In this document: piece by piece, positions 1 through 64,000 of the stretch
Numbering within the stretch: the stretch's first letter is position 1
Layout: each line of letters starts with the position of its first letter
Origin: an uncultured Chryseobacterium sp.
GTDB taxonomy: Bacteria; Bacteroidota; Bacteroidia; Flavobacteriales; Weeksellaceae
NCBI GenBank assembly: GCA_913778505.1
Contig: CAJYWD010000001.1
Span: 93,965 to 157,964, forward strand
Length of the DNA stretch: 64,000 nt
Direction of reading: 5' to 3'
Program-made: the position numbers and the translations under genes
Notes under the pieces: generated by a model
The model's database searches: none
Told to the model about the DNA's origin: nothing
What the model saw: the letters and a program-made list of their open reading frames with translations, nothing else

Positions 1-1981
1 TCGGATTCGGAGCCTTGGCACCGCTGAACATGACATCCAGATTCTCGGCCAGCCCTGACGGCTGAATGAACTGCTCGACAGCAGCGTTGTCCGACACCAG
101 ATAGTCTGTGAGCCCCGTTCTGCGGTCTTTCATGTAGCGCTGCAGCTGCGGATTTCTGATGTCTGCACCAATGAGCAGTACGCTACCGCCACCGGCAAGG
201 CTCACCGCCGTATTGGTAGAAATGGTCGTCTTCCCTTCGCCTTTAACGGAGGAGGTCACCAGAATAACGCCGCCCTTATGTACGGACTTGGAACGGAGGA
301 TGAATTTGATATTCGAGGTCAGGATCCTGAAGGACTCTGCAAATACCGTGAAATCATTTTTCTCAATCAATGGCAAAGCCGCATCGCTGTGCGGCACTTC
401 CGAGATCACCGGTACGTTTCCGGCAATGGCCTCTACATCATCCTTGGAGCGCACCTTGCTATCCAGGATGTTGATGACGAAGATCACCAGCAATGGCAAA
501 ATGAATCCTGCAGCGAGCGCTGCGATGCGGATCTGGCTGTAGTTGGGCTTTACAATTCCAATGGTATAGGCTGGATTGACGAGCTTGGCTTTCGGTGTGG
601 TGACTGCCAGCGTGATGGCATTTTCCTCGCGTTTCTGCAAGAGGTATAGATACAAAGACTCTTTCAGATTGCGCTGGCGTTCGATGTTGCGGAACACGCG
701 CTCCTGAGTGGGATATTTGAGGATAGAACCTTTGTCCTGTCCGATTTCCTGATTGGTTTTGCCGATATTTTTCTGCAACTGCGCACGGCTCTGCTGGATA
801 TTATCGCGGATAAGAGCCTTCAGCTCGCCCAGCTCCTTGTCGAAAGCCTTGATGGATGGGTTGGCACCCGTAGCCTGGTTCAGCGTACGCTTTTTTATAA
901 GAACAATATCGTTGTACTGCTTCAGCAAGGCTTCCGTAGTTTCGGGCATGCCCAGCCCTGTAGGAAACAACTGCTCTTTGCCGGACGAAGCCATATCATA
1001 AATGGCATTGAGGATCTGGAGCTTGGCAGATTCATTGTAAATATTCTCTACATTGCCGCTCAGTCGCTCTACGGCGATGCCTGCCTGAACATCCAGGTCG
1101 GTGAGCTGGTTGGCCTTTTTGAAGTTTTCTTTGTCGAGCTCGATGGTTCCAAGGTCTTTGGAGATCAAATCCAGGCGGTCATCGATGAACCTTGCTGTAT
1201 TTTCCGCTTCGGCATTCTTATCGCTGATGCCATCCAGATTGTACTGCTTGGACAGCTCATTCAGAATATCCTCCGATTTCTGCGGGACTGCGCCCACCAT
1301 TGAGATATCCATCAACAGTCCGTTGGGTAGCTTGACCTCCAGACTGGATTCCAGCTGCGATTCTGCAGCGGCCGCACTTTTGAAGACCACCAGGTTTCTA
1401 TATGGTCTGTAGCCATCCGGATTGCGGGTGATCACCACATTGCCCCACGGCAAAGTGATGTTCTGTCCATAGCGAAATACATCGGTGCTGCCTTTCAGCG
1501 GTCCTTCGCTCAGCCTGAATGTCGACTCGGTAACCGGCTCTATGTAATACGTTGCTCCGCCGAAAGACTTGTTGGTTTGTAAAATCTTCCCGAAGTAGGG
1601 TGACATGTTATACAGCTCGATCTCCCGGATCTTGCCTTTGGCGAAAAAGCTGACGTCGAGGTTCAGATTTTTTACGACCTTCGAAATGATAGGTTTTGAA
1701 ACAATGATGGCTGCCTCACCCTGCAGCTCGCCATCATCGCTGATGCCCATACCGAGGTTTTTGAGGTCGCCCAGTGCGCCTTTATCATTTTTGGTTTCCT
1801 GAAACAGCAAGGTACTTTTGGACAGGTATTGCGGCTGGGTATATTTGAGGTAGAGCGACGCTGCTGCATAAAACAGGCCGATGCTCAGGATGATCCATGG
1901 CCAATATTTCAGGTATTTGCCGATCTCCTTTTTAAAGTTCAGTTTTTTCTGTTGACTGCTGGTCTGGTCTAATAATTCCAT
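1..1981 (-). CDS. Wzc-like polysaccharide co-polymerase / tyrosine autokinase, 3' end outside window
   Basis: The frame opens at an ATG at 1981 and stays open for 660 codons to the window edge, so the C-terminus is missing. A first membrane helix lies near residues 29-47. A long periplasmic, partly coiled-coil stretch follows, then a second helix near residue 490 and a cytoplasmic P-loop (GEGKTT) near residue 580. This is the Wzz domain plus BY-kinase layout of Wzc/ExoP-type proteins, which control chain length and export of capsule or exopolysaccharide from the inner membrane. The Tyr-rich autophosphorylation tail would lie beyond base 1. The start is 6 nt after the stop of the Wza-like gene, so the two are probably co-transcribed. 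Confidence 0.88.
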   Translation of the reverse strand, partial: MELLDQTSSQQKKLNFKKEIGKYLKYWPWIILSIGLFYAAASLYLKYTQPQYLSKSTLLFQETKNDKGALGDLKNLGMGISDDGELQGEAAIIVSKPIISKVVKNLNLDVSFFAKGKIREIELYNMSPYFGKILQTNKSFGGATYYIEPVTESTFRLSEGPLKGSTDVFRYGQNITLPWGNVVITRNPDGYRPYRNLVVFKSAAAAESQLESSLEVKLPNGLLMDISMVGAVPQKSEDILNELSKQYNLDGISDKNAEAENTARFIDDRLDLISKDLGTIELDKENFKKANQLTDLDVQAGIAVERLSGNVENIYNESAKLQILNAIYDMASSGKEQLFPTGLGMPETTEALLKQYNDIVLIKKRTLNQATGANPSIKAFDKELGELKALIRDNIQQSRAQLQKNIGKTNQEIGQDKGSILKYPTQERVFRNIERQRNLKESLYLYLLQKREENAITLAVTTPKAKLVNPAYTIGIVKPNYSQIRIAALAAGFILPLLVIFVINILDSKVRSKDDVEAIAGNVPVISEVPHSDAALPLIEKNDFTVFAESFRILTSNIKFILRSKSVHKGGVILVTSSVKGEGKTTISTNTAVSLAGGGSVLLIGADIRNPQLQRYMKDRRTGLTDYLVSDNAAVEQFIQPSGLAENLDVMFSGAKAPNP

Positions 1982-1987
1982 TCTAGG

Positions 1988-2785
1988 TTATTTGGACAGC
2001 GTGATGATAAGCGTGGTAACAGCCACCAGAATACCGATTGACTGAAATAGCAATGCCCTGTTCGGATTGGTACTGTTGGCGGCAATCTGTTTGTTTTTGT
2101 CTGGCTCCACATACAGGATGTCATTCTGCTGGAGGTAATAATACGGGGAATTGACAATGCCTGCCTCGGAAAAGTCGAGCTGAATCACCGAATCGCGCTT
2201 GGTCTCCTCGGAGTAGCGCAAAAGCTTCACCTTGGTCCTATCGGCATAGTCGGTCATATCGCCTGCCAGTGCTAATGCCTGGAAAAGGTTGATCCGCTCC
2301 GTATTCGTAGTCTTGGTGCCGGGAATTTTAACCTCGCCCAAAACACTGATGTTGAGATTGGTGAGACGGATATCTACCATAGGATCGGTGAGGTACTGTT
2401 TCAGGCGCTGCTCAAGATCCTCGCGCAGCTGCTGCTTGGTCATGCCCTGGCAATAGATCTTGCCCAATACCGGAAATGCTATGTAGCCCTCGGTAGACAC
2501 GGTGTATCTGCTTCCTGTGGATGTGGAGGCCGCTGTTCCTCCGGCTGCATCGGAAGGATCGTTGGTAGAGGTCATGGTAGTGAGGTTGAACGGTTTCACC
2601 GCAATCTCATCAAATGCAGACACGGTGATCTCCAACACATCGCCTTCCTTGATCTTCAGTCCGCTATAACGGGCCTGGCTGGTCTCCTGCTCGAAGTTAT
2701 GGTTGCTCATGTAGACCATGTTTTCCTTAGGCTTGCAGGCCGTCCATAAAATGCCAATGAGCAAAACGAGAAAATATCTATTCAT
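1988..2785 (-). CDS. Wza-like outer-membrane polysaccharide export lipoprotein
   Basis: 265 aa. The N-terminus is a lipoprotein signal with the Cys in a lipobox (WTAC, near residue 17). The middle (about 40-140) matches the polysaccharide export (Poly_export) domain: 'KEGDVLEITV' and 'YIAFPVLGKI'. A SLBB-type stretch follows ('ISVLGEVKIPGTKT'), and a hydrophobic C-terminal helix ends in ITLSK. Family members form the outer-membrane channel for capsule or exopolysaccharide. The bacteroidotal form is shorter than E. coli Wza and ends in a membrane helix, as here. It lies directly upstream of the Wzc-like kinase gene, its usual partner. Confidence 0.88.
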   Translation of the reverse strand: MNRYFLVLLIGILWTACKPKENMVYMSNHNFEQETSQARYSGLKIKEGDVLEITVSAFDEIAVKPFNLTTMTSTNDPSDAAGGTAASTSTGSRYTVSTEGYIAFPVLGKIYCQGMTKQQLREDLEQRLKQYLTDPMVDIRLTNLNISVLGEVKIPGTKTTNTERINLFQALALAGDMTDYADRTKVKLLRYSEETKRDSVIQLDFSEAGIVNSPYYYLQQNDILYVEPDKNKQIAANSTNPNRALLFQSIGILVAVTTLIITLSK

Positions 2786-2832
2786 ATAAAATGCTGCAGC
2801 AGATGCTGCAGTGTAAAAGTTGGTCGCCTGTG

Positions 2833-3486
2833 TTAGTTGGTCTCTCCGATGTAATAACTCAGACCCAAAGCCAGGAATCTATTGTAAGTGTTTGCCACGG
2901 TGTAGTCTTTGTAAACCTTGGACAAACCACGGTCGAATCTTAAAAACACGTCCCACTTCTGGTTGACCATCACACCCACCTTGGCAGACACTCCATAGCC
3001 GAAACTGTCCGGCTTGAAGCCCAATCCAAACTTGGCAGGATCAAACCCCTGAGCTTTAGCCTTTGCAACAGCATCGCCTTCATTAGTATTTTCAGAAACC
3101 AGGAATTCGAACTTAGGACCTACCATAAAATAGAGATCGCCCTTGTAGCCATGGTTTCGCAAGTAGTATTTGAGATAGACTGGTACTGCTATATAGGTAT
3201 TGTTGTACTTCTGAAGATTGTTGCTCTCATCCCAGGATGCTCTTTCACCGGCGGTATTAACCTCCAGCTGCGGCGTGAGGTAGAGCCATGCCGAGTCATA
3301 AATATCATTCGGTACGATGGCAATATCTGCAAAAAATCCCACCGTGCCTCCCCAATTGGCTTTGGATGCATTGTGAATGCCGGCCATAGAACCTCTGTGA
3401 ACACTTCCCGTGACACCATATTTTATCGCCTGAGCACTGATGGTTCCTATCATCAGCAGTAAACATATAACACTTAGCTTTCTCAT
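2833..3486 (-). CDS. outer-membrane beta-barrel protein of unknown role
   Basis: 217 aa with a cleavable signal peptide (residues 1-19, cut after SAQA). Alternating aromatic/polar strands run to a C-terminal 'LGLSYYIGETN', as in small porin-like (OMP_b-brl) proteins. No enzymatic motif is visible. It is 47 nt upstream of the Wza-like gene on the same strand, so it may be the first gene of that export operon, but no function can be assigned. Confidence 0.75.
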   Translation of the reverse strand: MRKLSVICLLLMIGTISAQAIKYGVTGSVHRGSMAGIHNASKANWGGTVGFFADIAIVPNDIYDSAWLYLTPQLEVNTAGERASWDESNNLQKYNNTYIAVPVYLKYYLRNHGYKGDLYFMVGPKFEFLVSENTNEGDAVAKAKAQGFDPAKFGLGFKPDSFGYGVSAKVGVMVNQKWDVFLRFDRGLSKVYKDYTVANTYNRFLALGLSYYIGETN

Positions 3487-3600
3487 GAAATTTCGTTAAT
3501 AAAATTTGGGACGAAATTATGAATTTTTTATTTATTTTTAAGAAATATTTTTGATTGACTTGAAAATAGTAGATTAAATTAATTTAATATAGCATTTCAT

Positions 3601-4062
3601 TCACTGAATCGCAATGTTAATACTGTCGTATTCAAAGCCTTTTGACATCACGAAACGCGTGGTTTTTATCTTCTTTTGGTATTCCTGAAGCCCTTTCTGC
3701 TTCGCCGCATAATCTTCGTATATCTTCCGGATGGCTGCCAGATAATCATCTTCATCAATCTCGTCCATACATTTGGCAATTAATTTTTCCGTGATGCCTT
3801 TCTGTTTCAGATTCATCCTGATCTTGTTGCGTCCCCAATGCTTGATGTAAAACTTCCCTCTGATGTAGCTTCTGGTAAACCGTTCCTCATTCAGGTAATT
3901 CTCCTTTATCAGATACAGCATAATCTCATCCTTCGCTTCCGGAATGAGTAGAAATTCGCGCATCTTCTGTTCCACTTCGGCATGACAACGGTCCTGGTAA
4001 ACGCAGTAGTTCACCAGCTTGAGTTTGATTTCGTCGAAAGTGTAGGATTTTTTTTCGGACAT
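3601..4062 (-). CDS. recX: RecX family regulator of RecA
   Basis: 153 aa, the usual RecX size. Three helical repeats can be followed: 'RCHAEVEQKMREFLL', 'LNEERFTRSYIRGKF' and 'WGRNKIRMNLKQKGI', the last being the signature RecX motif. RecX binds RecA filaments and limits their extension during recombination and the SOS response. It is monocistronic here: a 110-nt AT-rich gap separates it from the barrel gene downstream and repeat-rich DNA lies upstream. recA is not next to it. Confidence 0.85.
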   Translation of the reverse strand: MSEKKSYTFDEIKLKLVNYCVYQDRCHAEVEQKMREFLLIPEAKDEIMLYLIKENYLNEERFTRSYIRGKFYIKHWGRNKIRMNLKQKGITEKLIAKCMDEIDEDDYLAAIRKIYEDYAAKQKGLQEYQKKIKTTRFVMSKGFEYDSINIAIQ

Positions 4063-4401
4063 GGGATATGGTTGATGGTTGATGGTTGATGGTTGATGGA
4101 TGGCTATTAGCTTTTTGCGGATGGCTTTTTGCGGATGGCTTTTTGCGGATGGCTATTGACTGTTGGCTATTGGCTGTTGGTTTATTGCGGATGGCTGTTG
4201 GCTAATGGATAATGGCTAATAGAGGATCGCTATTGAATAATTTCAGCTGGTATCTTGAATATCACATCCTCAACTTTGACTCTAAAATTTTTAATCTTTA
4301 ACCTTGAATCTGGCATCTTAAACCTTGAATCTTGAACCTTGCATCTTGAACCTTAAACCCAGAACCTTGAACCTTGAACGTCGCATCTTGAACCATTAAC
4401 G
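4063..4401. repeat. degenerate short tandem repeats between recX and glyA
   Basis: No gene is visible. Three families of imperfect tandem units follow each other: GGTTGAT (about 4069-4097), GGCTTTTTGCGGAT (about 4098-4190, fading into GGCTATTGGCTGTT), and CTTGAACCTTGAATC-like units (about 4250-4395). The GGTTGAT unit recurs at about 13255-13280. These look like replication-slippage expansions in spacer DNA. Confidence 0.7.
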
Positions 4402-4425
4402 AAAAAAAGGCGCTGTGAAAGCGCC
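4402..4425 (-). terminator. rho-independent terminator of glyA
   Basis: A GGCGCT/AGCGCC stem with a 5-nt loop (4409-4425) is followed, read on the minus strand, by seven T (4402-4408). It lies 20 nt past the glyA stop. Confidence 0.85.
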
Positions 4426-4445
4426 CTTGTTCCTGATATCCGGGA

Positions 4446-5714
4446 TTAATAGTTGAACAGTGCGTGGCCTTCCATTAATTCATTGACTTTCTTCCGCACG
4501 GATTCAAGTCTTGCTTCATTTTTGATGTCTTCTACCACTTCGGAAATCAAGCCTGCAATGGTTTCCATGTCATTTTCCTTCAGGCCTCTGGTGGTGATGG
4601 CTGCGGTACCCAGTCTGATCCCGGATGTAGTGAACGGTGATTTGTCATCAAACGGCACCATATTTTTGTTACAGGTGATGTCGGCTTTTACCAGGGCTTT
4701 TTCGGTTTCTTTGCCGTTCACATTTTTGTTTCTGAGATCAATCAGCATTAAGTGATTGTCCGTTCCGCCACTCACGATTTCGAAACCTAATTGGATCATG
4801 GCATTTGCCAGCGCCTGCGCATTGGCTTTGACCTGTTTTGCATAAACCTCGAATTTTGAATCGATAGCTTCTGCAAACGCCACAGCTTTGGCACCAATCA
4901 CGTGTTCCAACGGACCACCCTGAATGCCTGGGAAAACGGCGCTGTCTAAAACGGCGCTCATCAGTTTGATTTCGCCCTTCGGTGTTTTATGGCCGTAAGT
5001 ATTTTCAAAATCTTTGCCCATCATGATCATTCCACCTCTTGGACCTCTCAGGGTTTTATGTGTCGTCGTCGTTACCACGTGGCAGTGTTCGAACGGGTTA
5101 TTCAACAAACCTTTGGCCACCAGACCTGCAGGATGTGCGATATCTGCCCAAAGCGTGGCCCCAATCTCATCTGCCACTTCACGGAACTTAGCATAATCCA
5201 AATCTCTGGAATAAGCCGAAAAGCCGGCAATGAGCATCTTTGGTTTTTCGCGAAGTGCCACTTCCCGCATCTGATCGTAATCAATCAGACCCGTTTCCCG
5301 CTGAACGCCGTAAGAGCAAACTTCATACTGGATTCCGGAGAAATTAACCGCTGAACCGTGCGTGAGATGTCCGCCCATTGACAAGTCCATTCCCATTACT
5401 TTGTCACCAGGCTTCAGAACCGACAGGTAAATTGCGGCATTGGCCTGGGAACCTGAGTGAGGCTGGACATTGACATACTCGACACCGAACAGTTCCTTAG
5501 CCCTGTCGATAGCGAGCTGCTCTACCTCATCCACCACCTCGCAACCGCCATAGTATCTGCGGCCCGGGTAGCCTTCGGCATATTTATTGGTGAGAACACT
5601 TCCCATTGCTCTCATCACGTTGTCGGAAACAAAATTTTCCGAGGCGATGAGCTCAATGCCGTGCGTCTGTCTTAGTCTTTCTTTTTCAATTAAGTCGAAA
5701 ATCGGGTCTTGCAT
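4446..5714 (-). CDS. glyA: serine hydroxymethyltransferase
   Basis: 422 aa, full length for GlyA. This PLP enzyme interconverts serine and glycine while charging tetrahydrofolate to 5,10-methylene-THF. Visible landmarks are '[10 protein letters not shown]' at the N-terminus, '[14 protein letters not shown]' and the PLP-lysine motif '[14 protein letters not shown]'. It is monocistronic, with its own terminator downstream. A TACTTTTG box on the minus strand just upstream could be the promoter -7 element. Confidence 0.97.
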
Positions 5715-5877
5715 TTGTCAGATTTATTTTTCCCAAAAGTAAGAAATTCCGAAGATATTTTTGTACATTTCAAAGATTAACATTTTTAAAAGTGAAATCG
5801 TAATTCGTAAATTTGTAGTAACTCATTAATGAAAGAAAAACGATTGTCCTTAATTATTAAAGCAAATAATTCTCGAT

Positions 5878-6174
5878 ATGAAATCAAAGAAGAAATACAA
5901 AAAAGAGCTATTGAAATCGCTGAAACACCTGGAAGCTGCAGAAAGTGCCTCGCTGCGGGTGATGACGAACCTGATGCTCCTGAAGGAGATGAAGGATCAC
6001 AATATCAAATTCAAAAAAGGTGACGTATTTTCCTTTGAGGATGATATCTTCGATTACAGCGAGGATAAAAATATCCGAATCCTGGCGAAGCTGCGCAGGA
6101 AAACGATGAAAGCCATGCAGAATCTTGTGGAGAATAATCAGTTTAAGGATAAGGAGCTGAAGTTTTTGGCCTAA
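5878..6174 (+). CDS. small basic hypothetical protein
   Basis: 98 aa, Lys-rich and predicted mostly helical, with no signal peptide. An acidic patch sits in the middle ('SFEDDIFDYSEDKN'). A TAAATTTG box at 5808-5815 fits a Bacteroidota -7 element and gives a leader of about 55 nt. I do not recognise the family. It is divergent from glyA and alone in its transcription unit. An overlapping frame from 5829 is less gene-like. Confidence 0.55.
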   Translation: MKSKKKYKKELLKSLKHLEAAESASLRVMTNLMLLKEMKDHNIKFKKGDVFSFEDDIFDYSEDKNIRILAKLRRKTMKAMQNLVENNQFKDKELKFLA

Positions 6175-6186
6175 ATAGAAATTAAT

Positions 6187-6487
6187 TTAACCTGAATTCG
6201 GGATAAAGAATTTACTAAATTATGGATTAGACAATGCTTAATTGTTTTTATCGCAAAGAAAAGCAAAGGAATATACTTTCTAAAATGATTCTAGGTTAAA
6301 CAATGCCACTTGACTACGTCGAATCTTCGATTTCGTTTATCAAACAAAATTTTAGTCTCACTTTGATCAGTTTTTAGTTTATACTGAGCTTGTCGAAGTA
6401 CGCTTGTCTATCTAAATTATAGAAATTCAACTCATCAATTTTTGTTTCGTTTTGCGATTGATAATCCTTAGCCCGAAGTCAGGTTAA
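6187..6487. mobile_element. MITE-like element with 16-bp terminal inverted repeats
   Basis: The left end (6187-6202, TTAACCTGAATTCGGG) and right end (6472-6487) are inverted copies matching at 15 of 16 bases. The 300-bp element encodes no protein. It contains the phrase GAGCTTGTCGAAGT (about 6387), which I know as a common dispersed repeat in flavobacterial intergenic DNA. It fits a non-autonomous element or large palindromic repeat. No clear target-site duplication beyond AT-rich flanks is seen. Confidence 0.45.
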
Positions 6488-6550
6488 TTTATGATTATGC
6501 CTTATATTGGATTATTCAAAAAGAAAAAAATTAATACGTTTGATAAAAAT

Positions 6551-6580
6551 AAAACCCTTCAATCTCTGAAAGGTTTTTTT
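6551..6580 (+). terminator. possible rho-independent terminator
   Basis: An AAACC...GGTTT stem with a short loop is followed by seven T at 6574-6580 on the plus strand. The nearest plus-strand gene ends 380 nt upstream, beyond the MITE-like element, so its client is unclear. Confidence 0.45.
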
Positions 6581-6639
6581 GGTATTGAACGTATTAAAAT
6601 TTCTTATCAATTTGCTAATGAAGCTTACGCTCGTGTTTA

Positions 6640-6970
6640 AAAAAATCAAGGCAAAAGCTCAATAACTTCTATCATGGGTTGATAGTTCTTCAACGAAGCC
6701 GAGTGTACAGTGAAGCCACATTTTTCAAATAATTCTTCGTCTATTTTTGTAAAGTCCAGAATCTCCCAACCATTTTTCCTTAATATCTGGATAAACATCT
6801 TTTAAAGCTAAGTAATGACTATTGTTAATATGACCTCAATCAAATCTTGTCTTATTAGAAAGTTAACTCGTCAATTAAGATTTCCGCATATAAAAAACCT
6901 TCAAATTCTGGAATTCGAATTTAGAAGTTTGGAAGAATTTGATCTTTATCCGGATTTACATTATAATTGG
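6640..6970 (-). pseudogene. remnant of a small gene with frame changes
   Basis: On the minus strand, a gene-like frame reading HYLALKDVYPDIKEKW shifts near 6750 into another reading WEILDFTKIDEELFEK and ending at a TGA near 6648. Upstream, further fragments (FEFQNLKVFYMRKS) are broken by stops. No complete start-to-stop gene exists. The family is not recognised, and the call rests only on protein-like composition in alternating frames. Confidence 0.35.
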
Positions 6971-6973
6971 TCG

Positions 6974-7861
6974 TTAAAACAATGTAGGCTCTTCGGAAGC
7001 CATTTCCGGAACATGCAGATCGGTTTTCCAATCCTTATTCATCTTTTGGATGAGATGTGATGATAGCAGCGGTGACGCTTTTTCAATATTCTGATGGACA
7101 AAGAAATAAAGATTTTGCAGGCCTTCTTTTTTCCACTTCGTCAGCCTCTGCAGCCAGTCGTCCAGCCTCCCGTAATCACTTTCGGCATTAGCTCCCACGT
7201 AGCGGATGAAGGCATGAGGCGTAGTGAGCCGCATATGCAGCATGTCTCTCCTGCCGGCGGTGTCTACAATTATATTGGTAATGTTATGCACTTCAAACAG
7301 TTCGCAAACCGTGTTGAACACCTCTTCGTCAGTGAACCATTCTGTATTTCTCAATTCGATGGCTAATGGAACCTCTTTTGGCCAGTCCTGAACAAATTTT
7401 TCCAAACGTTCAAAATCTTTCGGTTTAAAATTATCGTGAAGCTGAAGAAAGACCATTCCTAGCTTTTCGTCGAAATTAAGAACTGCGGAAGCGAATTGCG
7501 TGACCACATCGGTGATGTTCAGCAACCTTCTGAAATGCGAGACGGTATTGGTGATTTTCGGAAAGAATTTGAAATCCTTGGGGGTCTTGTCTTTCCAGGT
7601 CTGAACCTGTTCGGCGGTTGGCATTCCATAGAAAGTTGCGTTCAACTCGATGGAATTAAACTGCGTGGCGTAATAGGTCAACTCATCTTTTGTGCCTTTC
7701 GGATAGAAGCCCTTGAGGTCTGTTTTATTCCATTTTGCGCAGCCTATCGAGATATTCTGCAAACCTTTTTTATTCTGATCGAGAATGAACCTGGTCTGCG
7801 GATGGTCTTTTGGCAGTGTAAAATCGATTTGTGACGGGTCAGCAACTTGTCCGAATTTCAT
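6974..7861 (-). CDS. DUF72 (YecE-like) TIM-barrel protein
   Basis: 295 aa. Family landmarks are 'SIGCAKWNKTDLKGFYP', 'LTYYATQFNSIELNATFYG', 'FKFFPKITNTVSH', 'AIELRNTEW' and 'YFFVHQNIEKASP'. DUF72 proteins have a TIM-barrel fold and no agreed reaction. Length is normal. It is a single gene with degenerate TTTTAGAT-type repeats in its upstream spacer (about 7875-7910). Confidence 0.85.
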   Translation of the reverse strand: MKFGQVADPSQIDFTLPKDHPQTRFILDQNKKGLQNISIGCAKWNKTDLKGFYPKGTKDELTYYATQFNSIELNATFYGMPTAEQVQTWKDKTPKDFKFFPKITNTVSHFRRLLNITDVVTQFASAVLNFDEKLGMVFLQLHDNFKPKDFERLEKFVQDWPKEVPLAIELRNTEWFTDEEVFNTVCELFEVHNITNIIVDTAGRRDMLHMRLTTPHAFIRYVGANAESDYGRLDDWLQRLTKWKKEGLQNLYFFVHQNIEKASPLLSSHLIQKMNKDWKTDLHVPEMASEEPTLF

Positions 7862-7939
7862 ATTGTAAGAACTTAGAGTTTAGAAATTAGATTTTAGATT
7901 TTAGAATCGAGGTTTAAAGTTAGTGAATAAATTGACACT

Positions 7940-9466
7940 TCAATTCTCAAATCTAAAATTTCGCGAAATCGGAATCTCGGTATTATCTTCCATCACAACG
8001 AATCTGTTGGTAAACTGCTTCACAAAATTTCTGTTGATGATATACGACCGGTGGCATTTGATGAAATTGGGAGGCAGCTCTACGATAATGTCACTCAGTT
8101 TTCCTCTTACAAAATGATTGTTTTTTTCGATAGTGTGTATGCTGAGATAGTGGTCATCAGCTTTTATATAAGCCAGCTGCTCCAGGTTGACTTTTGTTTT
8201 ATCTTTCAGGATGATGCTGTCTTTTTCAATTAATTTTTTGATGGTTTTTAGTTCTTCTATGGTTTGGTAGTGTTCCGTTTCAAGGTATTGTTTTTCTACA
8301 GCCAGTTTTTTTCGCCGGACATCTTCTTTCTTCCATTTGAAAAACCCGTATAATGCAATAATAAATACAATGCCTACGAGAGCGAAAAGTAATATTTGTT
8401 TGTTTGTCAATTTTTTAATGGCAAGGTCTTTTTCCCGGGTTTGGTATTTGGTATCTATTTCGTGGATTGCAATTGAATTTTCTTCTCTTTTTAGCGTATC
8501 TTCAAATGCTATTTTTCTGTTTAAGTAGTAAATTGCGCTGTCATTATTTTTAGCTTTGGAATAGGTTTTATATAAAGCATCTGAAATAAGAATATTGCTT
8601 TTTAGGTTTTGTTTAAAATATTTTGAATGTTCTGATTTTCTAAAAACAGCTGTTGCTTTTTTTATGTTTCCTGTATCTAAATAATCATGTCCTTCATTAA
8701 ACTCAATACTGGTTAATGCCAATTGGGAATAGTATTCATTTGATTTTTTATATTCGTGCTTTGCCTTTTCTATATATACTTTTGAAAGTTTATAGTGATG
8801 AGTTACACTATAGTAAATGCTCATCATTTGATATACTTTTCCTTTTAATATTGGTTTTCCTTTACAATAAGCTATTAATGAGTCGTAACTTTTTATATTA
8901 AAATTATTGTTTTTATGATATTCTGTTTTTTCGTAATATTTTTTAAAAATTGAATAATATTTTGCCCAAAATGTATTTATAAAATCATTGTTCAATTTCG
9001 AATATTCATTCGAGATGTTTGAAAATTGTATAAAATTCATTTCATTGATTTGAAACAGATTCAACATTTTCCGCAGACTTTCTTGTTGAAGACTTGTATT
9101 ATTGTTTTGAACCCCCAACTGATAGGTCTTCAAATAGAGTTCATAAGATTTTTTACTAAATTTATTGGATATTCTTGTGTAATAATCGCCTAAAAAATTA
9201 TAATAAATTCCTTTTTGATAGTAATCAAAGTTTGAAGTGTCTAAAGACAGGATCTCGTTTGAAATCAGTCCTGTCTTTAGATAATTGACTTCATTTTGTA
9301 GTAAGATTTTGCAATCCAGATTACTAATACTTTTTATTTTACGATCTGCTTTTTCTAATTCATAATTGTTGATGTCCGTAATGATTGATGAATAAAAAAC
9401 ATCCTCCTTGTTTTGAGCATAGTTATGAATAGAAAATAAAAGCAGGAATAAAATAAGGGGTTTCAT
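7940..9466 (-). CDS. membrane-anchored TPR + LytTR transcriptional regulator
   Basis: 508 aa. Order: signal peptide (1-17, 'SIHNYAQ'), a long periplasmic helical region resembling TPR repeats (about 20-340), one membrane helix (about 353-375, 'LLFALVGIVFIIALYGFF'), a short coiled coil, and a C-terminal LytTR DNA-binding domain (about 410-508) with 'FIKCHRSYIINRNFV' and 'IPISRNFRF'. Such proteins sense through the periplasmic part and bind DNA from the membrane. It starts on the base next to the stop of the 215-aa gene, downstream of the caspase-like gene, so it is probably the third gene of that operon. Confidence 0.85.
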   Translation of the reverse strand: MKPLILFLLLFSIHNYAQNKEDVFYSSIITDINNYELEKADRKIKSISNLDCKILLQNEVNYLKTGLISNEILSLDTSNFDYYQKGIYYNFLGDYYTRISNKFSKKSYELYLKTYQLGVQNNNTSLQQESLRKMLNLFQINEMNFIQFSNISNEYSKLNNDFINTFWAKYYSIFKKYYEKTEYHKNNNFNIKSYDSLIAYCKGKPILKGKVYQMMSIYYSVTHHYKLSKVYIEKAKHEYKKSNEYYSQLALTSIEFNEGHDYLDTGNIKKATAVFRKSEHSKYFKQNLKSNILISDALYKTYSKAKNNDSAIYYLNRKIAFEDTLKREENSIAIHEIDTKYQTREKDLAIKKLTNKQILLFALVGIVFIIALYGFFKWKKEDVRRKKLAVEKQYLETEHYQTIEELKTIKKLIEKDSIILKDKTKVNLEQLAYIKADDHYLSIHTIEKNNHFVRGKLSDIIVELPPNFIKCHRSYIINRNFVKQFTNRFVVMEDNTEIPISRNFRFEN

Positions 9467-10114
9467 CTATGGATTTGTTTTAGTAGCGTCTTTAAGTTTT
9501 TTAAGTTTTTCCCACTCTTCATAGGAAACCCAAACCATCCCTTCTGGTGCGACTTCTTTTGTTTGTGGATTGATTTTTGAACCACTTCCTTTTGCGACTG
9601 GTGTATTTACCAAACACATCCTCCCTTTGGAATTTGCTTTATCCAATTCAATATCCAAGCCTTCCATAACAAAATGCAGCTTCTCTCCAATCGCTGTATT
9701 TATTTTAAATGGACGAGCATAGTAGTAAACAGGAGGTACCACGCCTACATGTAACGGATCGATTGTCGTAATTTTAATTTTAAAATTGACCAAAGGTCCA
9801 TGATGGAGTTCATCTTTTTCTGAATAAAATAAGCTTACTGGAGGATTATTAATCACATCAGCCATGTCTAGTGCTACAAAAAGATTATCCTTTGAATAAA
9901 AACCATGCACTACCATCAGTTCAAAACCATTGATAGTGATAGTACCGTCTGCATCCATTCTTGAATCGACAACTCTCATGATAACGACAAAATTCATATC
10001 ATTACCTATTTTTGTATGGCAAACCTGAAATTTTTCATACTCATCATAAATAAAATTATAAGGCGCAAAATTATCGACATCCTCAATGCTGGTTGGGTAA
10101 TTTAAATTTGACAT
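9467..10114 (-). CDS. hypothetical protein between caspase-like and LytTR genes
   Basis: 215 aa, soluble, with no signal peptide or membrane helix and a predicted beta-rich middle (residues 45-150). No family is recognised. The stop is immediately followed by the LytTR gene's ATG and its own start is 34 nt after the caspase stop, so all three genes are translationally close. A partner, substrate or regulator of the protease is plausible from position only. Confidence 0.75.
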   Translation of the reverse strand: MSNLNYPTSIEDVDNFAPYNFIYDEYEKFQVCHTKIGNDMNFVVIMRVVDSRMDADGTITINGFELMVVHGFYSKDNLFVALDMADVINNPPVSLFYSEKDELHHGPLVNFKIKITTIDPLHVGVVPPVYYYARPFKINTAIGEKLHFVMEGLDIELDKANSKGRMCLVNTPVAKGSGSKINPQTKEVAPEGMVWVSYEEWEKLKKLKDATKTNP

Positions 10115-10148
10115 AATTATTTAATTTATTTAAATATTTTTGATTCAA

Positions 10149-11027
10149 TTATATACGTTTGTTAATTTTAAAAATATCTTTACGGATAAACTTGACTATC
10201 CTCTCTGCTTGGGTCTCACTCATCAATCCCCCAATTCCCTTATTCGGGTCTGCTAGTAATAGTTCAATATCTTTTCTGCTAAAACTTAAATCCATTTTCA
10301 GAGGACTGGAAAAAATAGGATTCTTAAGAATCGTCCCGTTTGTAAAAGCCATTTGGGGATTTTGGGGATAGCCGTCTTTTTCAATTTTTTCTCTTGCTAA
10401 ATCAAATATTTCATTGTAATTCTTGCCCAAATTAGCTTTAACCACATCCAACAAAAAGGTGGAGTAAACAGCCTCTTGCTTCTTCTGTTGCTTTTCCTCA
10501 TCAAAACTTTCCATATAGGCTTTATCTGTTTTAGCTGTGGAAGAAAATGCGACTTCATTATCATTAACAAATTTATTTGCAGACAAACTTTCTCCTTCGA
10601 TCAAACCATTGTCGCAAGCGTCTATTATTATGAAAACAGGAGCTTTTTTCTTGTTTAAATTCAGCAACAGGCGGATTTCATCATCCAGAATTGGATCTCC
10701 TTTACATATCAACTCTTCGTCCTTTCCATCGCCTTCATCGTCAGGAAATAATGGGCTGTTATTTTTATTTTCTATCTGTCTTCCATGTCCCATATAAATA
10801 AATAAGGCAAAATCATTAGATTTTAAATCAGAAAACAGATTGGTCAATCCACATAACACCTTAGTTCTGGTGGCATCTTCATCTGTTAAAAAAGCGACTT
10901 CTTCAAATCCTTGTTTATCCAAAAAAATTTTCCAGGCTAATGCTGTTGCTTTCGCCCCAGGCAGTGCCGTAAAACCATCGCTATAAATTGAACTCTGGTT
11001 AGCTCCTACTATGACATATTTTTTCAC
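10149..11027 (-). CDS. caspase-family (peptidase C14, metacaspase-like) protease
   Basis: 292 aa. The caspase dyad is visible: His81 in 'FIYMGHGRQ' and Cys138 in 'FIIIDACDN', each after a hydrophobic strand as in p20 domains. The N-terminal 'KYVIVGANQSS' and 'DEDATRTKVL' also fit the fold. Bacterial members are cytosolic cysteine proteases, some acting as effectors in stress or immunity. A C-terminal part (about 235-292) is a helical extension. It is first in a probable operon with the 215-aa protein and the LytTR regulator. Whether it is a defence effector cannot be told from sequence. Confidence 0.88.
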   Translation of the reverse strand: MKKYVIVGANQSSIYSDGFTALPGAKATALAWKIFLDKQGFEEVAFLTDEDATRTKVLCGLTNLFSDLKSNDFALFIYMGHGRQIENKNNSPLFPDDEGDGKDEELICKGDPILDDEIRLLLNLNKKKAPVFIIIDACDNGLIEGESLSANKFVNDNEVAFSSTAKTDKAYMESFDEEKQQKKQEAVYSTFLLDVVKANLGKNYNEIFDLAREKIEKDGYPQNPQMAFTNGTILKNPIFSSPLKMDLSFSRKDIELLLADPNKGIGGLMSETQAERIVKFIRKDIFKINKRI

Positions 11028-11110
11028 AATCTTATTTTTTCAAATTATTTTCTTATTTAAGATCCTGTTTAAAAATTTAATTTAATTTTTTCGTATATTA
11101 AAGTAAACTC

Positions 11111-11177
11111 TGTCATTCCGCAGGAATCTAGAAATTTAAAGATCTTAATTTATTGTTTAGATTCGGACCGAATGACA
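11111..11177. repeat. REP-like palindromic repeat, copy 1
   Basis: The inverted repeat TGTCATTCCGCAGGAATCTA (11111-11130) pairs imperfectly with 11158-11177, enclosing 27 AT-rich bases. The same arm recurs at 18964-19016, indicating a dispersed palindrome family. It sits in the 222-nt gap upstream of the caspase-like gene. Confidence 0.6.
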
Positions 11178-11249
11178 AATTATTCGAAAAAACATTATTA
11201 AAAATCAGCTATATAAAAATATTTGAATAAAATTTCAACAGGCTCTAAG

Positions 11250-13022
11250 TCACAAAATTTTTATTTTCGTTCTTTGCTTGCTGGTCAGGTTATACGTGAG
11301 GCCAACGAAAGCTCCGATTTTAAAATTGTTGGTCGTAATGCTATTGACATCAAGCGTGTTGTCGTATGTAGCAGTATCATCCGATTTATAATACTTTTTC
11401 AGTTGCGTTACATTGCTAAATGACGGACCGACAGTAATTACGGTTTTTTCTCTCTTGCCCAACATCAGGCTCACTCCCGGAAAGAAAGAATTGAGCCGGA
11501 ACTGGCTGATGTCCAAAGATGCGCCCAATGAAAGTGCCCAGGCTACAGATCCACCGTTTCTGAAACTCGTGTGCAAGATCCCTGCAAGACTCGGATAAAA
11601 AACATTACGATTATTTTCCACTATTTTGACTTTATTATTACCTGCCACTTCCTGAAGATCATAAGTCTGTCGATTTGTAAAAAAATCAAAAACAGCACCC
11701 ACACTGAAATCCCATCTCACGCCTCCTTGTACATACTCCGTGTATGTAAAATTTTTCACAAGACTCGTTTCATTGTCTTTTTTGATTTTCACGTTGAACT
11801 CTATCATATCTTCCATAGACTGTATCGGGTTTGAAAAGAATTGGTAAGGCTCATCTGTTTTCAGCACCGCATCCGAGATTTGGGTGTTGTTGATAAGGCT
11901 GTTTATACGATCTGGTTTTAGTTTGGCGTAGGTATCTTCAACATATTTTTTGAGCTGGGAGATGTATACATTTGCCAGATCATATTTGGATTGGTCGTTT
12001 TCTTTGAGCTTTGCGAGAACTTCCGTCAGGTCGTTTGAGTTTAGACGGTCATTAATTTTGTTATATGATTCTGTAAACGTTTTTACATTTCCATAATATT
12101 CTTCCTGTTTTTTCAAAATAGCATATTTCCCTCTTTCCCGGATATATAAATCCTTATTCATCATCGGGTTTTTTATAAAGTCCAAATAATTTCCATAAGC
12201 AGAGATGATATTCTGCATATTTTGAATGTTATTTGTGAAATTTTGATACTTTTCTTGGATCTGCTCAATCAAATCATTGTATCTTTTTTCCCAAATTTCT
12301 TTTTCTGATATTTCCCGAGAAATTGGACTTATTTTATCTTTTATTCCCTCAATCTCTTTGTTTTTAAGCGCTATTTTAGTTTTAATGGAATTGATACTAT
12401 CAAGCAAAGCATATTTCTTAGTCGAGACCTCTTTTCTATTTTGTTCTTGGAGAGGATCCAAAAATTGTTTGTCCGCATTTACAGAATCTATTTTGAATGA
12501 CATTAATTTGGTCGTCAAAATTTGTTTTTTATTTTCAGCGGCTTTTAAATGGCCTCGTAATTCGGATAAGGTTTTTTCTTTTTCCTCAATTTTTTTTTCC
12601 GCTTTTGGGATAACATTATTTCTCCCAGTCTTGGTTGCTTTATTTATTTTGGCTTTTATGGATTGGGATTCAAAAGTCAAGTTAGGATCATCTCCAAGAA
12701 TAGCCATAGAAATATTATCATTAACAAAGTTTTTTACTTTTTTCAAAGAGTCGCTCAGGTTTTCATCCACTATTCTCACATCATTTCCACTGATGGAAGT
12801 CTGATACGTGATGCGGTTGATGTTGATGATTTTCAGCACAATCGGCTGATTGTGTTTGATGTAATCTGTGGTATCATAAAGAAAATTACCTCCTTTGAAA
12901 TCATATGTCACCACCTTTGTTTTGAGTTCCTTTGGTGGTTTTTCTTTTTTTTCGGGTTTGTAGATCTGGGAGTTTATCAAATTGACGCTAAACAGGAGAC
13001 AAAATAAGATTTTTGTTTTCAT
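11250..13022 (-). CDS. coiled-coil outer-membrane-type protein
   Basis: About 590 aa. The start at 13022 is chosen because it begins the signal peptide (MKTKILFCLLF...NSQ); an ATG 9 nt upstream is also possible. A Lys/Glu-rich coiled-coil region spans about 115-400 (for example 'KKIEEKEKTLSELRGHLK'). The last 160 residues look like a beta-barrel, with strands such as 'WALSLGASLDI' and 'FKIGAFVGLTYNL'. A periplasmic coiled coil tethered to the outer membrane is the likeliest layout. No known family or enzymatic motif was recognised. Confidence 0.75.
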   Translation of the reverse strand: MKTKILFCLLFSVNLINSQIYKPEKKEKPPKELKTKVVTYDFKGGNFLYDTTDYIKHNQPIVLKIININRITYQTSISGNDVRIVDENLSDSLKKVKNFVNDNISMAILGDDPNLTFESQSIKAKINKATKTGRNNVIPKAEKKIEEKEKTLSELRGHLKAAENKKQILTTKLMSFKIDSVNADKQFLDPLQEQNRKEVSTKKYALLDSINSIKTKIALKNKEIEGIKDKISPISREISEKEIWEKRYNDLIEQIQEKYQNFTNNIQNMQNIISAYGNYLDFIKNPMMNKDLYIRERGKYAILKKQEEYYGNVKTFTESYNKINDRLNSNDLTEVLAKLKENDQSKYDLANVYISQLKKYVEDTYAKLKPDRINSLINNTQISDAVLKTDEPYQFFSNPIQSMEDMIEFNVKIKKDNETSLVKNFTYTEYVQGGVRWDFSVGAVFDFFTNRQTYDLQEVAGNNKVKIVENNRNVFYPSLAGILHTSFRNGGSVAWALSLGASLDISQFRLNSFFPGVSLMLGKREKTVITVGPSFSNVTQLKKYYKSDDTATYDNTLDVNSITTNNFKIGAFVGLTYNLTSKQRTKIKIL

Positions 13023-13031
13023 AATTATCAT

Positions 13032-13357
13032 TTTTATAAAATTAACAAAAAAAATAATCGAGAAACAGCTTGTTTACAAAAAATATATCCAGATTAAAAA
13101 ACAATTTCACCTCTTTCGATTTGAGCAATTTTGGTGTAAATGTCGATTTCAGATTTATTTTTTTGTTTTGTTTCCTTGCAAAGTAACATCACTGTTTGAC
13201 AAATTATGTTTTTATCCTTAAGATTTGAATTTGTTGAAATTTAGAATTGTAAGAAATGGTTGATGGTTGATGGTTGATGATCGATAAACGATAATCAATT
13301 TGACATTCAATATTTTATAATCTAAAAAAAATATAATATTCTATTGCAAAACTTTAA
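13032..13357. other. non-coding gap with GGTTGAT repeats
   Basis: 326 nt without a convincing gene. It is AT-rich and includes the tandem GGTTGAT units at about 13257-13280 that also occur beside recX. Promoter elements for the coiled-coil gene probably lie here, but I cannot point to one. Confidence 0.5.
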
Positions 13358-14107
13358 TTAAAACCTATACCCAAAAGACAGCCCGGAGCGCAATCCTGCC
13401 CAGGGGCCATTCATTTTTATAGAGGCGCCACGGCTGTTGGTGTTCACACTGTACTCTACGACGGGAATATCCTGGTTTTCCAGATATTCCTTCAATTCGC
13501 GTTGCTCTTCGGGAGTCATCACATAATCCGAAACGCCATCAAAATCGCCATTGGCAGTGCCGTAGTGTCCGCCGACAATCCAGAAGTCCAGCACCCAATT
13601 GTCCCTCTTGCCGAGAAACCATTGGCAGCCGATCATCAGCCCAAAGCTGTTGGCCGTAGTCCTTCCGGAAATGCGGATGGGAATATCCCTCAAAGAGACA
13701 TCCGGCGTAAATTCATAGACTGCATTGTCCAGAGTAAATTCTGAATGGCGATAGTATGGCGCAAGATAGAAACCCCTACCGTAGCCGCGGTTTCCCAAAT
13801 AGAATCTAGGCTCTATCGTGATCTGGCTTGCGGAAACCTCTATGTCCCGAAACTCAGAACTTTCTTCATCTTTAAGGAATAAATCGGAAAAAGGAAGTTT
13901 ACCGGCGGGCATCATGCCATAAGAAACATTCACGGAAAACCATTTTGTAATGGCTCTTTCGTAGGTCAGGTTATAGTTTCGGAAGGCATAGGCTGTGAGG
14001 TTTGTTTTAAGAATGTTCTTCTTCTCACTGTCATGGGAATACTGCTGTGCATTGCTGAAAAGAAATAAGAATGCGGCACTTGCGGAAAGTAAAAATCGTG
14101 TTTTCAT
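13358..14107 (-). CDS. DUF3575-like outer-membrane protein
   Basis: 249 aa with a signal peptide (1-20, 'FLFSNAQ'). The pattern 'NILKTNLTAYAFRNYNLTYERAI' and 'EPRFYLGNRGYGRGFYLAPYYRHSEF' resembles DUF3575 beta-barrel proteins common in Bacteroidota, and the C-terminal aromatic 'GLSFGYRF' is typical of outer-membrane insertion. It is monocistronic. Function unknown. Confidence 0.75.
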   Translation of the reverse strand: MKTRFLLSASAAFLFLFSNAQQYSHDSEKKNILKTNLTAYAFRNYNLTYERAITKWFSVNVSYGMMPAGKLPFSDLFLKDEESSEFRDIEVSASQITIEPRFYLGNRGYGRGFYLAPYYRHSEFTLDNAVYEFTPDVSLRDIPIRISGRTTANSFGLMIGCQWFLGKRDNWVLDFWIVGGHYGTANGDFDGVSDYVMTPEEQRELKEYLENQDIPVVEYSVNTNSRGASIKMNGPWAGLRSGLSFGYRF

Positions 14108-14400
14108 CTGTAGTTATTTTTATAAGGTTCTCAATTATTGCGTATCGTCAATACTTTTTTTGGTTTTAAATGTATTGACAGCCGTTTCACATTTTGTTTA
14201 TTTTTGATCTTATCATTGGAGCTTTTGGATGATTAGCACGTTCCACCTGCTTTTTCCTGCTACGCTCTGTAAATAGAGCCGGAAACTTGCTGAGGATGTT
14301 GGTTATAAGCGCTATCATTGCATCTGTTAATTGTCTTTTCACAGTGCTTTTTTTTGATTTTTCACAGAGAGGAAATGACATATCTGCTGACGGTGCCTTG

Positions 14401-15072
14401 TCAGAATTCAAGTTCCTTACTATTGACCTTTTTCAGGATAGGAACCAATTCTCCGATGTCTTCCGCTCGCGATTCTGTCCAGAACTCGTAGCTATCTTCA
14501 TCATTAAGGATGATGCTAAGGCGTTTTCTTTTTTCGTGAATAAGAAATTTGAAAATAATTTCATTGGCTGTGAAAATAAATTCAGAGGACTTATCTTTAT
14601 ACCTTGTATCAAGATTGGGCAGTATATTCTGTTCCAGGAACAGTATCATCTCATTCACCTGATCTCTATCCACGTAAAGAGAAATCAGGCCATCCTTCGT
14701 CATGGAGCTGGCTACCAGTCCACTTCCTGCTGCTATAGCAGAGGCGTTGCCTGCAAGAGCTCCTGCACCTCCGGCTAAAGCACCCAATGCCGCACCCGCC
14801 ACTCCAAGGCCTTTTGTTTTGACCTGCAAATCGAGCTGTAGAGCATTTTTTTTATTACCGGTTTTCAGGTCTACGATCTGTATAGGAAAAAACTGAACCG
14901 TCTCTCCTGTACCGGACCGGAACTCGGCGATGAGCGACCAGTCTTTATTGATTCTTACTGTTTCTGCATCTCTTATGAATGTACGTGTTTCGGAGATTTC
15001 TGATTTTCTGGCATTTTGTGAATAGGCGAATATACCCAGACAACATGTGAAAGCGATTATTAGTGATTTCAT
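14401..15072 (-). CDS. exported hypothetical protein with glycine/alanine-rich segment
   Basis: 223 aa from the ATG at 15072, preferred over one 39 nt upstream because it begins a normal signal peptide (MKSLIIAFTCCLGIFAYSQ). A Gly/Ala-rich, weakly hydrophobic stretch near residues 90-125 ('GAALGALAGGAGALAG') could insert in or cross a membrane. The rest is mixed alpha/beta. No family recognised. Confidence 0.65.
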   Translation of the reverse strand: MKSLIIAFTCCLGIFAYSQNARKSEISETRTFIRDAETVRINKDWSLIAEFRSGTGETVQFFPIQIVDLKTGNKKNALQLDLQVKTKGLGVAGAALGALAGGAGALAGNASAIAAGSGLVASSMTKDGLISLYVDRDQVNEMILFLEQNILPNLDTRYKDKSSEFIFTANEIIFKFLIHEKRKRLSIILNDEDSYEFWTESRAEDIGELVPILKKVNSKELEF

Positions 15073-15194
15073 AACAATAGTTTTTGGAAGTTGATGATCA
15101 ATGAGCTGCACGGGCTTACTGTATGGACAGGCTTTCCACTGTAAGCAAGCGAAGCCGCTGAATAAGCGTGTGCAGCTATAGGCTAGTGACAGAA

Positions 15195-16613
15195 CTACTT
15201 TTTGATAAATTTCAAATGAATCTTTTGTCCTGATTCTGTGGTTGCAGTGATAATGTAGACCCCTGGCTTCAATTGATCTACAGGCGTTTTGCTACCATCA
15301 AAGGTTATTCCTGTTTCTTTTCCGCTAAGGTCAAATATTTTAGCGTCCACCAGATTTCCGGAGATCTGCAGTATTTCCCTTACCGGATTCTGAACAAGCC
15401 TGATGTTTGCGGCCATTACAACATCATCAGCCGCGAGAATCTCATTGGGAAGGTTGCTTCGTTTCACATAGATGTTATTGTCTGTGTCGTACTTACTATA
15501 AAAAAAATGATAAAGCTTACCATTGGAATGAAGATAATCATTACTCCAGTTGTTATAAGGAGCACTTTGCGGGATATTGATCTTATAAACACCGCCGTTC
15601 CCAAACGTAGAATCCAGCGATCCCGTAGGATTTACCCTTCTGTACTCTTTATCTACACTTACAGGATTATTGTTGGTATCATAAATATAATTAATGGTCT
15701 CCGCAATGATGCTGCCTTGTGGCTGGAATGTTAAACCATAACCAATAGTCTGGCTGAAGGTAGCTGTGCCGCCTGCTCCGAAACTGGTCACCGGGTTAAA
15801 ATTAGAATCCAGTTTGGTAATGCTCTCATTAACATTTCCCGAGAGATAGATATAGATATTGCTGCCATTAACATAGTAATTACTATTTTGTGGCACGTAG
15901 TAAGTTTTAGTATTGCTGGAACTTTCGTCATCCAGCCTCAGCAATTTTTTTCCGTTGTGATCATAGAGATATATGGCGCTTCCGATCACAAAAAGGTCTT
16001 CGAGATCCACCGAAAGGGTTCTTTTACCGTTATTGGCATAAGCAGTATCCAGAGTTCCATTGGTATTGAACCGCATCAGATAATTGGCGCCATACATCAG
16101 AATCTTGCCGGAAGGCAGAATTACAATACCATAAGGAGAATCATCTTCTGCGATGTTCTGTGCACTGTACCCGGAAAAACTATTATCCACAGATCCGTTG
16201 GCATTCAGGCGTATCATCTTTACAGTTATCGACTCCGGATCTACGCCGTTGTCATACTCTGCGCCATACAAAACCACCACTTTACCATCTGCCTGTAAAA
16301 GTGCTTTGGAAAAAGTTTCGTAGTAATTGTAATCCGAATATTGGTTAATGGTGTACGTTCCGCTCATTGCGAAGGATGTATCCAGATATCCCGCCGAGTT
16401 GACTTTAGCAAGAACGGCTTTTGACACCGTCCCATCATCGTAATCGCCGCTAAGGATCATGCTGCCGTCTGATAATGGTGTAACATCGAAATAGCTACCA
16501 AGACCCTGATGCGTTACTGTACCATTGGTGCCAAATGTGGTATCAAGAGATTGAGAATAAGCGGAAACTGGCATTCCGACCAGCAAAACCGCAGAAAATA
16601 AAAGATTTTTCAT
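15195..16613 (-). CDS. secreted delta-60-repeat protein with T9SS sorting domain
   Basis: 472 aa. A signal peptide (1-21) is followed by repeats of the type 'LDTTFGTNGTV', 'LDTSFAMSGTY', 'LDTAYANNGKR' and 'LDSTFGNGGVY', the 'delta-60' beta-propeller repeat. The last ~80 residues form a type A T9SS sorting domain ('LVQNPVREILQISG'...'LKPGVYIITATTESGQKI'...'FIKK'). The protein is therefore probably exported by the type IX system and held at or released from the surface. Ligand unknown. Confidence 0.85.
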   Translation of the reverse strand: MKNLLFSAVLLVGMPVSAYSQSLDTTFGTNGTVTHQGLGSYFDVTPLSDGSMILSGDYDDGTVSKAVLAKVNSAGYLDTSFAMSGTYTINQYSDYNYYETFSKALLQADGKVVVLYGAEYDNGVDPESITVKMIRLNANGSVDNSFSGYSAQNIAEDDSPYGIVILPSGKILMYGANYLMRFNTNGTLDTAYANNGKRTLSVDLEDLFVIGSAIYLYDHNGKKLLRLDDESSSNTKTYYVPQNSNYYVNGSNIYIYLSGNVNESITKLDSNFNPVTSFGAGGTATFSQTIGYGLTFQPQGSIIAETINYIYDTNNNPVSVDKEYRRVNPTGSLDSTFGNGGVYKINIPQSAPYNNWSNDYLHSNGKLYHFFYSKYDTDNNIYVKRSNLPNEILAADDVVMAANIRLVQNPVREILQISGNLVDAKIFDLSGKETGITFDGSKTPVDQLKPGVYIITATTESGQKIHLKFIKK

Positions 16614-17071
16614 AATAAAAGTTTTTAAATTAATGAGCTTATCTGTATGTCAATGAATCATCATCCGTACTTTTACTGCTGCAATTGAAAACCGAGTCTG
16701 ATGATGAAGCAATGTGTGCCGATAATTGCCTTTTTCGATAGGGCTGTAAGTGTATTTTTTTGTTGAACAGTTTCATGTGTTATGTGTTTTAAGCTGCTGA
16801 ATGTGTGGATCATAAAACAGATGCCTTTCACATTCACATCCCAAAATTGCCTATAAATAAAGGCTTTGCAAAATAAATGTCGTGAAATGCACAAAAAATA
16901 ACGTGAATAGTAATCTCGTTATTCTATCGAGAGAAATAGCCGGAAGAATGACAACCGAATTCCCATTTATCTTTAAAATTAGCATAAAAAAAACCGCAGA
17001 AAATTCTGCGGTTTTACCTTTTTACTTATTACTTTTTACTTATTACTTTTTACTTTTATCTTGTTTCTTTC
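16614..17071. other. non-coding gap with nrdA terminator and tandem repeat
   Basis: No gene is visible. The right part holds the nrdA terminator (16991-17014) and a tandem TTTTTACTTATTAC unit repeated about three times (17019-17058). A small inverted repeat TCTCG...CGAGA lies near 16914-16932. Confidence 0.5.
16991..17014 (-). terminator. rho-independent terminator of nrdA
   Basis: A CCGCAGAA/TTCTGCGG stem (16994-17011) is followed on the minus strand by a run of T (complement of 16986-16993). Confidence 0.8.
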
Positions 17072-18730
17072 TTACGCTTCACAAGCCGAGCAAGTCACAA
17101 AGTTTACCATCAGTTCTTTGGAAACCGAAGAGCTTCTTTGGTAATACAATGTTTTCACGCCTTTTTTCCAAGCTTCTATCATCACATAGTTAACATCCTT
17201 AACTGGCATTGTAGAAGGAATCTGAAGATTCAGCGACTGAGCCTGGTCAATGTACTGTTGTCTCTGAGCAGCCTGAGAAACGATTTCCATCGGAGAAATC
17301 TCTCTGAATGTTTTGAAAACCGCTTTCTCATCATCTGTCAATCCTTCAAGATGCTGAACGGAACCGTGATTCAACATAATCGTTCTCCAGGTTTCTTCGT
17401 TGTCAAGACCTTTTTCGTCTAATAATTTTGCCAGATATTTATTTTTACGCATGAAGTTACCTTTTGCCAGACCGGCTTTATAATAATTGGAAGCGAAAGG
17501 TTCAATTCCGGGAGAAGTCTGTCCAAGGATGGCCGAGCTGGAAGTAGTCGGTGCGATGGCCATCAGCGTTGTGTTTCTCATGCCATAACCTTTCAGCATT
17601 TCCGGCTCTCCGTAGATGTTCGCCAATTCTTTGGAAGCAATTTCCGCCTGTTCTTTGATGTGACGGAAGGCTCTTGCATTGAACTGTGTGGCCTGGAAAC
17701 TCTCGAACGGAATCATATTCTTCTGCAAATAAGAATGATACCCAAGAACACCAAGACCTAAGGCTCTGTGACGCATTGCGAAGTTTCTTGCAGAAGTCAG
17801 GTAATAATTACCTTCTGTCTTCTCGATGAATTCCGACAGAACGGCATCTAAGAAATAGATGGCCAATTTTACAGCATTCGTATCTTTCCACTCGTCATAC
17901 AATTCAAGATTCATGGAGGACAGACAGCAGATGAAAGATTCATTGGCCGTAGAAGGCAGCATAATCTCTGAACACAGATTACTGGCGTTCACCATCAGCC
18001 CTGCATCTTTATACACCTGAGGCTTATTTCTGTTCACGTTATCTGTGAAGAAAATGTAAGGCAAACCCTTCTGCTGACGGCTTTCCAAAACTCTGGCCCA
18101 GATTTTTCTCTTCTCCACATCGCCATCGATCATATCCTGCATCCAGTAATCCGGAACGCAAACTCCTGTGAACAGGTTTTGGATAGGACTTCCGATATCT
18201 TTGATACTCAAAAATTCTTCGATGTCGCCGTGGTCGATATCCAGATACGCTGCGAAAGCGCCTCTTCTGACACCGCCCTGAGACACCACATCCATTGCGG
18301 TGTCATACAACTTCATGAAAGAAACCGCACCGGAAGATTTTCCGTTATCTGTTACCGCTGTTCCTCTGTTTCTCAGCTCGCCGAAATAACCGGAAGTACC
18401 TCCTCCGATCTTCGTCTGCATGATCACCTCGCCTAGTTTATGCGTAATGCCCTCGATATTATCCGGCACATGAACATTGAAACAAGAAATCGGTAAACCA
18501 CGCTGTGTCCCCATGTTGGCCCACACCGGCGAGGAAAAACTGATCCAGCCTTTCACAATCATTTCCTTAAATGCCGGCTGCAGTTCCGGTTTGTAAAGAC
18601 GTTTTGCGGCGGCCGTCGTAATCCTGTCGATTGCACCTTCCACAGTTTCCCCTTTCAGAAGGTAACCTCTGTTGAGCATCTGCTCAGACTCTTCGTTGAG
18701 CCACCAGATATCTATATTCTCGTCCATCAT
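17072..18730 (-). CDS. nrdA: ribonucleoside-diphosphate reductase, alpha subunit
   Basis: 552 aa, shorter than E. coli NrdA because the N-terminal ATP-cone is absent, so overall-activity control by dATP through that domain is not expected. Active-site landmarks are visible: 'LPISCFNVH' (first redox Cys), 'NLCSEIMLP' (thiyl-radical Cys and Glu), 'ICCLSSMNLELYD' (second redox Cys), the Tyr pair in 'LYYQRSS', and a C-terminal 'CSAC' that reloads the disulfide. With NrdB it makes dNDPs from NDPs (class Ia-like). It lies 376 nt downstream of nrdB on the same strand. Confidence 0.95.
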   Translation of the reverse strand: MMDENIDIWWLNEESEQMLNRGYLLKGETVEGAIDRITTAAAKRLYKPELQPAFKEMIVKGWISFSSPVWANMGTQRGLPISCFNVHVPDNIEGITHKLGEVIMQTKIGGGTSGYFGELRNRGTAVTDNGKSSGAVSFMKLYDTAMDVVSQGGVRRGAFAAYLDIDHGDIEEFLSIKDIGSPIQNLFTGVCVPDYWMQDMIDGDVEKRKIWARVLESRQQKGLPYIFFTDNVNRNKPQVYKDAGLMVNASNLCSEIMLPSTANESFICCLSSMNLELYDEWKDTNAVKLAIYFLDAVLSEFIEKTEGNYYLTSARNFAMRHRALGLGVLGYHSYLQKNMIPFESFQATQFNARAFRHIKEQAEIASKELANIYGEPEMLKGYGMRNTTLMAIAPTTSSSAILGQTSPGIEPFASNYYKAGLAKGNFMRKNKYLAKLLDEKGLDNEETWRTIMLNHGSVQHLEGLTDDEKAVFKTFREISPMEIVSQAAQRQQYIDQAQSLNLQIPSTMPVKDVNYVMIEAWKKGVKTLYYQRSSSVSKELMVNFVTCSACEA

Positions 18731-19106
18731 AACTTTTTATATTTTGTGAATTAACAGTTCTTTATAATTGATTTGGGCGCCTTTTCCGCGCTCCACTCCC
18801 GCTTCTCGCCAAAGGCGGAGAGCTCCGTTCAGCTCGGGGCGCGCTTCGCCTTTATTGAGGCTTTTGCATAAAAAAGAAAATTCCAAGAATCTAAAACTAT
18901 TTTCTCAAAATTTTCTTTTTTACACCTTTCTGAGTCCGAAACTTTGAAAGGATTTTCACTCACTTTTGTCAATCCGATGGAATCCAAAGCGCTGAGATTC
19001 CTACGGAATGACAAAATTATGTTCTTGTCGTATACTTAATTTATTCAAGACCAGTCGTCAAAAAGCTTCCATCTTCCGACATCTTACATCCGACTTCCGG
19101 CAAAAT
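18731..19106. other. nrdB-nrdA intergenic region
   Basis: 376 nt, unusually long for the pair. It holds a GC-rich patch with inverted repeats (for example CGCCAAAGGCG near 18808-18818) and the second REP-like palindrome (18964-19016). No gene is seen, and an nrdA promoter is not obvious. Confidence 0.5.
18964..19016. repeat. REP-like palindromic repeat, copy 2
   Basis: Arms 18964-18984 and 18996-19016 are inverted copies matching at 19 of 21 bases. The core TGTCA.TCCG..GGAATC is shared with the copy at 11111-11177. It lies between nrdB and nrdA, where the mRNA hairpin could affect processing or readthrough. Confidence 0.65.
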
Positions 19107-20081
19107 CTAAAACAAATCGTTCGCTGTAATAGATTTATCATGCTTGGTGTAATCTACCGGACGCTTGGCAAAAAAGTCATCCATGGAATTGGCGAAAACT
19201 TCTTCCTCAAACCAAACCATCGGTTTATAATCTTCCTGAGACACGTTATACCTGGTTTTCATCCCGATTTTCTTAAGGGAATCATCTACTCTGTACTTCA
19301 TAAAGTCCAGCAGGTTCTTCTTGGACACGTGGTCAATTTCTCCTAATTCAAAAATCCAGTCCAGAATGTTGGATTCCATTTCTATGGATTCGTCTACTAG
19401 GTCGTAAATAGATTCGATGTCTTCGTCAGTCAATAAATCCGGTTGTTCTTCTCTGATTTTGTTGATCAGGTAGATGCCGCCGTTGGCATGGATCTGTTCG
19501 TCTACGGAGGTCCAGGCAATGATATTGGACACATTCTTCATATAACCTTTGAACCTTGTGAAACTCAAAATAATTGCAAACTGGCTGAACAAAGACACGT
19601 TTTCTATCAAAATACTGAACAACAACAATGAAGAAACGTAAGCTTTCGGATCCTGAGAATTGGCGTTCTTCAATACTTTGCTCAGGTATTCAATTCTTTC
19701 TTTGACTGCAGGAATATCGACCACATTCAGAAACTCATCGTTATAACCCAGGACTTCCAGTAATCTGGAATACGCCTCGGAATGACGGAACTCGCATTCG
19801 GCAAAAGTGGCGCCGAGACCATTCAGTTCCGGCTTTGGCAGGTGATGATAGAGATTGCCCCAGAAGGTTTTCACATTCACTTCTATCTGGGCAATTGCCA
19901 AAAGTGCATGCTTCACCGCATTTTTCTCGTGTGGCTCCAGCTGGGAATGAAAATCCTGGATATCGGCGGTAAAATCTACTTCCGAGTGCACCCAGTAAGA
20001 TTTGTTGATAGCTTCTATAAATTGTAAAACTTCCGGATACTCAAATGGTTTATAACTTATACGTTTATCAAAAATCCCCAT
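19107..20081 (-). CDS. nrdB: ribonucleoside-diphosphate reductase, beta subunit
   Basis: 324 aa from the ATG at 20081 (MGIFDKRISY). The frame is open further upstream, but that part is not NrdB-like and lies in the leader. Di-iron ligands are visible in 'ADIQDFHSQL', 'EKNAVKHALL' and 'EFRHSEAYSRLLE' (ExxH followed by the radical-type Tyr), with later ligands in 'ILIENVSLF' and 'SVDEQIHANG'. It forms the tyrosyl radical used by NrdA. It is first in the nrdB-nrdA unit. Confidence 0.95.
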   Translation of the reverse strand: MGIFDKRISYKPFEYPEVLQFIEAINKSYWVHSEVDFTADIQDFHSQLEPHEKNAVKHALLAIAQIEVNVKTFWGNLYHHLPKPELNGLGATFAECEFRHSEAYSRLLEVLGYNDEFLNVVDIPAVKERIEYLSKVLKNANSQDPKAYVSSLLLFSILIENVSLFSQFAIILSFTRFKGYMKNVSNIIAWTSVDEQIHANGGIYLINKIREEQPDLLTDEDIESIYDLVDESIEMESNILDWIFELGEIDHVSKKNLLDFMKYRVDDSLKKIGMKTRYNVSQEDYKPMVWFEEEVFANSMDDFFAKRPVDYTKHDKSITANDLF

Positions 20082-20183
20082 AACTTTGGCGTTTATTCTA
20101 TTGGTTTGTAATCTGTTGTGAAAAGTTTCGGAGGGACACAGTTCTGAAAACCGGGCTTTCTTTTTTCTTCCGAAGCGGTAACA

Positions 20184-20214
20184 CAAAAATAGAACATGAA
20201 AGCTATACTTGAAA
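20184..20214 (-). promoter_or_regulatory. candidate nrdB promoter
   Basis: On the minus strand, TATTTTTG (20184-20191) fits the Bacteroidota -7 box TAnnTTTG. TTTC at 20211-20214 stands in for the -33 TTTG with a 19-nt spacer. Transcription would start near 20176, leaving a leader of about 95 nt. I saw no clear NrdR box. Confidence 0.5.
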
Positions 20215-20453
20215 GAGCAGAAGCCCGAAAAACGTCAAAAAACTGACAATCATCGGTAAAAGTTTTCCACATTATGTTAAAAGTGCTTTGTATAGGGATT
20301 CTACAGGGAAATAGCTTTGGAAAGCATTGTTTACAACTCCATTCTAAATTAAACAAAATTTAAAAAACCTTATCAGATATACTTTACAGACTAAACGTTA
20401 TCTAAAATCCATATTTTCGATCTTTTATAAAACCACCAAATTGATTAAAATTT

Positions 20454-21269
20454 TTAACCTTCGGACTGTTTCCTGGAAAAGTTGTGGGTCTTGATATATT
20501 CTGCGAAGGCTTCCTTGAGTCTGAATTCGATGGCTGCCTTGTTAAAATTTTTCCTGTAATTCTTTGCCAGATCATAAGCGCGGTCTGCATAGGCTAGAAA
20601 AATATCAAAATCATACTCATCCAAACCATACTTTGTATAATAACCTATGTCTATAACAGATTTCACACGCTTGTAGAATTCTTCGGTTTCGGCGTAATCT
20701 GCTTTGGTCTTGGGGGACGCAGTGGCCTTCTGAATGAGCCCGCCAAGTGCGCCAGCCATCTTAAGTAAATTGAGCTGACCCGCGGAGAAATCGTGTGGCT
20801 TGAATGCGGAAGGCACCGAAGCCTTTGGAATGACCTCGCTGGAAGGCGTTTTCATATAGAGATTCATTGCCGTGTTCAGTTCTGCAACTCTGGGCGGCGG
20901 ATTGAGCCTGGTGACATCTTTCTTGAGAATACCGGACGGCCTGAAGCTGAGCTTGACTTCCTCAATCTCCTCGGGAATCGTTGTCAGATTCACATTGAGG
21001 CTTTCCGAGAAATTCTCCGGCGTGAGGGTTACTACTTTTCTTTCGTAACCCTGACGAGAAATCCGCAGTTCGTCCAAAGCCTGAGCAGCGATGACAAAGT
21101 TTCCCATCTTGTCCGACATCACAATCTGATCTGTGCGGAGGTTATAGATGCTGGCAAAAGGTAGCTTGTCACCACTTTCATTGGCAATATTTCCCAAAAT
21201 ATATTGCGTCTGAGCGAAAAATCTGGTGGTGAAAAAGAGGAAAATAAAAAGAAGTCGAGATGTTTTCAT
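20454..21269 (-). CDS. exported protein with carboxypeptidase-regulatory-like domain
   Basis: 271 aa. A signal peptide (1-19, 'TTRFFAQ') is followed by a CarbopepD_reg-2-like beta sandwich (about 20-100: 'YILGNIANESGDKLPFASIYNL', 'LRISRQGYERKVV'). The rest (about 110-271) is unassigned and mostly helical, with no TonB-dependent barrel. Such stand-alone proteins are common and uncharacterised in flavobacteria. The 372-nt gap to nrdB holds the nrdB promoter and leader. Confidence 0.75.
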   Translation of the reverse strand: MKTSRLLFIFLFFTTRFFAQTQYILGNIANESGDKLPFASIYNLRTDQIVMSDKMGNFVIAAQALDELRISRQGYERKVVTLTPENFSESLNVNLTTIPEEIEEVKLSFRPSGILKKDVTRLNPPPRVAELNTAMNLYMKTPSSEVIPKASVPSAFKPHDFSAGQLNLLKMAGALGGLIQKATASPKTKADYAETEEFYKRVKSVIDIGYYTKYGLDEYDFDIFLAYADRAYDLAKNYRKNFNKAAIEFRLKEAFAEYIKTHNFSRKQSEG

Positions 21270-21602
21270 AAGCAGCTATGGTTTGTTTTTAATGATCTGA
21301 TGAAAACTTAATAGGCGGTGCTGCATAGCCAATCGCATCATGTTTACAAGCGTTCAGGTTCTGCTAATTCCGTCATTTCATAGTTTTAAGCTGAACAAAA
21401 TTACTCTGATTGCCATCGGAAAAAATATGTGTAGCCGATTAACCTTATAAAGTTTAACCGGATTTAACGGGAGTTGTGACTTTTTGGGAATTGTAAGCTT
21501 TGATTTTAGTTAAGGATTTTGAGAATTATGGTTATTATGGAGATTACAGGTGTGTTTTTCTTGCAGATTCTGGGGATTTGGCAGATTTGTTTTTATACGA
21601 CT

Positions 21603-21640
<38 letters not shown>

Positions 21641-21711
21641 TAAATTGATTTTGAAATGTTCTTGATATTAATTTTATACTGAATGCTCGATTAATTGAGA
21701 AAACCAGTTTC

Positions 21712-21850
21712 TTGCGCAGCGCGTGAGGGATGGCAGTGGAAATCCTTTTTTGCTGATACTAAGTGTCCTTTTTGCTGATTAATGTGGATGCAAAAAAGAT
21801 TGAAACGGACAGCCCGGCCCGGGCTGCTGGATGAGCGCCGGCGAGGGACA
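21712..21850. repeat. GC-rich structured intergenic repeat upstream of ssrA
   Basis: In contrast to its AT-rich surroundings it contains AATCCTTTTTTGC (21741-21753) inverted at 21790-21801 with one base missing, and a palindrome AGCCCGGCCCGGGCT (21811-21825). I recognise the general type (GGCAGTGGAAATCC...GATTGAAACGG) as a repeat seen in flavobacterial spacers. Function unknown. Confidence 0.45.
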
Positions 21851-21876
21851 CGCCCAAATTTAGTTTTTGGTGAATA

Positions 21877-21908
21877 GTTGTTACTTGACGGTTTTATTTG
21901 TAAATTTG
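21877..21908 (+). promoter_or_regulatory. candidate ssrA promoter
   Basis: TAAATTTG at 21901-21908 is a full match to the Bacteroidota -7 box. GTTG at 21877-21880 lies 20 nt upstream as the -33 element. The start would be near 21915, about 10 nt before the mature tmRNA 5' end. Confidence 0.65.
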
Positions 21909-21924
21909 TAGACTTAACTTAAAT

Positions 21925-22324
21925 GGGGTTGACTGGTTTCGACAGCAAGACCAATGGGTAAGTAAGCATGCAGAGAACCGTAGCGCGATCTCTTAAATCC
22001 CTTGCTACAACATTTTAACTGGCAACGAAGAGTTCGCTCTTGCAGCTTAATAATCGAAGTTTAGTAGATTCAAGCGTTTCCCGAAGATTTCAGTAAGGAA
22101 GCAAGATGTCTCACCAATGTTCTGTTCTGCGACGTTGGATCCTGGGATATAGGAATGCGGAAATAAGGTCTTGAAGGCTTCGGTCAAGATTCGAAAATTT
22201 TAGAAGCTAAGGTTTAGGTTGGGTGTTTGCTCTCTGCCCGGACTCGAAAATCAATAGCGAAATAAGCATGTAGAAAGCTTGCGTATTGCTTGTTTGGACG
22301 AGGGTTCGAATCCCTCCAACTCCA
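21925..22324 (+). ncRNA. ssrA: transfer-messenger RNA (tmRNA)
   Basis: The 5' GGGGTTG pairs with 3' CAACTCC (22318-22323) and includes the G3-U70 pair read by alanyl-tRNA synthetase. The T-loop GGTTCGAATCC (22303-22313) is intact and A22324 is the discriminator; CCA is not encoded. The tag frame starts at GGC 22021 and encodes GNEEFALAA, followed by a double TAA (22048-22053). The tag is added to proteins on stalled ribosomes and marks them for degradation. The 3' end is the insertion point of the mobile element, which leaves the RNA intact. Confidence 0.96.
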
Positions 22325-22325
22325 C
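22313..22325. repeat. attL: left 13-bp direct repeat of the integrated element
   Basis: CCTCCAACTCCAC, the acceptor end of ssrA, is repeated exactly at 40418-40430 beyond the integrase gene. A looser match extends 11 nt to the left (GGTTC....). Insertion into the 3' end of a tRNA-like gene by a tyrosine recombinase, which restores the gene, is well known. Confidence 0.85.
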
Positions 22326-22327
22326 TG

Positions 22328-22360
22328 AAAACCCTGTAAATTATTAATTTACAGGGTTTT
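22328..22360 (+). terminator. element-supplied terminator after ssrA
   Basis: A perfect 15-bp inverted repeat (22328-22342 and 22346-22360) with a 3-nt loop ends in TTTT. It lies 3 nt inside the element, just past attL, and would end tmRNA transcription after integration. Confidence 0.85.
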
Positions 22361-22368
22361 GTATTTTT

Positions 22369-22388
22369 AGGTGCTAGTTTAGGTGCTA
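22369..22388. repeat. left integrase arm-type direct repeat
   Basis: AGGTGCTAGTTTAGGTGCTA contains two copies of AGGTGCTA. The same 20-mer with one mismatch occurs at 40279-40298, next to the integrase start. Paired repeats near both ends suggest recombinase or excisionase arm sites. Confidence 0.55.
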
Positions 22389-22438
22389 GGGAATTATTGT
22401 TAATGATTTCTTGCTTATAGTAAGTTTTGTAATTGTAG

Positions 22439-22684
22439 TTAAAATTTACGTCTGTAGCCTAAACTAATTCTATAAGTATTGGCAGTACTTCTAGAAACAC
22501 CTAAAACCTTTGCAATTCCTTCATCTGATAATTGCGCTTCATCAATTAAAAGTTTTGCTACTTTTTTCCTAGCTTCTAAATAAATTTCCTTCCTCGAATT
22601 AGAAATAAAATCTAATCTATTGAGACCAGTTTTGGATTCAACAATTTTCAATATTTGCTCAATTAATTTTTCATCCATTGACAT
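22439..22684 (-). CDS. small helix-turn-helix protein
   Basis: 81 aa from the ATG at 22684 (MSMDEKLIEQ); an upstream ATG at 22726 would give 95 aa. The C-terminal half ('ARKKVAKLLIDEAQLSDEGI' then 'AKVLGVSRSTANTYRISLGY') is a helix-turn-helix resembling the DnaA C-terminal or phage-type HTH folds. It lies at the left edge of the element, the reverse of the usual order beside an integrase, and may control the neighbouring PHP-ATPase gene. Confidence 0.65.
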   Translation of the reverse strand: MSMDEKLIEQILKIVESKTGLNRLDFISNSRKEIYLEARKKVAKLLIDEAQLSDEGIAKVLGVSRSTANTYRISLGYRRKF

Positions 22685-22763
22685 TAGTTTATTGTTAGCT
22701 AAATGAGTGTAGTCGATGAACCACACGCATTAATTATGAGAAAAAATCTTCTGTAACAATTAT

Positions 22764-25678
22764 TTATGAAAACCGATATTTAGCTTCTCTCTGTTTAAAA
22801 GCAACTTTACCACCTTCTACTATGTCTGCCACGTGTTCTCTAATACCCATAGATAAAAGTATGTTTTTATTACCATTCTTTGCGAATGAATTTTCAAGAG
22901 CACCATTAACATAATCAAATCTATATTCAAAATCTATTTCATTTGGGTTTTGACCATACTGGTGCGAAATGATTATATTTTCTGCATCGGCGTTTACAAC
23001 TATATTTGGATTATGAGTTACTAAAATAATTTGACGTTCTAATTTCTTTATTTTTAAATACTCAACTAATTCTTTAGTAATTGATCTATTGTCTAGATTG
23101 TCTTCTGGCTGGTCAATTAGAATAGGAGCGTTAGATTTGCTCAATCCAATTATAAGCTTTAAAATAATAAAACTAGCCTTTCCAGTAGACATTTTATATA
23201 GAGTGTCGTTATTTGAAGATACTTCCCAATAATCATAAAAGTAATCATTTAATAAGTCTTTATAGCTTGTTGAGGGCTTGTTTGTTTTCTTAGCACATAA
23301 TTATTGGTGACGACTTTCTTAAATATCTCCTCTATGTCTATTATATGTGATTCAAAATTTAAATTACTTGAATTATCTAGTTTGAAGACACCAAATGCAT
23401 CGTAAGATTTAGATGTTGAATTGCTTATCCCAATAAATATTTCGTTAAACTTATTGTAGTTAAATTTCACAACACCCTTAATTTGAAGATTTTCGTCCTC
23501 AAGAGTATTAATCCTCGATTCAAGTTTATTTATAATGGAAATGTATTCATCAAAAGTTTTTCTATACAGGTCGAATATTTTGTTGAATTGATTTTCTAAA
23601 CCTTCTTCTTTTAATTTAATTTCTTTTTCAATATTAATTATATTATTCAGTTTCTTTTCGTCTTCTTGTTGAGAAGTTTGAATTGAATTTATCTTATTAC
23701 TAATCTCAATTTTTAAATTAAAAGGTTTTAACTTCTCTGAGTTTTCCGATAAACCTCTCGTTATTCCTGATAATTTTGTTCTAAAAATACTATCATTAAC
23801 TAATTGATTTTGCTCATTGAGTAAAACTTCATTGTCAACTTCCAGAAGTTTATTTCGTAAAATTTGAATAATTGAATATTTAGCATTGTAAAAATCTTTT
23901 ATTTCTGGTTCATTTAAAGAGTTGATGAACAGTTCGTTTTTTGAAAGTAACTCATTGACAGTTGAAAGTAACTCTGAATTGTAATTACGTGTTTTTCTCC
24001 AGTCATCTTTTATATTAGCCTCTTGCACTTTTAGTGCTTTGTCACTTTCTTTTAATTGATCAAATGATTTATTTTCTTCGTCATCAAATCCAGCTTCCTT
24101 TTTCAATAGATCAATAGCATTAGCACTATTAGAGATACTCTGTTGGAGTGCATCTTTATTACCTATCTTAATTAATTTCTCTCTTAATTCTTTAATGTCA
24201 TCTATAATACTAAAGTAGTTATTTATAAGGCTTTCTCTAAGCTTATCATTTTGTTTGACATTACTTAAAAACTGAGAATATTCTTTATCTGATTCAGAAT
24301 CTTCTAGAATCAGTTCTCTAACTAATTTATTTAATTCATTATTTCTTTTAAACTTTTTCTCCGCTAATTCTGATAAATAATTTTGAGGAATATATTTGAT
24401 ATTAGGAAGAATGCTGGGAACATCAGTAGAACGTTTAATTGATTGTGTAGAACCAGATTTGAGTTTTACTATAAAATCAAAATCACCGCCAAACTCATAT
24501 TTGAACTCTTCTTTTCGTATGTCCGGATTATAGGATTTTAAAAGACTATGTTCACTGTTATCTTGAAATAAAGTTCTTGCAATATTATATAATAAAATAG
24601 ATTTACCAGATGATTTACCGCCAATAATAACATTTAGATTGTCATTCAGAAATAGTGATTTATCAGTGAATAATTTATCAGAAGAAATAATTTTTATTTC
24701 TTCAATAATGTTTTTATCATCCTTGGCAAATGGTTCATCTTTAGATAAATGAACTCTTTGTCCTGCTTCAACAATAATTTGTCTTAGACCTTCAAAACAC
24801 ACATCAGCTTTAATCCAAGTTGAACGTTCTTCATTTTTAATGAACAATTCTTCAAAATTATGTGAATCACTTCCACCAATACAAGGTTTTATGGATTTAA
24901 ATTCTTTAATATAATCCTCTTTAGTGTCATTAAATAATCCTAAACCCCATTTAATTGTATTTGGATTTGTTGCAATTAAAATATCAGCTTTTTGAATTAA
25001 AAGTTTTCTAGTGTGGTGATCTTGACTATTCCAACTTAATTTACTTAAGTCTTCATCACAAGGTAATAAAATGAAATAATTATCTTTAAAGATACTTGAT
25101 TTATTATGTAGCAAGTTGGTGATTTGCTCATCATCAACGACAGCATTCATCATTCCAATTTCTAAATCTGATTTAGTTCTAAAATGTTGATGCTGTTCTT
25201 TCAGTTTACACCCGAGTGCTTCTAAGTTTCTAACTTTAAGTTTTCGTTTCTCATCGTGCCCCTGCGGATTACTTTCGTAGATAAAATCGAGCTCGTGAAG
25301 AAAATTTTCTTCAATATCCTCGATACTGACATTATTGCTAAATAAAATATGATAGTTAATTCTATTAGTTCCAACTAGTTTATTTAATCTAAACTCAACA
25401 TTAGGTAAAACTAGGATTTTGCTAATTTTATTAATCTCCTCATCAGTAAATAATTCTTTAAGTTTATTGTGGTTCTCTAAATATTCTGTTTTAAGTTTTT
25501 TATATCCATCAATTATAAAATAGTCTGTTATTCCAATTGAGATGATATTATTTTTTATAGCTCGTGTAAATAATTCCTTAACATAAACATCCCAATCATT
25601 ACCGAAGCCATTATTCAAAATCGAGAATGGTGTGTGAACGTGTAAATCCCACTTATTCCACTGAGAGCCTTTAATCAT
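22764..25678 (-). pseudogene. PHP-domain + SMC-like ATPase (TrlF/Ppl-like), broken by a frameshift
   Basis: Part 1 (25678-23249, 809 aa) has an N-terminal PHP phosphoesterase domain ('DLHVHTPFS' at 11-19, 'GITDY' at 49-53, 'GGSDSHNF' at 268-275), then Walker A 'GGKSSGKS' at 353-360 and a long coiled coil. Part 2 (from 23192 back to 22764) holds Walker B 'PILIDQPEDNLDN' and the H-loop 'VTHNP', but in another frame. The second frame is open upstream through 'YKDLLNDYFYDYWEVSSNN', so one protein has been split. Adding one A to the A4 run at 23285-23288 would fuse them. The family is linked to phage defence. As it stands both halves of the ATPase are separated, so function is probably lost unless this is a base-calling error. 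Confidence 0.85.
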
Positions 25679-26002
25679 ATTTATTATATTTTGGTTATTA
25701 GAATTTTACTTGTTAAGGATAATGTCACTAAGTTAAAATAAATTTAAAAATAATCCTCAATATATCTATGATGATACATTGAGGATTTACTTTCATTTAA
25801 TTACTTTCCAGCTTTAAAAATAAAGAAGTACTTTATAAAACATATGTTTTTTATAATATTGTAAATGATTCCATTACATTGCTCACAATCCTATAATTTC
25901 ATTTTTAGTTTTAGTAAATTTTAATAAAATTATTTTTCGCTATACTAATTCGTATCACCACATCATTTCTATTATTCTCTATGAGAAAAAAAATAACTAT
26001 AG
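25679..26002. other. non-coding gap with XRE terminator
   Basis: 324 AT-rich nt with no gene seen. It contains the inverted repeat AATCCTCAAT (25752-25761) and its complement (25778-25787). Read on the minus strand this is followed by ATTATTTTT, a likely terminator for the XRE gene. Confidence 0.55.
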
Positions 26003-26284
26003 TCAGGATTTTTTACTTTTAATTTCTTTAATATCATATTTCTTATCTCTGATAGGTTCATCAGGAAAAAAATCCTTGATGGAGCACGCTAATGCAATTG
26101 CAATTAGATTTAGATGGATTAAATTATATTTTGCTTTTTTGGATGGAGCTTCTATCTGTGAAATAAATCCAATATTCTTCCCAATAGAAAGTGAGAGCTC
26201 CTCTTGTGTGATACTCTTTGATTCTCTTATTTCTTTAACACGTTTTATAACATATCTTTCTATTTCTTCTAATGATTCATTCAT
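26003..26284 (-). CDS. XRE-family helix-turn-helix regulator
   Basis: 93 aa. The HTH occupies about residues 12-70: 'VKEIRESKSITQEELSLSIG', 'IGFISQIEAPSKKAKYNLIH', 'LIAIALACSIKDFFPDEPI'. The last 20 residues are basic. It is divergent from the sigma/dCas12f operon, and a perfect palindrome (26320-26333) sits 36 nt upstream of its start, a natural operator for self-control and perhaps for control of the operon. Confidence 0.85.
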   Translation of the reverse strand: MNESLEEIERYVIKRVKEIRESKSITQEELSLSIGKNIGFISQIEAPSKKAKYNLIHLNLIAIALACSIKDFFPDEPIRDKKYDIKEIKSKKS

Positions 26285-26319
26285 AAACCAAAGTGAATGA
26301 AAAACATCAAAAAATATTA

Positions 26320-26333
26320 TGTACTATAGTACA
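26320..26333. promoter_or_regulatory. 14-bp palindrome, candidate XRE operator
   Basis: TGTACTATAGTACA is a perfect palindrome between the XRE gene and the promoter of the sigma/dCas12f operon, 23 nt left of the -33 box. The size and symmetry suit a dimeric XRE repressor. Confidence 0.6.
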
Positions 26334-26355
26334 TATTTTATAAAATATTTTTATA

Positions 26356-26387
26356 TTTGTAAAATAAGTTATTGAAATGTAACTTTG
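26356..26387 (+). promoter_or_regulatory. promoter of the structured RNA / sigma / dCas12f unit
   Basis: TTTG at 26356-26359 and TAACTTTG at 26380-26387 are separated by 20 nt, matching the Bacteroidota sigma-A consensus TTTG-N(19-20)-TAnnTTTG. Transcription should start near 26394, about 270 nt before the sigma gene and 34 nt before the structured RNA. Confidence 0.75.
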
Positions 26388-26427
26388 CGATACTTCAAAG
26401 AAATATAGAAGCTATTGCTTAGAATCT

Positions 26428-26592
26428 CGAACTGAAAACTGGTAATTTTTAATATGCGAGAGGATAAGTAAAGTAGCTCACGACCTAGGCGTGAGCTCAC
26501 TTATCTGCATATAAGGTATACCAGTGTCCCAGTTCGGATATGTTGAGTTTCACGCTATTTGTTTGGGGTAAGGTGAAGTGAGATAGTGCATA
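26428..26592 (+). ncRNA. structured RNA candidate upstream of sigma/dCas12f (guide-RNA scaffold or leader)
   Basis: Five nested, fully complementary segments form one long rod: CGAACTG 26428-26434 with 26530-26536; ACTGGTA 26438-26444 with 26519-26525; ATATGC 26452-26457 with 26507-26512; GATAAGT 26463-26469 with 26499-26505; AGCTCACG 26475-26482 with 26490-26497 (loop ACCTAGG). A second domain can pair TTTCAC (26548-26553) with GTGAAG (26573-26578), or CGCTATTT with AGATAGTG. A stem of the type CUUCAC/GUGAAG followed by a UGCAU is also found in Cas12f tracrRNA. Whether this is the guide RNA scaffold or only an operon leader cannot be decided by eye. Confidence 0.7.
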
Positions 26593-26664
26593 AATGGTAA
26601 AGATAATTCATACTGAAATCTAAGCAGTTTCTTTTAGCAATCATTAAGCTGAAAAATACCGCTT

Positions 26665-27480
26665 ATGAAAAGAACAAAATCCTTGCCTCGAAAGCTCACC
26701 GATCATCAGTTATATGAACTGCTGAAAAAGGGCAATCCAGCCTCATTAGAACATATTCATTTTCGATACAAAAGACTTCTTTTCTGGATTGGAAAACAAA
26801 TGATTGAGGATGATTTTGTCGTGGAAACGCTAGTACAAGATACATTTCTTAAACTCTGGCTACACCGGGATTCTATTGAAACTCCAAATCATATTCTTGG
26901 CTTTTTACGATTCGTTCTGAAAAGAGACTGCATAACGTATTTCAATACTCCAAAAAATAAATTCGCTCGCTTAACGGCTTCACTTGAAAGTTTTGAGAAC
27001 TATCAGTATTATCTTGTCGGATATGATCCTCTGCAAGACAAAGAATGTCTGCTTCAGCAGGAGTTCGATCAAAAAGATTTTGATGAAGTCAATAGGGTCT
27101 TAAAGGTGATAAATCCCAAAAGAAAGCATCTGATTGAGCTATGCCTTCAGTATGGCTTCCGATACAAACCAATTGCAGAAGCAATGGGAAGCAGTGTAAA
27201 AGATATTAGCAATGAGGTAACTAAGGCAATAGATGACCTAAGGCAAATCTTAAAGTTAAATACTAATGTAGACCTGCCTGTAAAATATCAGAAGAACGAA
27301 GTTCACCAGAATGAACTCAGCAGTCAACAAATTGAAATTATGAGCAGAAGATTTGAACAAAAATCTTCATTTGCAGTCATTGCAAGAGAATTAAAAATTT
27401 CTGAAAAAGAAGTTCATCAGGATTTTCTTTTTGCCTATCAATATTTACAGAATCGAAATAACTCTGAAATAACTACCTGA
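26665..27480 (+). CDS. ECF-like sigma factor linked to nuclease-dead Cas12f
   Basis: 271 aa. A sigma-2-like region spans about 25-95 ('LVQDTFLKLWLHRDS', 'HILGFLRFVLKRDCITYF'), where ECF factors bind the RNA polymerase clamp and melt the -10. A sigma-4-like HTH spans about 150-197 ('HLIELCLQYGFRYKPIAEAM'). Unlike ordinary ECF factors (about 160-200 aa) it has a C-terminal extension with a further HTH-like unit at about 220-262 ('QQIEIMSRRF', 'FAVIARELKISEKEV'). No anti-sigma gene is nearby. Its stop is 1 nt before the dCas12f ATG, so the two products are made together. Likely role: recruited by the guide-bound Cas12f homologue to start transcription. Confidence 0.85.
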   Translation: MKRTKSLPRKLTDHQLYELLKKGNPASLEHIHFRYKRLLFWIGKQMIEDDFVVETLVQDTFLKLWLHRDSIETPNHILGFLRFVLKRDCITYFNTPKNKFARLTASLESFENYQYYLVGYDPLQDKECLLQQEFDQKDFDEVNRVLKVINPKRKHLIELCLQYGFRYKPIAEAMGSSVKDISNEVTKAIDDLRQILKLNTNVDLPVKYQKNEVHQNELSSQQIEIMSRRFEQKSSFAVIARELKISEKEVHQDFLFAYQYLQNRNNSEITT

Positions 27481-27481
27481 T

Positions 27482-28576
27482 ATGGAAAAATCAACAATTA
27501 CACTCACACGAAAAATTCAGTTGCTGACCGATGTTCCATCGGATCAAAAAAATGAAATGTGGGAAAAACTTTATCGGTATCAGAACCGCTGTTTCCGAGC
27601 AGCAAACTTAATAGCTTCCCATTTATATATTCAGGAAATGATCAAAGATTTCTTTTACCTCACCGAAGAAATACAATACAAGTTAGTTGATGAAAAAAAA
27701 GATCAGATGGGAATGTTTAACCGTTCGAAAACTGGCACTACAGCACGGATGGTGTTTGATCGTTTCAAAGGGGAAATTCCGACAGATATTCTGGGAAGCC
27801 TTAACAATACAATTCAATCAACTTTCTCTAAAAACAAAGCCGATTATTGGCAGGGAACAAAATCACTTAGAAATTATAAAAGAGACATTCCAATCCCACT
27901 TCCGGTTAAATGCATCAGCAAAATGAAATATGATCCTGATAAGAAAGCCTTTTGCTTCAATATGTTTGCGATTCCTGTCAAAACATACTTAGGAAAAGAT
28001 TATACTGATAAGCGAGTGATAATGGAACGCCTGTTAAAAGGAGACATAAAGCTATGCACCTCACAGATCCAACTGAAAGACAGGAAAATATTCTGGCTTG
28101 CAGTTTTTGAATTTGAAAAGGAGGAGCATATTTTAAAACCCGAAATCATTGCGGAAGCTTCCCTGTCCTTGGAACATCCTATCGTAGCAAAAGCCAACAA
28201 TGTGCGAATCAATATTGGCTCAAAAGAAGAGTTTCTGTATCGTAGGCTTGCAATTCAGGCAAGTCAAAAAAGGATTCAGGAGGGTATCGCCTATTGTCGT
28301 TCAGGAAATGGAGTAAAACGTAAACAGCAAGCATTGTACAAAACAGAAAATCTTGAAAGCAGATATGTAAGTCATCGGCTTCACCTTTATAGCCGAAAAC
28401 TTATAGATTTCTGCATCCGACAACAGGCGGGCACACTTGTTCTCAAAAATCAGGAAGACAAGATTGGGATTGCAAAAGAACAGGAATTTGTACTTCGTAA
28501 TTGGAGTTATTATGAATTGCAGACCAAAATAAAATACAAAGCTGAAAAAGCAGGGATTGAATTGATCATTGGATAA
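27482..28576 (+). CDS. nuclease-dead, C-terminally truncated Cas12f/TnpB homologue
   Basis: 364 aa. The N-terminal and recognition parts look like Cas12f ('ANLIASHLYIQEMIKDF', 'TKSLRNYKRDIPIP'). The RuvC region keeps the framework but not the chemistry. RuvC-I (normally GVDLGI) reads 'AEASLSLE' with Ser227 for Asp. RuvC-II (normally GTIxxEDL) reads 'GTLVLKNQ' with Lys322 for Glu. The bridge 'VLRNWSYYELQTKIKYKAEK' is intact, yet the protein ends at 'GIELIIG', before the CxxC zinc finger and the RuvC-III Asp. It can be expected to bind RNA and DNA without cutting. No TnpA or IS200/IS605 end is present. Nuclease-dead relatives (TldR repressors; sigma-linked dCas12f) are known RNA-guided transcription regulators. 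Confidence 0.9.
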   Translation: MEKSTITLTRKIQLLTDVPSDQKNEMWEKLYRYQNRCFRAANLIASHLYIQEMIKDFFYLTEEIQYKLVDEKKDQMGMFNRSKTGTTARMVFDRFKGEIPTDILGSLNNTIQSTFSKNKADYWQGTKSLRNYKRDIPIPLPVKCISKMKYDPDKKAFCFNMFAIPVKTYLGKDYTDKRVIMERLLKGDIKLCTSQIQLKDRKIFWLAVFEFEKEEHILKPEIIAEASLSLEHPIVAKANNVRINIGSKEEFLYRRLAIQASQKRIQEGIAYCRSGNGVKRKQQALYKTENLESRYVSHRLHLYSRKLIDFCIRQQAGTLVLKNQEDKIGIAKEQEFVLRNWSYYELQTKIKYKAEKAGIELIIG

Positions 28577-28584
28577 AAAATAAC

Positions 28585-28669
28585 GAGGGTGCTTGTACAC
28601 CCGCAGGGTGAGGTCTTGAACACTCACTAAATACTTAATTGTATATACAACGGCGTGGGTTCTTTTTTT
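28585..28669 (+). ncRNA. structured RNA candidate directly downstream of dCas12f (possible guide RNA 3' part)
   Basis: It begins 9 nt after the stop. Hairpin 1 is GGGTG/CACCC (28587-28591, 28598-28602) and hairpin 2 is GTGAG/CTCAC (28608-28612, 28623-28627). Next come a near-palindromic AATTGTATATACAAC (28637-28651), then GGCGTGGGTTC and a T7 tract (28663-28669). If AC-AAC ends a repeat-like scaffold, the guide would start at about 28652. Alternatively GAACACTCAC (28618-28627) pairs with GTGGGTTC to make a plain terminator. Confidence 0.5.
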
Positions 28670-28764
28670 ATAAAAATCTGAAACTTCTTAAAATCAAGAC
28701 TTTGATTTAAAAATTCATATCAGTTAAATGTTAAAATGCTTAATCAGCTATATTAAAGGGATTT

Positions 28765-30651
28765 CTATTTGGTTGTAAGTAATTTATATAAAATTTTTGA
28801 TATAAAATTCTCCACATAGGATTCAATCTTTGTTTTCGTTGGTATAATTTCCATCCATCTTAAAAATCCGAAAACTCCTAGAATCGCAGTGATAGTCCAA
28901 ACAGAGAACTTAATTAACTTGTTTGTGAACTCCCAATTAACAAATTTTAAAATTAAAGAAATAGCAATTATTACAATCGCTATAAAGATAAAAAATACCT
29001 TCCCACAAAATTTTGCTATTTTATCTATATTCTTGTCAATCACATACAGTCTATTTCTTTCTGTTTGTAATTCGGAATTAATTCTTAACTCCAAGTCTTC
29101 CAAAATTTCCGATGGTGTTTTGTCCGTATACTCATCAATATCATTAAAAGTCGTTTGTTCTAATAATGAATAAGCAAGATAATTGGCACTAAGCAAATAA
29201 TATTGTTCATCATTTATTAACTTTTCTTCTTTCATCTTATTTACATCCTCATAAAATTTATTTAAAATTCTGTTGTCTAACTCAATTATATTATAACACT
29301 CAGACATTAATTGTCTAATATTTAAATTGTCATTTTTTTCGGGATAATTTGCCCATAAAATTGTTGAAAGGAAAATATCTGTGACGCAAGTTGGAATGGA
29401 TGATTTATATTTCCATTCATTTCGCTCATAATTTTTTGCAGCAAAGGCTATTTGTTCATTACTTGTTAATAATATAGCCTTTGAAGATTTTAAATTAGTT
29501 GCTCTAATGTGCTTTCTAATTTTAAAAATATTTGAAATTGCTTCAACATCTCTCGAAATTTTCTCAATGATATGGTAAGGTATTCTTGAATTCCCACCAT
29601 TTTTATACAAATTCTCAATTGACTCTGTTAATTTAATTTCATCAATTTGATAATCAAAGTCTTTTTCTTCAAGGGTAGGAGATATTTCCCTAACTATCGA
29701 ATGTCTTTTAAGCAATGAATCGATTTGATTTAATTTTATTTGCAAGTTAGAGGATGTTAATCCGTCTCTTATAGCTGTTCTTAAAACTCTGGAACTTTTA
29801 GTAATATCATAATTTTTGGAATTTAACCTTTTAATTGCATCTTCAATAGTCTTAACAACTTCACCATAATTAATTTCAAAAATTTTTAGTTTTGCTCCGT
29901 TTTTTATTAGGGAATCTATTAATTCTTCACTTAATAACAAATTTGAGTCACCATTAAGGCCGATTAAATTAAATACTATAGGAGCATCAAGATAAATGGA
30001 AACATTATTAAGATTACCGACATAATTATTTATGTCATCATAAGTTATTAATGACGCAATTGTATAACCTTTTGCAAGTTTTATTATGGTTTTATATTTA
30101 GCTGGACTTTCGTTTTGAAGATTGTAAATATATTTTGCAACTATATATTTAATTTTTTTACTCTCTTTTACATTAGGTAAAACGCTCTCACAATTATTAT
30201 TATTCGCAAAAAGTAAGTTTAAATCGTATTCTTTAAAAAATGAAATTAATCCTTCTTCAATTTCTACAACATTTAACGTTTTATTAAACTCTTTTGAAGA
30301 ATATTCTTGTATTTCTTTTATTGTTAAAGCAAAAGCATCTTTTAATTCATCACTCTTATCAATATTTACAATTTTGGAAATGTTTTCTTGATTTGGTATC
30401 CATTCACCATTCTTCCTTTCTACCAGTTCACTTTTGATCATTCTTTTTAGTAAAGATTCAATAGCGCCAAGTGGAATATTAATCCCATAGACATCATTGA
30501 AACTTTTTTTGATATCTTCTCTTTGGATATTATTACTAGCATTTAAATATAAAATATTGCAGACAAGAGGAATATAGCTATCTAAAATATCTTTTTTCCC
30601 ATTTTCCCAATTATATGAAATTAAAGAAAGACCAAATAAAGTTTTATTCAT
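28765..30651 (-). CDS. winged-helix / PIN-like protein with two C-terminal membrane helices
   Basis: 628 aa, no family recognised. The N-terminal ~90 residues look like a winged helix ('REDIKKSFNDVYGINIPLGA', 'LLKRMIKSELVERKNGEWIP'). In the middle, 'NVSIYLDAPIVFNLIGLNGD' (Asp222), 'KIFEINYGEVVKTIEDA' and the later 'SIPTCVTDIFLS' have the spacing of acidic residues of PIN-type ribonucleases. Two hydrophobic helices lie near 550-600, leaving a short cytosolic tail. A membrane-tethered nuclease or toxin-like defence effector is possible, but this is inference from layout and island context. Confidence 0.75.
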   Translation of the reverse strand: MNKTLFGLSLISYNWENGKKDILDSYIPLVCNILYLNASNNIQREDIKKSFNDVYGINIPLGAIESLLKRMIKSELVERKNGEWIPNQENISKIVNIDKSDELKDAFALTIKEIQEYSSKEFNKTLNVVEIEEGLISFFKEYDLNLLFANNNNCESVLPNVKESKKIKYIVAKYIYNLQNESPAKYKTIIKLAKGYTIASLITYDDINNYVGNLNNVSIYLDAPIVFNLIGLNGDSNLLLSEELIDSLIKNGAKLKIFEINYGEVVKTIEDAIKRLNSKNYDITKSSRVLRTAIRDGLTSSNLQIKLNQIDSLLKRHSIVREISPTLEEKDFDYQIDEIKLTESIENLYKNGGNSRIPYHIIEKISRDVEAISNIFKIRKHIRATNLKSSKAILLTSNEQIAFAAKNYERNEWKYKSSIPTCVTDIFLSTILWANYPEKNDNLNIRQLMSECYNIIELDNRILNKFYEDVNKMKEEKLINDEQYYLLSANYLAYSLLEQTTFNDIDEYTDKTPSEILEDLELRINSELQTERNRLYVIDKNIDKIAKFCGKVFFIFIAIVIIAISLILKFVNWEFTNKLIKFSVWTITAILGVFGFLRWMEIIPTKTKIESYVENFISKILYKLLTTK

Positions 30652-31219
30652 CTCAATAAAATGTTTTGTTAAACTTAAAAGTAAATGCTCTTGGCTTTAC
30701 ATCTGAAAAGATTCATACACAAAGTTTCATTTCATCACTAGTTCTCTAAATTACCAAAGCCCCGAATTTAGACGTTAGCCGCCTGACACCAAACCCGTAT
30801 TTAACAATGCAATTCAAATATACACAAAAACTGTTTGTGCTGTAATATTTATTTCTTGAGGTAAAGATTGTGCAGTGCAAAAATTTTACAATGTGGTTTT
30901 TCTTTGAAATAAGCTTAGAAATTTAGGGCGCTATTATGTTGATAAAAAGGTTAGAAATTAGATATTTAATATATTGCATTAGTCGAAAGTCGCAAATACT
31001 ATTTTAAAAATTAATTAAATTTCCATCAACAATCTAAAGAGTAATCCCCAGATTCTAAATCTTCCAGCAGAAATATTTTGGATTTTTTATCAGTCCGCAA
31101 ATACGATTGTCATATCGCTAAATTATAAGTCTCAATACACTGCCAATTGCATTTATTAAAAAGCTTTTTGATGATAAATAATGAATACAAGCAAATCTCA
31201 TTATGTATTTGTAGTCATT
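30652..31219. other. 568-nt non-coding gap
   Basis: AT-rich with no convincing gene on either strand. Around 30760-30790 a GC-richer phrase (CCCCGAATTTAGACGTTAGCC) stands out and resembles sequences found at the ends of exchanged accessory genes in Bacteroidota; I cannot show that it is an integron attC. It separates defence cargo from mobilization genes. Confidence 0.4.
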
Positions 31220-32389
31220 TTAAATCCTCCTACCTCTTTTTTTCTTTTGAATTTGAATATCTTCATTGTTATAATTCTGATTTTCATTTCCAAACCTCAA
31301 TAAAGATAAAAACCTAACACTATTTTCAAAATCTTTGAAAATCTCATTAAAAGCTGAAAAAGGAATATTATTTTCTTCACTTAGTTTTTCCGCGATCTTC
31401 CCCATTTCGGAAATTAAAGTTTCTCTATCAGATCTATCAACTTTGGGAAATCTATACCGGCTAAATTTGATTTCCTTTTCGACTAAATTTATAACAGCAT
31501 CTAGATATTTTTTCTTTTCGGAAGCAAATACGGTTGGGTTGGATAATAGTTCAGAATTTTTGTTTTTGATTAGATGTACTTGCTTTTTTAGGTCATCAAC
31601 CTTTGTGTTGAGCTCATTAATTTGTTTTGACTTAGATTCTAAGTCAGTTTTATTTTTTAAAATCGTGCTTTTGTAAGTTCTAAATACTTTTTCATAATTC
31701 GCAATGGTCTTGTCAGTCTTGATTTTTTTTAAACCCAGAAAATCATTTTCCTTTACAATAAGTTGATGGCTTCTATCTGAAGTCAGTTCAGATTTCATTT
31801 TGTCATACATTTCTTCCAAAACTTTGAGATCTTCTTCTTTCTGTTGAATCTTAAACTCAATGGCTTCTAATCTTCCTCTAGATCCAGAAATCCCCCTTTC
31901 CATATTTAGGCATTCAGCTGTCAGATCTTGCATTTTTGAATAATGGAAGGATTGGTGTTTGAGTGTTTTACCAGTATCCGAATCTTGCCAGTCAGCTACT
32001 AAATGAGCGTGGTAATTTGGTTTCCATTCTTTGGTGTCTTTATCAGTATGACCTTCGTCTTTATGAATGGCTATCTGAAAAACACGAATTTTCAAATCAT
32101 CTTCCAGTCTCTTTGCCAAGTTTTGAAGTTCCAACATCGTTGTATTTTCTTTGATAACAACAACTGCTTCCCGAACTGGCATTGCATTCTTCTGCAACTT
32201 TCTTCCTGACTTTTCTTTGCAATACGCTTCGATCTTTTGGATTCGGTCAGATATTTTCTGCTCGATCCAATATTCATTCTTTGGCGTCAGATCTTTTCTG
32301 ATGTAATCAAAAGTTTTCTTTCTGAAATTATGAGTTTCAGAATCTGATTTGACAGCTTTAAAATTAATTGAAGTCTTCATTATTTTCAT
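31220..32389 (-). CDS. Mob/Pre-family relaxase (mobilization protein)
   Basis: 389 aa. The metal-binding relaxase motif is visible as 'AIHKDEGH' (about 107-114) followed by 'NYHAHLVADW' (His127/His129). An N-terminal Tyr/Arg region ('RKKTFDYIRKDL') precedes it, and the C-terminal two thirds are coiled coil ('EEDLKVLEEMYDKMKSEL'). Relaxases nick oriT and lead the strand into the recipient. The start could be the ATG at 32389 or the Met four codons in. The nested inverted repeats just upstream (32488-32545) are the likely oriT. Confidence 0.85.
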   Translation of the reverse strand: MKIMKTSINFKAVKSDSETHNFRKKTFDYIRKDLTPKNEYWIEQKISDRIQKIEAYCKEKSGRKLQKNAMPVREAVVVIKENTTMLELQNLAKRLEDDLKIRVFQIAIHKDEGHTDKDTKEWKPNYHAHLVADWQDSDTGKTLKHQSFHYSKMQDLTAECLNMERGISGSRGRLEAIEFKIQQKEEDLKVLEEMYDKMKSELTSDRSHQLIVKENDFLGLKKIKTDKTIANYEKVFRTYKSTILKNKTDLESKSKQINELNTKVDDLKKQVHLIKNKNSELLSNPTVFASEKKKYLDAVINLVEKEIKFSRYRFPKVDRSDRETLISEMGKIAEKLSEENNIPFSAFNEIFKDFENSVRFLSLLRFGNENQNYNNEDIQIQKKKRGRRI

Positions 32390-32487
32390 CTTTAAAGTTT
32401 ATCAAAGATTTCTTGATTAAATTGTTGTAGAAATATTATGCAGCATTCCATTTGACCTGTACGTATTTTACGCACCTTCGATAATAG

Positions 32488-32545
32488 ACCTGAGTATTTT
32501 TTACACAGGTTGGTACCAGTCAACCTTATGCTATTTTACTCAGGT
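32488..32545. other. oriT-like nested inverted repeats
   Basis: The outer pair is ACCTGAGT (32488-32495) and ACTCAGGT (32538-32545), the inner pair AGGTTG (32507-32512) and CAACCT (32521-32526), with GGTACC in the centre. It lies about 100 nt upstream of the relaxase gene, where Mob/Pre elements usually carry oriT. Confidence 0.55.
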
Positions 32546-32654
32546 TAAAGCCTCGCAGAGCGTATTTGAAACTTTGTTGGGAGGAACGACCTTCAAAGTT
32601 GCGAATGCGCTCCTAACTTCTGCGGGTAGTTGGTGAAACATACAGCAAGCTTTA

Positions 32655-33638
32655 TCAACGTTTCCTTTTAAAACGATTTGAATCTGTAAGTTCAAGTTTC
32701 TGATGTCTTAGTTGCAATTCGTCCGCTTCAGGGAATTTTTCAGATTGCTTTCCTGATTTATTAGCTGCATCATTTTTTATTCTATGTATCAAAAATTCGT
32801 TGAGATCTTTATGGTTGGAATAAATTCCGGAATGATCTTTGGCTTCCGGAAATGATTTTATGATCTGAGATTTACATTTAATTCCCGCATTATCGTTGTC
32901 GAGAAACAGATTAATATCAGAGTAGTTTTTCAAACATTCTATGGATTTGTTTAAAAGAGCAATGGAATTCATTACGAGAATTTCTCCTACGAAAGATCTC
33001 TGCATTTCTATAAAAGACAAGGCATCCATAAAGCCTTCAAAAACTGCTGCACTTTTGATATTTTTAACTTCAACACTTGATATGTCCTGTAAACCACAAT
33101 TGAGATTAATTATTGAAATATCCTTTTTCAACAATGACCCTTTATAAAAAGAATTACGAAGCTCAAAGCCTCCGGATAAATTTTTAAAACCAATGGCGTA
33201 GAGTTTCTTACTTCCGATGGTAAATCGTATTTCTTTTACATAATTATAGGTTTTAGGACTCAATCCACGCTCCTGTAAATATTTTTTCAGGTTTGGATTT
33301 TCTAAATTCAGCATTTCTGTAATTCTGTAATTTGGTTCCGACTTTTTGATCTGTGCTTGCTGATGAAAAGAAGAAAAATTTTGTTTTTGCGCCCAGTCCA
33401 GAACTCCATTGACCGAAGTGTTCAAATATTTTTTCATAAAGTCAGTATTTTTCCCGCCGACACCTTCTGAGTGAAGATACCAGGCATTAATTCTTTTATC
33501 CAATTTAAAAGAGGCTTGGGATTCGCTGGCAAAGGGGTTGAGATACCAAGCTTCTTTTTCATTTTGTTTCGTTGGAAGGTGTCCGAGAGAAAGGAGGACT
33601 TCTTCCAACGATATGCTGTTGAATTGTTTGCAGTTCAT
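32655..33638 (-). CDS. Toprim-domain primase-like protein
   Basis: 327 aa. A Toprim core is visible: Glu201 in 'AAVFEGFMDALSF' and Asp247/Asp249 in 'INLFLDNDNAGIK'. The N-terminal part ('LNPFASESQASFKLDKRINA', 'WYLHSEGVGGKNTDFMKKYL') has the CHC2-like layout but without the zinc Cys residues. Such proteins in Bacteroidota mobile elements are thought to prime replication of the excised or transferred strand. It is followed by the relaxase gene on the same strand. Confidence 0.85.
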   Translation of the reverse strand: MNCKQFNSISLEEVLLSLGHLPTKQNEKEAWYLNPFASESQASFKLDKRINAWYLHSEGVGGKNTDFMKKYLNTSVNGVLDWAQKQNFSSFHQQAQIKKSEPNYRITEMLNLENPNLKKYLQERGLSPKTYNYVKEIRFTIGSKKLYAIGFKNLSGGFELRNSFYKGSLLKKDISIINLNCGLQDISSVEVKNIKSAAVFEGFMDALSFIEMQRSFVGEILVMNSIALLNKSIECLKNYSDINLFLDNDNAGIKCKSQIIKSFPEAKDHSGIYSNHKDLNEFLIHRIKNDAANKSGKQSEKFPEADELQLRHQKLELTDSNRFKRKR

Positions 33639-33717
33639 TGTTGTATTTTTTAATGTTTTTTAGTGATTAATAGTAGATGTCCTTTCAGTTCAGGCGGAAG
33701 AGTTTAGTTTTTGACTA

Positions 33718-33925
33718 ATTTTTGATGAATTGATGAGAAAACCATATAAGAAACTGAATAATAATAAATTGCACTCTCATCAAAGTCTCATCATCTCATC
33801 AAAGTAGAAATGTTCTTCTCATCATCCTCTCATCAAAAATCAAGGTTTAAAAATTTGATGAGGCTTTTGATGAGATTTAACTAATTGATTTTATTTTCAT
33901 TATCAATTAATTCATCATTTCATCA
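33718..33925. repeat. iteron-like TCATCA/TGATGA cluster, candidate replication origin
   Basis: Eleven copies of the hexamer TCATCA or its complement occur in about 200 nt (33723, 33731, 33777, 33788, 33796, 33819, 33830, 33856, 33868, 33912, 33920), many within CTCATCAAA. Both orientations are present. The cluster lies between the helicase and Toprim genes, and the last two copies are inside the end of the helicase gene. Confidence 0.5.
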
Positions 33926-35145
33926 AATTTTTGAAGAATAAAATTCCTTTCTATTGTAAAATATCGTCCTGTTTTATTCTGTTGGTAGAAGCTTCCGCCG
34001 TAATCGATTTCGTATTTGATGTAAGCCAATGAATTACTTTGAGGTTCAAGTTTCCAGTTTTCTTTCAGTATTTTCCGGACATCATTAACTGTCCAATATT
34101 GCTTGCTGAACATCTTACCAAGCATATTAAAAATATCCTGAGGAATACAATGGAGCTTGCTGTCCTCTGTACTTTCGAAAAACTCATATAAAAGTTCGAT
34201 GATCTTAGATTCCAGTTTATTGTTGTTCTTCCAAACCAATCTTTGTAGAGCCTTTGTCGTGATCTGGGATTCTGTGAACCACATCCTTGTCTGCTTATGA
34301 CTGTGAAAAGGTCTTTGAATTAAGTATCGAAGAAAATACGGGATCTCTTTGTTGAGATTTTTTAGGAATTCGGTGTTTTCGCTTTTGATCGATTTTACTT
34401 TGATGATCCAAAATCTGATCTCATTCTCATCAATCTGAATGAAGTTATCTTCATTATTGGAACAGAGAATAAATTTGCCAAAGAATTCAACTTCTTCACG
34501 GTCTTTTCCCTTTGCCTCTTTTTTGTCTTTGTCCGTCGTCGAAAGATATTTTAAGCGTTCAGTGATCTCTTTTTTATCAAAGAATACCTCATCAATCGCA
34601 ACAATCAGCATCGAAGTCCAATCTGAATTAAATTGACTGCTGAATGAGTCTCCTTTGATGTAGGTCATATTTAATCCAAAGATGGATTTCAGCCATTTGA
34701 TAAAAGTTGATTTTCCAGTAGCTCTTTCTTTACTTACCAAGCAAAGAATTGGAAGTATCTGCGTTGGATGTTCAAGCAATATCTTTATGTAATCTAAACC
34801 TAGCTCCAATTGCTCTCCGAAAATATGTTCCATAAATTTTAGTGAGAATGGAATTTTGTTTTCTAAATCTTCAGGACTTATACTTTCATTGATTGGTTGA
34901 TAAGGAATTTCATTGTACATATTGTAGAATCCGTCGATGATCTGCTTATAGTTAAGATGAGAAGGAATACAGCAGAAGCCATCATACTTTGAAACTTTTG
35001 AAACGTAGATTTTTCCGTGATCGCTAATAATTGTTTCACGGTTCCATCGTACCAAAATTGAAATTTTGTCACCGGAGATCAATGGTTTTGCGATAGTTTT
35101 ATAATAGGTTGTGCCTACTCTTAAGTATGGGATTTTTTCGCTCAT
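33907..35145 (-). CDS. D5/VirE-type primase-helicase of mobile element
   Basis: 412 aa. Walker A 'SKERATGKSTF' (138-148), Walker B 'MLIVAIDEVFF' (179-189) and sensor 'GKFILCSNNED' mark an SF3-like AAA+ helicase of the DUF5906 type. The N-terminal part ('RWNRETIISDHGKIY') binds the primase module in related proteins. It would unwind DNA at the element's origin. The adjacent HTH gene, iteron-like cluster and Toprim gene complete a replication module. Confidence 0.82.
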   Translation of the reverse strand: MSEKIPYLRVGTTYYKTIAKPLISGDKISILVRWNRETIISDHGKIYVSKVSKYDGFCCIPSHLNYKQIIDGFYNMYNEIPYQPINESISPEDLENKIPFSLKFMEHIFGEQLELGLDYIKILLEHPTQILPILCLVSKERATGKSTFIKWLKSIFGLNMTYIKGDSFSSQFNSDWTSMLIVAIDEVFFDKKEITERLKYLSTTDKDKKEAKGKDREEVEFFGKFILCSNNEDNFIQIDENEIRFWIIKVKSIKSENTEFLKNLNKEIPYFLRYLIQRPFHSHKQTRMWFTESQITTKALQRLVWKNNNKLESKIIELLYEFFESTEDSKLHCIPQDIFNMLGKMFSKQYWTVNDVRKILKENWKLEPQSNSLAYIKYEIDYGGSFYQQNKTGRYFTIERNFILQKFDEMMN

Positions 35146-35215
35146 ATTTTAAAGGTTTGATTCCGTAAGAAATACGGACGGTTGAATAAGAATGATTGAT
35201 AAATAAAATGTTTAT

Positions 35216-35494
35216 CTATCTCCTATACTTAAGCGATTTGACTTCATTTAAAGCATCCATCAGATCAAAATGATTGACCCTGTAGAATCTTCCGATCTGT
35301 TCCGCTTTGATGTTACCTTTTAAAATGTGTGAGCGTACGGTTTGATAATCAAGTTTAAGAATTTCTGAACACTCTTTAATAGAGTATAGTTTCTTTTTCA
35401 ACTCAATTTCAGGTTCTTTTTTAAGGGAATAAAGTAAGTCTTTCACTTCCCCTAATTCGTCGAGAATGGTTTGGAATGGATTTGTTGTCTGCAT
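35216..35494 (-). CDS. excisionase/MerR-type helix-turn-helix protein
   Basis: 92 aa. The C-terminal half is the HTH_17 fold ('LYSIKECSEILKLDYQTVRS', 'HILKGNIKAEQIGRFYRVNH'). An N-terminal helix may dimerize. Such proteins are either excisionases or replication initiator regulators in Bacteroidota elements. It lies 70 nt upstream of the helicase gene on the same strand. Confidence 0.85.
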   Translation of the reverse strand: MQTTNPFQTILDELGEVKDLLYSLKKEPEIELKKKLYSIKECSEILKLDYQTVRSHILKGNIKAEQIGRFYRVNHFDLMDALNEVKSLKYRR

Positions 35495-35572
35495 AATCTG
35501 TGATATTTATTTGCAGACAAAATTGTATGATTGGAATAACTAATAATGCAATTCTACTCAATTGCGTATAGT

Positions 35573-36307
35573 TTAATACCTAATATTAAACAGCTTAGAT
35601 AATTCTTTGTAGATACTTTCCTCAAAATCACTGGGTTTCACAGTTACTGCCCTTGAAAATGTTCCTTTGTCAAAATTGGTATTATATTCATTTACCATAG
35701 CCTCGATTATTGTAGTATCTTGAAAATCTGGATTGATTATGTAATTGTCTTTTAGAAAACGGTGAATTCTTATAAATGAAGATTTCTGATCTACTAGCAG
35801 GTTATGATTTTCATCGATGAATTTTTTGTCTTTTAAAAAAGCGAGGAAAATTTTTGAACTGTTATCACCAATCATAATATCAGATAAACTAATTTCTCTA
35901 TTTGTTTTATGTTTTAAGGCGAAATATAGAAAAAGTGTAGTTTCGGCACCATTTAAAAAATTGCCCTGCAATTTCATCAGATTACTTGGACTTAACAGGG
36001 TGTTTGATTCTTTTTTATATTGATCCAAACAGTATTGAATCTTTTCTTCAAAATTGTGATTCCTTGATGCATCAATATCTCTGAAATGAAAACTGAAGAA
36101 ATTGTCTAACTTTTCATATCTAATCAAAAATTCATTTCTCAACTTTTCATCGAGAGCGATTTTAGAGGATTTTTGTTGCGCTTTTTCAACTCTCCTTCGT
36201 AAACGTTCGTGAATTTTTTGCCTTCTAATCCAGAAATATATCATCATTGGATAGCCTGCAAATTCTTCCCAAAAATTCCAACGTCCATAGATTTTTTTGT
36301 TATACAT
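35573..36307 (-). CDS. hypothetical mobile-element protein
   Basis: 244 aa, mostly helical and rich in charged residues. There is a hydrophobic aromatic patch near the N-terminus ('WEEFAGYPMMIYFWIRR') that is too short and charged to be a sure membrane helix. No motif is recognised. It lies between the HTH gene and the Mrr/STAND gene on the same strand, so it may belong to the replication module. Function unknown. Confidence 0.7.
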   Translation of the reverse strand: MYNKKIYGRWNFWEEFAGYPMMIYFWIRRQKIHERLRRRVEKAQQKSSKIALDEKLRNEFLIRYEKLDNFFSFHFRDIDASRNHNFEEKIQYCLDQYKKESNTLLSPSNLMKLQGNFLNGAETTLFLYFALKHKTNREISLSDIMIGDNSSKIFLAFLKDKKFIDENHNLLVDQKSSFIRIHRFLKDNYIINPDFQDTTIIEAMVNEYNTNFDKGTFSRAVTVKPSDFEESIYKELSKLFNIRY

Positions 36308-36495
36308 TTTTAAATCAAATTTGTTCCTTGTCTTTATAGAATTACTAAAAAATTAAATTATTTTATTTTTGTTGGCTCGAATTGTCTCACATCTTTGATG
36401 CTATTGGTTTGCAAATATTTAAGTTGGTCAATAAAAAACTTATCTCGACTAAAATTCCGTGCTTTAATAAGAAAAAAATTAAGAAAATCATTTTT

Positions 36496-38772
36496 TCACT
36501 GATCGATATCATCGAAGATACTCCTTGAGCTAATTAGTTGTTCATTTTCATCCCGTAAATCTAATTTTCTTTGTGGCATTTCTCGTTTTTCATAATCAGT
36601 CTCCTCAGCCCAGTCCTTCGCTTTTTTTCTTTCTTTCTCTAAAACTTGACATATAGAATCTTCCTCGTCAAACTCCTTAAGCAGAATATTTATCTTTTCA
36701 TAGAATTCTTCCATATGCTCTTCTGGCGTATAATCATCGTAATCGTTAAAAATATTCTCATATTTTTGTCTGACGTCAGATATTTGAGGTAATAAGTCAT
36801 TTCTAATCTTTTGTTTTAGCTCCTGTAATTCTTCAAAAGAAAAAACAGATTGCATATTTTCATCTCTAAGTACATAGAGATCATCACCCGAGACAGTATG
36901 ATGAGAAATGTATTCTACAAACTTTTTCCTGTACTTTTCAGGTAGCAATCCAAACCTATTTAATTTAACAACTGTATCTATTTCCTTAGAATAATAAAAG
37001 TGCATTGTTGGCTTAACAATAATATCAAAAATTTCAGGTTTTTCATTCACAAATAATTTCAGGAATTCTTTAGATGATCTTCTTGAGAGAAAGGATAGCA
37101 ACTTTTTTAAAGCGTCCCATTCAGATAAATATGATAGTTTGTACGACTTTGATTCTTTAAATGAAAGCATTCGCTCAAGTACTATATTATACATCTTTTT
37201 AGGAACGACAATTGTCTTTTCCAGACCAATATCTCCACACGTTATTTGCTCTAGTAATTTTTCAACATTAGTGCCCCTCAAATAGATTTCTAGTAACTCT
37301 GGGCTTTGGGTGATTATCCTCGCATAAGCGTCGCCGATTGTAGGATGTTTATATCGCCACACCATATTGTCATCGATGAATGTGTGCTGTACTAAGCTTC
37401 CGTTCATAGAATCAAATGCCTGAACACAATTACCCAAACTACTACCCATCCTAGCAAGAAGGTTAATTTCATTTTCCTCTAACTCTAATGGACTAATTAG
37501 AAGACCACTACTCATATATACAAGCCCTAAGGCAGCCTTACAGTCATTATCAAGACTCCTGATCACATCTTCTAAAAAGCTCTCCTGCTTCTCTACAAAA
37601 TTTTGTAGCGAATATTCATTTATTGAAAGATTATTAGTGAAGACGGAATCACCTAATCTCCTTGCAGTTTCAGGAATAAAACGATTATTTTGACAAACAC
37701 CTGTTAAATAGGGTTTGATTATTGTCCGAAATGATTTTGGTTGATTACCAAGTTTAATATGATTGTAAAGTATCTTTTGTTTCTCATCAAGGGTTAATTT
37801 ATGTAAATCAATAACAACTTGGCTTTCATTAAATAGCGGAAATGCACTTTCTTTTAAATCATTTCTTGCACGCTTGTAAATGTAATCACGAGATGTCATC
37901 ACGATTTTAACGCCCTGCTTTAGCATTGCTTTTATTTCTATCAAAATATGATTCCATCTATTAACAAGACCAGACTCATACTGTGTTACGCCAAACGCAT
38001 CATCAATCCAAAAAAATTGATTAGGATCAGTAGGATTCCAATGTTTAGTTACTAAATCGGGAGTGTCTAGCTTGAATGTAGTTTGTTGCCATTGATCAAC
38101 TGCCGCCATTGCTAAGAGAGAAGCAATCGTTGTTTTTCCTGCTGCCGCCTCTCCAATAATAAGAACAAATCCGTGTTCATTCATTGCTTCTGCAGCCTTA
38201 TAATATGATGATGTAATAACTATTTTTGAAAGATCATCTCTCATTGATGAAAGTAGCTCTCTAGCTTGTGAGTAAGCTCTTTCATCAAGAATCTGACTTA
38301 AATCTCCTAATCCATAAATTCTAGGCACTAATGCCCTTAGCCTATTACTCTCTGTTATTTGATTAGAAATCCAATCGTTTCCAAAGATTCTCCATTTTTT
38401 CACACCTAATTTTTCTAGCTTCTTTGAATAAACCAATTCAAATTGACCAGAAACTCCAGCGTTGGTCATAAGAATATAACAATCACATCGTCCTTCAGCA
38501 ACGAGCCTTTCAATTTTTACGAACTCATCAGTGAGGTCACTTAATTTTAAATTACTCTGTACTTTATTAGTAAACTTACATTGAATGATAAAATGTCCGT
38601 TCAGATCTTCATCATTTTTTTGTTTCCAAGTTCCTGAAAAAGCACCATCGATACCAGCATCATTTGTATCTAAAAAGTTAGTTACAGTTTGTCCTAAGAT
38701 TTCTCGTACAATTGTTAGACAGAGTTGTTGGAAGTCATGCCATCCTAACCGATGTAATTCATATTTTATCAT
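36496..38772 (-). CDS. Mrr-like nuclease fused to STAND NTPase (defence-type)
   Basis: 758 aa. An N-terminal PD-(D/E)xK restriction-endonuclease fold is visible: 'FLDTNDAGIDGAF' (Asp42) and 'HFIIQCKFT' (QxK, 64-66). A STAND-type NTPase follows with Walker A 'GEAAAGKTT' (207-215), Walker B 'FFWIDDAFG' (253-261) and 'KIVMTSRDYIYKRAR' (sensor/Arg). The C-terminal ~350 residues are helical, likely the sensor. Nuclease-STAND fusions are known immune proteins that cut DNA after recognising a phage product. It stands alone with 263 nt of gene-free DNA before the integrase. Confidence 0.85.
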   Translation of the reverse strand: MIKYELHRLGWHDFQQLCLTIVREILGQTVTNFLDTNDAGIDGAFSGTWKQKNDEDLNGHFIIQCKFTNKVQSNLKLSDLTDEFVKIERLVAEGRCDCYILMTNAGVSGQFELVYSKKLEKLGVKKWRIFGNDWISNQITESNRLRALVPRIYGLGDLSQILDERAYSQARELLSSMRDDLSKIVITSSYYKAAEAMNEHGFVLIIGEAAAGKTTIASLLAMAAVDQWQQTTFKLDTPDLVTKHWNPTDPNQFFWIDDAFGVTQYESGLVNRWNHILIEIKAMLKQGVKIVMTSRDYIYKRARNDLKESAFPLFNESQVVIDLHKLTLDEKQKILYNHIKLGNQPKSFRTIIKPYLTGVCQNNRFIPETARRLGDSVFTNNLSINEYSLQNFVEKQESFLEDVIRSLDNDCKAALGLVYMSSGLLISPLELEENEINLLARMGSSLGNCVQAFDSMNGSLVQHTFIDDNMVWRYKHPTIGDAYARIITQSPELLEIYLRGTNVEKLLEQITCGDIGLEKTIVVPKKMYNIVLERMLSFKESKSYKLSYLSEWDALKKLLSFLSRRSSKEFLKLFVNEKPEIFDIIVKPTMHFYYSKEIDTVVKLNRFGLLPEKYRKKFVEYISHHTVSGDDLYVLRDENMQSVFSFEELQELKQKIRNDLLPQISDVRQKYENIFNDYDDYTPEEHMEEFYEKINILLKEFDEEDSICQVLEKERKKAKDWAEETDYEKREMPQRKLDLRDENEQLISSRSIFDDIDQ

Positions 38773-39035
38773 ATAAATCTAATTATAACAGAGTAAGTTT
38801 ATTACTTAACTTTACTATCTACTAATATAATAATATTTAAGCTTGTAAACTCATTGATCAGTCTTTCATTGAGGATAATTTTACTGGATTGTGCTTGGTG
38901 TTTTATCTGCTCTTTCACAAAAGCTTCTCAATCTTTCTCATTTTTATTGAATAGTAAATCATCATAGCATAATCTGTAAATTATTCGAAAGAATCCAACG
39001 TCCATAAAGGTTTTTTGTGTACTCTAACTTAATGA

Positions 39036-40277
39036 CTACTTAAAAACCTCATTCATATAGTTGATCTTATCATCTTCACTTGGTCTGTAGTAAGCATTGA
39101 AGACTTCTAAACTGGTGTGACCAGTGTAACTCATAATTACTTTATCCGGAACTCGTTTGTTTTTCATTATCGTGATGAAACTTCTTCTAGCAGTATGTGA
39201 GGAAATTCTTGTCCAAAACTCAGCTTTTTGGTCTACCAACTCATCTCCATACTTCATAGTCTTCTTTATTTCATCAGTAAATTCCAGCTTTTTAAAAACC
39301 TCCTTGATATACTCATTCATTTTTTGATTTGTGATACTAGGCAGGTTATAATCATACTTTTCTAGTATTGATTTAGAAATACTGTTTAAAGGAATTGCTA
39401 AGTTTTTAGATTTACTTTTTAAATCGATAACTCGTATGAAATTACCATCAACATCACTTCTTGAGATCGTGCTGTAATTACCAAATCTCATTCCTGTAGT
39501 GCACCCAAAGACAAAAAGGTCACGTACCCTTTCCAATCTTTTATTATCATTAAAGTCATAATTGTATATTAGCTCAACTTGTTCGTAATTTAAAGCTATT
39601 TCATCTGTAGTGAATTTCGCAGGTTTTTTAAAAGTAATAAAATTGTTATTGTAAGTATATTTTTTGTTAAGAGCCCAAAGAAGAAAAGTTTTGAGCAGAC
39701 CGACATTTCTATGTAATGTATTTGCAGAATGCTTTTTTTCTTCAATACAATACTTTAAAAACCTATTGTAAAGTTTATCATCAAATTTTCCCAGAGTAAT
39801 CTTAACTTTACAATTGCTTTCAAAATCTTCGAGTAGATTCTTATTGCATTTGTAACGCTTTAAAGTAGAATTTGAAATTGAATTCCCTGTATAGTCATTT
39901 TCTTTCTCATCTAAAAACTCCTGATAAATTCTAAAGAAATCACTTTTAACAGTAATTTTTTTAAACTTTTCATCAAATCTTTGTTTAAGAATATCGACGG
40001 TAAGTTCTTCATTTATGTTCTTATATCGATTTACGATCTCTGTAAAGAAACTGCTGTATCGATCTAATTGCATTTTGACGCTTCGATGAATTTCCGCCTT
40101 TTTAGTCCTTCCGTTTAGGTCATTTGGTTGTCTACCTTCAAAATCCCATTCGCTTGGTTTTATTTTCTCGCCCGTAGAATAGATGAAATTCTTATTTTCA
40201 TTGTTGAAAAAAGAACGGAAATAAATCAAAGATTCCTTTGTACCATTGGGCTGCTTAAGTTTAAAAGTGTAGTTCAT
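39036..40277 (-). CDS. int: tyrosine site-specific integrase of the element
   Basis: 413 aa. An N-terminal arm-binding part (1-110) precedes a SAM-like core-binding domain (about 112-215) and a catalytic domain with Arg264 ('TTGMRFGNY'), His361-xx-Arg364 ('SSHTARRSF'), His387 ('GHTSLEVF') and the Tyr nucleophile at 396/397 ('NAYYRP'). It cuts and rejoins the att sites in ssrA. Its ATG (40275-40277) abuts the direct repeat at 40279-40298, so arm binding may also repress its own promoter. It lies 141 nt from attR, as usual. Confidence 0.92.
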   Translation of the reverse strand: MNYTFKLKQPNGTKESLIYFRSFFNNENKNFIYSTGEKIKPSEWDFEGRQPNDLNGRTKKAEIHRSVKMQLDRYSSFFTEIVNRYKNINEELTVDILKQRFDEKFKKITVKSDFFRIYQEFLDEKENDYTGNSISNSTLKRYKCNKNLLEDFESNCKVKITLGKFDDKLYNRFLKYCIEEKKHSANTLHRNVGLLKTFLLWALNKKYTYNNNFITFKKPAKFTTDEIALNYEQVELIYNYDFNDNKRLERVRDLFVFGCTTGMRFGNYSTISRSDVDGNFIRVIDLKSKSKNLAIPLNSISKSILEKYDYNLPSITNQKMNEYIKEVFKKLEFTDEIKKTMKYGDELVDQKAEFWTRISSHTARRSFITIMKNKRVPDKVIMSYTGHTSLEVFNAYYRPSEDDKINYMNEVFK

Positions 40278-40278
40278 C

Positions 40279-40298
40279 AGGTGCCAGTTTAGGTGCTA
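40279..40298. repeat. right integrase arm-type direct repeat
   Basis: This 20-mer matches 22369-22388 with one mismatch (GTGCC for GTGCT), in the same orientation, and ends 1 nt from the integrase start codon. Confidence 0.55.
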
Positions 40299-40417
40299 CT
40301 TCTTCTATATTTAGACATAAAAACTAAGTATATTAGTTTATACAAATATAGTTAAAATACTGATAAATAGATACATTACATATTTTGAGTTATGTTAAAA
40401 TATAATAGGTTCAAAAA

Positions 40418-40430
40418 CCTCCAACTCCAC
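40418..40430. repeat. attR: right 13-bp direct repeat
   Basis: CCTCCAACTCCAC, an exact copy of the ssrA 3' end at 22313-22325, preceded by a degenerate T-arm (GGTTCAAAAA). It marks the right end of the element. Confidence 0.85.
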
Positions 40431-40462
40431 AATCAACATTGATTACAATGGTTCCAAAAATG

Positions 40463-40492
40463 ACACTCGGTTTCAAAAGCCGGGTGTTGTTA
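40463..40492 (+). terminator. original ssrA terminator displaced by the insertion
   Basis: CACTCGG (40464-40470) pairs with CCGGGTG (40480-40486) around an 8-9 nt loop, followed by TTGTTATTT. It lies 33 nt to the right of attR in the tmRNA's direction, where ssrA's own terminator would have been before integration. Confidence 0.6.
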
Positions 40493-41442
40493 TTTACTAA
40501 AATACCCTCTACGATTCGTAGTCAGATTTTCAGAATTTTTCCCGCTTTTTGAGTGGCTCAACAAAATAAAAAGGGCGGTTACGCTGGTTTCACTTTTGTA
40601 AGCAATCTCGAATATCTGAAAAACCGCATAAGCGCATGCTTTCGAAAGATTGGTAATGTTATCGTCCCGATAAACAGGATATTCTTGTAGTTTTGCGTGC
40701 GGTATAGCGGATGTGGAGACAATTGACGTATGTGTCAAATTTTTATTCCGCCGGGCTTTTACAATCCCTGAAAGATACTTTTTACCGGTATTGAGATCGT
40801 TAGACATCTATGTAAGGTTAATATGTTTCCTGAGATATCTATCAGACTTTCCGAACTTGGACGATTTCTTCAGAATGCTATCAAGCCTATTATCCGAAAT
40901 GCTATCCGCCGTTCTGGAAGAGCCTGCTGCTTTTGCCTGCACTGGTTTGTTTTCATGAGTTTCCTGATTGATGGCCTCTTGATTGTGTTTCAGTTTTTTC
41001 AGCAGCTTTTTGGTAGTCCGGTTCCAAAGCTGGTCTCTTCTTTTTTCGTCTGCAAAAATAAATAACGGCAATCACCGCTTTAACGACAAACCCGACAATC
41101 AAAAATGTAAAAATAGCATCTGTAATATCTGTTTCTGCATCTATTTCTGTAAGTGTATTCTTCCGGACATTCCAATCATTAGTCTTTATCAGCCTAAATA
41201 GCTTTTTCTGATGTTCTGGATAATGTTTTGACTGATCTCAATTACCTATCTGTAAGGTTCGATCTTACCAGAATTATAAGAATGGATTTTCTTATTTTCG
41301 GATTAGCTTCTTTGCGATTCCGCATTAGTACTTTTTTCCCGAACTCAATCGCATTGACATATCGAGTTTTCGCTTTATCGAACAAAATGTAAGTCAGGAA
41401 TTTGGAGGAGCTTTCTAAAACAATTTTAAAAATTTCATACAA
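40490..41442 (-). pseudogene. degraded gene remnant beside attR
   Basis: On the minus strand, protein-like stretches pass between frames. 41442-41242 encodes 66 aa. 41237-40953 is open for 95 codons without a start, with a membrane-helix-like 'AIFTFLIVGFVVKAVIAVIY'. 41071-40490 reads 87 aa, a TAA, then 105 aa in the same frame. The 105-aa part alone could still be a small gene, but nothing in it is recognised. It is probably an old broken coding region. Confidence 0.35.
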
Positions 41443-41511
41443 TTTTATCAGCCTTGATTTTAATTATCAGATTATAAATTTTATCTTCACCGTCTCAAAA
41501 AAATAATCTAT

Positions 41512-42219
41512 ATGAGTGTTCACATCAGTGCACAAAAAGGACAGATTGCCAAAACAGTATTGATGCCCGGCGATCCGTTACGTGCAAAATATATTGCTGA
41601 AAATTATCTTTCTGACGCCATACTGGTAAGCCAGACCAGAAATATTTTTTTCTATACAGGAACTTATAAAGGACGGGAAATTACCGTTGGTGCCAGTGGT
41701 ATGGGCTTTCCAAGTATCGGTATTTATTCTTACGAACTTTATACAGAATACGAAGTAGATACAATCATCCGAATCGGGACTTGTGGAGCGTATTCCACAG
41801 AACTTAATCTGTTTGATATCCTGAATGTGGAAAAAGCAGTAAGTGAAAGTACTTATGCTAAGTTTGCATGGGGAATTGACGAAGACGCTATCCCGCATCA
41901 AGGGGACGCTTTCGACAAAATTGCTGACACTTCCGAGACGCTGGGATTGAAAACCAAAGCCGTCAACATCCATTCCAGCGATATTTTTTACCGGCTGGAT
42001 CCTGCAGTTCCGGCTATTGCTGAACAGTACAATTGTCCGGCGGTGGAGATGGAAGCGTTTGGTCTATTTGCTAATGCTAAACATCTTGGGAAAAATGCAG
42101 CCACAATCCTGACCGTTTCAGACATTATTCCTACAAAAGAATTTATTTCTGCCGATCAGCGTGAGCAGGCGCTCAGAACCATGATGGAACTGGCTTTGGA
42201 AAGCACACTAAAGTTTTAA
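41512..42219 (+). CDS. deoD: purine-nucleoside phosphorylase (DeoD type)
   Basis: 235 aa, the usual length of hexameric DeoD. Landmarks are 'VLMPGDPLRAKYIAENYL' (phosphate-binding Gly-Asp-Pro), 'RIGTCGAY', 'CPAVEMEAFGLF' (ribose-binding Glu-Met-Glu) and 'TVSDII' (base-binding Asp). It releases purines plus ribose 1-phosphate in nucleoside salvage. It is monocistronic and convergent with the M4 protease gene, sharing a bidirectional terminator. Confidence 0.95.
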   Translation: MSVHISAQKGQIAKTVLMPGDPLRAKYIAENYLSDAILVSQTRNIFFYTGTYKGREITVGASGMGFPSIGIYSYELYTEYEVDTIIRIGTCGAYSTELNLFDILNVEKAVSESTYAKFAWGIDEDAIPHQGDAFDKIADTSETLGLKTKAVNIHSSDIFYRLDPAVPAIAEQYNCPAVEMEAFGLFANAKHLGKNAATILTVSDIIPTKEFISADQREQALRTMMELALESTLKF

Positions 42220-42240
42220 CTTTACTAAAATTAATATAAA

Positions 42241-42271
42241 AATGCCTGCGAATTATTTCACAGGCATTTTT
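42241..42271. terminator. bidirectional terminator between deoD and the M4 protease gene
   Basis: The stem AATGCCTG/CAGGCATT (42241-42248, 42261-42268) is followed by T on the plus strand and preceded by A-rich DNA giving T on the minus strand. Confidence 0.8.
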
Positions 42272-42289
42272 CATGGCTAGGATTTTAAG

Positions 42290-44839
42290 TTATTTTTTAA
42301 TCACTTTCACCGTATTATCTTCATTGTCGGATTTCACTTTCAGAATATAAGTTCCATTGCTTAGCATGCTCATATCCAGCGATGCTTTATTGAAACCATT
42401 ATTCATGTTGAAATTTTTGATCAGCTGTCCTGCCGCATTATAGACTTCCACCTGCTTCAAGTTAGAATTTCTGGTATTCTGAATGGTTACAAAACCAGAG
42501 GTCGGATTTGGATAAACCGTTATGCCGTTTTGTTTCTGCACATCTTCCACTGCCAATACACTGCAGTTGTACACATACAATTCGTCCAGATACCAGCCAT
42601 CTACGCCATTGCAACCATCTGTGCCAAATTCAAATCTAAATCTGATATTGGAACCGGACACGGCTCCAATCTTGGACAGATCAATAACAGACTGCCCCCA
42701 GCTTCCCGATAATGAGCCACCATCAGTACCTGTGAAAGCGCGTTGACCTTTCAATGGATTGTTATTATCAGAGGTTCCGTCTAAAACCGTGTTATAACCG
42801 TTGTAAGTGAAGGCGGTGATCGGCAACAATGTCCAGGAACCACCATTCAGACTATATTTAATGTTCCCTCCATCCCACTTAGCCTCGGTGGCAACATAAT
42901 GATTAAATGCCATTTCGTATTTACCACTACTGAACGTCGGGATCGTAATTGTTGGACTTTCCAAACGTAAAATTCCATTTTGCAGATCATTGGCACAATC
43001 CCCATTGATAGGATCTGCTGCAAAAATAGCTTTTCCTGTCCTACCTTTCGGTAAGTTAGATTTGATGCTCCAGTCTCTTTCTTCCCAAGTAGAAGGTTTG
43101 GTCGGAATATTGGTAACTGTCCAGTTACCTAAACCATTTTCCCAATCTTCTTTGAATAAAGGATTGCTGGTAGCACTTCCGCACAAGATTGGCGCGTTCT
43201 GGGCGAGCAATGGCACATAATTACACTGTTCTGCCGGCGAAACTCTGAGCTGCATTGCTAATATAGCATTCTTTAAATTCTGGATATCCGAAGCATTAAT
43301 AGACTGCCCACTGAGACCAGCGGGTGCAGAACTTGTAGAAAGGCCCTGAAGGTTAATCCCTATCAAGTCATTGGCAGCAGCTTCCAAGGCGTCTGCAAAG
43401 TTGTAAAAATCGCTGGTCGCTGTGAGATACGTAGTCTGCGCCTTCCACCAAAGATGAGCTGCCTTTACAAAGCCAATTCCAGAAACTGTGTAGCCATTAT
43501 AAGTTCCGCCATCTACCAGGAGTGCATATAGGTGATTGGTAACACCGGAATTGGTATGCACACCGCCGCTGTCGGCAGTTCCACAGTAATAATAGGACGG
43601 ATCAAGAACTTTCGCCGGATCTCCCTTACAGTTTGGATTCCACATATCACGTATGGCACCACCAAATGCTGTTGCATCTTCCCCAATCTTCCAGCGCAAA
43701 GATCCTGAACATGAAGGTGTAGTTCGGACGGAAACATCTTCACCTTCATCCATATAATTATTAATCAGATCGATCGTTTCTCCCCAGACATCGGAGTAGG
43801 ATTCATTGAGGGCTCCGGATTGGTATTGATAAATCAGTCCGCTGGTATATTCTGTGTAAGCATGTCCCCACTCGTGCGCAATCACATCATCGGTTGCCGT
43901 ACCGTCACAATAACCTGCGTAGGTTCCGTTCCAGCGCGCATTCGGACAACTGATTGTAGGATCATTATTTACAGTAATCATCGTGTGATCCTGTGCGTCA
44001 TAGGACACATAGCCGAAAGCATTTTTGAAAAAATTATAAACGTGCTCCGATGTCGTAACTTCATGCTGCTGCCAGATACTTAATGTTCCCGGAAAAGCAT
44101 CACCTTCCTTCCATTTCAGGTTCGTAGCATTAGTATTGGTTTCATACAATTTCCGGTCAATCGGATGAATGCCGGTAAATTGATCCACAAGCTCACCGGT
44201 GTGCGCGTCAATGAAAAGAAATTCACGCACATCTTTCCTGTTGGTCACTTCTATTTCGTAAGCGAGATAAGGCGTTGCAATACCGCCCTGGGCCAGATTT
44301 TTTGGAAAAACTATCAGATTAATTTTTGGCGTTTCCAGCGCCGTTCCGGACTGATTGAGATTCTGTCCAGACACCAGACTTTTTGCAATCGCTGCCGCAT
44401 CGGATTGGGAAATATGCGGTTTGGTATTGACCTTAATATTGGAAATAGCATTGCCGTTGACAGATGTCAGCTGCTGCTCCTTGTTAAAGTGAAACTTCAG
44501 CACGCCGTCGTACACAGGCACACCCTGATGCTGCTGTCTATAGATGATGTTCTTCAGACCGTAATTGTCCGTGTGCTCTTCTACGAACACAAGATCATTG
44601 GCAGATTTCAGGTTGAATGCCTTGAATTTGTTGGCAATAAATTCCTCAGCCACTCCTCTTGCATTTGAAGATTTGAAGACATTAGCGGATGGATTATTAA
44701 AGCGGATAAAATCCGGGTTCGAAGTGCTGGCACTTACAGAAACAGTAGCCTGCTGTCTTAGCCTGCTCAGTTCATGCGACTCCTGAGAATACGCCAGTGA
44801 CGAAACCAGTACCGCAGCCAATAGTATGTTTTTCTTCAT
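42290..44839 (-). CDS. secreted thermolysin-like (M4) metalloprotease with T9SS domain
   Basis: 849 aa. Signal peptide (1-18), an FTP/PepSY propeptide (about 50-220, 'AEEFIANKFKAFNLKSANDL'), then the M4 catalytic domain with zinc site 'VIAHEWGHAYTEY' near residue 320 and the third ligand Glu in 'GALNESYSDVWGE' near 345. A beta-sandwich domain (about 560-760, 'GWYLDELYVYNC') and a type A T9SS sorting domain ('ITVYPNPTSGFVTIQN'...'VKVIKK') complete it. It is expected to be exported, self-processed and used for protein digestion. Confidence 0.93.
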   Translation of the reverse strand: MKKNILLAAVLVSSLAYSQESHELSRLRQQATVSVSASTSNPDFIRFNNPSANVFKSSNARGVAEEFIANKFKAFNLKSANDLVFVEEHTDNYGLKNIIYRQQHQGVPVYDGVLKFHFNKEQQLTSVNGNAISNIKVNTKPHISQSDAAAIAKSLVSGQNLNQSGTALETPKINLIVFPKNLAQGGIATPYLAYEIEVTNRKDVREFLFIDAHTGELVDQFTGIHPIDRKLYETNTNATNLKWKEGDAFPGTLSIWQQHEVTTSEHVYNFFKNAFGYVSYDAQDHTMITVNNDPTISCPNARWNGTYAGYCDGTATDDVIAHEWGHAYTEYTSGLIYQYQSGALNESYSDVWGETIDLINNYMDEGEDVSVRTTPSCSGSLRWKIGEDATAFGGAIRDMWNPNCKGDPAKVLDPSYYYCGTADSGGVHTNSGVTNHLYALLVDGGTYNGYTVSGIGFVKAAHLWWKAQTTYLTATSDFYNFADALEAAANDLIGINLQGLSTSSAPAGLSGQSINASDIQNLKNAILAMQLRVSPAEQCNYVPLLAQNAPILCGSATSNPLFKEDWENGLGNWTVTNIPTKPSTWEERDWSIKSNLPKGRTGKAIFAADPINGDCANDLQNGILRLESPTITIPTFSSGKYEMAFNHYVATEAKWDGGNIKYSLNGGSWTLLPITAFTYNGYNTVLDGTSDNNNPLKGQRAFTGTDGGSLSGSWGQSVIDLSKIGAVSGSNIRFRFEFGTDGCNGVDGWYLDELYVYNCSVLAVEDVQKQNGITVYPNPTSGFVTIQNTRNSNLKQVEVYNAAGQLIKNFNMNNGFNKASLDMSMLSNGTYILKVKSDNEDNTVKVIKK

Positions 44840-44919
44840 TTTTAAATTTAATTGATAGCAAATATAGTTAATATTCGATGCAATAAAATCAATAAAAATG
44901 AATAATTGATAGCAATCTG

Positions 44920-46296
44920 CTATAAACTAAGTCCGGATACATTCATTTGTAACTGTGCTCTGGTATCAATGATGACCGTAATATACTTCTCAGACAGCAG
45001 AAATCGAGTTGGTTTGAGGTCGATCACAGTTCCCTGAAGACGGATGCCTTTGTAATATTCTTTATTGAAGCTTTCTGTCAGACTTTTCTTTGAGGCATTC
45101 TCGATATCCAAAAGCGGAATGCCATAATCTTTTTCAATCATCCTCCGGATTTTCCCTTCAAACAAAACCGTTAATGCTTTCTGGAAAATATTTTTGGTCT
45201 TTAGATTAAAATCAGTATCCGTTAAAACGATTTTGTGTGCAACTGCATCGTAGCTTGGTTTTCCTTTGATATAAGCCGTTCCGTTTACAGCACCTTCTGT
45301 CTTCACTTCTATCACAATATCTTCCTTATTCTGGTAAACTATAATATCATCCACCTTCACTTTATTCTTTTCACTATTCAGGGGAAACTCCTTGTTGAGA
45401 AACTGCTGTCTTGCCAGCTTTGTGGCTTCATCGAAACTGATATTAGCAGTAGTCTGCAAGTTAAATACATTTGCCAAAGCCGGTTTTACTGTAAAGTTTG
45501 GTACCGCGGTCACCGCCGCAGCAGAAACAGGAACCTGACCTACGAATGTCTCTGAGTAAAGATCGATTCCGATGCTGGTCTTGATTTTATCCTGAAACAC
45601 CTGCAATGGCGTCATATAAGCACTCTGAGGTGTGATCTTCAGCCAGGTATTGTACTCTTCCGAGACATTGATCGGTTTTGCAAACTGGTTCCAGGCGGTC
45701 ACCAGGTAAGGCTGAAGATTGAACTTGGAGCGTATTTGTTCATCAATCAACATTGTAAACTTGGTCTGTTGCTGTTTTAATGTTGATTCTATGAATGAAG
45801 CAATCGGAATCTTAACTTTTCCATAATCCAATATCGGTTTCTGTGTCCAAACAAATCCCGCTGTTGTCGTTTTGGTGTTGAGCTTCCAATCCGGTGTCGC
45901 AGCAATGCTCGTAATGAAATTCATAATAAGATTAAAATTAGTATCCTGATACATATAATATCCAAGCGTTCCATAGCCTTTCTCTGCCCAAATCTTAAGC
46001 GGCACAGATATCAACAGTCTGTTATTGGTGAGTGCTTTGATATTAATGTTGGATTCCTTTTCTACATTGATCTTAAATTGGTCATTATTATTATCAGTAT
46101 AAGATTTATCCTCGTAAATGACGCCGCGAATAGACTGATTTACCAGACTGTTAATCTCGGAAATTGGCAAAGAGACCGGCAACGTAATACTGGACTTAAT
46201 TTTCGGCAGCGTGTAAAGTGGCTCAGTAACCTGACTAAAACCTAAAACTCCCATCAAAACCATTAACATTGATGCTATATTTGTAAGGATCTTCAT
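44920..46296 (-). CDS. DUF4403 family exported protein
   Basis: 458 aa with a signal peptide (1-21). 'LPISEINSLVNQSIRGVIYED', paired repeats and the C-terminal 'FLLSEKYITVIIDTRAQLQM' fit DUF4403, whose two lipid-binding-like halves suggest a role at the periplasm or outer membrane, though none is proven. It is monocistronic, between the M4 protease gene and the ribosomal cluster. Confidence 0.8.
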   Translation of the reverse strand: MKILTNIASMLMVLMGVLGFSQVTEPLYTLPKIKSSITLPVSLPISEINSLVNQSIRGVIYEDKSYTDNNNDQFKINVEKESNINIKALTNNRLLISVPLKIWAEKGYGTLGYYMYQDTNFNLIMNFITSIAATPDWKLNTKTTTAGFVWTQKPILDYGKVKIPIASFIESTLKQQQTKFTMLIDEQIRSKFNLQPYLVTAWNQFAKPINVSEEYNTWLKITPQSAYMTPLQVFQDKIKTSIGIDLYSETFVGQVPVSAAAVTAVPNFTVKPALANVFNLQTTANISFDEATKLARQQFLNKEFPLNSEKNKVKVDDIIVYQNKEDIVIEVKTEGAVNGTAYIKGKPSYDAVAHKIVLTDTDFNLKTKNIFQKALTVLFEGKIRRMIEKDYGIPLLDIENASKKSLTESFNKEYYKGIRLQGTVIDLKPTRFLLSEKYITVIIDTRAQLQMNVSGLSL

Positions 46297-46354
46297 ACTA
46301 AGAATTTCATAATTTATTGGAGGCTAAATTAGCAGTTTTTTGCTATATTAAAAC

Positions 46355-46380
46355 AAAAAAACCACCTCGCTTGAGATGGT
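46355..46380 (-). terminator. terminator of the alpha operon (after rplQ)
   Basis: An ACCACCTC/GAGATGGT stem (46361-46380, one mismatch) is followed on the minus strand by six T (46355-46360). It closes the 14-kb ribosomal cluster 28 nt past rplQ. Confidence 0.8.
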
Positions 46381-46407
46381 TTTTGTATGTAGAAAAACTC
46401 AGGATTC

Positions 46408-46926
46408 TTATTCCTCAGTTTTTTCTTCTGTAGAAGTTTCTGCAGCTGGAGTTTCTTCCACTTTAGCTTCAGCAGTTTCAGCAACAGGAGCAGTTTCCTT
46501 TTTCGGAGCAGCAGATCTTCTGCTTCTTCTCGTTGTTTTCTTCTCTTCAGCGTTTGGATTGTAAATCTCGTTGAAATCTACCAACTCAATTAGTGCAGTA
46601 TCTGCAGCATCACCAGCTCTGAAACCAGTCTTGATGATTCTGGTGTAACCACCGTTTCTTTCAGCAATTTTCGGAGCTACAGCTCTGAACAATTCAGTAA
46701 CCGCTTCTTTACTTTGTAGGTAAGAGAAAACGATTCTTCTATTGTGTGTTGTATCTTCTTTAGCTTTCGTAAGAAGTGGTTCCACGTAAACTCTTAAAGC
46801 TTTCGCTTTAGCAACAGTAGTGTTGATTCTTTTATGTTCAATTAGGGAACAAGCCATGTTAGAAAGCATTGCTTTTCTGTGCGGAGCAGTTCTACCTAAG
46901 TGATTTATCTTTTTTCCGTGTCTCAT
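46408..46926 (-). CDS. rplQ: 50S ribosomal protein L17
   Basis: 172 aa. The L17 core (1-118) starts '[20 protein letters not shown]'. The last ~50 residues are a Glu/Ala/Lys/Thr-rich tail, an extension usual in Bacteroidota and absent in E. coli. It is last gene of the cluster, 8 nt after rpoA. Confidence 0.97.
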
Positions 46927-46934
46927 TTTGAGGA

Positions 46935-47930
46935 TTATTTATCAGCGTCTAACTTATATTTTGCAACATCAAACCCGAAATTCAGTCCTTTTGAGTGAAC
47001 CAATTCTTCAAGTTCTGTTAAAGATTTTTTACCAAAATTTCTGAATTTCATCAAATCAGACTTACTGAAAGAAACCAGTTCTCCAAGGGTTTCTACTTCA
47101 GCCGCTTTCAGACAGTTAAGGGCTCTTACGGAAAGATCCATATCTGCTAATTTAGACTTCAGTAGTTGTCTTGTGTGAAGCGTTTCTTCGTCATATTGGA
47201 TGGATGCTTTTACCGCTTCTGTTTCCAGAGTAATTCTTTCATCAGAGAACAGCATAAAGTGATAGATCAAAATCTTGGAAGCTTCTGTTAAAGCATTCTG
47301 AGGTGTGATAGATCCGTCAGTTTCAATATCCAATACCAGTTTTTCGTAGTCTGTTTTTTGCTCTACACGATAGTTTTCGATACTGTACTGTACTTTCTTG
47401 ATTGGGGTGAAGATAGAGTCAATCGCAATAGTTCCGATAGGAGCATTGTTGGATTTGTTCAGATCGCTCGGAACATAACCTCTACCTTTTTCAATATTGA
47501 AAGTAATTTCAAACGTAATATCTTTGGCCAAAGTCGCAATTACCAATTCTGGGTTCAGCACTTCGAAATTCGTGATAGAATCTCCAAGGTCACCAGCAGT
47601 AACGATATCTTTTCCGGAAACTTTTGCAGTTACCTGCTCATTCCCCGGGTTGTCGATTTTAGATTTAAGACGAAGCTGCTTGAGGTTCAGAATGATCTCT
47701 GTCACATCTTCAATAACGCCTGGAATAGTCGAAAACTCGTGCTCTACACCTTCTATTTTGATAGATGAAATAGCATAACCTTCCAGAGAAGAAAGTAAAA
47801 CTCTTCTCAATGCATTACCGATGGTAAGCCCAAAACCTGGTTCTAAAGGTCTGAATTCGAATTGTCCTTTAAAATCAGTAGAGTTAAGTAGGATTACCTT
47901 ATCGGGTTTTATGAATTGTAAAATTGCCAT
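46935..47930 (-). CDS. rpoA: RNA polymerase alpha subunit
   Basis: 331 aa from the ATG at 47930 ([10 protein letters not shown]); an ATG 15 nt upstream gives a non-conserved extension. The N-terminal assembly domain holds '[14 protein letters not shown]' and '[14 protein letters not shown]'. The C-terminal DNA/regulator-binding domain holds '[20 protein letters not shown]' and '[13 protein letters not shown]'. It is the polymerase scaffold and the partner of any sigma factor encoded here, including the element's. It lies between rpsD and rplQ, the standard alpha-operon order. Confidence 0.97.
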
Positions 47931-47961
47931 AGTTTGGTTGAGCAAAAATTTGAAAAATTTA

Positions 47962-48570
47962 TTATTTAGAGTATAATTCGACGATCAACTGTTCTTTGAT
48001 GTCCTCAGGAATCTGGATTCTCTCAGGCGCACTAATAAAAGTACCAGTTTTTTTCTCGTCATTGAATTGTAACCACTCATAGTTAGCTTTAGAAGCTAGT
48101 GAATTGGTAATCACTTCAAGAGATTTTGACTTCTCTCTTACAGCGATTTCGTCACCTGCTTTAAGCAAATAAGATGGGATGTTTACAATCTCCCCGTTCA
48201 CAGTGATGTGTCTGTGAGAAACCAATTGTCTTGCTCCGGATCTGGTTTTAGCAAAACCTAGTCTGTAAACAACGTTATCCAATCTTGATTCGCAAAGCTG
48301 AAGAAGAACCTCACCGGTTACACCTTTGCTTCTGTGAGCTTTGTCGAAAAGGTTAGCGAATTGTCTTTCGAGAATACCGTAAGTGTACTTAGCTTTTTGC
48401 TTTTCAGCAAGCTGAGTAGCGTATTCTGATTTCTTTGCACCTCTTCTTTTGTTAGGACCGTGTTGTCCTGGTGGTTGATTTTTTCTTTTTTCGAAGTTTT
48501 TATCGTCTCCGTAAATTGCCTGACCAAATTTTCTAGCAATTTTAGTTTTAGGTCCAATATATCTTGCCAT
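47962..48570 (-). CDS. rpsD: 30S ribosomal protein S4
   Basis: 202 aa. N-terminal '[16 protein letters not shown]' and the S4 RNA-binding domain '[20 protein letters not shown]' are clear. It is a primary 16S binder that nucleates 30S assembly and, in many bacteria, represses the alpha operon. 28 nt downstream of rpsK. Confidence 0.97.
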
Positions 48571-48598
48571 TGTAATTTAAGATTTGAGGATTAAAAGA

Positions 48599-48988
48599 TT
48601 ATACTCTTCTTCTTTTTGGAGGTCTGCATCCGTTGTGTGGCATAGGCGTCACGTCAACGATTTCGCTTACTTCAATCCCAGAATTGTGAATAGATCTGAT
48701 CGCAGATTCTCTACCTGCACCAGGACCTTTTACAAATACCTTTACTCTTCTAAGACCTGCTTCGTGAGCTACAGCTGAACAGTTTTCAGCAGCCATTTGA
48801 GCAGCAAAAGGAGTATTCTTTTTAGAACCTCTGAATCCCATTTTACCGGCAGATGCCCAAGAGATTACCTCTCCGTTTTTATTTGTCAAGGAAATGATGA
48901 TGTTATTGAAAGAAGCCTGAATATGCGCTTCACCAATAGCCTCAACCTTTACTTTTCTTTTTTTAACAACTTTAGTTTGTTTTGCCAT
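48599..48988 (-). CDS. rpsK: 30S ribosomal protein S11
   Basis: 129 aa. '[20 protein letters not shown]' and the C-terminal '[17 protein letters not shown]' are diagnostic. It lines the platform at the mRNA exit near the anti-Shine-Dalgarno. 12 nt after rpsM. Confidence 0.97.
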
Positions 48989-49000
48989 AATTCCTAACGA

Positions 49001-49378
49001 TTATTTACTTGCTTTTTTCTTGTTAGCAACAGTTTTTCTTCTTCCTTTACGGGTTCTAGAATTGTTTTTCGTTCTTTGGCCTCTTAAAGGTAATCCCAGT
49101 CTGTGACGTATTCCTCGTTGGCATCCTATGTCCATCAATCGCTTGATGTTCAATTGCACTTCAGATCTAAGCTCACCTTCTACTTTAATGTTTTCGGTGA
49201 TGTAATTTCTGATTGCAGCCAATTCATCGTCATTCCATTCGTTGACTTTCTTGTCTTCGCTGATTCCAGCGTTTTTCAAAATTTCTGAAGCTGTGCTCTT
49301 ACCGATACCGTAGATATAAGTAAGTCCAATCACACCTCTTTTGTTCTTTGGTAAATCAATACCTGAAATTCTCGCCAT
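49001..49378 (-). CDS. rpsM: 30S ribosomal protein S13
   Basis: 125 aa. '[20 protein letters not shown]' and the basic tail '[20 protein letters not shown]' that reaches the P-site tRNA are visible. It contacts L5 across the subunit interface. 14 nt downstream of rpmJ. Confidence 0.97.
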
Positions 49379-49392
49379 AATTTAATCGGTTC

Positions 49393-49509
49393 TTAACCTT
49401 GTCTTTGTTTAAATTTAGGGTTCTTCTTGTTAATTACGAAAAGTACACCTTTTCTGCGTACAATTTTGCAATCAGCACTTCTTTTTTTGATAGATGCTCT
49501 AACCTTCAT
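49393..49509 (-). CDS. rpmJ: 50S ribosomal protein L36 (zinc-free form)
   Basis: 38 aa, read directly from the sequence: it begins [17 protein letters not shown] and ends [12 protein letters not shown]. The zinc-binding Cys/His set of classical L36 is mostly replaced (one Cys only; the usual His is Phe), the C-minus type that does not need zinc. It lies between infA and rpsM as expected. Confidence 0.95.
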
Positions 49510-49519
49510 TTTGTTATTT

Positions 49520-49735
49520 TTAATATCTAAAAGTTATTCTCCCTTTACTTAGATCATAAGGAGAGAGTTCGAGTCTTACCTTGTCTCCAGGTAAGAGTTT
49601 TATATAATGCATTCTCATTTTACCAGAAATATGGGCAATTAAAACATGCCCATTCTCTAGCTCTACTCGGAACTGTGCGTTGGAAAGTGCTTCCGTAATC
49701 ACACCGTCTTGTTCTATATGTTTCTGTTTAGCCAT
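49520..49735 (-). CDS. infA: translation initiation factor IF-1
   Basis: 71 aa, a single S1-like OB fold: '[20 protein letters not shown]' and '[20 protein letters not shown]'. It occupies the A site during initiation. Between secY and rpmJ, the usual place. Confidence 0.97.
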
Positions 49736-49742
49736 TGACCTA

Positions 49743-51122
49743 CTATAAGTTGGATGATCTTGACAATTTAGATTGCATCAAGCCATCATAATGATGGTTC
49801 AGCAGATAAGTATTGATCTGTTGAACAGTATCCAGGATAACGCCAACCATGATCAACAACGATGTACCACCGAAAAACAGGGCAAATCTATCTGTCTGAA
49901 CAAACGCTCCGTGCACTATGGCCGGAAGGACTGCAAAGATAGATAAAAAAATCGCACCTGGCAAGGTTATCTTGGATAAAATATCATCCAGATAATCAGC
50001 CGTTTCTTTCCCTGGTCTTACCTTAGGTATCAATCCACCATTACGCTTGAGATCATCAGCCATCTGATTCACCGGAATGGTAATTGCTGTATAGAAAAAT
50101 GAGAAAATTATAATCAATAATGCAAACAGCACGTTGTACTGCCAGCTAAAAACATTTTTGAAACCTGCCAAAAACGTATTCGATTCGTCAACTTTAGTTA
50201 AGAGCCCCGGTACAAACATTAAAGCCTGTGCAAAGATGATTGGCATTACACCTGCAGCATTTACCTTCAATGGGATCCACTGACGTGCACCCTCCATCAG
50301 GTTTCTGCTTACACCACCTCTGGCCTGAGCTCTGCTCACGTACTGGATTGGAATCTTTCTTACCGCTACGGATAGAATAATTGCCAGCAATACGACTAAT
50401 AACCAAAATACGATTTCAACCAAAATCATGATGCTCCCAAGTCCGCCTTTACCATTCTGAGTAAGAACTTCCTGGTAAAATGCTGTCGGAAGATCCGCAA
50501 GGATACCCACCATAATGAGAATTGAAATACCATTACCAATACCTTTGTCGGTAATCTTCTCACCCAGCCACATTGCAAATACGGAACCTGCTACCAGGAT
50601 CACGATACTTGGCAGCCAGAACATGATAGATGCGGGATCTATGTAGTATGCCGACTGGAACTGACCGTAAGGCAAGAAAAATTGCGTGACCGAGGTTAAG
50701 TAAGATGGTGCCTGCACAAGACAGACTCCAATGGTTAACCATCTGGTAATTTGGTTTAATGTATTTCTTCCACTCTCTCCGTCTTTCTGAAGTTTCTGCA
50801 GATAAGGAATAGCCATTCCCATCAGCTGAACAATGATTGATGCGGAGATGTATGGCATAATTCCCAATGCCATAATGGATGCACGGCTAAATGCACCACC
50901 CGTGAAGGAAGACAATAAACCCAAAAGGCCGGCCCCTTGTTGGTTCCCGCCTTGATTTTGGTAATGTTGTAGTAGGTTTCCTACTTCTGCCATGTTAATA
51001 GCCGGAAGAGAAACATACGAAGCGAATCTATACACCAGGACCAAAGAAAGTGTCAAGATGATCTTATCCCTCAACTCCTTCAGACTCCAAATGTTTTTTA
51101 GTGTTTGTATAAATTCTTTCAT
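49743..51122 (-). CDS. secY: preprotein translocase subunit SecY
   Basis: 459 aa, ten membrane helices. '[20 protein letters not shown]' (first helix), a plug-region sequence, '[11 protein letters not shown]'-like loop ('[20 protein letters not shown]') and '[16 protein letters not shown]' (cytosolic loop that binds SecA/ribosome) are visible. It forms the inner-membrane channel used by all signal-peptide proteins in this window. Between rplO and infA. Confidence 0.97.
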
Positions 51123-51132
51123 TAGTTATTAA

Positions 51133-51582
51133 TTAAAGAGTAATTGCTTTACCTCCAGCTTTGTTGATCGCTTCTTCAGCAGATTTAGTAAACTTGTCAG
51201 CAGAGATGGAAACACCAGATTTCAATTCACCTCTACCAAGTATTTTTACCAATTCGTTTTTAGAAGCAAGACCATTTTCTACCAATACGTCTCTGGTGAT
51301 GTCACCAGTGATGTTTTTGGTATCGATCAAAGTTTGGATGGTATCAAGATTGATTGCTCTAAACTCTTTTCTATTAATATTTTTGAAACCAAATTTCGGA
51401 AGTCTTCTTTGCAAAGGCATCTGTCCACCTTCGAAACCGATTTTCTGGGAATAACCAGCTCTCGCTTTCTGACCTTTATGTCCTTTTGTTGAAGTACCAC
51501 CGTATCCGCTTCCCTGGCCTCTACCTATTCTTTTTGTGCTGAATGTAGAACCAGTTGATGGTTTTAAATTATTTAAATTCAT
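51133..51582 (-). CDS. rplO: 50S ribosomal protein L15
   Basis: 149 aa. The Gly-rich N-terminus ('RIGRGQGSGYGGTSTKGHKG') that threads into 23S rRNA is typical. It is a late 50S assembly protein. An 81-nt gap to rpmD, longer than most in the cluster, contains an imperfect hairpin (AGAGACAAGAGAC with GCCTCTTTTCTCT, about 51612-51654). Confidence 0.97.
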   Translation of the reverse strand: MNLNNLKPSTGSTFSTKRIGRGQGSGYGGTSTKGHKGQKARAGYSQKIGFEGGQMPLQRRLPKFGFKNINRKEFRAINLDTIQTLIDTKNITGDITRDVLVENGLASKNELVKILGRGELKSGVSISADKFTKSAEEAINKAGGKAITL

Positions 51583-51663
51583 TGTTGTATTGAGATTATA
51601 GATTAAAAGATAAGAGACAAGAGACTGCTAAAATCGAGCCTCTTTTCTCTATGTCTATTGTTC

Positions 51664-51840
51664 TTATTTCTGAACTTCTAATAAGTGACTTACAGAAGCA
51701 ATCATTCCAAGAATAGAAGGTGTTGCTTCGTGCTCTACCACTTGCTGAAGTCTTTTAAATCCTAGTGCTTCAAGTGTTCTTTTCTGAGTTTTAGAACGAT
51801 TAATAGCACTTCTAACTAATTTTACTTTGATTGTTGCCAT
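51664..51840 (-). CDS. rpmD: 50S ribosomal protein L30
   Basis: 58 aa, read directly from the sequence: starts MATIKVKLVRSAINRSK and ends ASVSHLLEVQK, with the L30 motif 'TLEALGFKRLQQVVEHE'. It sits between rpsE and rplO as in most bacteria. Confidence 0.95.
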   Translation of the reverse strand: MATIKVKLVRSAINRSKTQKRTLEALGFKRLQQVVEHEATPSILGMIASVSHLLEVQK

Positions 51841-51851
51841 TGTTATAAATA

Positions 51852-52370
51852 TTAACCGTTAAAAACTTTACTTAGAGACACGCCTCTCATTCTTGCAATC
51901 TCTTCCGGTCTTCTGATATCCAACAATGCGTTGAAAGTCGCTTTCACCACGTTGTGCGGGTTAGAAGAACCTTTTGATTTTGACAATACATCATGTACAC
52001 CTGCAGACTCCAGTACCGCTCTTACCGCACCACCGGCGATAAGTCCTGTACCGTGAGATGCTGGTCTAAGGAAGATGTCAGCACCACCGTATCTTGCAGA
52101 AGTCTGGTGAGGAATTGTATGATTGATTACAGGAACTTTTACTAAGTTTTTCTTAGCATCTTCTACTGCTTTTGCAATAGCTGAAGCTACCTCCTTAGAT
52201 TTACCAAGTCCGTAACCGATGATACCATCTTCATTTCCTACAACCACGATTGCAGAAAATCCGAATGCTCTACCACCCTTCGTTACTTTAGTTACTCTGT
52301 TAACAGCAACCAGACGATCTTTTAATTCTAATCCTCCAGGTTTTACTCTTTCTATATTACTATCTAACAT
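51852..52370 (-). CDS. rpsE: 30S ribosomal protein S5
   Basis: 172 aa. The double-stranded RNA-binding domain '[20 protein letters not shown]' and the C-terminal '[20 protein letters not shown]' are clear. It sits near the mRNA entry and affects decoding accuracy. 18 nt after rplR. Confidence 0.97.
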
Positions 52371-52388
52371 ATGTTCTGAAATTAAAAA

Positions 52389-52742
52389 TTAGAATTTAAG
52401 ACCTGCTTCTCTGGCACCGTCAGCAAGAGCTTTCACTCTACCATGATACACAAAACCATTTCTATCAAATACAACATTTTCAATACCTGCTGCTTTAGCT
52501 TTAGCTGCGATAGCCTTACCTACTGCTACAGACACTTCTACTTTTGTCCCTTTAGCATCTACGCCTTTCTCTCTGGAAGAAGCTGATGCTAAGGTTTTAC
52601 CTTCTTTGTCATCTACAAGCTGAGCGTAGATTTCTTTATTACTCTTATATACAGATAATCTTGGTAAAGATGCAGATCCTGAGATCTTACCTCTTACTCT
52701 TCTTTTGATTCTGTTTCGTTTTTCAACTTTTGTTAATGCCAT
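52389..52742 (-). CDS. rplR: 50S ribosomal protein L18
   Basis: 117 aa. '[20 protein letters not shown]' and '[20 protein letters not shown]' are the L18 core. It binds 5S rRNA with L5. 11 nt after rplF. Confidence 0.97.
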
Positions 52743-52753
52743 TTTCTTAAATT

Positions 52754-53299
52754 TTATGCAGATTTACCGGCTTTTCTTCTAATGATTTCGCCCACGAATT
52801 TCACACCTTTTCCTTTGTAAGGTTCAGGTTTTCTGAAAGATCTAATCTTCGCAGCTACCATTCCAAGAAGTTGATTATCGTAAGAAGATAATGTAATGAT
52901 CGGGTTTTTACCTTTCTCTGTCAATGTATCTAAAGTAACTTCTTTCGGAAGCTCCAATACGATACCGTGAGAGAATCCAAGAGCCAATTCTAATCTTTGA
53001 CCATTGTGAGATGCTCTGTATCCAACTCCTACAAGTTCTAATTTCTTAGTAAATCCTGTAGTCGTACCAACAATCATATTGTTGACAAGCGCTCTGTATA
53101 GACCGTGAAGCGCCTTATGTTCTTTTGAGTCAGAAGGACGCGTGAACGTAAGTACACCGTCTTCGTGTGAGAAGCTGATTCCTCCTGTAAGTTCCTGAGT
53201 TAATTCACCCTTTGGACCTTTTACTGTGACTACATTATCTTGTTGAGAAATTGTAACACCAGCAGGAACTTCTATAATTGCTTTACCAATTCTTGACAT
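52754..53299 (-). CDS. rplF: 50S ribosomal protein L6
   Basis: 181 aa with the two tandem L6 folds, '[17 protein letters not shown]' and '[20 protein letters not shown]', and the conserved end '[16 protein letters not shown]'. It lies at the base of the L7/L12 stalk near the sarcin-ricin loop. 18 nt after rpsH. Confidence 0.97.
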
Positions 53300-53317
53300 T
53301 TTCCTTGTTTTAAAAAA

Positions 53318-53716
53318 TTAATATACGTAGCAAATTACTTCACCTCCTACTTTCTCCTGTCTTGCTTTCTTATCTGTCATTACTCCTTTAGAAGTAGAGA
53401 TAATAGCTACACCCAGTCCGTTTAGTACTCTTGGAAGTTCCTCAGAACCTTTGTACTGACGTAGACCTGGTCTGGAAGCTCTCTGGATAGACTTGATGGC
53501 AGGCTTGTTGGTTTGCTTGTCATACTTCAAAGCGATCTTGATAGACCCTTGAACATTGCTCTCCTCAAACTTATAGTTCAAGATATAACCCTGGTCAAAA
53601 AGAATCTTCGTGATCTCTTTTTTGATTTTCGATGCAGGAATTTCCACCACTTTGTGGCCTGCGCTTTGTGCGTTCCTTACTCTTGTTAGGAAATCTGAAA
53701 TTGGATCTGTTACCAT
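53318..53716 (-). CDS. rpsH: 30S ribosomal protein S8
   Basis: 132 aa. 'MVTDPISDFLTRVRNAQSAG' and 'GVAIISTSKGVMTDKKARQE' are diagnostic. A primary 16S rRNA binder and, in E. coli, the repressor of the spc operon. Here the gene follows an unusual 341-nt gap after rpsN, so it may begin a separately controlled segment. Confidence 0.97.
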   Translation of the reverse strand: MVTDPISDFLTRVRNAQSAGHKVVEIPASKIKKEITKILFDQGYILNYKFEESNVQGSIKIALKYDKQTNKPAIKSIQRASRPGLRQYKGSEELPRVLNGLGVAIISTSKGVMTDKKARQEKVGGEVICYVY

Positions 53717-54057
53717 TTCTTTATTTTAAATTATTGGTTAATGACAATCAGTATTGAAAAGACTTGAAGATAAGAGACATCACACCAGGTCTGATATCAT
53801 TACTCACCTTTAGTATCTCAACAACTTAACTGTCACGTTGATTTGTTAACTTTACTGTATTCTAATAAATATCATTAAACAAAAATTAGAACCTCAGAAA
53901 AATCAAAGTTTTTCTGAGCGGCTGCAAAAGTACAAAAAAATAAACAATATTTAATTTTTTTTATTTTGCGCTTCTAACTCTATAGTTTTTGCTGAGTATT
54001 TATTAAAATACAGCTGACTTATAAAATATAGAAGTCAGCTGTAAAAATTTTAATTGC
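53717..54057. other. 341-nt gap inside the spc operon with hairpins and possible promoter
   Basis: No gene is seen. On the rpsN side a perfect 12-bp inverted repeat (54009-54020 and 54032-54043) follows the rpsN stop and may attenuate or process the mRNA. Further on, minus-strand TACTTTTG (complement near 53929-53936) fits a -7 box, and CTCAGAAAAA/TTTTTCTGAG (about 53894-53919) could be a leader hairpin. A -33 box at good spacing is not clear. Confidence 0.5.
54009..54043 (-). terminator. hairpin after rpsN, possible partial terminator
   Basis: A perfect 12-bp stem (TACAGCTGACTT with its complement) has an 11-nt AT loop and a weak T-tract (ATTTTAAT) on the minus strand. It starts 15 nt past the rpsN stop, inside an otherwise continuous operon. 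Confidence 0.5.
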
Positions 54058-54327
54058 TTACCAACTTGCTTTCTTAACTCCCGGGATAAGACCGTTGTTA
54101 GCCATTTCACGGAAAGTTACTCTGGAGATACCGAATGTTCTCATGTATCCTCTAGGTCTTCCTGTCAGTTTACATCTGTTGTGAAGTCTCACCGGTGATG
54201 CATTCTTTGGAAGTTTTTGTAATGCTTCGTAATCTCCGGCTTCTTTAAGAGCCTTTCTTTTCTCAGCATATTTAGCTACAGTAGCTTCTCTTTTGCGCTC
54301 ACGCGCTTTCATTGATTCTTTAGCCAT
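54058..54327 (-). CDS. rpsN: 30S ribosomal protein S14 (zinc-free form)
   Basis: 89 aa, the longer C-minus type with one Cys rather than a zinc ribbon: '[20 protein letters not shown]' and the end '[11 protein letters not shown]'. It is in the 30S head. 3 nt after rplE. Confidence 0.97.
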
Positions 54328-54330
54328 TTC

Positions 54331-54882
54331 TTAGTTCTTTTTGAATGGTAAACCGAAGTGAGTTAATAAAGCCTTAGCTTCTTTGTCTGTTTTCGCTGTA
54401 GTTACGAAAGTGATATCCATCCCTTGGATTTTTTTCACCTTGTCGATTACGATCTCCGGGAAGATGATCTGCTCGGTGATACCCAAGTTATAGTTTCCTC
54501 TACCGTCGAAACCGTCTGCCTTGATTCCAGAGAAATCTCTGATTCTTGGCAATGCAGAAGACGTTAATCTGTCCAGGAACTCATACATTTTATCAGCTCT
54601 AAGGGTTACTCTTGCTCCTACTGGCATACCTTTTCTCAATTTGAAGGCAGCTTCATCTTTTTTAGATAAAGTACCAACAGCTTTCTGTCCGGTAATTGCT
54701 GTAAGTTCTTCCACTGCATAGTCTACAATTTTCTTGTCAGCTGTAGCAGCACCCAAACCTTGTGATACAACGATTTTCTCTAATTTAGGTACCTGCATTA
54801 CGCTTTTGTACCCAAATTCTTCCATCATTGCAGGAACAATTTTTTCTTTATATTGTTGTTTTGGTCTTACTATATATTCCAT
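54331..54882 (-). CDS. rplE: 50S ribosomal protein L5
   Basis: 183 aa. '[16 protein letters not shown]', '[20 protein letters not shown]' and '[20 protein letters not shown]' are the L5 signatures. It binds 5S rRNA and contacts S13 and P-site tRNA. 11 nt after rplX. Confidence 0.97.
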
Positions 54883-54893
54883 TGTAATTTTAA

Positions 54894-55214
54894 TTATAAA
54901 GTTTCACCGGTTGTTTTTGCAACTCTTACTTTTTTATCACCTTCTACTTTGTATCCGGCTTTAGTCGCTTTTCCGCTTTTATCTACCAATGATACGTTTG
55001 AAATATGTAGTGAAGCCTCTTTTTCAACGATTCCACCCTGAGGATTCTGTGCAGATGGCTTCGTATGTTTTTTAACGATATTAATACCAGCTACGATCAC
55101 TCTAGGATCTTTACCTTCTTTCTTGATTACTTCAAGAACTTCACCTTTACTCCCTTTATTTTTTCCGGTAGTAACGATAACGTTATCTCCTCTTTTGATT
55201 TTAACTTTTGTCAT
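54894..55214 (-). CDS. rplX: 50S ribosomal protein L24
   Basis: 106 aa. The KOW motif '[20 protein letters not shown]' opens it, and '[20 protein letters not shown]' follows. L24 starts 50S assembly and lies near the exit tunnel. 18 nt after rplN. Confidence 0.97.
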
Positions 55215-55232
55215 TTTCTTAAAATTTTAAAA

Positions 55233-55601
55233 TTAAAGTACTTCAGGAGCTAATGAAATAACCTTCATATATTCTTTGTCTCTCAACTCACGGGCAACCG
55301 GTCCGAAAACACGTGTTCCTCTCATTTCTCCGGCAGCGTTTAGCAATACGCAAGCGTTGTCTTCGAATTTGATGTAAGATCCATCTTTTCTTCTCACCGC
55401 TTTTTTAGTTCTTACAACTACTGCTTTGGATACCTGACCTTTCTTAGCATTACCGGATGGTGTAGAATCTTTGATAGTAACAACGATTTTATCACCAACT
55501 GAAGCGTATCTTCTTCTGGTTCCTCCCAGAACTCTGATAACCAATACCTCTTTGGCACCTGTGTTATCAGCAACTTTTAATCTTGATTCTGTTTGTAACA
55601 T
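55233..55601 (-). CDS. rplN: 50S ribosomal protein L14
   Basis: 122 aa. '[20 protein letters not shown]' and '[20 protein letters not shown]' are nearly universal L14 motifs. It contacts 16S rRNA in bridge B5/B8. 2 nt after rpsQ. Confidence 0.98.
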
Positions 55602-55603
55602 TA

Positions 55604-55858
55604 TTACTTAGCTTTTTCTATGATTCTTACTAATCTCCATCTCTTGCTCTTGCTCAAAGGTCTAGTTTCTGTGATCAGAACTGTATCTCCTTCGTTGCAC
55701 TCGTTGTTCTCGTCGTGTGCGGTATATTTTTTCGTTTTCAAAACGAATTTACCGTACATCGGGTGCTTTACTCTTGTAGTCTCGCTAACAACAATAGTCT
55801 TTTCCATTTTATTGCTGGAAACCACTCCGATTCTTTCTTTTCTTAAATTTCTATCCAT
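55604..55858 (-). CDS. rpsQ: 30S ribosomal protein S17
   Basis: 84 aa, an OB-fold protein: '[20 protein letters not shown]' and '[20 protein letters not shown]'. A primary binder of the 16S 5' domain. 14 nt after rpmC. Confidence 0.97.
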
Positions 55859-55872
55859 TGTAAAAAGGAATA

Positions 55873-56058
55873 TTATTGTTTGTTAGTTAACTCCGTGTTT
55901 AGTCTAGCGATCGTCTTTCTCAAATCTCTGATCTGAATAGGATTTTCAACCGGGCTGATTCTGTGGGCTAATTTCATTTTGGAATAGTTAGCCTGAGCTT
56001 CTGCCAATTGAGTTTTGATATCCTCTACGCTTAAATTCTTGATGTCAGCTTTTTTCAT
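55873..56058 (-). CDS. rpmC: 50S ribosomal protein L29
   Basis: 61 aa, two helices: '[20 protein letters not shown]' and '[20 protein letters not shown]'. It lies at the tunnel exit beside L23, where targeting factors dock. 11 nt after rplP. Confidence 0.96.
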
Positions 56059-56069
56059 TGTAATTGAGA

Positions 56070-56495
56070 TTAAAGAGGTTTAACAAAATCGTTAGCTACT
56101 ATAAATTTGGTCACTACAGGTAATTTCTGTGCTGCCAGTCTCAAGGCTTCCTTCGCTACATCGTAAGGTACACCACCGATTTCGAACATCACTTTACCTG
56201 GTTTTACTACGGCTACCCAATATTCCACAGCACCTTTACCTTTACCCATCCTTACTTCGGCGGGTTTCTTGGTAATTGGCTTATCCGGGAAGATTTTGAT
56301 CCATAGCTGACCTTCTCTTTTCATATATCTCGTAGCAGCGATACGAGCTGCCTCGATTTGTCTTGCCGTGATCCAAGCGCCTTCTATCGCTTTGATTCCG
56401 AAAGTTCCGTAAGCCAACTGAGCACCTCTGTTAGCATTACCTTTCATCTTCATCTTGTGAACGCGACGAAACTTGGTTCTTTTTGGTTGTAACAT
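56070..56495 (-). CDS. rplP: 50S ribosomal protein L16
   Basis: 141 aa. '[19 protein letters not shown]', '[20 protein letters not shown]' and '[20 protein letters not shown]' are diagnostic. It organises the A-site tRNA elbow region. Separated from rpsC by 96 nt of simple repeat. Confidence 0.97.
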
Positions 56496-56503
56496 AATTT
56501 CTA

Positions 56504-56540
56504 AATTTTAGATTTTAGATTTTAGATTTTAGATTTTTCT
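56504..56540. repeat. (TTTTAGAT)n tandem repeat between rpsC and rplP
   Basis: About four and a half copies of TTTTAGAT lie in a 96-nt spacer where neighbouring spacers are 2-20 nt. The same unit appears near 7880-7905, upstream of the DUF72 gene. Confidence 0.75.
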
Positions 56541-56591
56541 ATTTTAAAAAAGTAACGGTAATTTAAAATTCAAAATTTCTAATCTAAAATT

Positions 56592-57344
56592 TTAGTTATT
56601 GTTGTTATTATTTCTTCTTGGTCTTCTATCGCCACCACGATCATTTCTGTCGTTTCTGTCGCCTCTGCCTCCTGCTGGTGCTTTCTTCTGCTGTCCCACT
56701 AGTGGAGAAAGTTCTCTTTTACCGTAAACTTCACCTTTCATGATCCAAACCTTCACACCAAGCTTACCGTACTGAGTCAATGCCTCACCGATGTGGTAAT
56801 CGATATCTGCACGGAAAGTAGACAATGGGATTCTTCCTTCTTTGAAAGACTCGCTTCTTGCCATCTCAGCGCCGTTCAATCTTCCGGAGATCATTACCTT
56901 AATCCCTTCTGCGCCCATTCTCATGGTAGAAGCGATCGCCATCTTCACAGCTCTTCTATAAGAGATTCTGTTTTCGATTTGCTTAGCAATGCTGTCTGCA
57001 ACTAATACTGCATCCAGTTCCGGTCTTTTGATTTCGAAGATATTGATCTGAACATCTTTTCCAGTCAATTTCTTTAGCTCTTCTTTCAGTTTATCAACCT
57101 CCTGGCCGCCTTTCCCGATGATTAGACCTGGTCTTGCAGTAGTGATTGTTACTGTTACTAATTTTAGTGTTCTTTCAATATAGATTCTTGAAATACCACC
57201 TTTAGATAATCTTGCTTCAAGGTATCTTCTGATTTTGTAATCTTCAGCGATTCTGTCGCCGTAGTTTTTACCACCAAACCAGTTAGAATCCCATCCTCTG
57301 ATGATACCTAATCTGTTACCAATTGGATTTGTCTTCTGTCCCAT
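56592..57344 (-). CDS. rpsC: 30S ribosomal protein S3
   Basis: 250 aa. KH domain '[20 protein letters not shown]' and the C-terminal domain '[20 protein letters not shown]' are normal. The end is a low-complexity Arg/Asp/Gly/Asn tail, ending in a run of Asn, common in this group and likely disordered. It surrounds the mRNA entry. 8 nt after rplV. Confidence 0.97.
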
Positions 57345-57352
57345 ACCTTGAA

Positions 57353-57748
57353 TTAATTTTTAGTACCTAAAATTAGTGTAATGTGGTTTGATCTTTTTCT
57401 GATTCTGTACCCTCTACCTTGTGGCGCTGGTCTCAGTCTCTTCAATTGTCTTGCACTGTCTACAAAGATTTCTTTAACGATAAGGTTAGCTTCCTCGATG
57501 TCGGCACCTTCGTTTTTAGCTTGCCAGTTTGCAATCGCAGAAAGCAATACTTTTTCTAACTTATTAGAAGCATCTTTCTTAGAGTACTTTAGGATATATA
57601 AAGCTTTATCTACCTCTACTCCTCTGATGATATCAGCAACTAATCTCATTTTTCTAGGAGAAGACGGGCAATCGTTATGCAACGCTTTTGCCACATCTTG
57701 GTTTGCTATTTTACGTGCTAATGCACTTTCTCTTTTTCTTGATCCCAT
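57353..57748 (-). CDS. rplV: 50S ribosomal protein L22
   Basis: 131 aa. '[20 protein letters not shown]' and the tunnel loop/tail '[20 protein letters not shown]' are typical. The loop lines the exit tunnel and is where macrolide-affecting changes occur. 2 nt after rpsS. Confidence 0.97.
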
Positions 57749-57750
57749 GA

Positions 57751-58029
57751 TTATCTACCTCCTTTATTTTTGTTACCACCGTGACCTCTGAAAGATCTTG
57801 TCGGAGAAAATTCGCCTAACTTGTGTCCTACCATGTTTTCAGTAACATAAACCGGGATAAAAGATTTCCCGTTGTGTACAGCAATAGTTTGACCTACGAA
57901 GTCCGGAGAGATCATAGACGCTCTAGACCAAGTTTTGATTACAGTCTTCTTACCAGACTCGATGTTTGCCTGAACCTTTTTATCTAAAGTGTGATGAATA
58001 AATGGTCCTTTTTTAAGTGATCTTGCCAT
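57751..58029 (-). CDS. rpsS: 30S ribosomal protein S19
   Basis: 92 aa. '[20 protein letters not shown]' and '[20 protein letters not shown]' are diagnostic. It is in the 30S head, next to S13. 2 nt after rplB. Confidence 0.98.
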
Positions 58030-58031
58030 AA

Positions 58032-58853
58032 TTATTTACGTTTAGATATGATATGACGGTTAGACGCTTTGTTTTTCTTTCTAGTTTTGTAACCTTTAGC
58101 CGGTTTACCGTTTCTAGATCTTGGGTGACCTCCAGAAGAACGTCCTTCACCACCTCCCATTGGGTGATCTACAGGGTTCATTACTACTGGTCTTGTTCTT
58201 GGTCTTCTTCCTAACCATCTGCTTCTACCAGCTTTACCGGAAACAGTCAGCTGATGATCGCCATTGGAAACAGAACCTACCATTGCCATACATTCAGTAA
58301 GGATCATTCTGGATTCTCCTGAAGGCAATTTGATGATAGCATATTTTCCGTCTCTTGAAGTTAATTGTGCAGAAGAACCAGCACTTCTAGCCAAGATTGC
58401 ACCTTGTCCAGGTCTCATCTCTACACAAGAAATTACGGTACCCAATGGAATATTTTTCAATTTCATTGCGTTACCCACGTTGGGTTCTACGCTTTCTCCA
58501 GAAACAATTTTCTGATCTACTTTGATCCCGTTTGGAGCAACGATGTATCTCTTTTCTCCGTCTGCGTACTCTACCAGAGCGATGAATGCAGTTCTGTTTG
58601 GATCATACTCTACAGTTTTTACCGTAGCTTCAACGTCGAATTTATTTCTCTTGAAGTCGATAATTCTGTATTTCTTTTTGTGTCCACCGCCGGTGTAACG
58701 CATGGTCATTTTACCAGTTTGGTTACGTCCACCTGACTTACTAATACCAACCGTTAGAGATTTCTCTGGTTTGTTGGTAGTAATTTCCTCAAAATTGTTT
58801 ACAATTCTGAATCTCTGTCCCGGGGTGATAGGTTTTAATTTTCTAACAGACAT
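58032..58853 (-). CDS. rplB: 50S ribosomal protein L2
   Basis: 273 aa. '[20 protein letters not shown]', '[20 protein letters not shown]' and the conserved His region '[20 protein letters not shown]' near the peptidyl-transferase centre are present. 19 nt after rplW. Confidence 0.98.
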
Positions 58854-58872
58854 TACTATTATTTATAATTAA

Positions 58873-59163
58873 TTAATTAGTTGCGAAAATATCAATAACT
58901 TCTCCGGCAGCCAATGTAACAACTGCCTTCTTCAATTTGTTAGTTTTCCCAACTTGAAGTCCTTTTTTAGTGTACTTAGAAGAAACTTTAGGCGCATAAA
59001 TCATGGTTCTAACGTCCGCTACTTTTACACCGTAAGCTGCCTCAATAGCACCTTTAATCTGGATCTTGTTAGCCTTTGGAGCCACCAAGAAAGAATAAGC
59101 ACCTCTTAGATCTGTAAGATAGTTGGCTTTTTCTGAAATAATTGGTTTAATAATAAGTGACAT
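58873..59163 (-). CDS. rplW: 50S ribosomal protein L23
   Basis: 96 aa. 'LIIKPIISEKANYLTDLRGA' and 'KANKIQIKGAIEAAYGVKVA' are typical. It is the docking site for trigger factor and SRP at the exit tunnel. 3 nt after rplD. Confidence 0.97.
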   Translation of the reverse strand: MSLIIKPIISEKANYLTDLRGAYSFLVAPKANKIQIKGAIEAAYGVKVADVRTMIYAPKVSSKYTKKGLQVGKTNKLKKAVVTLAAGEVIDIFATN

Positions 59164-59166
59164 GAT

Positions 59167-59796
59167 TTATTTCTTTAAGTTGTCCTGAAATTTTTCTACT
59201 GCACCTTCTAAGAAGATAATCTCACCAGCGTTGATCAAATCATAAGAAGAAATCTCGTTATAATTCAACACTCTTGTTTTAGGCAAGTTTCTAGAAGACA
59301 AATACACATTCTTGTTAGCTTCAGGAAGTACGAATAATGATTTTTTACCTGTAAGTGTCAAAGCATCCAACAATGTGATGAAATCTTTGGTCTTAGGCGC
59401 ATCAAAACTCAAGTTTTCCAAAACTTTGATACTGTTATCTTTCAATTTCTGAGAAAGAACAGATTTTTTAGCCAATCTCTTAAGCGCTTTGTTCAATTTG
59501 AATCTGTAGTCTCTTGGTTTTGGACCAAAAACTCTACCTCCACCTTTGAAAGTTGGTGACTTGATATCACCGTATCTCGCAGAACCTGAACCTTTTTGCT
59601 TCTTAAGTTTTCTGGTAGAAGCTGTGATCTCGCTTCTTTCTTTTGATTTATGAGTACCTTGTCTCTGAGCGGCAAGATATTGCTTAACCTCTAAGTAAAC
59701 CGCGTGCTGATTTGGCTCAATTCCGAATACTGATTCGTCTAGAGTTACTTTTCTTCCGGTCTCTTTTCCTGATGTATTTAATACTACTAGTTCCAT
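59167..59796 (-). CDS. rplD: 50S ribosomal protein L4
   Basis: 209 aa. The tunnel loop '[20 protein letters not shown]' through '[20 protein letters not shown]' and '[20 protein letters not shown]' are visible. In E. coli L4 represses the S10 operon; whether it does here is unknown. Its start overlaps the end of rplC by 10 nt, indicating translational coupling. Confidence 0.97.
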
Positions 59797-60413
59797 TTTC
59801 TGATAATTACATAAGAATTTTTAGCTCCCGGAACAGCACCTTTTACCACTAAAAGATTTTGTTCTTGATCCACTTTTAACACCTGAAGGTTTTGTACAGT
59901 CACCTGCTTACCTCCCATTCTTCCAGCCATTCTCATTCCTTTGAATACTCTTGAAGGGTCTGATCCCGCACCGATAGAACCTGGAGCTCTAAGTCTGTTG
60001 TGCTGACCATGAGTTGCCTGCATTACACCTCCAAAGCCATGTCTTTTAACAACACCCTGGAAGCCTTTACCTTTTGAAGTACCTGTTACGTCAACAAATT
60101 CGCCTTCTGCGAAAAGATCAACTTTTACCTCGTCTCCTACTTTTACTTCGTCTACGAACTCTCTGTAGAATTCTACCAACTTAGCTTTAGGAGTTGAACC
60201 AGCCTTTTTAAAATGACCAGCTAACGCTTTACCAACGTTCTTCTCACTCTTGTCATCGAAACCTAACTGAACGGATTTATAACCGTCGTTCTCAATGGTT
60301 CTGACCTGTAAAACCGAGCACGGACCAGCCTGAATAACTGTACAAGGAATGTTTTTCCCAGCTTCGTCAAACAAAGAGGTCATACCGATTTTTTTACCAA
60401 TAATACCTGACAT
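59787..60413 (-). CDS. rplC: 50S ribosomal protein L3
   Basis: 208 aa. '[20 protein letters not shown]' and '[20 protein letters not shown]' with 'HRAPGSIG'-type '[20 protein letters not shown]' are diagnostic. It reaches the peptidyl-transferase centre. Here it is the first gene of the long ribosomal unit because rpsJ is separated. Its own promoter lies at 60513-60543. Confidence 0.98.
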
Positions 60414-60512
60414 TATTTATATATATCTATTATATTTAGTTTTCAGCATTTTAGCGGTTTTCGTCATATTCTATTTCTGAAATAGGCATACTCCTTCCCT
60501 AAAATGAGTGTG

Positions 60513-60543
60513 CAAATTTATGGATAATTTTGAAACTGACAAA
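60513..60543 (-). promoter_or_regulatory. promoter of the rplC-led ribosomal operon
   Basis: On the minus strand, TTTG (60540-60543) and TAAATTTG (60513-60520) are 19 nt apart, a full match to the Bacteroidota consensus. Transcription should start near 60506, giving a leader of about 93 nt with a small hairpin (CTATTT/AAATAG). Confidence 0.8.
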
Positions 60544-60633
60544 TATTTATTGGAAAATATTTTGATTTTTAGTGATTTAGCAAATAGTAATCAGTTTTGC
60601 CTCGCAATTATATTATCCCTCCGGATAAATCAA

Positions 60634-61122
60634 TTATGACTTTGCTTGATTTTGCCTGGCCAGCCATTCATCGTGGCGTTTTTGAAAGGCTTTGTACTTA
60701 ATATCCTGATTTTTCTTTGCCGCATCTATAGAATGTGACTGATGGATATCCTCGTCTTCTTCTGCAAAATCTGACAGTTTCTCATAGTAGCAATGCAGCT
60801 GATCCAGTTCTTTCTCTGTGAGATCTTCAATGTCCACAATTCTGTTGCTGGCTTTCTCATTGGAGGCTATCAGTTCGTTAAGTTTGATCTGTATGGCTTT
60901 TGAGTCTTTGTTCTGCGCTTTCTGAATAAGGAAGACCATCAAAAAAGTAATTATCGTAGTTCCTGTATTGATGACCAGTTGCCAAGTCTCCGAGTATTTG
61001 AAAACCGGACCAGTTATCGCCCACAGGATGACAATTATTGTGGCTGTTATAAAGGCGCCTGAACTTCCAGTAAATTTGGTGGCCCAATTTGCAAATCTTT
61101 CGAAAAAATTATTGTGTCTCAT
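60634..61122 (-). CDS. low-affinity iron permease family protein
   Basis: 162 aa from the ATG at 61122 (MRHNNFFERF); an ATG seven codons upstream is possible. Two membrane helices ('FITATIIVILWAITGPVF', 'VINTGTTIITFLMVFLIQKA') and 'DSKAIQIKLNELIASNEKAS' match the family named after yeast Fet4. The bacterial role is unproven. It lies between rplC and the metalloprotease, not a ribosomal gene, and has no obvious link to translation. Confidence 0.85.
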   Translation of the reverse strand: MRHNNFFERFANWATKFTGSSGAFITATIIVILWAITGPVFKYSETWQLVINTGTTIITFLMVFLIQKAQNKDSKAIQIKLNELIASNEKASNRIVDIEDLTEKELDQLHCYYEKLSDFAEEDEDIHQSHSIDAAKKNQDIKYKAFQKRHDEWLARQNQAKS

Positions 61123-61152
61123 TTTTCGTTTAAAGTTAATCATTAATAAAAA

Positions 61153-61179
61153 CAGAGGCCTCTAAGAAAGAGACCTCCG
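61153..61179 (-). terminator. terminator of the M12-like metalloprotease gene
   Basis: The stem GGAGGTCTCT/AGAGGCCTC (one mismatch) with a 5-nt loop is followed on the minus strand by TTTTTATT. It lies 23 nt past the protease stop. Confidence 0.75.
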
Positions 61180-61201
61180 TTAAAAAAATATCCAGAATTT
61201 A

Positions 61202-63451
61202 TTATTCTTTTACAAATTTGGTTTTAACAACTGTTCCGTTATCATCAACATTGATAAAGTAAACACCTTTTGGTAATTTATTGACGGCTACTTTTCCCGA
61301 GCCAAGACCACCTTTGGAAACCAGCTGTCCCGCAGCGTTATAGATTTCGTATCTCGAATTCACCATTACATTGGTTACATTAAGAACATCTTTGACAGGA
61401 TTAGGATAAACCTGAACAGATTTGGTTTTTACGTCCCCAACTGCCAAAGTTTCTACCGTAGCTGCCTTTACAGCGTAAAATACATTCCCGATAGCTGATA
61501 CTCTCACATGTCCCGCTTTTCCGGATAGTGATTCCGGTACGGTTACCGTGGCAGTTCCTGAGTTAGGTACTGATGCAGCCAAAGTAGTCCAGGTGTCTCC
61601 ACCATCTGAAGTAAAATCAATCTTGACGTTAGCAACATTATAAGGCGCTGCAGTAGTTCCGGACGGCACCCATGTCACGGTCGCATTGGATCCTACCGCC
61701 AGAGAAGCGTCGCTTACTGTAAATGCTGCTGCAGGCCCTACATTGATGCTTTGCGTAGTGTAGGCGGTTTGAGTATTGGCTCCTTTATTATCCCGTACAG
61801 TGACACGAAATTTCGTTCTGGTGGCAGCTGTGTTTCGGGTTACAGAAGAAACAGCCTCAAAATCATTGACATTTTTTACCGCACCAGAAAGAACGGTAGA
61901 TAACTTAGGAAAATATCTTGTCGGTGTACTAACCGGTGAATAAGAACGGAAAGAAGCACCACGCGTAGTGGTACCTATCGCAGCAGCGCCATCGCCAGTG
62001 CCGGCTGCCTTACCTATTCCGTCAGCCAGATTACTGCTATCCACCTGTTCCCAGCAATAACTTAAAGTATCGCCATCAGGATCTGTTGCAGAAGCAGTCA
62101 ATACAAATGGCGTGTTTAGTGGAATGGTATAGGTAGTTGCAGTCATTGGTACCACCACCGGCGGATTATTGGTAATATCCGTTTCTACATCCACTGTTTT
62201 GGAGGCAAGGTTGGTCTGAACCTGATCGATGCTGACACTGTGAAAATAAGGATCGGAATTAGCCTGAACATCAGTATTAGGTCCCGTGATTCCGGCATAG
62301 CCCATGATGGTAGATCCTGAACCCGGCTCTACATTGACACCTGTTCCTTCGTTAAAGCTGAAAGTATGGTTATCTCCCAGCTGATGCCCCATCTCGTGTG
62401 CCACGTAATCGATATCGAACGTATCGCCCTGCGGTGCTCCCGAACCTGGCGAGGTGATACCACTTCCTTTGTAATTATTCGGTGAGATGTAAGCGTAGCC
62501 ACAGCCACCGGTGGCAGCAGTATAGGATGTCGTGCTGACATCATTACTGCCGATGCAGCCTATACATCCGGCGTTACCGCCACCACCTGTTCTTCCGAAG
62601 AGGTGACCAATATCAAAATCAGCATCAGTTACTCCGTAGTTCCCGCCGTGCAGCACGTTCATCAGTTCATAATTCCATTTACACATCTGGCTGGCACTGC
62701 TGTATGGATCTGTGGATGCTGACGTGAAAATCAGATTTGGTGCATTAATTACATTAAGGTGCAGGTTGAACTCCTGCTCGAAAACGCCATTGACACGCGT
62801 CATGGTTGCGTTCACCTGGGTGAGTGCTCCGGCTACTCCACCGAAGTAGGCACCATATTCTCCAGTTACTGATACTGCAAGACGTAAAGTATGGAATTTC
62901 TTATTTCCGGCACGTTCTGCTTCGCCATTTTTTAGCATGGCATTCATTTGCGCAATAGACTCCGCAGACTCACTGGTGCTGCATAAAAAAGCACCTTCTT
63001 TACTGGTTTTTCCATGTACCGAATAAAAAGTCTTATCAGCTGTTGCGGGCTCAATGAACTCGTATTTACCATTACTGATCATCATGGACTGAAAATCGTT
63101 GGGTGCCACACTAAAGCGGACATACTTGGTAGGGTCATCAATCCCGACTCCCACGTAAGAGCCAAGCTGGTAGCGGTTGGCCACAGCCTCATCCATCACC
63201 GGAAAACTATTCACTGCAAAGCGCTCTATTGTTCCGTCTGCCATTGGAAGATTAATGGTAACAGCACCTGCACCATTAGTAGACTTATCGGCAGAAAGCA
63301 GTTTTCCGCGGATGGCATTGATGTCCAATTTGTAATAAACAGCATTATCGCTGGTTCTGGTAACTGTTGTATTAGGTGTAGCCTTGCTCCATTGTGCATA
63401 AACCAATGGCAAGCTGCCCATTAACAGCAAACTAGTTAATGTTTTCTTCAT
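61202..63451 (-). CDS. secreted reprolysin-like metalloprotease with T9SS domain
   Basis: 749 aa. Signal peptide (1-19), a propeptide (about 20-190), then a metzincin catalytic domain with 'VAHEMGHQLGDNH' near residue 350 (HExxHxxGxxH) and the Met-turn candidate 'GSTIMGYAGI'. Ig/fibronectin-like domains follow (about 430-660), and a type A T9SS sorting domain ends it ('VQVYPNPVKDVLNVTN'...'KTKFVKE'). It is an extracellular protease. Its position between rpsJ and rplC is unusual. Confidence 0.92.
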   Translation of the reverse strand: MKKTLTSLLLMGSLPLVYAQWSKATPNTTVTRTSDNAVYYKLDINAIRGKLLSADKSTNGAGAVTINLPMADGTIERFAVNSFPVMDEAVANRYQLGSYVGVGIDDPTKYVRFSVAPNDFQSMMISNGKYEFIEPATADKTFYSVHGKTSKEGAFLCSTSESAESIAQMNAMLKNGEAERAGNKKFHTLRLAVSVTGEYGAYFGGVAGALTQVNATMTRVNGVFEQEFNLHLNVINAPNLIFTSASTDPYSSASQMCKWNYELMNVLHGGNYGVTDADFDIGHLFGRTGGGGNAGCIGCIGSNDVSTTSYTAATGGCGYAYISPNNYKGSGITSPGSGAPQGDTFDIDYVAHEMGHQLGDNHTFSFNEGTGVNVEPGSGSTIMGYAGITGPNTDVQANSDPYFHSVSIDQVQTNLASKTVDVETDITNNPPVVVPMTATTYTIPLNTPFVLTASATDPDGDTLSYCWEQVDSSNLADGIGKAAGTGDGAAAIGTTTRGASFRSYSPVSTPTRYFPKLSTVLSGAVKNVNDFEAVSSVTRNTAATRTKFRVTVRDNKGANTQTAYTTQSINVGPAAAFTVSDASLAVGSNATVTWVPSGTTAAPYNVANVKIDFTSDGGDTWTTLAASVPNSGTATVTVPESLSGKAGHVRVSAIGNVFYAVKAATVETLAVGDVKTKSVQVYPNPVKDVLNVTNVMVNSRYEIYNAAGQLVSKGGLGSGKVAVNKLPKGVYFINVDDNGTVVKTKFVKE

Positions 63452-63602
63452 TTTCTTAAATTAAGGGAAGCAAATGTAATATTTTATTGAGATAAAATTG
63501 ATGATTTCAAAAAAATATTTAAACTTTAACAATTAAATTTAAGTTATCTATAAAGATCCGAATTTTAATTACTAAATAAGATATTATGTTAATCCCGAAA
63601 TC

Positions 63603-63636
63603 AAAAAAGCCATTCTCATAAATGAGAATGGCTTTT
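63603..63636. terminator. bidirectional terminator after rpsJ
   Basis: A perfect 11-bp stem (GCCATTCTCAT, 63609-63619 with 63622-63632) with a 2-nt loop is flanked by A6 (T6 on the minus strand) and TTTT. It ends the rpsJ transcript, so rplC needs its own promoter. Confidence 0.85.
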
Positions 63637-63656
63637 ATCATAGCAAAGTGGAATTA

Positions 63657-63962
63657 TCACACTTTAATTTCTACGTCTACTCCTGAAGGTAGTTCTAATT
63701 TCATTAGAGCATCAACAGTTTTAGAAGAAGAAGAGTAGATATCCATCAATCTTTTGTGAGCAGAAAGTTGGAACTGTTCTCTCGCCTTCTTGTTTACGTG
63801 CGGAGATCTTAACACCGTGAAGATTCTCTTGTTCGTTGGCAATGGGATAGGACCGTTTACAACAGCACCAGTCGCCTTTACCGTTTTTACGATTTTCTCT
63901 GCAGATTTATCTACCAGGTTGTAATCGTAAGATTTAAGTTTTATTCTGATTCTTTGTGACAT
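63657..63962 (-). CDS. rpsJ: 30S ribosomal protein S10
   Basis: 101 aa. '[20 protein letters not shown]' and '[20 protein letters not shown]' are near-universal S10 motifs. Besides its place in the 30S head, S10 (NusE) joins NusB in antitermination and links ribosomes to RNA polymerase through NusG. It normally leads rplC; here it is cut off from it by 3.2 kb and follows the end of fusA, 17 nt away. Confidence 0.98.
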
Positions 63963-63979
63963 TTTAATCTAATTTAATA

Positions 63980-64000
63980 TTAACCTTTAGCCTTAGCGAT
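63980..64000 (-). CDS. fusA: end of elongation factor G gene (C-terminal 6 codons)
   Basis: The last six codons and stop of a minus-strand gene read IAKAKG and TAA. Position directly upstream of rpsJ in the str operon order, and the short basic tail, point to fusA, but the visible part is too small to prove it. Confidence 0.45.
   Translation of the reverse strand: MAKAKG

What the first reader, a model, noticed from the sequence alone, without database searches (positions are those of the whole stretch)
26665..28576. Sigma factor coupled to a nuclease-dead Cas12f: candidate RNA-guided transcription system
Seen: two plus-strand genes 1 nt apart. The second is Cas12f-like over its whole length, but RuvC-I Asp is Ser227, RuvC-II Glu is Lys322, and it ends before the zinc finger and RuvC-III, so three independent losses remove cutting. 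The first is an ECF-like sigma factor without an anti-sigma. Known: nuclease-dead TnpB relatives (TldR) repress genes by RNA guidance, and sigma-linked dCas12f in Bacteroidota has recently been reported to activate transcription from RNA-chosen sites. Inference: this pair does the same, and unusually it is cargo of a mobilizable element in ssrA.
Basis: partly seen in the sequence, partly recalled or inferred. Interest (0 to 1): 0.95.

Follow-up and report, generated by a model that had tools for sequence, protein, structure and literature searches.

The report
Mobile RNA-guided switch for nutrient importers
A mobile DNA element in a flavobacterium carries a cutting-dead CRISPR-type protein, a sigma factor and a small-RNA gene whose guide matches a conserved control element in front of the cell's own SusC/SusD importer genes, so the element would likely switch on host nutrient uptake by RNA guidance.

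Summary
Observation confirmed. The pair at 26665-28576 is a new member of the dCas12f-sigmaE RNA-guided transcription family: end-to-end match to PDB 9n9c 'Nuclease-deactivated Cas12f' (E 5e-160) and to 9n9q 'RpoE' (E 5e-77). New here: (1) a guide-RNA gene directly downstream (guide GGCGTGGGTTC, 28652-28662); GGCGTGGG opens 55 of 60 guides found in the window and its relatives. (2) The sigma operon starts with a structured leader RNA, unknown to Rfam, one hairpin arm of which ('b') equals the guide up to wobbles. (3) The same leader stands alone elsewhere, 36 of 59 examined copies before SusC; this genome's copy, on another contig, precedes SusC-SusD-S9 peptidase. (4) Guides of nine genomes match their SusCD leaders at positions 1-8 without a non-wobble mismatch. 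(5) A relative with an unrelated guide again matches sites before SusC (15 nt) and before its own sigma gene (11 nt). The carrier is an 18-kb mobilizable element in ssrA; 25 of 61 loci have mobilisation genes nearby, so this is common, not unusual. Most likely: RNA-guided activation in trans of SusCD, plus self-activation where the leader is present. Guide binding, DNA binding, start site and activation are inferred. New variant of a known kind.

The parts
22313..22325 (+). left copy of the 13-bp direct repeat CCTCCAACTCCAC at the 3' end of ssrA (attachment site)
40418..40430 (+). right copy of the 13-bp direct repeat; the element spans about 22.3-40.4 kb
39036..40277 (-). tyrosine integrase of the element
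   Evidence: Phage_integrase 46.1 bits
31220..32389 (-). relaxase-like mobilisation gene
   Evidence: PF03432 E 0.0065, below cut-off; family 4
32655..33638 (-). Toprim primase-like gene
33907..35145 (-). DUF5906/VirE-like gene
26003..26284 (-). divergent small HTH gene next to the leader
   Evidence: HTH_19 26.5 bits, below cut-off 30.2
26356..26387 (+). promoter-like boxes TTTG (26356-26359) and TAACTTTG (26380-26387), 20 nt apart; Bacteroidetes-type consensus is recalled
   Evidence: sequence; conserved
26407..26560 (+). structured leader RNA (model R2 match 26407-26536 plus arm c)
26476..26482 (+). leader arm a, GCTCACG
26488..26498 (+). leader arm b, GGCGTGAGCTC; predicted self-target (two wobbles to the guide over 11 nt)
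26545..26556 (+). leader arm c, GAGTTTCACGCT, can pair with b
26665..27480 (+). ECF-type sigma factor gene
27482..28576 (+). dCas12f gene (nuclease-dead)
28585..28651 (+). guide-RNA scaffold, ends GTATATACAAC
28652..28662 (+). guide GGCGTGGGTTC, followed by a T-run 28663-28669

Best explanation
This is a mobile-element-borne dCas12f-sigma system with its own guide-RNA gene, likely to work by bringing RNA polymerase to a conserved leader element and so to switch on, in trans, chromosomal SusC/SusD importer operons and its own operon. Shown here: the two genes, the guide-RNA gene, the leader before sigma, the second leader copy before SusC-SusD-S9 peptidase on another contig, and the match of the guide to arm b of both leaders (identities and wobbles over 11 nt). 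Inferred: dCas12f binds the RNA and opens the DNA at arm b (target-adjacent base G, the first G of GGCG); sigma on dCas12f recruits RNA polymerase; transcription starts a fixed distance downstream (about 46 bp, recalled for the homologous system), that is, downstream of b. Such transcripts would lack b, could not form the b:c terminator-like hairpin, and would run on into SusCD. The G/U-rich guide would let one RNA pair with leaders that differ slightly.
For: Full-length homology to dCas12f and RpoE of PDB 9n9c/9n9q. Guide-RNA-like stretch 3' of dCas12f in the 60 listed loci (by eye; L005 breaks off before the guide), GGCGTGGG in 55 of 60 found by pattern. Own genome: one dCas12f, one guide RNA, two leaders; among 21 GGCGTGGGY sites only the guide-RNA gene itself and the SusCD leader read GGCGTGGGYTC. 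All 23 dCas12f genomes of 395 have the leader model, against 67 of 372 others. 22 guide/SusCD-leader pairs of 9 genomes, b located by alignment: positions 1-8 have 170 identities, 6 wobbles, no other; over 15 nt the best guide has no non-wobble mismatch for 11 of 16 leaders. Relative G350, which has no leader at its sigma gene, has an unrelated guide that matches 15 nt upstream of SusC and 11 nt upstream of its own sigma gene (0 of 300 shuffles). L223: guide GCGTGGGCTC plus 6 more of the next 7 letters, with target-adjacent G.
Against: No binding, start-site or expression data. The leader and its b arm are conserved in genomes without dCas12f, so they serve something else too. 10 of 57 sigma upstream regions lack the leader though the guide is kept, and in 6 of 43 aligned pairs no recognisable b is present. 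The window's own guide has an exact match of only 8 nt to its SusCD leader; 28 of 300 shuffles do as well. Several guides have no convincing target in the stretches I held (G374 guides 1, 2, 4; G403 guide 1; both of G326; two of G375; G002). Same-genome matching beats permutation at 0.0135 for 13 genomes but 0.125 for the 9 with SusCD-linked leaders. The two sites of G374 guide 3 lie only 49 and 46 bp before the SusC start codon, too close for a start 46 bp downstream. The two G350 sites have A and G as adjacent base, so G is not universal. Both guides that I interpret copy hairpin arms, which the RNA rival also predicts.
Confidence: 0.57

Rival explanations
1. The guide acts on RNA: as a copy of arm b it pairs with arm c of the nascent leader RNA and prevents the b:c terminator, an antitermination in trans, with dCas12f as carrier of the RNA.
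For: The guide equals arm b up to wobbles, and b pairs with c; the guides of G350 and G374 guide 3 also lie in hairpin arms.
Against: The solved homologue is named as a dCas12f with RpoE and is recalled to act on DNA with RNA polymerase; the L223 guide continues without gaps along the DNA 3' of b, whereas the reverse complement of c needs gaps (read by eye).
Confidence: 0.13
2. The complex represses: dCas12f sits in the leader and blocks transcription from the upstream promoter, as the TnpB-like repressors TldR do, and sigma serves another purpose.
For: Arm b lies downstream of the promoter-like boxes, inside the leader.
Against: A sigma factor is conserved upstream of dCas12f in 56 of 60 loci, which repression would not need.
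Confidence: 0.13
3. The system is a guide-directed activator, but its real targets are not the leaders; the likeness between guide and arm b is inherited from a shared origin or a coincidence.
For: Leaders are conserved without dCas12f; some guides have no leader match; 10 of 57 sigma operons have no leader.
Against: The unrelated guide of G350 again matches upstream of SusC and of its own sigma gene; guides of nine genomes match SusCD leaders at positions 1-8 without a non-wobble mismatch.
Confidence: 0.15
4. A decayed transposon or CRISPR nuclease gene without function.
For: Catalytic residues and C terminus are missing.
Against: dN/dS 0.041-0.086 in 14 comparisons; no D227 or E322 in the aligned relatives; conserved sigma gene and guide RNA.
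Confidence: 0.02

Closest known systems
dCas12f-sigmaE RNA-guided transcription system (PDB 9n9c, 9n9m, 9n9o, 9n9q; recalled as Flagellimonas taeanensis, 2025 preprints of the Sternberg and Chang laboratories, not held here)
   Same: Full-length homologous dCas12f and sigma, the same missing nuclease parts; guide-RNA gene next to dCas12f.
   Different: Carried by mobilizable elements; near-invariant short G/U-rich guide that copies an arm of a leader RNA; predicted targets in trans. Whether the preprints report such targets I could not check.
TldR, nuclease-dead TnpB-like repressors (passages of PMC13418256)
   Same: Nuclease-dead relatives of RNA-guided nucleases that act as RNA-guided transcription factors on host genes; in that paper carried by a prophage.
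   Different: TldR represses flagellin genes; here a sigma factor is coupled and activation is predicted.
Cas12f nucleases (PDB 9nzo and others)
   Same: Homologous over residues 85-361.
   Different: Catalytic Asp and Glu and the C-terminal part are absent.
ECF sigma/anti-sigma control of SusC/SusD operons (recalled)
   Same: An ECF-type sigma predicted to serve SusC/SusD genes.
   Different: No anti-sigma gene beside it; targeting predicted to be by RNA.

Membership tests
dCas12f-sigmaE RNA-guided transcription system | dCas12f homologous over its whole length, RuvC Asp and Glu and C-terminal part absent | tested here: met
dCas12f-sigmaE RNA-guided transcription system | adjacent homologous sigma factor | tested here: met
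   (9n9q chain C, E 5e-77); conserved in 56 of 60 loci
dCas12f-sigmaE RNA-guided transcription system | guide RNA encoded next to dCas12f | tested here: met
   (gene-like conservation; no RNA data)
dCas12f-sigmaE RNA-guided transcription system | target with adjacent 5'-G (recalled) | tested here: inconclusive
   G if the first G of GGCG is read as the adjacent base; A and G at the two G350 sites
dCas12f-sigmaE RNA-guided transcription system | dCas12f, RNA and sigma form one complex with RNA polymerase, start site at fixed distance | not testable with these tools
   inferred from homology
TldR repressors | represses its target | not testable with these tools
   no expression data
Cas12f nuclease | RuvC Asp and Glu | tested here: not met
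   Ser227, Lys322
CRISPR-Cas type V-F | CRISPR array with repeats and spacers | not tested
   no repeat search was run; the own genome has one guide-RNA gene, relatives have tandem ones
ECF sigma/anti-sigma control of SusCD | adjacent anti-sigma gene | tested here: not met
   none among the neighbouring ORFs examined
known Rfam family (leader and guide RNA) | match at gathering score | tested here: not met
   (only weak hits, such as Flavo-1 17.4 bits, E 0.7)

The most novel reading that the evidence does not exclude
A horizontally mobile RNA-guided sigma factor runs a host regulon by bypassing an attenuator: one G/U-rich, wobble-tolerant guide recognises the first arm of a terminator-like hairpin in a new leader-RNA family and restarts transcription just downstream of it, so that host SusC/SusD importers (in this genome with an S9 peptidase) and the switch itself are turned on together wherever the element lands.
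Probability: 0.33. Interest if true: 0.92.

Novelty: new variant of a known kind. Interest (0 to 1): 0.7.

Why it matters
It offers a natural RNA-guided activator with a predicted guide, predicted targets in the same genome and a predicted output, so that the question what these systems are for becomes directly testable. If true, mobile elements control host nutrient uptake with an RNA-guided sigma factor, a single wobble-tolerant guide serves several targets, and the leader RNA (model hits in 90 of 395 sampled genomes of the order; no Rfam family) is a new regulatory RNA in front of SusCD genes.

Tried and rejected
Decayed gene: rejected by dN/dS and conservation. Leader as 6S RNA: the 6S-Flavo model hits another contig, below its cut-off. 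Leader as a known Rfam family: nothing at gathering score in the window except tmRNA and Flavo-1 elsewhere; only weak hits at relaxed thresholds or none. Guide conservation explained by scaffold folding: RNAalifold pairs part of the guide with the scaffold, but with little co-variation (3 of 24 pairs in the whole model) and relatives with other guides keep the scaffold. Plasmid carriage: only matches under 60% identity, in 13 plasmid records. A SusCD target beside the system: no SusC/SusD match in the window or the 60 loci, so action would be in trans. Literature: the held library gave no paper on this system or leader (listings only); two preprints looked up by recalled DOI are not held.

Mended while checking: one search located arm b with a pattern that fixes positions 1-6 and 8 and allows only A or G at 7, so its '32 of 33 differences are wobbles' is biased; only positions 9-11 are free there (25 of 26). 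locates b by alignment instead. Searches mixed SusCD-linked and other leaders; one search showed that those of G122 and G332 precede other genes, those of G206 end with the contig and that of G375 precedes a redoxin-like gene; one search counts SusCD-linked ones only. Distances are extrapolated from BLAST; searches give start codons. My odds were lowered a little for this.

Full report
Observation. The two genes are as described: sigma 26665-27480 and dCas12f 27482-28576, one base apart. By sequence the dCas12f matches PDB 9n9c 'Nuclease-deactivated Cas12f' end to end (535.6 bits) and the sigma matches chain C of 9n9q, 'RpoE' (262 bits). PADLOC's Cas12f model scores 178 bits. Ser227 and Lys322 stand where 9nzo has Asp and Glu. 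Of 60 loci with a relative, 56 have the sigma gene upstream; L052 and L059 begin at a contig end and L060 and L061 are partial. In the aligned rows residue 227 is never Asp and residue 322 never Glu, and dN/dS is 0.041-0.086 in 14 comparisons. This is a maintained, non-cutting protein.

Carrier. tmRNA lies at 21925-22325. The repeat CCTCCAACTCCAC at its 3' end recurs at 40418-40430, next to a tyrosine integrase. In between lie a relaxase-like gene (below Pfam's cut-off), Toprim and DUF5906 genes, and an nSTAND3 gene that matches the candidate defence model PDC-S73. Of 61 loci (60 plus the window), 25 have one of five mobilisation or recombinase families within about 6 kb, 22 a relaxase family, 53 one of five small HTH families (families made by clustering, a few representatives checked with Pfam). 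Many loci are cut by contig ends, so 25 is a lower bound. No SusC/SusD match lies in the window or the 60 loci.

Guide RNA. Directly 3' of dCas12f the 60 listed loci carry a conserved stretch that ends in GTATATACAAC or close to it, followed by a short guide and usually a T-run, after which similarity stops (by eye; L005 breaks off before the guide). A pattern found 60 such RNAs in the window and the loci, 55 with GGCGTGGG; the others read GGGGCGG (2), TGAGCGG, AGAGCGC and GCGTGAG. The own genome has one. Some relatives have two to four in tandem with different guides.

Leader. Upstream of sigma lies a conserved stretch, present by profile in 47 of 57 sigma upstream regions, in 42 of them near full length at the usual place. 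It folds strongly (z -6.7 for the window's copy), and 12 of 36 pairs show changes on both sides in 14 aligned copies. Arm a (GCTCACG or GCCCACG) pairs with arm b (GGCGTGGGC); a third arm c (GAGTTCCACGCC and the like) stands before a T-run. b and c of the same leader pair better than b and c of different leaders (-24.3 against -22.3 kcal/mol), and a:b likewise (-13.95 against -13.56); none of 10000 permutations reached either (69 distinct pairs from the 81 leaders that my pattern could parse, of 104). The sequences are related, so this overstates independence. From b to c the RNA alone folds as a hairpin of -29.9 (own SusCD copy) and -22.7 kcal/mol (window), each followed by T-rich sequence. 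Hence an attenuator-like design, inferred.

Leaders elsewhere. Model R2 hits 30 of 59 genomes, the guide-RNA model R1 12 of 59. Order-wide R2 hits 90 of 395, including all 23 with dCas12f, against 67 of the other 372 (G379 only at E 8e-5). Phylogeny is not corrected for, and many dCas12f genomes count partly through the sigma operon's own leader; by the places listed, G326 has no other, and G379 I could not place. From the list I fetched 40 copies not beside a guide RNA; 38 were found again by profile, 29 followed by the SusC family and 26 also by the SusD family. A second set of 21 gave 7 with SusC and SusD, 2 with a TonB-type protein further on (by eye), 2 cut by a contig end and 10 others. 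So 36 of 59 precede SusC. The own-genome copy has arm b 529 bp upstream of SusC, with SusD and an S9 peptidase behind and an HTH gene divergent.

Guide and target. For SusCD-linked leaders (9 genomes, 16 leaders, 22 guide/leader pairs; b located by alignment) positions 1-8 show 170 identities and 6 wobbles (guide G/protospacer A, or guide U/protospacer C) and nothing else; positions 9-11 show 45 identities, 15 wobbles, 4 reverse transitions and 2 others; position 13 is a wobble in 17, and position 16 a mismatch in 17. Over 15 nt the best guide has no non-wobble mismatch for 11 leaders, one for 4, two for 1. For 43 guide/own-sigma-leader pairs located by alignment there are 101 differences over 11 positions: 66 wobbles, 6 reverse transitions, 29 others; six of the leaders (L018, L039, L040, L045, L046, L055) have no recognisable b and four near-identical ones read GGCAAGGG. 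Four leaders had no guide found by the pattern and are left out. An earlier count with a biased pattern gave 32 wobbles in 33 differences and is not used. Same-genome guides fit better than permuted ones at 0.0135 for 13 genomes, 0.125 for the 9. In the window's genome the guide differs from the SusCD leader by one wobble over 12 positions and from its own leader by two over 11.

Other guides. L223 of another family has guide GCGTGGGCTC plus six of the next seven letters of the target, with G next to it; its SusCD leader L224 has the same site. G350 lacks the leader at its sigma gene; its guide AAAAGCCTTCCCGCG matches 15 nt starting 84 bp before the SusC start codon and 11 nt about 160 bp before its sigma gene (extrapolated). 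G403 guide 2 matches 12 nt of its own sigma leader. G374 guide 3 matches G|GCGTGAGCTT before two SusC genes, but only 49 and 46 bp before the start codons, and 13 nt on the other strand before its sigma gene. None of 300 shuffles reached these. Failures: G374 guides 1 and 2 (guide 4: 39 of 300 shuffles), G403 guide 1, both of G326, GGGGCGG and AGAGCGC of G375, G002; the window's own guide, counted by exact match only, 28 of 300. For G374 guide 2 a nine-letter likeness to the variant leader of L232 (GCGTGACAT) is visible, outside the stretch tested.

Mechanism. By homology the proteins bind guide RNA, DNA and RNA polymerase; a start site about 46 bp downstream of the target-adjacent base is recalled from a preprint and was not checked. 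In the leader this falls between b and c, so RNA-guided transcripts would escape the b:c hairpin. This step is inference.

Novelty. The kind is known from PDB entries and recalled preprints. In the held library I found nothing on the leader RNA family, the arm-copying guide or trans targeting from mobile elements. The preprints are not held, so part may be in them.

Noticed in passing
window 22764-23192 and 23249-25678 (-): Two neighbouring ORFs look like one PHP/SMC-type ATPase read in two pieces (GGKSSGKS in the larger, LIDQPEDNLDN in the smaller); no Pfam match for the larger.
   Followed up: no
window 36496-38772 (-): nSTAND3 NTPase with an Mrr-like stretch just below cut-off; matches the candidate defence model PDC-S73; cargo of the element.
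   Followed up: partly
window 21709-21823 (+): Flavo-1 RNA (Rfam RF01705, 55.7 bits) about 100 bp upstream of tmRNA.
   Followed up: no
L134, L141, L142, L144 and L257 downstream of the leader: A variant of the leader precedes response-regulator-like genes (in L257 a 159-aa ORF), with a small HTH gene of one family before it, not SusC.
   Followed up: no
L233, L234, L240, L241, L245 downstream of the leader: The leader precedes similar small ORFs of about 160-200 aa without SusC behind; related ORFs stand between leader and SusC in L133, L137, L162.
   Followed up: partly
L225, L226, L228, L231, L232 upstream of SusC or sigma: A second conserved hairpin (CCTTCCC..GGGAAGG core) close to the gene start; the guides of G350 and guide 3 of G374 fall in its arms.
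   Followed up: partly
L033 7106-7574, L038 7106-7518, L225, L227, L229, L230: Tandem guide-RNA genes with different guides, three each in L033, L038 and L225, four in L230, two each in L227 and L229.
   Followed up: partly
29 SusCD loci, and L082 1714-1974: A small divergent ORF, often of an HTH family, ends about 10-120 bp upstream of the leader, as in the sigma copies; its role is open.
   Followed up: no
L005 after 7092; L048 5185-5990: Broken copies: guide RNA interrupted before the guide in L005; sigma gene split into two frames in L048.
   Followed up: no
L263 14056-16745: GIY-YIG-like and DndB-like genes beside the HTH gene next to the SusCD leader of the own genome.
   Followed up: no
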